NCBI GenBank assembly: GCA_016290515.1
Contig: JAEEUJ010000003.1
Coordinates: 1 to 33,445 of the forward strand
DNA length: 33,445 nucleotides
From: Clostridiaceae bacterium
GTDB taxonomy: Bacteria; Bacillota; Clostridia; Oscillospirales; Acutalibacteraceae
Reading direction: 5' to 3'
The notes below the pieces were generated by a model. It was not told where the DNA came from. It was given only the letters and a program-made list of their open reading frames with translations, and made no database searches. The position numbers and the translations under genes were made by a program. Below, piece by piece: positions 1-33,445 of the stretch (the first letter of the stretch is position 1; every line of letters starts with the position of its first letter).

Positions 1-12
1 TGCAGTATTATC

Positions 13-78
13 AACCTTTACTACCCCTCAGTCAGCCTTTGGCTGACAGCTCCCCTGACAAGGGGAGCTTGAAAGGTT
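13..78. repeat. MITE-like palindromic intergenic repeat (nested hairpins with short terminal inverted repeats)
   Basis: AACCTTT (13-19) and AAAGGTT (72-78) are inverted ends; inside are hairpins GTCAGCC-TTT-GGCTGAC and AGCTCCCCT-GAC-AAGGGGAGCT. Resembles the 'CCCCTCAGTC...GGGGAGC' intergenic repeats common in gut Clostridia. Confidence 0.6.
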
Positions 79-176
79 ACGCATTTCAATTACCCGATAA
101 ACTCCGATATGTTTTATTGCCAATGTAAAAATGATATGATATTATTAAAATGCAAAGAAAATATGTGAGGTGGATT

Positions 177-662
177 ATGGGATATATTGAGGAATTAAGG
201 AAAATTATCGGGCACAGATGTATTTCCCTGACGGGCAGCGTGGTTATCATAAAAGACGGCAAGGGGAGAATACTCCTGCAAAAGAGAACTCACCCGAAGG
301 GCCGTTGGGGCTTGCCGGGCGGACTTATGGAGCTCGGCGAATCGTGTGAGGAAACCGCCGTGCGCGAGGTCCGCGAGGAAACGAGCCTTGATGTTGATAT
401 TGACAGTCTGGAGCTTTTCGGCGTGTATTCGGGAAAGGATTATTTCTGCACGGGCGAGACGGGCGACGAGTGGTACGTAGTTGTAATCGCCTACACCTGC
501 GACAATTACAGCGGTGAGCCGAAAATCAGCGACGGCGAGTCGGAGGAATTACGCTGGTTTTTGCCCGACGAAATCCCCGACAGCCTTGCAAATTCGCACA
601 GGCGGATCATTTGGGACTATATAGGGAAACAGCGGAATTATGACCTGCCTGCCCATTGGTAA
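177..662 (+). CDS. Nudix hydrolase
   Basis: Nudix box GGLMELGESCEETAVREVREETSL; SD GAGGTGG immediately upstream of the ATG at 177 (ORF track starts at 150). Confidence 0.88.
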   Translation: MGYIEELRKIIGHRCISLTGSVVIIKDGKGRILLQKRTHPKGRWGLPGGLMELGESCEETAVREVREETSLDVDIDSLELFGVYSGKDYFCTGETGDEWYVVVIAYTCDNYSGEPKISDGESEELRWFLPDEIPDSLANSHRRIIWDYIGKQRNYDLPAHW

Positions 663-731
663 AGTTAACAGATTGTTAACCCTTTTTTTAAAAATAGTGA
701 TAGAATACTCAGCGGCAAAGGATGTGAGAGT

Positions 732-1352
732 ATGAAAATCACTATTTCAGACTGGAAGGGTGCGAAGATTGAAACCGTCAGAAGACTTGGCGTTTCAGTC
801 GGGTCGCTTCTGATTATTCTCGCGATGTCCGTTGTGCTTGCTCCGAAAATAGCGCCGAATTCCGAGCTGTTTGATCAGGTGGGAATGGCTCTTGCAATAG
901 TTGCGCTGTCGCTGCTGCTGTGGCGTTTTCCGTTGGGAACTTACGCTATGGCTCAGATATTTACACTTACTGCCGCCGCAGGCTCAATACTGAAATTCTA
1001 CGATCGTTTCCCCGGGTATGACAGGGTGGTGCATTTTGTCAGCGGAGTTATCTTAGGCTATATAGGCTATACTATAGGTTACTATGTGGTCAGAAAGCTC
1101 GATTTACCCCCGGAACGGTTTGTGATAACACTCATCGCCGGTCTGTTCGCATATTCCTGCGCAGGCTTTTGGGAGATAATTGAGTTTACCACGGACTGCG
1201 TGATGCACATGGGTGTACAGCACAGCAATACGGATACTATGGGAGATATTGTCGCAGGTTTCTTCGGGGGCGCGGCGTTCCAGGTGATTAAATTTATTGA
1301 GCATTATAAGGAATTCAAATTTGACCGCCTCAGAAGTTTCTTTAAGAATTAG
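732..1352 (+). CDS. Multi-pass membrane protein, DUF2238/YjdF-like
   Basis: Several hydrophobic segments; motif YDRVVHFVSG...WEIIEFTTD...QHSNTDTMGDIVAGFFG typical of the DUF2238-like family; stops with TAG. Confidence 0.6.
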   Translation: MKITISDWKGAKIETVRRLGVSVGSLLIILAMSVVLAPKIAPNSELFDQVGMALAIVALSLLLWRFPLGTYAMAQIFTLTAAAGSILKFYDRFPGYDRVVHFVSGVILGYIGYTIGYYVVRKLDLPPERFVITLIAGLFAYSCAGFWEIIEFTTDCVMHMGVQHSNTDTMGDIVAGFFGGAAFQVIKFIEHYKEFKFDRLRSFFKN

Positions 1353-1360
1353 GCAAAAGC

Positions 1361-1396
1361 AAAGGACAGGAGCAAGCTCCTGTCCTTTATTTTTAA
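1361..1396. terminator. Bidirectional intrinsic terminator between convergent genes
   Basis: AAAGGACAGGAGC-AA-GCTCCTGTCCTTT perfect inverted repeat (1361-1388) flanked by A- and T-rich tracts. Confidence 0.85.
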
Positions 1397-1400
1397 TATC

Positions 1401-2609
1401 TTATTCCTCGGGAAGAAATGCCTTGTGAACGGCGTTGACCGCTCTGTCGGCGTCCTTGGCGTCTATAAGTACGGAAATCTTGATTTCGCTTGTGGAAATC
1501 ATATCGATATTGATATCCTCCTCAAACAGCGCCTCGAACATCTTCGAAGCGGTGCCGGGGTGAGACTCCATACCCGCGCCGACTATGGAAACCTTCGCTA
1601 TGTTGGTGTCGCAGGAAATTGCATCCTCGTCAAGGTCGAAGCTTGAACGGATAGCCTCAACGGCATCCTCGGCGTTTGCCTTGGAAACGGTGAAGGTGAT
1701 GTCCTTCGTGCCGTCTCTGCCGACTGACTGAAGAATTATATCTACGTTAATCTTTCTCTGGGCGAGTTTGCCGAAAAGACGGAACGCAACACCGGGAGTG
1801 TTGGGCATACCGGTTACCGAAATTCTTGCGACGTCCGTATCCTTCGCAACGCCTCTGACAAGCATTTTTTCCATTTTTGAACCATCCTTTACTATTGTAC
1901 CCGAAGCCTTGTTAAGACTTGAAAGCACTTCTATTTCAACGTTGTATTTCTTAGCCATTTCAACCGAGCGGGTGTTTAATACCTGCGCGCCGAGCGTTGC
2001 CAGCTCGAGCATCTCGTCGTAGGTGATTTCGGGAAGCTTTCTCGCGCCCTCAACCTTACGGGGATCAGCCGTATATACGCCCTCGACGTCGGTATAAATC
2101 TGACAGCGGTCCGCGTGAAGCGCCGCGGCTATTGCAACCGCGCTCGTGTCGCTGCCGCCCCTGCCCAGAGTGGTCAGGTCATCGTATTTGTTGATGCCTT
2201 GGAAGCCCGCAACAACTACGATATTACGTTTATCAAGCTCGGCCTTCATTCTGTCGGCCTTAATCGACTTGATTCTCGCCGTGCCGTAGGTCGAGGTCGT
2301 ATTGAAGCCCGCCTGCCAGCCGAGAAGCGAAACGACGGGACAGCCGATTTTCTCGATAGCCATAGCAAGAAGCGCTACCGACATCTGCTCGCCCGCGGTG
2401 AGAAGCATATCCATCTCACGCTTGGAGTGTTTGGAATTCAGTTCAAACGCCTTTTCGATAAGGTCGTCGGTTGTGTCGCCCTGAGCGGACACTACGACGA
2501 TAACGTCGTTACCCTGACGGTAGGTGTCCGTTACGATGGACGCAACGTTCATCACTCTTTCGGCGTTGGCTACGGAGCTGCCGCCGAATTTCTGTACAAT
2601 CAATGCCAT
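1401..2609 (-). CDS. lysC: Aspartate kinase (with ACT domains)
   Basis: N-terminal MALIVQKFGGSSVANAERV, GRGGSDTSAVAIAAAL and a C-terminal ACT region (ISVTGMPNTPGVAFRLFGKLAQRKINVDIILQS). Confidence 0.93.
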   Translation of the reverse strand: MALIVQKFGGSSVANAERVMNVASIVTDTYRQGNDVIVVVSAQGDTTDDLIEKAFELNSKHSKREMDMLLTAGEQMSVALLAMAIEKIGCPVVSLLGWQAGFNTTSTYGTARIKSIKADRMKAELDKRNIVVVAGFQGINKYDDLTTLGRGGSDTSAVAIAAALHADRCQIYTDVEGVYTADPRKVEGARKLPEITYDEMLELATLGAQVLNTRSVEMAKKYNVEIEVLSSLNKASGTIVKDGSKMEKMLVRGVAKDTDVARISVTGMPNTPGVAFRLFGKLAQRKINVDIILQSVGRDGTKDITFTVSKANAEDAVEAIRSSFDLDEDAISCDTNIAKVSIVGAGMESHPGTASKMFEALFEEDINIDMISTSEIKISVLIDAKDADRAVNAVHKAFLPEE

Positions 2610-2637
2610 ATTTTGCCTCCGTTAGCAAATTTGTTTA

Positions 2638-3876
2638 TCAATAATCCGTTACTCTGATGATTGAAAGGGGAGTAATCATATCGAGCTTTGCAAGCTTTTC
2701 GCGAAGCACGCCCTCTTTGTCGGTGTCGGTTACGAACGCGAACTCGTCATGGGGAGCGTTACGTCTGTAAAGCACGGTAATCTCGCCGAACTGCTCGGCA
2801 GCCTTTTCGAGCGCCAGAGCCTTGTCCTGTGCACTTGCGCGGATATAAAGCGCGTTCTCCATCTGAAGATAATCGTAAATATAACCCGGCTCGCTGTCGC
2901 CCCAGCCGAAAATCTTCTTGCGGTTGGCGTGCTTGGCGCAGTCGATAACGTCGGCAACAACCGCGCTTGCGGTCGGGAGCTTGCCAGCGCCCTTGCCGTA
3001 GAATACAACGTCGCCGATAGCGTCGCCGCGGACAAGAATCGCATTAAATACGTCGTGAACGTTACCCAGCTGGCTGAAGCTCTTGACGATACAGGGGCTT
3101 ACCATAGCGCAAATCTGGCTGTCGCTGACGCGGCAGGCTCTGCCGAGAAGCTTGATTACCGCGTTGTATGAGTTAACGTATTCAACGTCGGCAAGCGTTA
3201 TCTTGGTAATGCCTTCGGTATGAATCTCGTCGGGATATACGTGCTTTCCGAAGCACAAAGAAGCGAGTATGCAGATCTTTCTGCAAGCGTCAAAGCCCTC
3301 GATATCGGCCGTCGGGTCCTTTTCGGCGTAACCGTTGTCCTGAGCGAGCTTAAGCGCGTCGTCGAAGCTCATACTCTCCTCTATCATTTTAGTCAGAATG
3401 AAATTAGTTGTTCCGTTGAGTATGCCTGCTATCTCGTCAATCTCGTTTGCGGCGAGACACTGGGTTATGGGTCTTATAATCGGAACGCCGCCGCCGACGG
3501 AAGCTTCGAACAGGAAGTTTACGTTATTCTGCTCGGCAAGGCTTAACAGCTCGTAGCCCTTAGTGGCAACAAGCTCCTTATTTGAGGAAACAACGCTCTT
3601 GCCCGCCTTAAGGCAGCTTGAAACGAATTCAAACGCGGGGTGAAGTCCGCCCATGGTCTCGACTACGATTTTAACCTCGTCGTCGTTGAGAATTACGTTA
3701 AAGTCCTTGACAAACTTGTCCGCATTCGGATCGTCGGGAAAATCGCGGATGTCAAGTATATATTTAAGGTCAAGCTCAGGCTGTCCGCAGCGCTTGATTA
3801 TACTGTCGTGATTTTTAAGGAAGACCTCGACTACGCCCGAGCCGACGGTACCGTAACCCATAACAGCTATTTTCAT
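2638..3876 (-). CDS. hom: Homoserine dehydrogenase
   Basis: GYGTVGSGV Rossmann motif, NGTTNFILTKM, EKDPTADIEGFDA signature, C-terminal ACT-like region. Confidence 0.93.
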   Translation of the reverse strand: MKIAVMGYGTVGSGVVEVFLKNHDSIIKRCGQPELDLKYILDIRDFPDDPNADKFVKDFNVILNDDEVKIVVETMGGLHPAFEFVSSCLKAGKSVVSSNKELVATKGYELLSLAEQNNVNFLFEASVGGGVPIIRPITQCLAANEIDEIAGILNGTTNFILTKMIEESMSFDDALKLAQDNGYAEKDPTADIEGFDACRKICILASLCFGKHVYPDEIHTEGITKITLADVEYVNSYNAVIKLLGRACRVSDSQICAMVSPCIVKSFSQLGNVHDVFNAILVRGDAIGDVVFYGKGAGKLPTASAVVADVIDCAKHANRKKIFGWGDSEPGYIYDYLQMENALYIRASAQDKALALEKAAEQFGEITVLYRRNAPHDEFAFVTDTDKEGVLREKLAKLDMITPLSIIRVTDY

Positions 3877-4056
3877 GGTTTCACGTCCTATACTTAAAAT
3901 AATACAGATAACAGTTTAACATAATTTTCGCAAATAATAAAGTATAAAACTATAAAAATGTAAAATTTCTATAAATGTTAACATTATTTATTGTATAAGT
4001 GAAAAAAATAGTATAAAATGTATATAATACAGCAAATTTCCGCGGGAGATACAGTG

Positions 4057-5277
4057 ATGGACTCAATAACAAAGAGAAAAAATTTTATAATTGACGTTGT
4101 CTATTTCGTACTGCTTATAGGACTGTTTTATCTGTTCTTTAAGTATGCTTTCGGCGTGTGTCTGCCCTTCATTTTCGCTGTATTTATTGCAACTGTACTG
4201 CAGAAGCCTGTTAACGCCATTGTCAGAAAGACGAAGGGAAAGTTCAGAGGCTTCATTTCGGCGTTGCTGGCTATATTCTGCTTTGTAATACTCGGCTCGC
4301 TGGCGGTATTGCTCATTGTACGACTTATCACCGAGCTTAAGTCATTCTGGGATTTCATTATGCTCAAGCTCGAGAACACGGAGCTGTTCATAACTCAGGT
4401 TTCCGAATGGATCAACACGCGGCTTGTCAGACTGCCCGAGAGCCTGAGAATGAGTTTAAGCGGATACGTTGAGAATTTCCTTTCGGGCCTTCTCGGCAGT
4501 GCCGAGGAAACGGCTGAGGTTACAGTTGAGAAAACGCAGAGCTTCGATCTGTCGATCCTCGCTTCTCCGCTGAGCGCCGTATGGGGCACTGCAAAGCAGA
4601 TACCCATGGTTGCAGTAGGTCTGCTCGTAGCGATTGTTTCGTGCTGCTTCCTTACCGCCGATTACAAATCCTTCAAGGAGCTTGTTATAAGAATTGCGGG
4701 CGAACGCAATTCGGTTAAGCTTGTAGCCGCCAAGAGAATACTTTTCTCAACCGTTGCGAAGGTCGGCAAGGCATATTTCATACTCATCTGCATCACCTTT
4801 ACGGAAATGCTGTTGGGCTTGGGTGCGCTCAAGCTCTTCGGCCTTTACAAGGGCGGATATATTTTCGCAATTTCGCTTATCACCGCATTAGTTGACATTT
4901 TTCCCGTGCTCGGAACGGGTACAATACTCGTACCGTGGGGCATATATTCGCTTGTTACGGGCAACATAGGCTTCGGCATAGGAATACTTGTGCTCTATGC
5001 GGTCATTACGGTTATCAGACAGGCTGTTGAGCCCAAGCTCGTTGCCGATCAGCTCGGTCTGCCCGCGTATGTCACGATAGTCGCGATGTATATCGGAACA
5101 CAGCTGTTCGGCTTTATCGGACTGTTCCTGCTGCCGATAAGCATTATGCTTCTCAAGGTGCTTAACGACGAGGGAATAATCAGCATTTTCAGGCGCACAG
5201 ACGTAAGCGTTGAGCAGATTAACGCCGAGGTCGAGGAAAAACTTCACCCCACCGGGAAGCAGGAGGACGGCAAATGA
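4057..5277 (+). CDS. AI-2E family transporter / UPF0118-type permease
   Basis: Hydrophobic 8-TM-like protein with ALVDIFPVLGTGTILVPWGIYSL and QAVEPKLVADQLGLPAYVTIVAMYIG; start placed at 4057 after GGGAG rather than 4018. Confidence 0.82.
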   Translation: MDSITKRKNFIIDVVYFVLLIGLFYLFFKYAFGVCLPFIFAVFIATVLQKPVNAIVRKTKGKFRGFISALLAIFCFVILGSLAVLLIVRLITELKSFWDFIMLKLENTELFITQVSEWINTRLVRLPESLRMSLSGYVENFLSGLLGSAEETAEVTVEKTQSFDLSILASPLSAVWGTAKQIPMVAVGLLVAIVSCCFLTADYKSFKELVIRIAGERNSVKLVAAKRILFSTVAKVGKAYFILICITFTEMLLGLGALKLFGLYKGGYIFAISLITALVDIFPVLGTGTILVPWGIYSLVTGNIGFGIGILVLYAVITVIRQAVEPKLVADQLGLPAYVTIVAMYIGTQLFGFIGLFLLPISIMLLKVLNDEGIISIFRRTDVSVEQINAEVEEKLHPTGKQEDGK

Positions 5278-6017
5278 TAGATATACACTGCCACATTCTG
5301 CCCAATATGGACGACGGCTCCGACAGTCTTGAGGAGTCGCTCAATATGATAAGAGTTGCGCAGAAAAATGATACCAATGTAATAATTGCGACACCGCACT
5401 TTTATAAATACGACTCGATTGACGAATTTGTTTACGAGCGCGACGAGAAAGCTCTGTTGCTCAATAATGCAGCAAAGGAGCTCGGCTATAACGTTTCGGT
5501 CGCCTGCGGAGCCGAGGTTTTTCTTGACCCGAGGATTTTTACGGCGGACAATCTCGACGAACTGACGCTCAACGGCAGTAAATATCTGCTATGTGAGTTC
5601 ACGCTCAAGCCCTTTGAGAACGAAAAGGCGGTTATCTATTGCGAGGAACTTGTGTCGAGAGGTTACGTACCGATTATAGCGCATCCCGAGAGATACATAA
5701 ATTTTCTCAATGACCCGACAGTTGTCAACGACCTGTGGGATATGGGCTGTAAATTTCAGGTCAACGCTTCAGGCCTTGCAGGTCACGGCGGAGAGAGGAT
5801 GCAGGATTTTGCCTGCGAGCTTATAAAGCGCGGGTTCTGCGTCGCAATCGGCACGGACGCTCATTCGTCAAATCTGAGGAACAACCGTATTCTTGATAAG
5901 ACAGACGAATTTCCCGAGGAAATTACGAAAGAGGATATTGAGGAGCAGCTGAACGCCAATCCGCTTCGCATTCTCAAAAAGGAAGATTTGCCCGAAAAAG
6001 AGGTCGAATACTTCTGA
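5274..6017 (+). CDS. PHP-domain protein-tyrosine phosphatase, CpsB/YwqE-like
   Basis: MIDIHCHILPNMDDGS, ATPHFY, GAEVFLDP, IIAHPERY, GTDAHS; 4-bp ATGA overlap with the upstream gene. Confidence 0.88.
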   Translation: MIDIHCHILPNMDDGSDSLEESLNMIRVAQKNDTNVIIATPHFYKYDSIDEFVYERDEKALLLNNAAKELGYNVSVACGAEVFLDPRIFTADNLDELTLNGSKYLLCEFTLKPFENEKAVIYCEELVSRGYVPIIAHPERYINFLNDPTVVNDLWDMGCKFQVNASGLAGHGGERMQDFACELIKRGFCVAIGTDAHSSNLRNNRILDKTDEFPEEITKEDIEEQLNANPLRILKKEDLPEKEVEYF

Positions 6018-6053
6018 TAAACGCTATACAATATTATATATAGGCTTATACAG

Positions 6054-6092
6054 AGTCGGAAAACCGCAGATTTTTGCGTTTTTCCGACTTTG
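6054..6092 (+). terminator. Intrinsic terminator downstream of the PHP phosphatase gene
   Basis: AGTCGGAAAA...CGCA-GATTTT-TGCG...TTTTTCCGACT hairpin just after the stop at 6017. Confidence 0.65.
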
Positions 6093-6202
6093 ACATTTTA
6101 CTGAATATTGTGCAAAAACACAAAATATAGTGGTTACTCTGAAGGGGTTGCATATTTTCAAAAAGTTTTTGCATTTTTACCGAATTTTTTTTGAAAAAAT
6201 TG

Positions 6203-6231
6203 TTGCAATTACCAAAATTGTGTGATACAAT
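6203..6231 (+). promoter_or_regulatory. SigA-type promoter for the S10-spc-alpha super-operon
   Basis: TTGCAA (6203-6208), 17-bp spacer, TACAAT (6226-6231), with A/T-rich DNA upstream. Confidence 0.65.
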
Positions 6232-6237
6232 CTTCCA

Positions 6238-6529
6238 GCATATTGCGCTAATGGGATTACTGCGCCCATTCGCAATATTATGATATGCGATGATGCGGCA
6301 GGTGGCTGCACTTTGATGCAGGGAATTGTCGCGGAGTATGTCCGATTACAAACCGGGCGAAACGATATGTGTCACGCCGGCAGACGCGTACCCCAACTGC
6401 GCGCCGAACGACAGACACAGTGTGCTTTTTGAGCGTCCGAATTATTTCGGATTTTTATAATGCGCGGGTGAGAAACGCCCGGCAGGGTTGCAACAAAAAG
6501 CATTGCCCAAATTTAAGGAGGCAAAACAA
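6238..6529 (+). ncRNA. Structured 5' leader of rpsJ (candidate r-protein autoregulatory leader)
   Basis: ~290-nt untranslated region with stacked helices ATATTGCG/CGCAATAT and AATGGG/CCCATT (6240-6278), CTGCA/TGCAG, TGTGTC/GACACA, TCCGAA-TTAT-TTCGGA-TTTTT (6436-6456) and CGGGTG-AGAAA-CGCCCG (6465-6481). Confidence 0.55.
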
Positions 6530-6844
6530 ATGGCAGCAGCAAAAGGCAAAAAGATCAGAATCAGACTCAAGGGCTACGATCACAATATCGTAGACAAGGC
6601 GGCAGAGAAGATCGTTGAGACCGCTAAGCGCACAGGCGCTCAGGTATCCGGTCCCGTTCCGCTTCCCACGGAGAAGGAAGTAGTTACCATTCTTCGTGCT
6701 GTTCACAAGTACAAGGATTCCCGTGAACAGTTTGAGCAGAGAACTCACAAAAGGCTTATCGACATCTTAAGACCCTCAAACAAAACTGTTGAGGCTCTTA
6801 CCAGTCTTGAGCTTCCCGCAGGCGTTGAAGTAGAGATTAAATAA
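6530..6844 (+). CDS. rpsJ: 30S ribosomal protein S10
   Basis: [49 protein letters not shown] upstream of the ATG at 6530. Confidence 0.98.
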
Positions 6845-6913
6845 TTGAAGCTTTACGCTTACAGGTCAAGTTGGCAAAACGCCAACCAATAATCTGACAG
6901 GAGGAAATACAAA

Positions 6914-7552
6914 ATGAAAAAAGGTCTTATCGCAAAGAAAATCGGTATGACACAGCTTTTCGACGACAACGGCAAGGTTATCCCCGTAACAGTCGTAGAA
7001 GCAGGTCCGTGCACGGTAGTACAGAAGAAGACCGTTGAGACAGACGGTTACGAGGCAATTCAGGTAGGCTTCGGTGACGTTAAGGTTACCAGAGTCAACA
7101 AGCCTGAGGCAGGCCACTTCAAGAAGGCTGACGTTGCACCGCAGAAGGTACTCAAGGAATTCAGACTTGAGGACATGAGCAATTATAACGTAGGCGACAC
7201 ACTCAAAGCTGACGTGTTTGCAGTAGGCGACAGAGTTGACGTAGTCGGCACATCAAAGGGTAAGGGAACCGCAGGTTCAATCAAGAGATGGAACTTCTCG
7301 AGACTTAAAGAGTCTCACGGTACCGGCCCCGTCGGCAGACACGCAGGTTCGCTGGGTGCTTGTTCGGATCCGTCAAGAGTTTACAAGGGAAAGAAGCTCG
7401 CCGGCCACCTCGGTTCGGAAAGAGTTACAATCCAGAACCTTGACGTAGTAAAGGTTGACGCTGAGAACAACCTCATCGCTATCAAGGGCGCCATCCCCGG
7501 CCCCAAGGGCGGCATCGTAGTTCTCGCAGACACAGTTAAGTGCAGTAAGTGA
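6914..7552 (+). CDS. rplC: 50S ribosomal protein L3
   Basis: [16 protein letters not shown]...[17 protein letters not shown]...[14 protein letters not shown]. Confidence 0.98.
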
Positions 7553-7570
7553 GAAAGGAGTGCTTGAATA

Positions 7571-8194
7571 ATGGCTAAATTACAGGTTTTAGACAAGAAG
7601 GGCAAGAAGGTTTCCGACATCGAGCTTAACGATGACATCTTCGCAATCGAGCCCAGCAAGTCAGCTATGCATCTCGTAGTTGTTGCGTATCTCGCAGCAC
7701 AGCGTCAGGGCACTCAGTCGACTCTCACCCGTTCCGAAGTTTCCGGCGGCGGCAAGAAGCCTTGGCGTCAGAAGGGAACCGGTCGCGCAAGACAGGGTTC
7801 AACCAGAAGCCCGCAGTGGACTCACGGCGGTATCGCACACGGCCCCAAGCCGAGAGATTACAAGCTTGACGTAAATAAGAAGGTAAGAAGACTCGCTATG
7901 AAGTCTGCTCTTTCTTCAAAGGTTGCCGACAGCGAAATGATCGTAGTTGATTCACTCGCTATGGACGCAATCAAGACAAAGGATATGACAGAGGTTCTTT
8001 CCGCTGTCAAGGCCGGCAAGAAGACGCTTATCGTACTTCCCGAGAAGGACGATGTAGTTTACAAGAGCGCCAGAAACATTGAAGGCGTTAAGGTTTCACC
8101 GGTCAACACGCTCAACGTTTACGACATTCTTAACTGCAATACACTTGTAGTTGCAAAGGATGCGGTTACAAAGATTGAGGAGGTATTTGCATAA
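7571..8194 (+). CDS. rplD: 50S ribosomal protein L4
   Basis: [43 protein letters not shown]. Confidence 0.98.
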
Positions 8195-8487
8195 TGAAGT
8201 TTGCACAGGATATTATCCTCCGTCCGGTAATTACAGAGGAAAGCATGATGGGCACCGCTGATAAGAAGTACACCTTCAAGGTTGCCAAGACTGCTTCTAA
8301 GTCGGAAATTAAAGAGGCTGTTGAACAGCTTTTCGGCGTTAAGGTTGAAAAGGTCAACACCATGAATTGCAAGGGTCACTTAAGAAGATACGGCCGTTTC
8401 GAGGGTTACACTGCTTCCTGGAAGAAGGCTATCGTTACTCTTACAGCTGATTCAAAAACTATCGAATTCTTTGACGGAATGATGTAA
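8194..8487 (+). CDS. rplW: 50S ribosomal protein L23
   Basis: [13 protein letters not shown]...[32 protein letters not shown]; starts at the rplD stop. Confidence 0.98.
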
Positions 8488-8554
8488 TAATCCCAAACGG
8501 TAATGTATGGAGTAAAGACAGCTCCGCTAAGCCGTTATTAAGGAGAGTGAAACA

Positions 8555-9385
8555 ATGTCTATTAAAGTCTATAAACCGACTACGAATTCAAGACGTAATA
8601 CATCGGTTACAGATTATTCCGAGCTTTCAAAGGTCGCTCCCGAGAGAAGCCTTCTGGCACCGCTCAACAAGAATGCAGGCCGTAACAGCTACGGAAGAAT
8701 AACAGTTCGTCACCGCGGTGGCGGCAACAGAAGAAAGTATCGTATCATCGACTTCAAGAGAGATAAGCAGGGTACAGCAACCGTACTTACTCTCGAATAC
8801 GATCCCAACCGTTCGGCATTTATCGCGCTCGTTGAGTACGAGGACGGCGAGAAGAGATACATCCTCGCTCCCGTAGGCCTTAACGTAGGCGATAAGATTG
8901 AGTCAGGCGCAGGCGCAGACATCAAGGTCGGCAACGCGCTTCAGCTCAAGGACATCCCGACAGGCACATTCGTACACAACGTAGAGCTCTATCCCGGTAG
9001 AGGCGGCCAGCTCGCAAGAGCGGCAGGCAACTCCGCACAGCTCATGGCTAAGGAAAACGGTCTCGCGCTTCTCAGACTTCCTTCGGGCGAGTTGAGAAAT
9101 GTTCCCGCAGACTGCAGAGCCACAATCGGTACTGTCGGCAACACCGACCACGAAAACGTTAAGATCGGTAAGGCAGGACGTACACGCCACATGGGCATCA
9201 GACCTACAGTCCGCGGTTCTGTTATGAACCCGAACGACCACCCCCACGGCGGTGGTGAAGGTAAGTCACCCATCGGTCGTCCCGGCCCGTGCACACCTTG
9301 GGGCAAGCCCGCTCTCGGTTACAAGACCAGAGACAAGAAGAAGGCTTCCAACAAGATGATCGTAAAGCGTCGTAACGGTAAATAA
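8555..9385 (+). CDS. rplB: 50S ribosomal protein L2
   Basis: [13 protein letters not shown]...[12 protein letters not shown]-type motif and [32 protein letters not shown]. Confidence 0.98.
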
Positions 9386-9403
9386 TTGAAGGGAGTGTAG
9401 AAT

Positions 9404-9685
9404 ATGTCAAGAAGTACTAAAAAGGGCCCTTATGTAGCTCCCAAGCTGCTTGCAAGGGTTGAAGAAATGAATAAGAACGGCGAAAAGATAGTTCTTAAGA
9501 CATGGAGCCGCAGCTCTACTATATTCCCGGCATTTGTCGGACACACTTTTGCAGTTCATGACGGCAGAAAGCATGTTCCGGTTTACGTTACAGAGGATAT
9601 GGTCGGCCATAAGCTCGGCGAATTTGCACCGACAAGAACCTTCAGAGGCCATGCCGGTTCAAAGACATCAAACAACGGTAAATAA
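9404..9685 (+). CDS. rpsS: 30S ribosomal protein S19
   Basis: [16 protein letters not shown]...[47 protein letters not shown]. Confidence 0.98.
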
Positions 9686-9709
9686 ACAGCGAAAGGAGTG
9701 TATTAACTA

Positions 9710-10042
9710 ATGGAAGCAACGGCAAAGGTTACTAACGTACGTATTGCCCCCAGAAAGGTTAAGATCGTACTTGATTTAATCAGAAACAAGCCTTGCGATG
9801 AAGCGTTAGCGATTTTGAAGTACACACCCAAGGCTGCGTGTGAACCGCTTGGAAAGCTTTTGAAATCTGCTATCGCAAATGCAGAAAACAAGGACATGGA
9901 CACTACAAGACTTTATATCGCGGAGTGCCGTGTAGATCAGGGCCCCACGCTCAAGAGAATCAGACCCAGAGCACAGGGCAGAGCATTCAGAATAAACAAA
10001 AAGACTTCGCACATTTACCTTGTGCTTAAAGAAGCAGAATAA
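9710..10042 (+). CDS. rplV: 50S ribosomal protein L22
   Basis: [18 protein letters not shown]...[20 protein letters not shown]. Confidence 0.98.
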
Positions 10043-10061
10043 GTGAGGAGGAGGTTATACA

Positions 10062-10733
10062 ATGGGACAGAAAATTAATCCTACCGGTCTTAGAATCGGC
10101 GTAATCAAGGATTGGGAATCACGTTGGTACTGTGATAAGAAAAATTTCGGCGATACGCTTGTATCGGACGACAAGCTCCGTAAGTATCTCCTCAAGTCAC
10201 TTGCTCCGGCAGGCGTACCGAAGGTAGAAATCGAGAGAGATGCGAAGAGAGTAAGAGTTAACATTCACTGCGCAAAGCCCGGTATGGTTATCGGTAAGGG
10301 CGGCACAGAGATTGAGAAGCTCAAGGATACATGTAAGGAAATGCTCGGCGGCGACAAAGAGGTTTTCGTTAACATTATCGAAATCAAGCAGCCCGACTTA
10401 AACGCTCAGCTCGTAGCTGAGAGCATCGCTTCACAGCTTGAAAGAAGAATTTCCTTCAGAAGAGCAGTTAAGCAGGCTATCGGCAGAGCCATGAAGCTTT
10501 ATGCTAAGGGCATCAAGGTACAGGTAAGCGGCAGACTCGGCGGCGCTGAAATAGCACGTTCGGAGCATTACCGCGAAGGCACCATTCCGCTGCAGACAAT
10601 CCGTGCCGACATCGACTACGGCTTTGCCGAGGCAAAGACAACCTACGGTCGTATAGGCGTTAAGGTTTGGCTGTATCAGGGTGAAGTTCTTCACGAGAGC
10701 CGCAGATCTCGCAGAGAAGGAGGCAGAAAATAA
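10062..10733 (+). CDS. rpsC: 30S ribosomal protein S3
   Basis: [13 protein letters not shown]...[15 protein letters not shown]...[32 protein letters not shown]. Confidence 0.98.
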
Positions 10734-11164
10734 TGCTTTTACCCAAGAGAGTTAAATACCGCAGAGTTCAGAGAGGTCGTTTGACCGGTAAAGCGTTAAG
10801 AGGCAACAAGGTTACTTACGGTGACTTCGGTCTCGTTGCAACCGAACCTGCGTGGATTACAGCTAATCAGATCGAGGCAGCCCGTATTGCTATGACAAGA
10901 TATATCAAGCGTGGCGGTCAGGTTTGGATAAAGATTTTCCCGGATAAGCCGATCACTGAGAAGCCGGCTGAAACCCGAATGGGTTCAGGTAAGGGCTCGC
11001 CCGAATACTGGGTAGCAGTCGTTAAGCCCGGCAGAGTTCTCTTCGAGATCGCAGGCGTTCCGGAAGAAACAGCCCGTGAGGCTATGCGTCTTGCCGCTAA
11101 CAAGCTTCCCATCAAGTGCAAGTTTGTTGCCAAGGCAAGCGAAGAAGAGGATGGTGAGCAGTAA
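10733..11164 (+). CDS. rplP: 50S ribosomal protein L16
   Basis: [25 protein letters not shown]...[25 protein letters not shown]. Confidence 0.98.
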
Positions 11165-11367
11165 TGAAAGCAAACGAATTGAAAAAACTCTCCAAGGCAG
11201 AGTTGGATGCTAAACTCTTGGAATTAAAGGACGAGCTTTTTAAGTTACGCTTCCAGCAGGCCATCAACCAACTCGACAATCCGATGCGTATAAGTGCCGT
11301 TAAGAAGGATATCGCAAGAGTTAAGACTGTTATCCGCGATAACGAACTTCACGGCGCACAGGGCTAA
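11164..11367 (+). CDS. rpmC: 50S ribosomal protein L29
   Basis: [43 protein letters not shown]. Confidence 0.97.
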
Positions 11368-11387
11368 GGTAAGGGAGGACAATCATA

Positions 11388-11645
11388 ATGAGTGAAAGAA
11401 ATCTCAGAAAAACTCAGGTTGGTATCGTAACAAGCGATAAGATGGAGAAGACAGTCGTTGTTTCAATCAAAGACAAGATTCAGCATCCGCTTTACAAGAA
11501 GATAGTTAACCGTACAGTTAAAATCAAGGCTCATGATGAGAACAATGAGTGCGGCATAGGCGACAAGGTTCTCGTTATGGAAACCCGTCCTCTCTCCAAG
11601 GATAAGAGATGGCGAGTAGTAGAAATCATCGAGAAAGCGAAATAA
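11388..11645 (+). CDS. rpsQ: 30S ribosomal protein S17
   Basis: [37 protein letters not shown]. Confidence 0.98.
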
Positions 11646-11666
11646 TTTTCTAAGGAGGAATTTACT

Positions 11667-12035
11667 GTGGTACAACAACAGAGTTACCTCAAGGTTGCCG
11701 ATAACACCGGTGCGAAAGAGATTATGTGCATTCGCGTACTCGGTGGTTCAGGCAGAAGGTATGCTAACATAGGCGACGTTATTGTAGCATCTGTCAAGAA
11801 GGCAGCGCCCGGCGGCGTTGTTAAAAAGGGCGATGTTGTCAAGGCGGTCGTAGTAAGAACACACAAGGGCGTTCGCAGAGACGACGGTACTTACATCCGT
11901 TTCGACGAAAACGCTGCAGTGCTTATAAAAGACGATAAGACCCCCAGAGGCACCCGTATCTTTGGGCCGGTAGCAAGAGAGCTTCGTGACAAGGACTATA
12001 TGAAGATCCTTTCGCTTGCTCCCGAAGTGCTTTAA
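11667..12035 (+). CDS. rplN: 50S ribosomal protein L14 (GTG start)
   Basis: [45 protein letters not shown]. Confidence 0.98.
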
Positions 12036-12050
12036 TGGAGGTAAACGAGA

Positions 12051-12371
12051 ATGATTAAAAAAGTTCACGTTAAGACAGGCGATACCGTTGTCGTTATCAA
12101 CGGTAAGAACCGCGGCAAGCAGGGCAAGGTTATGCAGGTAAGCCCGAAGGAAGGCAAGGTCATCGTTGAAGGCGTTAACATGGTTACTAAGCATGTTAAG
12201 CCCCGTCAGATGGGTGAGCCCGGCGGACTTATCAAGGCAGAGGCCGCTCTCTACGCCGACAAGGTTCAGCTTATTTGCCCCAAGTGCGGTAAGGCGACCA
12301 GAATCGGTCACGACGGCACAGGCAAGGATAAGAAGCGCGTATGCAAAAAGTGCGGCGCGAAGTTTGAATAA
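12051..12371 (+). CDS. rplX: 50S ribosomal protein L24 (with C-terminal CxxC...CxxC)
   Basis: [26 protein letters not shown]...[31 protein letters not shown]. Confidence 0.97.
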
Positions 12372-12387
12372 GGGAGGGACATAACCA

Positions 12388-12930
12388 ATGGCAGCAAGAC
12401 TTAAAGAATACTACAAAGCTGAAGTTGCTCCGGCACTCCAGAAGAAGTTCGGCTACAAGAGCGTTATGGAAATCCCGAAGCTTGACAAGATAATCGTCAA
12501 CGTCGGATGCGGCGAGGCAAAGGACAACTCAAAGGTTGTAAGCGCTATCATGAACGATCTTTCGATCATCACCGGTCAGAAGCCCGTTGAGTGCAAGGCC
12601 AAGAAGTCCGTTGCTAACTTCAAAATCCGTGAAGGTATGACTATCGGCGTCAAGGTTACGCTCCGCGGCGACAGAATGTACGAATTCCTCGACAGATTCT
12701 TCAATCTGGCACTTCCGAGAGTTCGTGACTTCAGAGGTATCAACCCCAATTCCTTTGACGGCAGAGGCAACTACTCAATGGGCGTCAAGGAACAGCTGAT
12801 ATTCCCTGAGATTGAATATGACAAGATTGACGCAGTTCGCGGCATGGATATATGCTTCGTAACTACTGCAAACACCGACGAAGAGGCCAGAGAGCTCCTT
12901 TCTCTCATGGGCGCTCCGTTCGAGAAATAA
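12388..12930 (+). CDS. rplE: 50S ribosomal protein L5
   Basis: MARLKEYY-type N-terminus; [43 protein letters not shown]. Confidence 0.98.
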
Positions 12931-12943
12931 GGAGGGATAACAA

Positions 12944-13129
12944 GTGGCAAAGACATCAATGAAGATCAGAGCGGCACGTCCCGCTAAGTATTCGACAAGA
13001 GAACATAACAGATGCAAAATCTGCGGCAGACCACATGCTTATCTCCGTAAATACGGTGTTTGCCGTATCTGCTTCAGAAAGTTAGCACACGCCGGTCAGA
13101 TTCCGGGTGTCAAGAAGGCAAGTTGGTAA
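12944..13129 (+). CDS. rpsN: 30S ribosomal protein S14 type Z (zinc-binding; GTG start)
   Basis: 61 aa, [39 protein letters not shown]. Confidence 0.98.
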
Positions 13130-13154
13130 GAGCGATTGCAAAGGAGGAAATAGT

Positions 13155-13553
13155 ATGCAAATCTCTGATAGCATCGGTGATATGCTCACAAGAATCCGCA
13201 ATGCGAATTCCGCAAAGCATGACACGGTGAAGGTTCCTGCATCAAACATGAAGAAGGCAATTGCTCAGATTCTTGTTGATGAAGGCTATATAAAGGGTTT
13301 CAAGGTTGAAGACGACGGCAAGCAGGGCATCATTGAGATCGAGCTCAAGTACGGCCCCAACAAGTCCTCCGTCATCACCGGATTGCGCAGAGTTTCCAAG
13401 CCCGGTCTGCGTATATATACAGATTGCGAGAATATGCCCAAGGTTATCAAGGGCCTCGGCATTGCAATCCTTTCAACATCCAAGGGCGTTATGACTGACA
13501 AGGACGCACGCAAGGCCAACGTTGGCGGCGAAGTTCTTGCCTACATCTGGTAA
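13155..13553 (+). CDS. rpsH: 30S ribosomal protein S8
   Basis: [30 protein letters not shown]...[33 protein letters not shown]; start at 13155 after AAGGAGG. Confidence 0.98.
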
Positions 13554-13566
13554 GGAGGTTAACAGT

Positions 13567-14112
13567 ATGTCAAGAATCGGCAGACAGCCTATCGCTGTTC
13601 CCGCAGGCGTCGACGTTAAAATCGACGGCAGTACTGTTACCGTTAAGGGCCCCAAGGGCACACTTACCAGAACAGTACACAGCAACATGAAGGTTGAGCT
13701 TGACGGCGCTGAAATCAAGGTTTCACGTCCCGACGAGTCAAACCTCAACAAATCTCTCCACGGTCTGACCCGTACGCTTATCGCCAATATGGTTAAGGGC
13801 GTTACAGACGGTTATTCCAAGGAGCTTGAGATCAACGGTGTCGGCTACCGTGCAGCTAAGCAGGGTAAGGACCTCGTTATGAACATCGGTTATTCGCATC
13901 AGGTTACAATGAGCGAGATCGAGGGTATCACAATCGACGTTCCCGCACCGAACAAGATCATCATTTCAGGTCCCGACAAGCAGAAGGTCGGACAGTTCGC
14001 AGCAGAAGTACGCGAGAAGCGTCCTCCTGAGCCGTACAAGGGCAAGGGTATCAAGTATGTTGACGAGCATATCCGCCGTAAAGAGGGTAAAGCCGGTAAA
14101 GGCGGAAAATAA
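13567..14112 (+). CDS. rplF: 50S ribosomal protein L6
   Basis: [21 protein letters not shown]...[28 protein letters not shown]; start at 13567 after AAGGAGG. Confidence 0.98.
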
Positions 14113-14130
14113 TAAAAGGAGTGTATTTAG

Positions 14131-14490
14131 ATGGTTAATAGACCTGACAGCAATAAAGCAAGACTTAAGCGTCATGCCAGAGTTCGCTCTAAGATCAAGG
14201 GTACAGCGGATTGTCCGCGCCTTGACGTTTTCCGTTCACTCCAGAACATCTATGCTCAGTTGATTGACGATACAACAGGTACTACACTCGTTGCCGCTTC
14301 TTCAACGGAGAAGGATTTCAAGGATTACGGCGGAAACAAGGACGCAGCCAAAAAGGTTGGCGAGCTTTTAGCAAAAAGAGCCCTCGAGAAGAACATCAAG
14401 GATGTTGTTTTCGACAGAGGCGGTTATGTATATCACGGCAGAGTTCAGGCTCTCGCTGAAGGCGCTCGTGAGGGCGGCCTCAACTTCTAA
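14131..14490 (+). CDS. rplR: 50S ribosomal protein L18
   Basis: [36 protein letters not shown]...[25 protein letters not shown]. Confidence 0.98.
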
Positions 14491-14508
14491 GAAAGGAGAA
14501 CAGACAAC

Positions 14509-15012
14509 ATGGCAGAAAGAATTGATGCTTCGGCATTGGAATTACAGGAAAAGGTTGTTGCTATCAACAGAGTTTCCAAAACCGTTAAGGGCGGCCGTAT
14601 TATGAAGTTCTCCGCATTAGTAGTTGTCGGTGACGAAAACGGCATTGTCGGCTTCGGTATCGGCAAATCAAGCGAAGTTCCGGACGCTATACGTAAGGGT
14701 ATTGAGGACGCCAAGAAGAACCTTATCAGGGTTTCTCTTAAGGGCACAACAATTCCTCACGAGGTTATCGGTAAATTCGGCGCAGGCGTAGTTCTTATGA
14801 AGCCCGCTGCAGAAGGTACCGGCGTTATCGCAGGCGGCCCCGTTCGTGCGGTTGTTGAAGTAGTAGGCATCAAGGACATTCGTTCCAAGGCTCTTCGTTC
14901 AAACAACCCCTGCAACGTAGTAAGGGCTACTATCGACGGACTTTCACAGCTTCGTAATCTTGACGAGGTTGCTGCAACCCGCGGTAAGTCTGCAAAAGAG
15001 ATTATAGGTTAA
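14509..15012 (+). CDS. rpsE: 30S ribosomal protein S5
   Basis: [49 protein letters not shown]. Confidence 0.98.
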
Positions 15013-15024
15013 GGAGTGTGTAAA

Positions 15025-15204
15025 ATGGCTAACGTAGAAATTACTCTCAAGAAGAGCCTTATCGGCTCCAAGAAGGACCAGATTGCCACTGCTTATTCAC
15101 TTGGCTTAAGAAAGATCGGGGATAAGACTTCACAGCCTGACAATCCCCAGACTCAGGGCAAGATCAAGAAGATTATTCATCTTATCGAAGTTAAAGAAGG
15201 CTAA
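15025..15204 (+). CDS. rpmD: 50S ribosomal protein L30
   Basis: [58 protein letters not shown]; start at 15025. Confidence 0.97.
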
Positions 15205-15218
15205 GGAGGTGCAGGAAG

Positions 15219-15662
15219 ATGAAATTACACGAACTTTCACCGGCTGAGGGCTCCAAGAAGAGCGTTAAGCGTATCGGCCGCGGTCCTGCATCAGGTCAGG
15301 GCAAAACCGCAGGTAAAGGCCACAAGGGTCAGAAGGCCCGTGCAGGCAGAGGTATGCGTGCAGGCTTTGAAGGCGGACAGATGCCTTTGCAGAGAAGAAT
15401 CCCCAAGAGAGGATTCAACAACATCTTTGCTAAGGAAATCGCAACTGTTAACGTTTCAGCTCTCGATAAAACCTTCGAGGACGGTGCAACCGTTGACATT
15501 CAGGCGCTCATCGACGCAGGTCTTGTTAAGAAGGCTCTCGACGGCGTAAAGGTGCTCGGCAACGGCGAAATCAGCAAGAAGCTTACCGTTCAGGTTAATG
15601 CTTATTCCGAACAGGCGAAGCAGAAGATCGAGGCAGCCGGCGGAAAGGCTGAGGTGATCTGA
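15219..15662 (+). CDS. rplO: 50S ribosomal protein L15
   Basis: [43 protein letters not shown]...[17 protein letters not shown]. Confidence 0.98.
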
Positions 15663-15663
15663 A

Positions 15664-17013
15664 GTGATTCAAACGATTGTAAATGCATGGAAGATCGCAG
15701 ATCTTCGTAAAAAGATTATTTACACCGCATTTATCATTTTGATTTTCAGAATCGGTGCCGCAATCCCCGTTCCGTTTGTTAATATCGGTTCGGACGGTAT
15801 CCTTTCAGATCCGAACGCTAACAACTTTATGACTTATCTGAGTATGATGACCGGTAACGCGTTCAACTACGGTACTCTGTTCGCTATGTCGATCACCCCG
15901 TACATCAACGCATCGATTATCATACAGCTGCTCACGGTAGCTATTCCCTACCTTGAGAAGCTCGCCAAGGAAGGCGAGGAGGGCAGAAAGAAGATCGCTT
16001 CTATCACCCGTTACACCACCGTCGTCCTTGCACTTATGCAGTCCACTGCATATTTCTTCTACATCCGTTCGCAGGGTTTGCTTGTAACCGACGCTAACGG
16101 CGCTAAGTTCACAGGCTTCTTTGCAGTATTCCAGGCAATTGCTGTCATCCTTTGCTACACGGCGGGTTCGACCTTCATCATGTGGCTGGGCGAGCAGGTA
16201 AACGAAAAGGGTATCGGCAACGGTATTTCAATTATCCTTTTTGCAGGTATCGTTTCGAGAATTCCCACAATGATTTATCAGCTCTACACCTATCTGACAA
16301 AGGGCGGCATTTACTACGCTTACGTAGCTATAGCAGTAATTTCACTGTTGCTGATGATCGCGTTCATCGTCTGGATGGACAACGCGGAGAGAAGAATCCC
16401 CGTTCAGTATGCCAAGAGAGTCGTAGGACGCAAGATGTACGGCGGTCAGAACACTCACATGCCCATCAAGGTTAATATGTGCGGCGTTCTTCCCATCATC
16501 TTCGCTTCTTCAATCCTTTCGCTTCCTCCGACAATCGCTATGTTTGTCAACGTTAAGGAAGGCGGCTTCTGGGAAGGCTTCTTCAAGGTCTTCGACACAA
16601 GCCACTGGGCATACGCAATAATGTACTTCGTACTTATTATATTCTTTGCCTATTTCTATTCGGCAATTCAGTACAATCCTATCGAAATGGCGAACAACAT
16701 CCGTAAGAACAGCGGCGCTGTTCCGGGTATCCGTCCCGGCAAGCCTACTTCGGATTACATCACCAAGGTACTTTCGAGACTTACGCTTGTCGGCGCGCTT
16801 CTGCTTTCAGTCGTTGCTCTTTATCCGATTCTGTTCTCACAGATCACAACGGCTATCCAGACCGCGATTATCAACGACGGCGAGACTCATGCCGGTGTTA
16901 ACCTTTCACTCGGCGGTACTTCGGTAATCATCTTGGTCGGTGTTGCTCTGGAAACAGTTAAGCAGCTTGAGAGCCAGATGATGATGCGCCACTACAAGGG
17001 ATTCCTTGACTGA
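15664..17013 (+). CDS. secY: Protein translocase subunit SecY (GTG start)
   Basis: IIYTAFIILIFRIGAAIPVPFVN...ITPYINASIIIQLL...YNPIEMANNIRKNSGAVPGIRPGKPTSDYI. Confidence 0.98.
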   Translation: MIQTIVNAWKIADLRKKIIYTAFIILIFRIGAAIPVPFVNIGSDGILSDPNANNFMTYLSMMTGNAFNYGTLFAMSITPYINASIIIQLLTVAIPYLEKLAKEGEEGRKKIASITRYTTVVLALMQSTAYFFYIRSQGLLVTDANGAKFTGFFAVFQAIAVILCYTAGSTFIMWLGEQVNEKGIGNGISIILFAGIVSRIPTMIYQLYTYLTKGGIYYAYVAIAVISLLLMIAFIVWMDNAERRIPVQYAKRVVGRKMYGGQNTHMPIKVNMCGVLPIIFASSILSLPPTIAMFVNVKEGGFWEGFFKVFDTSHWAYAIMYFVLIIFFAYFYSAIQYNPIEMANNIRKNSGAVPGIRPGKPTSDYITKVLSRLTLVGALLLSVVALYPILFSQITTAIQTAIINDGETHAGVNLSLGGTSVIILVGVALETVKQLESQMMMRHYKGFLD

Positions 17014-17026
17014 TAAAGGAGAAACT

Positions 17027-17659
17027 ATGAACCTTATATTATTAGGTGCTCCCGGCGCGGGCAAGGGCACACAGGCTGAAAAGATCTGTGAAAAGCTCTC
17101 CATTCCCGCGATTTCAACGGGTAACATTCTTCGTGAGGCTATTGCCAACGGTACCGAAATGGGACTTAAGGCAAAATCCTTTATCGACGCCGGCAAGCTC
17201 GTTCCCGACGAGGTTGTCATAGGCATAATCAACGAAAGACTGAATAAGGATGACTGCCGTAACGGCTTCATCCTTGACGGTTTTCCGAGAACCATTCCGC
17301 AGGCCGAGGCTCTCGACGAGATGGGCGTTCAGATTGACCGCGTAATCGACATCGAAGTTCCGGATGAAAAGATTGCTTCAAGACTTTCGGGCAGACGCGT
17401 ATGCTTAAAGTGCGGAGCAACCTATCACACCGAGTTCAAGGCTCCCGTTACAGAGGGTATCTGCGACGTATGCGGCGAGAAACTGGTTCAGAGAAAAGAC
17501 GATATGCCCGAGACGGTTCTCGATAGATTAAACACCTATCATGAACAGACCGAACCGTTGAAGGATTACTATGAGAAGAAGGGAATTCTTCACATAGTCG
17601 AGGGTCAGGAGAAGGTAGAGGATACTACCGCTCTTACCTTCAAAGCATTGGAGGATTAA
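17027..17659 (+). CDS. adk: Adenylate kinase (with Cys zinc motif in LID)
   Basis: MNLILLGAPGAGKGTQAEKI...LDGFPRTIPQAEAL...CLKCGATYHTEFKAPVTEGICDVCG; start at 17027. Confidence 0.98.
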   Translation: MNLILLGAPGAGKGTQAEKICEKLSIPAISTGNILREAIANGTEMGLKAKSFIDAGKLVPDEVVIGIINERLNKDDCRNGFILDGFPRTIPQAEALDEMGVQIDRVIDIEVPDEKIASRLSGRRVCLKCGATYHTEFKAPVTEGICDVCGEKLVQRKDDMPETVLDRLNTYHEQTEPLKDYYEKKGILHIVEGQEKVEDTTALTFKALED

Positions 17660-17661
17660 GC

Positions 17662-18411
17662 ATGATAGTGCTGAAAACCGCAAGAGAGCTTGAGCTTATC
17701 AGAAAAGCTTGTATAATCTCGGCGGAAGCATTACAGGTGGCAGGCGAGGCAGTCAGGCCGGGCGTCACAACCTGGGAGATTGACAAAATCGCATACGACT
17801 ATATCAAGAAGCAGGGCGCTGAGCCCAACTTCCTGCACTTGTACGATTTCCCTGCCACTGCATGCATTTCCATAAATGATGAGGTCATCCACGGCATTCC
17901 GAGCAAGAAGCGGGTAATCAAAGAGGGCGATATCGTCAGTATCGACCTCGGCGCTAAGGTGGACGGCTATAACGGCGACAATGCTGCCACATTTGCGGCG
18001 GGTAAAATATCCGAAAACGCAAAGCGGCTGTGCGACGTGACTGAGAAAAGCCTTTATCTGGGCATTGAACAGGCGCTCGCAGGCAACAGACTCGGCGATA
18101 TAGGCTACGCTGTACAGAGCTACTGTGAGGAAAACGGCTACGGCGTTATCCGTGAATACACGGGACACGGCGTCGGCGCCAAGCTGCACGAGGACCCCAG
18201 CGTACCGAATTTCGGCACTCCGGGCAGGGGCGCACGCCTGCTGCCGGGAATGGTTATCGCGATAGAGCCGATGATAACCGAAGGCTCCAGAGCGATTAAG
18301 CAGTTACCGGACGGCTGGACCGTCAAGACAAAGGACGGAAAGCTGGCGGCGCATTTTGAGCACACGATAGCAATAACCCCGAACGGTCCGAAGATTCTGA
18401 CTAAGATTTAA
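17662..18411 (+). CDS. map: Type I methionine aminopeptidase
   Basis: ATACISINDEVIHGIPSKKRVIKEGDIVSIDLGA...YTGHGVGAKLHEDPSVPNFG...GMVIAIEPM. Confidence 0.97.
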   Translation: MIVLKTARELELIRKACIISAEALQVAGEAVRPGVTTWEIDKIAYDYIKKQGAEPNFLHLYDFPATACISINDEVIHGIPSKKRVIKEGDIVSIDLGAKVDGYNGDNAATFAAGKISENAKRLCDVTEKSLYLGIEQALAGNRLGDIGYAVQSYCEENGYGVIREYTGHGVGAKLHEDPSVPNFGTPGRGARLLPGMVIAIEPMITEGSRAIKQLPDGWTVKTKDGKLAAHFEHTIAITPNGPKILTKI

Positions 18412-18415
18412 GGAC

Positions 18416-18652
18416 ATGGAAAAGGGCACGGTTGTTATCTCGCTCAGGGGCAGGGACAAAGACCTGCTTATGTGCGTAGTAGGTGTAAACGAAAGCGGCG
18501 TTTCAGTGTGCGACGGGAAGCAGCGGAAGCTCTCAAAGCCGAAGCTCAAAAATCCAAAGCACGTCAGAGCGCTCGCCAAAAGACTGACCGCTGAGCAGAT
18601 GCTCACGGACAGGGCAATCAGAAAAGCGTTAAAGTTTATTTCGGAGGCTTAA
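18416..18652 (+). CDS. KOW-domain RNA-binding protein, L14e-like
   Basis: 78-aa basic protein, [47 protein letters not shown], between map and infA as in many Clostridia. Confidence 0.8.
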
Positions 18653-18653
18653 T

Positions 18654-18872
18654 ATGTCAAAACAAGACATGATTGAAATTGAAGGTACAGTCGTTGAAGC
18701 GCTGCCTAACGCAGTATTCCTGGTAGAGCTTGAAAACGGACACAAAATTACCGCCCATATTTCCGGTAAGCTGAGGATGAATTTCATCCGCATTCTTCCG
18801 GGCGATAAAGTAACGGTCGAGATGTCGCCGTATGACCTTACTCGCGGGCGTATTACATGGCGATCAAAATAA
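18654..18872 (+). CDS. infA: Translation initiation factor IF-1
   Basis: [70 protein letters not shown]. Confidence 0.98.
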
Positions 18873-18909
18873 GCAATTACATTTATTAATCACTTAGGAG
18901 GTAAACAAA

Positions 18910-19023
18910 ATGAAAGTCAGACCTTCTGTCAAGAAAATGTGTGATAAGTGCAAAATCATTAAGCGCAAGGGTAAGGTAATGGTTATCTGCGAAAACCCGA
19001 AGCATAAGCAGCGTCAGGGCTGA
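18910..19023 (+). CDS. rpmJ: 50S ribosomal protein L36 (37 aa, not in supplied ORF track)
   Basis: Read directly: [37 protein letters not shown], preceded by TAGGAGG. Confidence 0.97.
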
Positions 19024-19041
19024 TTAATCAGTTAATGACTG

Positions 19042-19070
19042 TATCGTTGTTAAAGATCTAAACAACGATA
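19042..19070 (+). promoter_or_regulatory. Perfect 10-bp hairpin in the rpmJ-rpsM intergenic region
   Basis: TATCGTTGTT-AAAGATCTA-AACAACGATA; no T-tract follows. Confidence 0.6.
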
Positions 19071-19134
19071 TGTAGCTTATCCACGACATTGAATTGGGTT
19101 TAACCCAACATTATTAATGGAGGTGCAACTCTAA

Positions 19135-19503
19135 ATGGCACGTATTTCAGGTGTTGATTTGCCGAGAGACAAGAGAGTAGAAATAGGTCTTACCTATATT
19201 TACGGCATCGGCAGAAAAACTGCAAGCGACATTATTGCCGCAACAGGTGTAAATCCCGACACTCGTGTTAAGGATTTGACTGAAGAAGATGTAGCTAAGC
19301 TGCGTGAGTATATCGACCACAACGTCAAGGTTGAGGGTGACCTTCGCCGTGACACAGCTTTCGACATTAAGAGATTGGTAGAAATCGGTTGCTACCGCGG
19401 TATCCGTCATCGCAAGGGTCTCCCCGTAAGAGGTCAGACCTCTAAGAACAATGCGCGTACACGCAAGGGCCCGAAGAAGACAATCGCTAACAAGAAGAAG
19501 TAA
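19135..19503 (+). CDS. rpsM: 30S ribosomal protein S13
   Basis: [30 protein letters not shown]...[31 protein letters not shown]. Confidence 0.98.
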
Positions 19504-19519
19504 GAGGAGGGAATTGTAA

Positions 19520-19921
19520 ATGGCTACCAAAGCAACAGCTAAAAAGGGTTCGCGCAAACGTCGTGAACGCAAGAATATTGAAAAAGGTGCAGCTCATATT
19601 CAATCCACCTTCAACAACACAATAGTTACCATCACCGACACTCAGGGCAACGCAGTTTCATGGGCATCGGCAGGTGAGATGGGCTTCAGAGGATCCAAGA
19701 AGTCTACTCCCTTCGCAGCTCAGACAGCAGCCGAGACAGCAGCTAAAATCGCTGTTGACCACGGTATGAAGACTATTGAGGTTTACGTCAAAGGCCCCGG
19801 CTCAGGACGTGAAGCAGCTATCCGTGCGCTTCAGGCAGCAGGCTTGGAAGTAACTATGATTAAAGACGTTACCCCCATTCCTCACAACGGATGCCGTCCG
19901 CCCAAGAGAAGACGCGTTTGA
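19520..19921 (+). CDS. rpsK: 30S ribosomal protein S11
   Basis: [48 protein letters not shown]...[15 protein letters not shown]. Confidence 0.98.
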
Positions 19922-19943
19922 TTTTATAAGGAGGAATTGTTAA

Positions 19944-20546
19944 ATGGCCAGAAACACATCGCCAGTTGCAAAGCGCTGCAAGGCTCTCGGTCTTTCTCCG
20001 GCTACCCTCGGTTACGCTAAGAAGGAAACTAACCGTAACCCCAAGGGCACTATGAGAAGAAAGCAGTCTGAATACGCTACTCAGCTCAACGAAAAGCAAA
20101 AGGTTAAGTTTATATACGGTATGCTTGAAAAGCAGTTCCGTTCATATTATGAAAAGGCAGCCAAGATGCCCGGCAAGACCGGTGAAAATCTTCTCGCTCT
20201 CTGCGAGCGCCGCCTTGACAACGTTGTATTCCACCTCGGTTTCGCTACTACCCGCCGTCAGGCCCGTCAGTTAGTAACTCACGGTCACTTCACGGTTGAC
20301 GGTAAGAAGGTTGATATCCCTTCATACCAGGTTAAGCCCGGCCAGGTTATCGCAGTCAAGGAGAAGAGCCGTTCTTCAAGCATATTCCAGCGCCTTACCG
20401 GTGAGGACGCAGCGTTCGTAACCGTACCCGCTTGGATGGAAAAGGATGAAAACGAGCTCAAGGGCAAGATCGTAAGAATGCCCACACGCGAGGACATCGA
20501 CTATCCCGTCGAGGAGCACCTCATCGTCGAGCTTTATTCGAAATAA
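19944..20546 (+). CDS. rpsD: 30S ribosomal protein S4 (form lacking the N-terminal Cys cluster)
   Basis: ERRLDNVVFHLGFATTRRQARQLVTHGHFTVDGKKVDIPSY S4 domain. Confidence 0.97.
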   Translation: MARNTSPVAKRCKALGLSPATLGYAKKETNRNPKGTMRRKQSEYATQLNEKQKVKFIYGMLEKQFRSYYEKAAKMPGKTGENLLALCERRLDNVVFHLGFATTRRQARQLVTHGHFTVDGKKVDIPSYQVKPGQVIAVKEKSRSSSIFQRLTGEDAAFVTVPAWMEKDENELKGKIVRMPTREDIDYPVEEHLIVELYSK

Positions 20547-20584
20547 TAACCTTTCGCTATTTTCAAAATTTAAATATTTCATTT

Positions 20585-20601
20585 GTTCACCTTTGGTGAG
20601 C
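20585..20601 (+). promoter_or_regulatory. Short hairpin in rpsD-rpoA spacer
   Basis: GTTCACC-TTT-GGTGAGC (one G-U pair), 20 nt upstream of the rpoA start at 20621; function unknown. Confidence 0.4.
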
Positions 20602-20620
20602 AGAGTTTAGGAGGCTTTTT

Positions 20621-21571
20621 ATGATAGGAATTGATAAGCCCAGCATTGAAGCTCTCGATTTAACCGATGACGGCGTATACGGTAAGTTCGTCATGGAACC
20701 GCTCGAGAGAGGTTACGGCACAACTATCGGCAACTCGCTTCGCCGCGTTCTGCTTTCCTCTCTGCCCGGATATGCGATTACATCCGTTAAGATTGACGGT
20801 GTTCTTCACGAGTTTTCCGCTATTGACGGAGTAAAGGAAGACGTTACCGAAATCGTTCTTAACCTTAAGGGCGTAATCCTTAAGATTCACGGCGACGGTC
20901 CCAAGACCATCTATATCGACGCTAACGGTAAATGCGAAGTTACAGCAGCAGATATTAAGGCTGATTCAGACGTTGAAATCCTTAACCCCGAGCACCATAT
21001 CGCGACTCTGTCCGACGGCGCTTCGCTTAAGATGGAAATGACTGCCGACAAGGGCAGAGGCTATGTTTCCGCTGAGAGAAACAAGCAGATGATGCAGCCG
21101 ATTATCGGCGTTATTGCTATCGACTCAATTTACACACCCGTGTTAAAGGTCAACTATACAGTTGAGAATACCCGTGTAGGTCAGATTACCGACTTTGACA
21201 AGCTTTCGCTTGAGTGCTGGACCGACGGTACGATTTCCGCCAAGGAAGCCGTATCACTCGGCGCCAAGATTCTCAACGAGCACCTTAATCTCTTCATCGA
21301 GCTTTCCGAAGAGGCAGGCAACACAGAGGTTATGGTTGTTAAGTCTGACGACGGCAAGGGCAAGACTCTCGAGATGACTATTGAAGAACTCGACCTTTCG
21401 GTACGTTCGTTCAACTGCCTGAAGAGAGCCGGCATCAACACGGTTGAAGATCTTATCAGCAAGACAGAAGAAGATATGATGAAGGTGAGAAACCTTGGCA
21501 GAAAGTCCCTCGACGAGGTTGTTGCCAAGCTCGATTCACTCGGCTTCAATCTTCGCAAGGAAGACGAATAA
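20621..21571 (+). CDS. rpoA: DNA-directed RNA polymerase subunit alpha
   Basis: [46 protein letters not shown]...[41 protein letters not shown]. Confidence 0.98.
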
Positions 21572-21586
21572 AAGGAGGTATTTGAA

Positions 21587-22204
21587 ATGCCCGGTACAAG
21601 AAAACTCGGCAGACCTACCGATCACCGCAGAGCTATGCTCAGAGGCTTGGTAACATACTTGCTTGAAAACGGCAAGGTTGAAACTACTGTTACAAGGGCT
21701 AAAGAGGTTCGCGCAATGGCTGAGAAAATGATCACCATTGCTAAAGATAATACTTTGCACGCAAGAAGACAGGTACTTGCTTACGTTACCATCGAGGACG
21801 TAGTCAAGAAGCTGTTCGACGAAATTGCTCCCAAGTATCAGGATGTTAACGGCGGTTACACCCGCATTATAAAGACAGGCACACGCCGCGGCGACGCAGC
21901 AGAGATGGCTATCATCGAGCTCGTTGAGCCCAAGGCGGAGGAAAAGAAGCCTGCCAAGAAGACTCCCGCTAAGGCGGCAGCCAAGAAGACAACCTCGACC
22001 AAGAAGGCTGCTCCCAAGGCAGAGGAAAAGGTTGAGGAAGTTAAGGAAGAGGCCGAGGCAGCCGTTGAGGCAGTCGAGGAAGCTCCCGCAGCAGTCGAAG
22101 AGGCAGCAGAGGCTGTTGAAGAGACCGCTGAAGCAGCAGTTGAGGAAGCAGCAGAAGTTGTTGAAGAAGCAGCTGAAGCAGCAACCGAGGAGACCGCTGA
22201 ATAA
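21587..22204 (+). CDS. rplQ: 50S ribosomal protein L17 with ~90-residue low-complexity C-terminal extension
   Basis: Core [50 protein letters not shown]...[18 protein letters not shown], followed by a Lys/Ala/Pro stretch and then Ala/Glu/Val repeats. Confidence 0.96.
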
Positions 22205-22220
22205 TTCAATCATTAAAAAC

Positions 22221-22247
22221 CCCCGTTCTTTTGAACGGGGACTTTTT
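22221..22247 (+). terminator. Intrinsic terminator ending the r-protein super-operon
   Basis: CCCCGTTC-TTTT-GAACGGGG followed by ACTTTTTT. Confidence 0.9.
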
Positions 22248-22287
22248 TAGGCGAAGGACGGTTTCTGTTAATTTAAGCCGCCCTTCC

Positions 22288-22316
22288 TTGACAATAAATA
22301 CGGCGGATATTATAAT
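22288..22316 (+). promoter_or_regulatory. Consensus SigA promoter for the transglutaminase/LRR protein gene
   Basis: TTGACA (22288-22293), 17-bp spacer, TATAAT (22311-22316). Confidence 0.85.
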
Positions 22317-22356
22317 CAAATTATGACAATTTGTTTTGGCGGAGGACGGCAAAAAA

Positions 22357-24591
22357 ATGAAAAAAACAATCGCAAAGCTTTTATGTACATTACTGGTTTT
22401 AGCCCTTTTGATTCCAATTGCGGCTTTGCCTGTTTCTGCCTCGGATGACGGGCTCTTTTTCGTATATTGCGGTGAAAAGAGTTTGTTGCGCTTCCCTGTT
22501 GACGACGCATATTTTCCCGAGAAAGACGGCAGTCATTATACTGTAAACCGATTCTATTCCAATCCGAATTCGGACGTTACGTTCTTTTCTCAGCTTTCGA
22601 GCGCTCAGAAGAGAATCTATAACGCTCTGCTGAATTCGAGGATGGGACTTGACGCGCCCGAATTCGAGCAGGACGGCACCGTATTGGGCAGACGTATAGA
22701 TATTCCGTTTTCCGACTTTAAGCTGGCATCCACCAGCTATGAGACCTTGATGAGCATCATCGACAGGAACGTTGTTTTTGCAATTTCCTCACTTATGGAG
22801 GACTACCCCGAATTCTTCTGGGTAGGCGGCTATGGCTACGGTATGGCGCTGGGATACAGAAACGGTCAGTACTACCTTGATACGCTGGTACTGATATTAA
22901 TGGCTAATCCCTATGCGTATGAAAACTGGGACAGCATTGAAGACGACTATAATTACCTTAACACTAAAATCGATGAGTTTGAAATTGAGGGTAATACGCG
23001 TTACGAAAAGCTTCTCTCGATTCACGACAGTATATGTGAGCAGGCTGATTATGACTTCACGTTTGTTCTTCCTCACGCTTATGATCCGTTAGGCATATTT
23101 GTCGATCCGAACGATTTTGTTTGCGAAGGATATTCGGAAATATTCAAGCTTCTTTGCGACCGTGAGGGGATTCCCTGTGTTTGCGTTGTCGGAGAAGGCG
23201 GCTATGGGGACAACACGGGCGCACACAAATGGAACTATGTCCAGATGGAGGACGGTCAATGGTACGGTGTTGACGTAACCTGGGACGATCAGGATGAAAT
23301 ATTACACGATTATTTCCTTGTCGGCAGCGAATCAAGAAGCGAAGCCTATTTCGGACATCATATGTTTTCCGAGGAGCATGTAGCTTCGGGCGCTCTGTTT
23401 ATGGGGGTCAGATACCGATTAAGTTACCCGACACTGAGCAAAACGGGTTACTACTGTCAGGACGGAAGACCCGTGAGTTCGGACGGACTCTGGCGTTATC
23501 AGATGCTTGACGACGGCACAGTTTCAATATGCTCCGGTGTTTGCGACACGAAGGCATATCTTGGCAGCGCACAGGATGTTACCGTTCCGACGGAAATAGA
23601 CGGATATACCGTCAGCGAGCTTGGAACCTCGGCTTTTGCTCACTGTGAAAATGTGCGAAGCGTAACTGTTCCGGATTCGATTAAGTCAATCGGCAGATTT
23701 TCTTTTGAGGGCAGCAGTGTCGAGCGGGTTGTTCTTCCGCAGGGTATAAAAAGCATACCGTTCGGCGCATTTTCGGACTGTTCTCTTAAGGAAATAACTG
23801 TACCCGACAGTGTTGAAACGATTGAAAGGCAAGCATTTGAGAAATGCGATTTGCTGAAAACGGTTATTCTCCCGGATGCCGTTACCGATATTCCTGATTT
23901 CGCCTTTTCGGGATGCAGCTCACTGACGAGTATTCGTTTGGGAGAGTCAACGTCCTCAATCGGACAGTCCGCTTTTGAGGGTTGTAAAAAGCTTCAATCT
24001 GTTGACATTAGCGGTGTATCTTCAATCGGACCGAACGCTTTTGCCGGATGCGCGGCACTTGAGAGCATCGCCTTATCAGCCGCTTTAACAACAATTGAAA
24101 CGAAGGCATTCTGCGAGTGCAGCAGCCTGCGCGACGTAACATTGCCTGACTCGCTTGAATCAATCGGCGATGCTGCGTTTTACAAATGCGTTGCACTCGA
24201 GAAAATTTATATTCCGGCGGGTGTTGCCGAAATTCCGAAATCCGCTTTTCTGAAGTCGGGACTCAAAGAGATATACGGCTATCACGGCACGGGCGCCGAA
24301 ACGTATTCGAGTGCATACGGTATTAGTTTTATACCGCTTGACGATTACGACTGTGAGGCGGGCATACACTGTTACAAATCTCACCGCAGCCCCGACGAAA
24401 CCGTCTATGAATGCCTGCTCTGTTCAGACAGCTATACCGAGCCTTTGCCTGAACTCAGTGTTGACGGCAGTGTAACGGTAAACGCCGATATCGACTGCAA
24501 AGACGAGAATCAGATTTACTATATTTGCTTTGAGCCCGACAATGACGGCTTGTATGAGTTTTCATTTGATGGAACGGATGGTAGTTTTTAG
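22357..24591 (+). CDS. Secreted transglutaminase-like / BspA-type leucine-rich-repeat protein, ending at an in-frame TAG
   Basis: Signal peptide MKKTIAKLLCTLLVLALLIPIAALPVSA; Cys/His/Asp pattern VCEGYSE, AHKWNYV, VDVTWDD; LRR_5-type repeats (TVPDSIKSIGRFSFEGSSVERVVLPQGIKSIPFGAFSDC...). Start at 22357 after GGAGGA; the ORF track uses an upstream TTG. Confidence 0.85.
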   Translation: MKKTIAKLLCTLLVLALLIPIAALPVSASDDGLFFVYCGEKSLLRFPVDDAYFPEKDGSHYTVNRFYSNPNSDVTFFSQLSSAQKRIYNALLNSRMGLDAPEFEQDGTVLGRRIDIPFSDFKLASTSYETLMSIIDRNVVFAISSLMEDYPEFFWVGGYGYGMALGYRNGQYYLDTLVLILMANPYAYENWDSIEDDYNYLNTKIDEFEIEGNTRYEKLLSIHDSICEQADYDFTFVLPHAYDPLGIFVDPNDFVCEGYSEIFKLLCDREGIPCVCVVGEGGYGDNTGAHKWNYVQMEDGQWYGVDVTWDDQDEILHDYFLVGSESRSEAYFGHHMFSEEHVASGALFMGVRYRLSYPTLSKTGYYCQDGRPVSSDGLWRYQMLDDGTVSICSGVCDTKAYLGSAQDVTVPTEIDGYTVSELGTSAFAHCENVRSVTVPDSIKSIGRFSFEGSSVERVVLPQGIKSIPFGAFSDCSLKEITVPDSVETIERQAFEKCDLLKTVILPDAVTDIPDFAFSGCSSLTSIRLGESTSSIGQSAFEGCKKLQSVDISGVSSIGPNAFAGCAALESIALSAALTTIETKAFCECSSLRDVTLPDSLESIGDAAFYKCVALEKIYIPAGVAEIPKSAFLKSGLKEIYGYHGTGAETYSSAYGISFIPLDDYDCEAGIHCYKSHRSPDETVYECLLCSDSYTEPLPELSVDGSVTVNADIDCKDENQIYYICFEPDNDGLYEFSFDGTDGSF

Positions 24592-25302
24592 GTGGTAAGC
24601 GGCAAAGAGACCGTCAGCCCGTCGCAGGATAACCGATACAGACTTGAAAAGGGCGCTGACTGCCTTATTATCGTCAGCCTTAACGATGCTGACGGCGGCA
24701 GCTTTACCGTGACGGCTAAGTATAAGGAAGAACCGAAGGAGTATTCCTTCCCCGACGTTCAGAAAGATGCATGGTACTATGAAGCTGTTCAGTACAACGC
24801 TTCCCACGGCTATATTACAGGTTTCAAAGACGGAACCTTCGGACCCGATAAACAGCTTACGCGTCAGGACTTCGTTGTAATTCTTGCAAGGATTGCGGGC
24901 GCTGACCTTTCGTCTTATGAGAACGCTCAGAGTAAAATGCCCGACGTAATCAAGGGCTCATACTACGCGGCAGCTGTTAACTGGGCAGTAGCAAACAATA
25001 TTATAAAGGGCTACAACAACGGAAAATTCGGTGTAGGCGACCCTATAACGAGAGAGCAGGTTTGCGTAATACTTTACAGATATATGAATTCACCCGCAGT
25101 AACTGGCGCTGACAAAACGCTCAAGCCTTTCGCGGACGCGGGCAAGATAAGCTCCTTCGCAAAGGACGCAGTTGTATGGGCAATTCAGAACGGCGTTATC
25201 TCCGGCAAGAAGGCCGATACGCTTGCACCCACAGTTACGGCTTCGCGTGCGGAAATCGCAACTATAGTTATGCGTATGGATAAAGCAGGTATGTTTGAAT
25301 AA
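24592..25302 (+). pseudogene. C-terminal part of the preceding protein (rest of a beta domain plus three SLH anchor domains), same frame, separated by TAG
   Basis: Three SLH repeats: FPDVQKDAWYYEAVQYNASHGYITGFKDGTFGPDKQLTRQDFVVILAR, MPDVIKGSYYAAAVNWAVANNIIKGYNNGKFGVGDPITREQVCVILYRY, FADAGKISSFAKDAVVWAIQNGVISGKKADTLAPTVTASRAEIATIVMR. No convincing SD or ATG of its own. Confidence 0.65.
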
Positions 25303-25321
25303 TCTATATTATAATAATAAA

Positions 25322-25346
25322 AGCGTGGAGTCCTCCACGCTTTTTG
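25322..25346 (+). terminator. Intrinsic terminator after the SLH region
   Basis: AGCGTGGAG-TC-CTCCACGCT followed by TTTT. Confidence 0.88.
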
Positions 25347-25361
25347 TTTGCGAAATTGCGG

Positions 25362-25390
25362 TTGTAAATGTCAAAGTATTATTGTATAAT
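25362..25390 (+). promoter_or_regulatory. SigA-type promoter for the prepilin peptidase gene
   Basis: TTGTAA, 17-bp spacer, TATAAT. Confidence 0.6.
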
Positions 25391-25419
25391 ATGTATATCT
25401 TAATTAAACGGGGTTTATT

Positions 25420-26241
25420 ATGGACAGTTATTCAAAGTTTCTGATACTGATGAACGTCTACTACTCAATACTGATTTTTATTTTCGGCATCTGCATAGGC
25501 AGTTTTCTTAACGTGCTCGTTTACCGTATTCCGCTCGGTCTTGACTTCAAGGCGGGCTCGTCCTTCTGCCCGAAATGCAAGCACGAATTAAAATGGTACG
25601 ACCTGTTTCCGCTTTTTTCGTGGTTATTCCTTCGCGGCAAGTGCCGCTACTGCAGGGCGCCGATTTCCCCGATATATCCGATAGGCGAATCGGTCACGGG
25701 ACTGATGTTCGTAGCGTCCTTTGTCTTCGGCACGAACTGTAAATTCTGTCTGTCGCTTTTAGGTTATTTTATGATTTGCGCGGCGCTGTTTGTGCTTTTC
25801 TGCATTGACTGGAAATATATGATGATTCCCGACTCAATGTGGGTGACGATTCTTGTCGGCGGTGTAGTGCTGTATATCGACACTCTGATTCATAACGGCT
25901 GGGACAAGAGCGAGCTTATTTCGCGTATTATCGGCGCACTTGCCGTAAGCGTACTGTTCTTCCTCGTTGACTATCTCAAGCCCGATTCGATAGGCGGCGG
26001 CGATATTAAGCTTATGTTCGCGGCGGGCTTTGCATTAGGCTGGGTTAAGACAATGTTCTCGCTGCTAATTGCTGGACTTGTGGGAACCGTTTTTCTGCTC
26101 GTCACGAATTCTCTTAAGAAGGAAAATATGAAAAAGCAGGTGCCCTTCGGTCCGCATCTTGCAGTCGGCATCTTTGTCGCAATGCTTTTCGGAGACCTGC
26201 TTATAAAGTGGTATATGGCAAAATTCGGAATCAAGATATAA
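25420..26241 (+). CDS. Prepilin peptidase (A24 family, type IV leader peptidase)
   Basis: GSFLNVLVYRIPLGLDFKAGSSFCPKCKHELKWYDLFPLFSWLFLRGKCRYCRAPISPIYPIGE...DWKYMMIPDSM...IGGGDIKLMFAAG. Confidence 0.92.
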   Translation: MDSYSKFLILMNVYYSILIFIFGICIGSFLNVLVYRIPLGLDFKAGSSFCPKCKHELKWYDLFPLFSWLFLRGKCRYCRAPISPIYPIGESVTGLMFVASFVFGTNCKFCLSLLGYFMICAALFVLFCIDWKYMMIPDSMWVTILVGGVVLYIDTLIHNGWDKSELISRIIGALAVSVLFFLVDYLKPDSIGGGDIKLMFAAGFALGWVKTMFSLLIAGLVGTVFLLVTNSLKKENMKKQVPFGPHLAVGIFVAMLFGDLLIKWYMAKFGIKI

Positions 26242-26246
26242 ACAAT

Positions 26247-26275
26247 AAGCGGAGAGTATTCTCCGCTTGATTTTT
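26247..26275 (+). terminator. Intrinsic terminator after the prepilin peptidase gene
   Basis: AAGCGGAGA-GTAT-TCTCCGCTT then GATTTTT. Confidence 0.82.
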
Positions 26276-26280
26276 AGAGT

Positions 26281-27444
26281 ATGAGTAAAAAAGAAAACAA
26301 TTTGATATGTCCCTACCGCAAGCGCTGCGGCGGATGTCAGCTGCTCAATATGAGCTACGCCGAACAGCTCTCGCATAAGCAGAAGACGGAAATCAGGCTT
26401 CTGGGCAGCTTCTGCCATGTGGACGAGATTATCGGTATGGAAACGCCGTATCACTACCGCAACAAGGCGCAGTATGCCTTTTCGTACTACGGCGGCAAGA
26501 TACTCTGCGGCGTGTATCAGTCGTCAACTCATCGGGTTGTCGATATCGACTCATGCCTTATCACGACCGAAAAGGCGGACGAAATCGCACAGACCGTCAA
26601 GAAGCTGACGAAGAGCTTCAAGCTTAAAACCTACGACGAGAAAACGGGTCAGGGCTTTATGCGCCACGTACTCGTCAAGACGGGCTTCAGGTCGGGCGAG
26701 ATTATGGTTGTGCTTGTCACGGGCACACAGGAATTCCCGAAAAAGCGCTCGTTCGTCAACGCACTTCTGAAGGCGCATCCCGAAATCACAACCGTAGTGC
26801 AGAACGTCAACAACCGCTTTACGAGTATGGTGCTCGGCGACAAAAGCACGGTGCTTTACGGCGACGGAAAGATAACCGAGGAGCTTTGCGGCCTTCGCTT
26901 CCGCATTTCACCGAAGGCGTTTTATCAGATTAACCCGATTCAGACGGAAATTCTGTACTCGAAGGCGCTTGAATTTGCCGCCTTTAAGGGCGACGAAACA
27001 ATAATCGACGCCTATTGCGGCACGGGTACGATAGGACTTATCGCCTCAAAGAGCGTTAAAAAGGTTATCGGCGTTGAAATAAACCCCGACGCCGTGAGGG
27101 ATGCAAAGGAAAACGCAAAAATTAACGGCATCAAGAACGCCGAGTTTTACACCGCCGATGCGGGCGAGTTTATGACGGCGCTTGCAAGGCAGGGCGAAAA
27201 GATTGACGCGGTTATAATGGACCCTGCGAGGGCGGGAGCGGACGTGCCGTTTCTCTCATCCCTCGTCAGCCTTTCACCGAAGAAGGTCGTGTACGTTTCC
27301 TGCAATCCCGAAACACTTGCACGTGATTTAAGGTATCTTGTCAAAAACGGCTATAAGGTGCGTAAAATCCAGCCCGTTGATATGTTCCCGCATACGGAGC
27401 ATGTGGAGACGGTGGTATTGATGACAAGAAATTATGAAGTGTGA
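26281..27444 (+). CDS. 23S rRNA (uracil-C5)-methyltransferase, RlmD/TrmA family
   Basis: FeS-type CPYRKRCGGCQ, FYQINPIQTEILY, IIDAYCGTGTIGLIAS, VIMDPARAGAD, VYVSCNPETLARDL. Confidence 0.93.
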   Translation: MSKKENNLICPYRKRCGGCQLLNMSYAEQLSHKQKTEIRLLGSFCHVDEIIGMETPYHYRNKAQYAFSYYGGKILCGVYQSSTHRVVDIDSCLITTEKADEIAQTVKKLTKSFKLKTYDEKTGQGFMRHVLVKTGFRSGEIMVVLVTGTQEFPKKRSFVNALLKAHPEITTVVQNVNNRFTSMVLGDKSTVLYGDGKITEELCGLRFRISPKAFYQINPIQTEILYSKALEFAAFKGDETIIDAYCGTGTIGLIASKSVKKVIGVEINPDAVRDAKENAKINGIKNAEFYTADAGEFMTALARQGEKIDAVIMDPARAGADVPFLSSLVSLSPKKVVYVSCNPETLARDLRYLVKNGYKVRKIQPVDMFPHTEHVETVVLMTRNYEV

Positions 27445-27527
27445 CTGCTTAAGGAAAGGTCTTTGATTTGAGCTTCTTACGCTTGAAAGTGTGTCTGTAA
27501 TTCAGGCACACAAATAGAATGAAAAAT

Positions 27528-27563
27528 AAAACCACCTTACGGACGCTGTCCGAAGGTGGTTTT
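27528..27563. terminator. Bidirectional terminator between convergent genes
   Basis: AAAACCACCTT-(CGGACGCTGTCCG)-AAGGTGGTTTT with A/T tracts on both sides. Confidence 0.85.
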
Positions 27564-27573
27564 TAATTAATGC

Positions 27574-29319
27574 TTAAAGCAATTCTTTATTTGAAACGAT
27601 AAAGGTGATTCGTTCCTCGAGTGTCGGGCCGCTGTGCGCGCGTCCGATTCCGCCGTGGTCGGGAGTAACGAGTATCAGCCAGTCCTCCTCGTTATACGTG
27701 GGCCTGCTTTCGATTGCGTCAAGCAGAGTTATTCCCGCCTTTTCCGAAAGTATAAGTGAATCCATGTATTTTTCGATACCGGGCGAGAAGCCGTTGCCGT
27801 GTCCCAGGGCGTCGGGGTATTCAAATATCGTGAATATGTAATCCGAGCAGTCGGGACTCTTAACGTCCTTCAAGGCATTTTCGAGCGTTCCGTCATCGTT
27901 TCCGGCGCGCAGATACAGCGCATTGATGCCCTTGCTTTCGGCGTATTCCTTTTCCAGACGGTAGGTCGATTCCTCTTCGGTGAAGTGACCGCCCCACGAA
28001 ACATAGAAAGCCGTACTGTCCGTCAGCCCGTCCTCAACGAAGGCGAGAATCGAGCTTCGCGGCTCAACCTGCTTTACGGCATTGTTATAATATATCGTGC
28101 TTTCCTTCGACTGAAGACCCGTCAGCATCGCGCCCCAGCCGGGACCCGTGTCGGTTTCGTGAGCAATCGGCTGCGGATAGGGCGTGCCGCCCGCATAGGT
28201 GAAAATCGCGTGTCCGCCGTTTGCAAGCAACTTCTTTGCCGCGCCTGCCTCAACTGAGTCAAGATGAAGCAGCATATCCGTGCGAAGTCCGTCGTAGCCG
28301 AGTACGATGGCCTTCTTTTTCTTTTTGCCCTCGGGCAGGGGAGCCTTGAAATGCTTCTCGAGTATGTTATAGACAACCGTCTGCGGAAGAGCTGTTTCAA
28401 GGGTATTGTCCATAAAGCTTAACTTTTTCAGTGTGTCAAGCTGTGTGACAATTTCCTTGTTGGAAATAATGTAGGTAATGCGCTCCTGAAGCGTAGGTCC
28501 GCCGTGACCGCACTGATATCCGCCGTGATCGCTTGTGACAAGAATCAGCCAATCCTCCTCGCCGTAGGTCGGTCTGCTCATAACTGCATCGACGAAGTCC
28601 ATACCTGTCTGCTCCGCCGATCTGAACGCCTGCATATATCCGGGCTTCTCGGGTAGATAGTCAACCTCGTGGCCGAAGTGGTCGGTGTATTCGAGAATAC
28701 TGAAAATGAAGTCGGAGCAGTCGTCGGACGAAAGGTCGTCAAGCACGTTCTGCCGCGTGCCGTCGTCGTCCTTTGCACAGAGGAATTTACAGTTCAGCTG
28801 CTTTTCCTCGGCATAGTCCTTTTCCTTGAGGTAGGTTGCGCCTTCTTCGGAGAAATGTCCCTCCCACGAAACGCAGAATGAGCTTTTCTTAATCGCTCTG
28901 TCCTCAACGAGCTTGATTATCAGCGACTTGGGGTCAACTTCCTTGGTCGTGCCGTTGGAATAGATGCCGCTGTTCTGAGCCAGATTTGCCGTCAGCATTG
29001 TGCACCAGCCCGGAGCGGTCGAGGTGTCCTGAGTAATCGGCTCGGGGTAAGGCGCGCCGCCCGCGTAGCTGAAAACTCCGTGTCCGCCGTTTGCAATCAG
29101 ATACTTGATTGCGCCTCTCTCAATGCCGTCGAGACAGTTGAGCATCTCGCAGGTGCAGCCGTCGTAGCCGATGACTATCGCCTTTTTCACCTTTTTGCCC
29201 TCGGGCAGAGGGGTGTAAAAATGCTGCATAACAAGCGCATACATTTCGCTCTGATTTATTGCGGTCTGCCAGGTGTTTTCGAGTATTTTTATGTTTTCAA
29301 GTTTTTCGGTGTAATTCAT
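27574..29319 (-). CDS. Tandem-duplicated alkaline-phosphatase-superfamily protein (type I phosphodiesterase/nucleotide pyrophosphatase-like)
   Basis: Two homologous halves: AIVIGYDGCTCEML/AIVLGYDGLRTDML; ANGGHGVFSYAGGAPYPEPITQDTSTAPGWCTMLT/ANGGHAIFTYAGGTPYPQPIAHETDTGPGWGAMLT; YTDHFGH/YPDALGH; VTSDHGG...HGGPTLQERITYIISNKE/VTPDHGG...HSGPTLEERITFIVSNKE. Confidence 0.8.
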   Translation of the reverse strand: MNYTEKLENIKILENTWQTAINQSEMYALVMQHFYTPLPEGKKVKKAIVIGYDGCTCEMLNCLDGIERGAIKYLIANGGHGVFSYAGGAPYPEPITQDTSTAPGWCTMLTANLAQNSGIYSNGTTKEVDPKSLIIKLVEDRAIKKSSFCVSWEGHFSEEGATYLKEKDYAEEKQLNCKFLCAKDDDGTRQNVLDDLSSDDCSDFIFSILEYTDHFGHEVDYLPEKPGYMQAFRSAEQTGMDFVDAVMSRPTYGEEDWLILVTSDHGGYQCGHGGPTLQERITYIISNKEIVTQLDTLKKLSFMDNTLETALPQTVVYNILEKHFKAPLPEGKKKKKAIVLGYDGLRTDMLLHLDSVEAGAAKKLLANGGHAIFTYAGGTPYPQPIAHETDTGPGWGAMLTGLQSKESTIYYNNAVKQVEPRSSILAFVEDGLTDSTAFYVSWGGHFTEEESTYRLEKEYAESKGINALYLRAGNDDGTLENALKDVKSPDCSDYIFTIFEYPDALGHGNGFSPGIEKYMDSLILSEKAGITLLDAIESRPTYNEEDWLILVTPDHGGIGRAHSGPTLEERITFIVSNKELL

Positions 29320-29330
29320 TGTATTTCTGC

Positions 29331-30878
29331 CTACTGTGCCGTTACGGGATCGGGTGAACCGCCGTCGTCCCCGTCGGAAACTGTTTCGAGATAATCTTCA
29401 ACACGCTGCTTTCTGCGTTCAGCGAGTTCATAGTACATTGTTTCTCTCGTCTTCTTATTGATGGGCCACATGAACTTGGGAATAATTCCGAGTGCGCTCG
29501 TGACAAGCGGAACAACCGTACAAAGCGCGAACAGCCAGAACTTTGTTCTGTCGTCCTGCGTACCGATTTTAAGTCCCTGAACGTAACCGATTTTCTTCAT
29601 AATCAGCGTACGCACTGTGCCCATGGCAACGCCCTGAAGTTTAAGCACAAGCCCTCGCGCGACGCCCGTGGTCGCCTCCATACGGTAGCCGTGCTTCCAT
29701 TCGCAGTAGTCCATCGCCTCGTTCCAGAGGTCGGTGTTGATAACCTTGTTTACACCGAACAAAAGCTTCGAGAAGAATTCGCGGAAGCCGTATGCGACCA
29801 GCATAGGTTTAAGCTTCAGATAATTCTTATTATGCATACCGAACAGGAAGAATCCGAGCAATACCATATCGCCGTACATATCGGAACCCGCCCAGATTGC
29901 ACGTGACGAAAAACGCTTGCGGACGGGAGCTACGAAGGCGTAGCTGATGCTGCCTACGGGGCCTGAAATACCGCTGACAAGCGCGAGAATCGTGTTGATC
30001 ATCGACTTGCCGCCGTGAACGTCAATCCAGTAGTTGCGCTCATCCGAGCCGACGCCGAAGCCGCCGAGGAAGTCGGAAAGGCACATAAGCAATACGGGGT
30101 AGTTGGTAAAGATGGCTCTGAGACCTTCCTTTACGCTCGGGCGCTCAATCGACTGCGGAACACGTTCCCTTGAAATAAGGAAGAACCACAGCGTAAATGC
30201 GCATGAGATAAGCGCTGTTGAGGTACCCATACCTGCAAAAATGCTTCTCAGCGGAACGTTGAGCTTGCCCGTGGTAACCATATCGTACAAAAAGCACATT
30301 ATGTATCCGGGCATATCCTCGCCCATCCAGCCTGTCAGCAGCTCGGCGAGGGTGATAAGCCTGATACGTTCATTCGGGTTGGGCGTGATTGTTGACATAT
30401 ATCCGCTTTTAGCGACGCTCGTAAACGTACCTGCCGTCTCGGTTATTACGTTGAAGGCAAAGTAGAATATCAGCTTCGGAACGAAGGTTGCGCCCGTGTT
30501 CGGGAAGAAATACGGTATAAACCAGAAAAGCAGACCGATAAGGGTAAGCGGAATCTGGAAGCCGACAAGGTAGGGTCTGAACTTACCGAGCCTTGTACGT
30601 GTGTTGTCGACCAGCGTCGCTATAACCGTATCGTTGATAACGTCCCATGCGCCGGTGAAGAGGTTTACGATGGCTGAAATGCCGAAGTCGATTTTAACTA
30701 CGTCCCAGATGAAACGTTCTCTGAAGTTGTTGATGTGGAACGAGTTGGAGAAATCGTTGAACAGATAGGCAAGTGTTTCCTTGGAGCCAACATAGTTAAA
30801 GCTGCGGTAAACGTTTGCCTGCGCCCTGAGTTCTCTTGAGTTGTTGGCATGTACCTGCCCGCCTAATTTAGGGCTCAT
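29331..30878 (-). CDS. MFS/GPH (glycoside-pentoside-hexuronide)-like transporter
   Basis: Multi-TM protein with AWDVINDTVIATLVDNTRTRLGKFRPYLVG typical of GPH/MFS_2 symporters; ends in TAG. Confidence 0.75.
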   Translation of the reverse strand: MSPKLGGQVHANNSRELRAQANVYRSFNYVGSKETLAYLFNDFSNSFHINNFRERFIWDVVKIDFGISAIVNLFTGAWDVINDTVIATLVDNTRTRLGKFRPYLVGFQIPLTLIGLLFWFIPYFFPNTGATFVPKLIFYFAFNVITETAGTFTSVAKSGYMSTITPNPNERIRLITLAELLTGWMGEDMPGYIMCFLYDMVTTGKLNVPLRSIFAGMGTSTALISCAFTLWFFLISRERVPQSIERPSVKEGLRAIFTNYPVLLMCLSDFLGGFGVGSDERNYWIDVHGGKSMINTILALVSGISGPVGSISYAFVAPVRKRFSSRAIWAGSDMYGDMVLLGFFLFGMHNKNYLKLKPMLVAYGFREFFSKLLFGVNKVINTDLWNEAMDYCEWKHGYRMEATTGVARGLVLKLQGVAMGTVRTLIMKKIGYVQGLKIGTQDDRTKFWLFALCTVVPLVTSALGIIPKFMWPINKKTRETMYYELAERRKQRVEDYLETVSDGDDGGSPDPVTAQ

Positions 30879-31956
30879 CTGTCTTCACCTCCAGGTCCGT
30901 AGCATAGACAGTGATACTGTCCGAGTAAGTGTGCCCGTCATATTCGAGTACTGCGGTAACCGTAACGGGCTTTTCCGATGCACCGACAACCTCCATAACG
31001 CCGTCGGCGTCAATATCGAGTATGCCGTCCTGAGACGCCGTGAAATTGATTTTGTAATCGTCCTTGGTAGTTTCCGAATTGACTCTTACCTCAAGCGGAA
31101 GCGCCAAGGTTCTGCCCGTCTGAAGGGCTAACTGCTTCTCGATAAAGCGAAGTCCGTAGCTGAATACGTCGATGCGTCTTGTCTTTTCAAGGGGAAGTTC
31201 CAGCTTTGCAGGTCCTTCCGATAGACGTTTGTAATCGTCCTTGAATTCGACTTGCGCCTTAACAGTGACATTTTGTCTAATCTCTATGTGTTCAAGCGAG
31301 TCGTCGGCATATCTGATTTTAAATTTTGCCGTAAAGCTTTCGGCTGCGATTTCGGCTGACGAGATGCTGAGGATTTCATCAAGCTGTTCTGCGACCGCCT
31401 TTTCGACCTCGCTTGAAAGCATCTCTTCGGTGTCAATCGCATCGGGCTTAAGCTCGAACGATATGTAGTAGTAACCGTCGTCGTTGGTTTCACCGTTTTC
31501 ATCGGTAACACCCTTTTCAGCGGTGAAATCTATTATATCGTCCGACGTGAAACCGAGTTCGGGAGCTTTGTCAAGCTTGGTAACGGGAACGCTTTCAAGT
31601 GTCGGATACAACTCGCTGATTTTTCCCTGCGCCTGCTCAAGCGCCCTTGAGAACAGAGTGCTGTCAGCGTCGGAAAACGGCGTTTGCTTTTCCCCGCCGA
31701 GACTGATTCCCGTATGCTCGCTGATTTCCGCATCGTTACAGCTGACGCGTTCGGTAAACAGACCGTTTACGTAATCAAACGCTTCCTGCTTCGAAGCGGG
31801 CAGGGAGCTGACCGCAACTGTCTCGGGCGGTTCGGGAATTTCAAACTTAGGCTTGAGTATTTCCTTTTTAGCGTATATCGCAAGGCAGCCGAAAGCGGTA
31901 CCCACGAGCGCCAGAATGCCTAAAACTCCGAGAAAAATCTTCATCGGTTTTTTCAC
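30868..31956 (-). CDS. Membrane-anchored extracytoplasmic protein of unknown function (Ig-like C-terminus possible)
   Basis: N-terminal TM MKKPMKIFLGVLGILALVGTAFGCLAIYA; C-terminal beta-rich ASQDGILDIDADGVMEVVGASEKPVTVTAVLEYDGHTYSDSITVYA; overlaps both neighbours. Confidence 0.6.
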   Translation of the reverse strand: MKKPMKIFLGVLGILALVGTAFGCLAIYAKKEILKPKFEIPEPPETVAVSSLPASKQEAFDYVNGLFTERVSCNDAEISEHTGISLGGEKQTPFSDADSTLFSRALEQAQGKISELYPTLESVPVTKLDKAPELGFTSDDIIDFTAEKGVTDENGETNDDGYYYISFELKPDAIDTEEMLSSEVEKAVAEQLDEILSISSAEIAAESFTAKFKIRYADDSLEHIEIRQNVTVKAQVEFKDDYKRLSEGPAKLELPLEKTRRIDVFSYGLRFIEKQLALQTGRTLALPLEVRVNSETTKDDYKINFTASQDGILDIDADGVMEVVGASEKPVTVTAVLEYDGHTYSDSITVYATDLEVKTDEP

Positions 31957-32873
31957 TTTGCGCTCGCCTCCTCTTCCTCTTTTTTAGCCTTTTCCTGAAT
32001 CTTAGCTTCAAGCTCAGCCTCTGCTTCCTCTTCCATTGCCTGCTGGAATTCCTTCATTCTCGTTGCGTATTCCTCTTCACTTTCGAAAATCGGCAACGAC
32101 AAATCGTCGAGATTGACCTCGCCGGCTTTCACTTTTTTAAGAAGCTCTTTACGTTTCGGGTCGAATTCACGGTAAACCGGCTCAATACCTTTTCTGAGCA
32201 TCTTGACGTTAATGAGCACCAGAATAAGATGAAGGGCAAAGCACGCAAAGCCTCCGAAGCCGACACTGAACTGTGCGTAGGGCGTGTCGGCGACTATTGC
32301 CGAATTGCAGACGAACGCGGCAATCTGAGCGCAGAGCGCGAGAACGCAGGCGACAACCGAGCAGTTTCTGAGCATTTTAGCTGTCTTATCAGGGCGCAAG
32401 AAGCTCAACAGATAGATGACGAACAGAACTACGTCAACTATTGCCAGAACTGCAAAAACTGCAGTCACGATAAGAGCGCCGAGTGTGGCGTTTTCAAAAA
32501 GCACACTCTTGAAGAAGTTCGGTAACGACAGCAGAAGGCCGTCTGAATACGCGCTTATTAGACCTATCAGTCCGACCGATAAGCTTTCACCGTAAAACGG
32601 AAGCTTATAGCTGACCGAGCAGAAGGGAATCATCATCGCGCAGATTGCGCCGACGAGAAATACCATTCTGAATATTGCAGGCAGACTTCCGATAAAAACT
32701 GCCTTGACTCTCGCTACGAGCATACGCAAAACCGCCGATTCAAGCTCGGTACGCTTTGCGTCGCGTTCCAGCAGATAGTCCTGAGTATAATACAGAATAT
32801 TAACTCCGCAGTGCCTGCAGTTCGGTTTCAAGTCATAAAACGGTATCTCGCCGCCGCATTTTGGACATTTCAT
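31953..32873 (-). CDS. Zinc-ribbon multi-pass membrane protein of unknown function
   Basis: MKCPKCGGEIPFYDLKPNCRHCGVNILYY zinc ribbon, several hydrophobic segments, C-terminal Glu/Lys/Ala-rich tail. Confidence 0.65.
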   Translation of the reverse strand: MKCPKCGGEIPFYDLKPNCRHCGVNILYYTQDYLLERDAKRTELESAVLRMLVARVKAVFIGSLPAIFRMVFLVGAICAMMIPFCSVSYKLPFYGESLSVGLIGLISAYSDGLLLSLPNFFKSVLFENATLGALIVTAVFAVLAIVDVVLFVIYLLSFLRPDKTAKMLRNCSVVACVLALCAQIAAFVCNSAIVADTPYAQFSVGFGGFACFALHLILVLINVKMLRKGIEPVYREFDPKRKELLKKVKAGEVNLDDLSLPIFESEEEYATRMKEFQQAMEEEAEAELEAKIQEKAKKEEEEASAK

Positions 32874-32898
32874 TTATCCCTTACTCCTTTCCTCAGAA

Positions 32899-33445
32899 TT
32901 ATTTTAAGCTGAATTTAATTTCATCATCGTCGCCCGTTCTGCAGTTATACAGAAAATCCTGAGCCATTTCCCTCAGCGACGAGCCTTCGGGAATTAAGTT
33001 CTTTACGGGCTTTATGTTAAATCGGTTAACTATTCTGTCGGCACGCGCCGCAAGACCGTCGAGTGCCTTATACTCTGTCGTATTGGGCGTAAACGGGGCG
33101 TTGCCCGTGAAGATGTGCCTGAGAATCTCATAGGCTGCATCAATCACTTTTTTACTCTTTGCTTCCTGCTTTTCTGCAGGGGTTAACTTCTTCCATGCCC
33201 TGCCGAGCTTCGCGGCAGTTGAGAGGTTAAGCTTAAGCACCTTTTTTGCCAGCATTCGTATGAGAGTTTTGTGCTTTTTAAGCTTATCTGTCGGCAGATA
33301 GCCCTCGGCAAGCTGCAGGAAGCTGTCAAAATCACTTGCCGCAAGCGGAATAAGCTTTTCCCAGATGCCGGGGAAATTGAGATGATACAGATATTCGTAA
33401 GCGGATTTGCCGCCCGTGTCAATACCGTTGAGCGTATCGATGCCG
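32899..33445 (-). CDS. Hypothetical protein, 5' end beyond the window
   Basis: Reading the minus frame upstream of the listed ATG (33255) stays open to the window edge (...GIDTLNGIDTGGKSAYEYLYHLNFPGIWEKLIPLAASDFDSFLQLAEGYLPTDKLKKHKTLIRMLAKK...), so the 118-aa ORF is a C-terminal fragment. Confidence 0.6.
   Translation of the reverse strand, partial: GIDTLNGIDTGGKSAYEYLYHLNFPGIWEKLIPLAASDFDSFLQLAEGYLPTDKLKKHKTLIRMLAKKVLKLNLSTAAKLGRAWKKLTPAEKQEAKSKKVIDAAYEILRHIFTGNAPFTPNTTEYKALDGLAARADRIVNRFNIKPVKNLIPEGSSLREMAQDFLYNCRTGDDDEIKFSLK

Follow-up and report, generated by a model that had tools for sequence, protein, structure and literature searches.

Across its length, one gene for a putative surface protein in the draft genome of a Clostridiaceae bacterium of gut or rumen type is interrupted by a single in-frame TAG, and the question is whether this stop chooses between a released and a wall-anchored protein or is simply a lesion. 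The gene lies in a window of 33,445 nucleotides, the whole stretch of DNA that was analysed. An earlier sequence-only reading had offered a readthrough switch or a fresh pseudogene, with a nonsense mutation or sequencing error as the simplest alternative. The pseudogene or sequencing-error half of that proposal proved the better supported; all that speaks positively for the readthrough half is an open, constrained tail. The parts of the gene are as follows.

22357..24591, plus strand: upstream ORF of 744 amino acids, with an ATG start and a TAG end (frame reading, Pfam)
24454..24732, plus strand: beta domain cut by the stop (alignment to G000:C115 repeats, AlphaFold, Foldseek)
24589..24591, plus strand: in-frame TAG, the sole lesion of the reading frame, with AGTTTT before it and G after it (sequence)
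24592..25302, plus strand: downstream open frame of 236 amino acids, comprising the beta-domain remainder and three SLH domains, with a TAA end
25323..25345, plus strand: terminator after the SLH part, GCGTGGAG..CTCCACGC followed by a T run

One frame runs from the ATG at 22357 to the TAA at 25300-25302, and the TAG is its only interruption, which confirms that the split occurs within one frame and without an indel. Pfam bore out the proposed division into an enzyme-like and LRR part before the stop (Transglut_core, 5.9e-7; LRR_5, 1.9e-76) and an SLH anchor after it (three SLH domains, 7.2e-33); the SLH repeats were intact and undecayed, and a terminator was found downstream, both as described. 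The upstream ORF encodes, in order, a signal peptide, a transglutaminase-like core (amino acids 212-306, with Cys, His and Asp visible in VCEGYSE, AHKWNYV and DVTWDD), BspA-type LRR_5 repeats and the first half of the beta domain. No signal peptide is present in the downstream frame. This frame had been said to have no clear SD sequence or ATG; the GGATGG about 10 nt upstream is poor, but a GTG directly follows the TAG (24592), so reinitiation is formally possible. We rejected the idea that two genes function here with reinitiation at this GTG: the second product would have no signal peptide and would begin in the middle of a domain.

The beta domain is related to the repeats of G000:C115 in the same genome. 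The alignment to these repeats crosses the stop (29-31% identity), and strands are predicted on either side, in agreement with the earlier placement of the stop inside one domain. When the read-through domain was modelled with AlphaFold, at modest confidence (mean pLDDT 66), the stop residue (54) fell within strand 51-57. The fold resembles, weakly, a pre-peptidase C-terminal/collagen-binding-like sandwich: the beta part gave no Pfam match above the cut-off and only weak beta-sandwich matches in Foldseek (best E 0.0097), and no orthologue of the region was found among the genomes of the genus examined. The stop leaves half a domain and cuts a predicted strand, which we count in favour of a nonsense mutation. 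It may instead be that the truncation is useful, with an anchored enzyme now permanently secreted because of the stop, and with the SLH tail left behind as a fresh relic. The short form does retain a signal peptide and intact enzyme and LRR parts, and in many related transglutaminase proteins of the genus the open frame is about 490-560 amino acids long and matches the N-terminal part only. However, the short form ends in half a beta domain and carries no sign of having been selected, and we consider this the least probable of the readings weighed here.

We asked how TAG is used in the genome. Among 114 long open stretches in about 219 kb of its own sequence (overlapping loci, each end counted once), 7 end in TAG, and of these only the focal gene is followed in frame by at least 100 open codons. 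Because it is the sole such TAG end, and because its downstream part finds matches in 30 other SLH segments of the genome, the split exceeds what chance would give. TAG also terminates other genes in the window (at 1352 and, on the minus strand, at 29331), as the sequence-only reading had noted for at least two. RF1 is encoded in the genome, above the model cut-off, none of the 37 tRNA genes found has a CTA anticodon, and PylS was not found (31 bits against a cut-off of 178). The suggested search for pylT/pylS or an amber suppressor tRNA was therefore negative, although a missing suppressor is not wholly excluded because the genome is 88% complete. The features of UAG reassignment, namely loss of RF1 and many genes with in-frame TAG codons, were not seen, and neither was the pairing of pylT or a CTA tRNA with PylS that marks pyrrolysine decoding or amber suppression. 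Wholesale TAG reassignment, judged unlikely before, is ruled out by RF1, the stop usage, the tRNA set and the lack of PylS.

Readthrough could also occur without a dedicated suppressor. RF1 would then stop most ribosomes, giving a soluble form, while in a few a near-cognate tRNA would decode UAG, yielding the SLH-anchored form. The stop does have the catalytic/LRR part on one side and the anchor on the other, in a continuous frame, with a long homologous in-frame extension after it, and the SLH tail is constrained; it is, however, placed inside a domain and not in a linker. In an E. coli reporter study, G after the stop raised readthrough and T upstream lowered it (PMC11126739). The focal stop has the favourable G, which counts against a nonsense mutation, and a T-rich 5' side, which acts in the opposite direction. 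At 37 °C, TAG reporters in that study gave on average about 0.03% of the wild-type signal (PMC11126739). Downstream of the focal stop, the RNA folds no better than shuffled sequences (z -0.95), so the 3' stimulatory structure that is frequent, if not obligatory, at such sites was not found; nor was a suppressor tRNA or PylS. A published criterion for true readthrough genes is that the in-frame stop is conserved in other species (PMC1914089). By this measure the focal stop gains no support: neither 39 genomes of the genus nor a scan of genome contigs gave a homologue with a comparable in-frame TAG, and the homologues, none of them a strict orthologue, were unbroken. The genome-contig scan reached relatives at no more than 50% identity, and a viral-contig scan found none. 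Taken with the absence of any such stop from about 115 related SLH segments, these results went against the proposed functional switch and leave programmed readthrough possible but unsupported. We regard leaky or programmed readthrough as improbable, and slightly more improbable still that UAG readthrough sets the ratio of released to SLH-anchored transglutaminase/LRR protein. If true, it would be a rare bacterial use of termination efficiency to choose between release and anchoring of an enzyme.

The closest paralogue of the same order in the genome, C114 (about 790 amino acids), is an unbroken transglutaminase-LRR-SLH protein, as is its counterpart C43 (844 amino acids) in the closest relative, G023; the latter is apparently the same record as locus L049 and is also listed as JAUMVO010000020.1. 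The focal SLH tail is nearest to that of C178 (86% identity), which is likewise unbroken, and none of the roughly 115 related SLH segments of the genus has an internal stop. Intact homologues without the lesion, as expected for a nonsense pseudogene, do exist, and the unbroken paralogues suggest that the ancestral form was most likely a single anchored protein. Two apparent recurrences of a split SLH tail were rejected: G023:C47 is intact and encodes a signal peptide of its own, and G029:C10 contains a double frameshift. Other short SLH frames are situated at contig edges. SLH tails near the focal one abound in just four genomes of the genus, each with 15-46 matches; the other 35 have few or none. 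Locus L049 (4001-8162) carries an adjacent pair of transglutaminase-like genes, one with a dockerin-like end (by eye) and the other of the LRR-SLH type.

An analysis of dN/dS on 24592-25302 had been suggested as a check, and it did reveal constraint. Between the focal and C178 tails, dN is 0.10 and dS about 1.1. In a two-ratio codon model of 12 tails, omega was 0.07 on the focal branch against 0.16 on the others; raising the focal value to 0.2 costs 4.9 units of 2 delta lnL relative to the maximum, in a profile that re-optimised the length of the focal branch alone. Three of 79 conserved SLH positions are changed in the focal tail (median, two). A young lesion would leave no trace of relaxed selection in this value. 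The undecayed tail fits a young stop, an error or a functional stop and cannot separate the three. An intact, strongly constrained tail would also follow from continued translation, which weighs against a nonsense mutation; if there was such a mutation, the lack of decay means that it must be young.

The gene is located between rplQ and a prepilin-peptidase gene, where comparison with relatives identified two further features.

22209..25340, no strand: stretch absent from the closest relative, G023 (locus comparison)
22221..22248, plus strand: rplQ terminator, CCCCGTTC..GAACGGGG followed by a T run, resembling those of G028 and G034 and differing from that of G023

The flanks in G023 are 96.5-98.8% identical, yet the focal gene is absent there and the prepilin-peptidase gene comes immediately after rplQ; G034 has the same order. 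Because it is missing from a nearly identical neighbourhood, the focal gene is accessory. The CCCCGTTC terminator resembles those of G028 and G034, while G023 has a different one, so the gene may equally well have been lost in G023 or gained here. The gap between rplQ and the prepilin-peptidase gene (2041-2111 in locus L103) thus differs between two close species both in the presence of a surface-protein gene and in the rplQ terminator. Ribosomal protein L17, encoded at 21587-22204, has a long Ala/Glu-rich C-terminal extension that is also found in several relatives; its total length across the genus is about 113 to 211 amino acids.

The main rival to a nonsense mutation, ranking second, is a consensus or strain-mixture error, in which case 24589-24591 would be a sense codon in the organism, or in most of its population, and a single anchored protein would be made. 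The TAG is known from a single draft genome that is fragmented (213 contigs, 88% complete, 3.9% contamination), and it is the single lesion of a whole frame with an undecayed tail. Lone substitution errors that create a stop are, however, uncommon in consensus assemblies, and no further stops were seen inside the SLH or LRR matches listed for the genome. We consider such an error a serious but lesser possibility.

A recent nonsense mutation is, in our judgment, probably the explanation, with a truncated product that is secreted but un-anchored. The ancestral locus, judging from the unbroken paralogues, would have encoded, in a single gene, a transglutaminase/LRR surface protein that was secreted and anchored by SLH domains; a single recent substitution may then have changed a sense codon to TAG in the beta domain adjoining the anchor. 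RF1 would terminate there and the SLH part would not be made. The secreted product would keep intact enzyme and LRR parts and half of the beta domain but lack the wall anchor, and would probably be lost to the medium or degraded. This loss may be tolerated given that the gene is accessory and that about 30 SLH segments exist in the genome. We infer a genuine base, efficient termination and the lack of any selected role for the truncated product.

An in-frame UAG inside a bacterial gene for a surface structure is also described for the CS3 pilus gene cluster of E. coli (Jalajakumari et al. 1989, cited in PMC1914089 and PMC6681793). There, the title of an experimental paper claims bypass of the in-frame amber codon, whereas the focal locus is known from its sequence and has no suppressor. 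C114 and its G023 counterpart share the domain order of the focal gene and a related SLH tail (68-70% identity), but they have one open frame with no stop and no beta domain between LRR and SLH, and are only 45-54% identical to it in the transglutaminase part. Closest in fate is the LRR-SLH gene of G029:C10 (locus L164, 102000-105500, minus strand), a protein of the same class that is broken in another member of the genus. It spans three frames, implying two frameshifts where the focal gene has one nonsense codon, and is apparently a pseudogene, suggesting that members of this large set of surface proteins get lost in the genus. The focal locus illustrates such turnover of accessory SLH surface-protein genes, with a gene that one species has, that its nearest relative is without and that is broken here.
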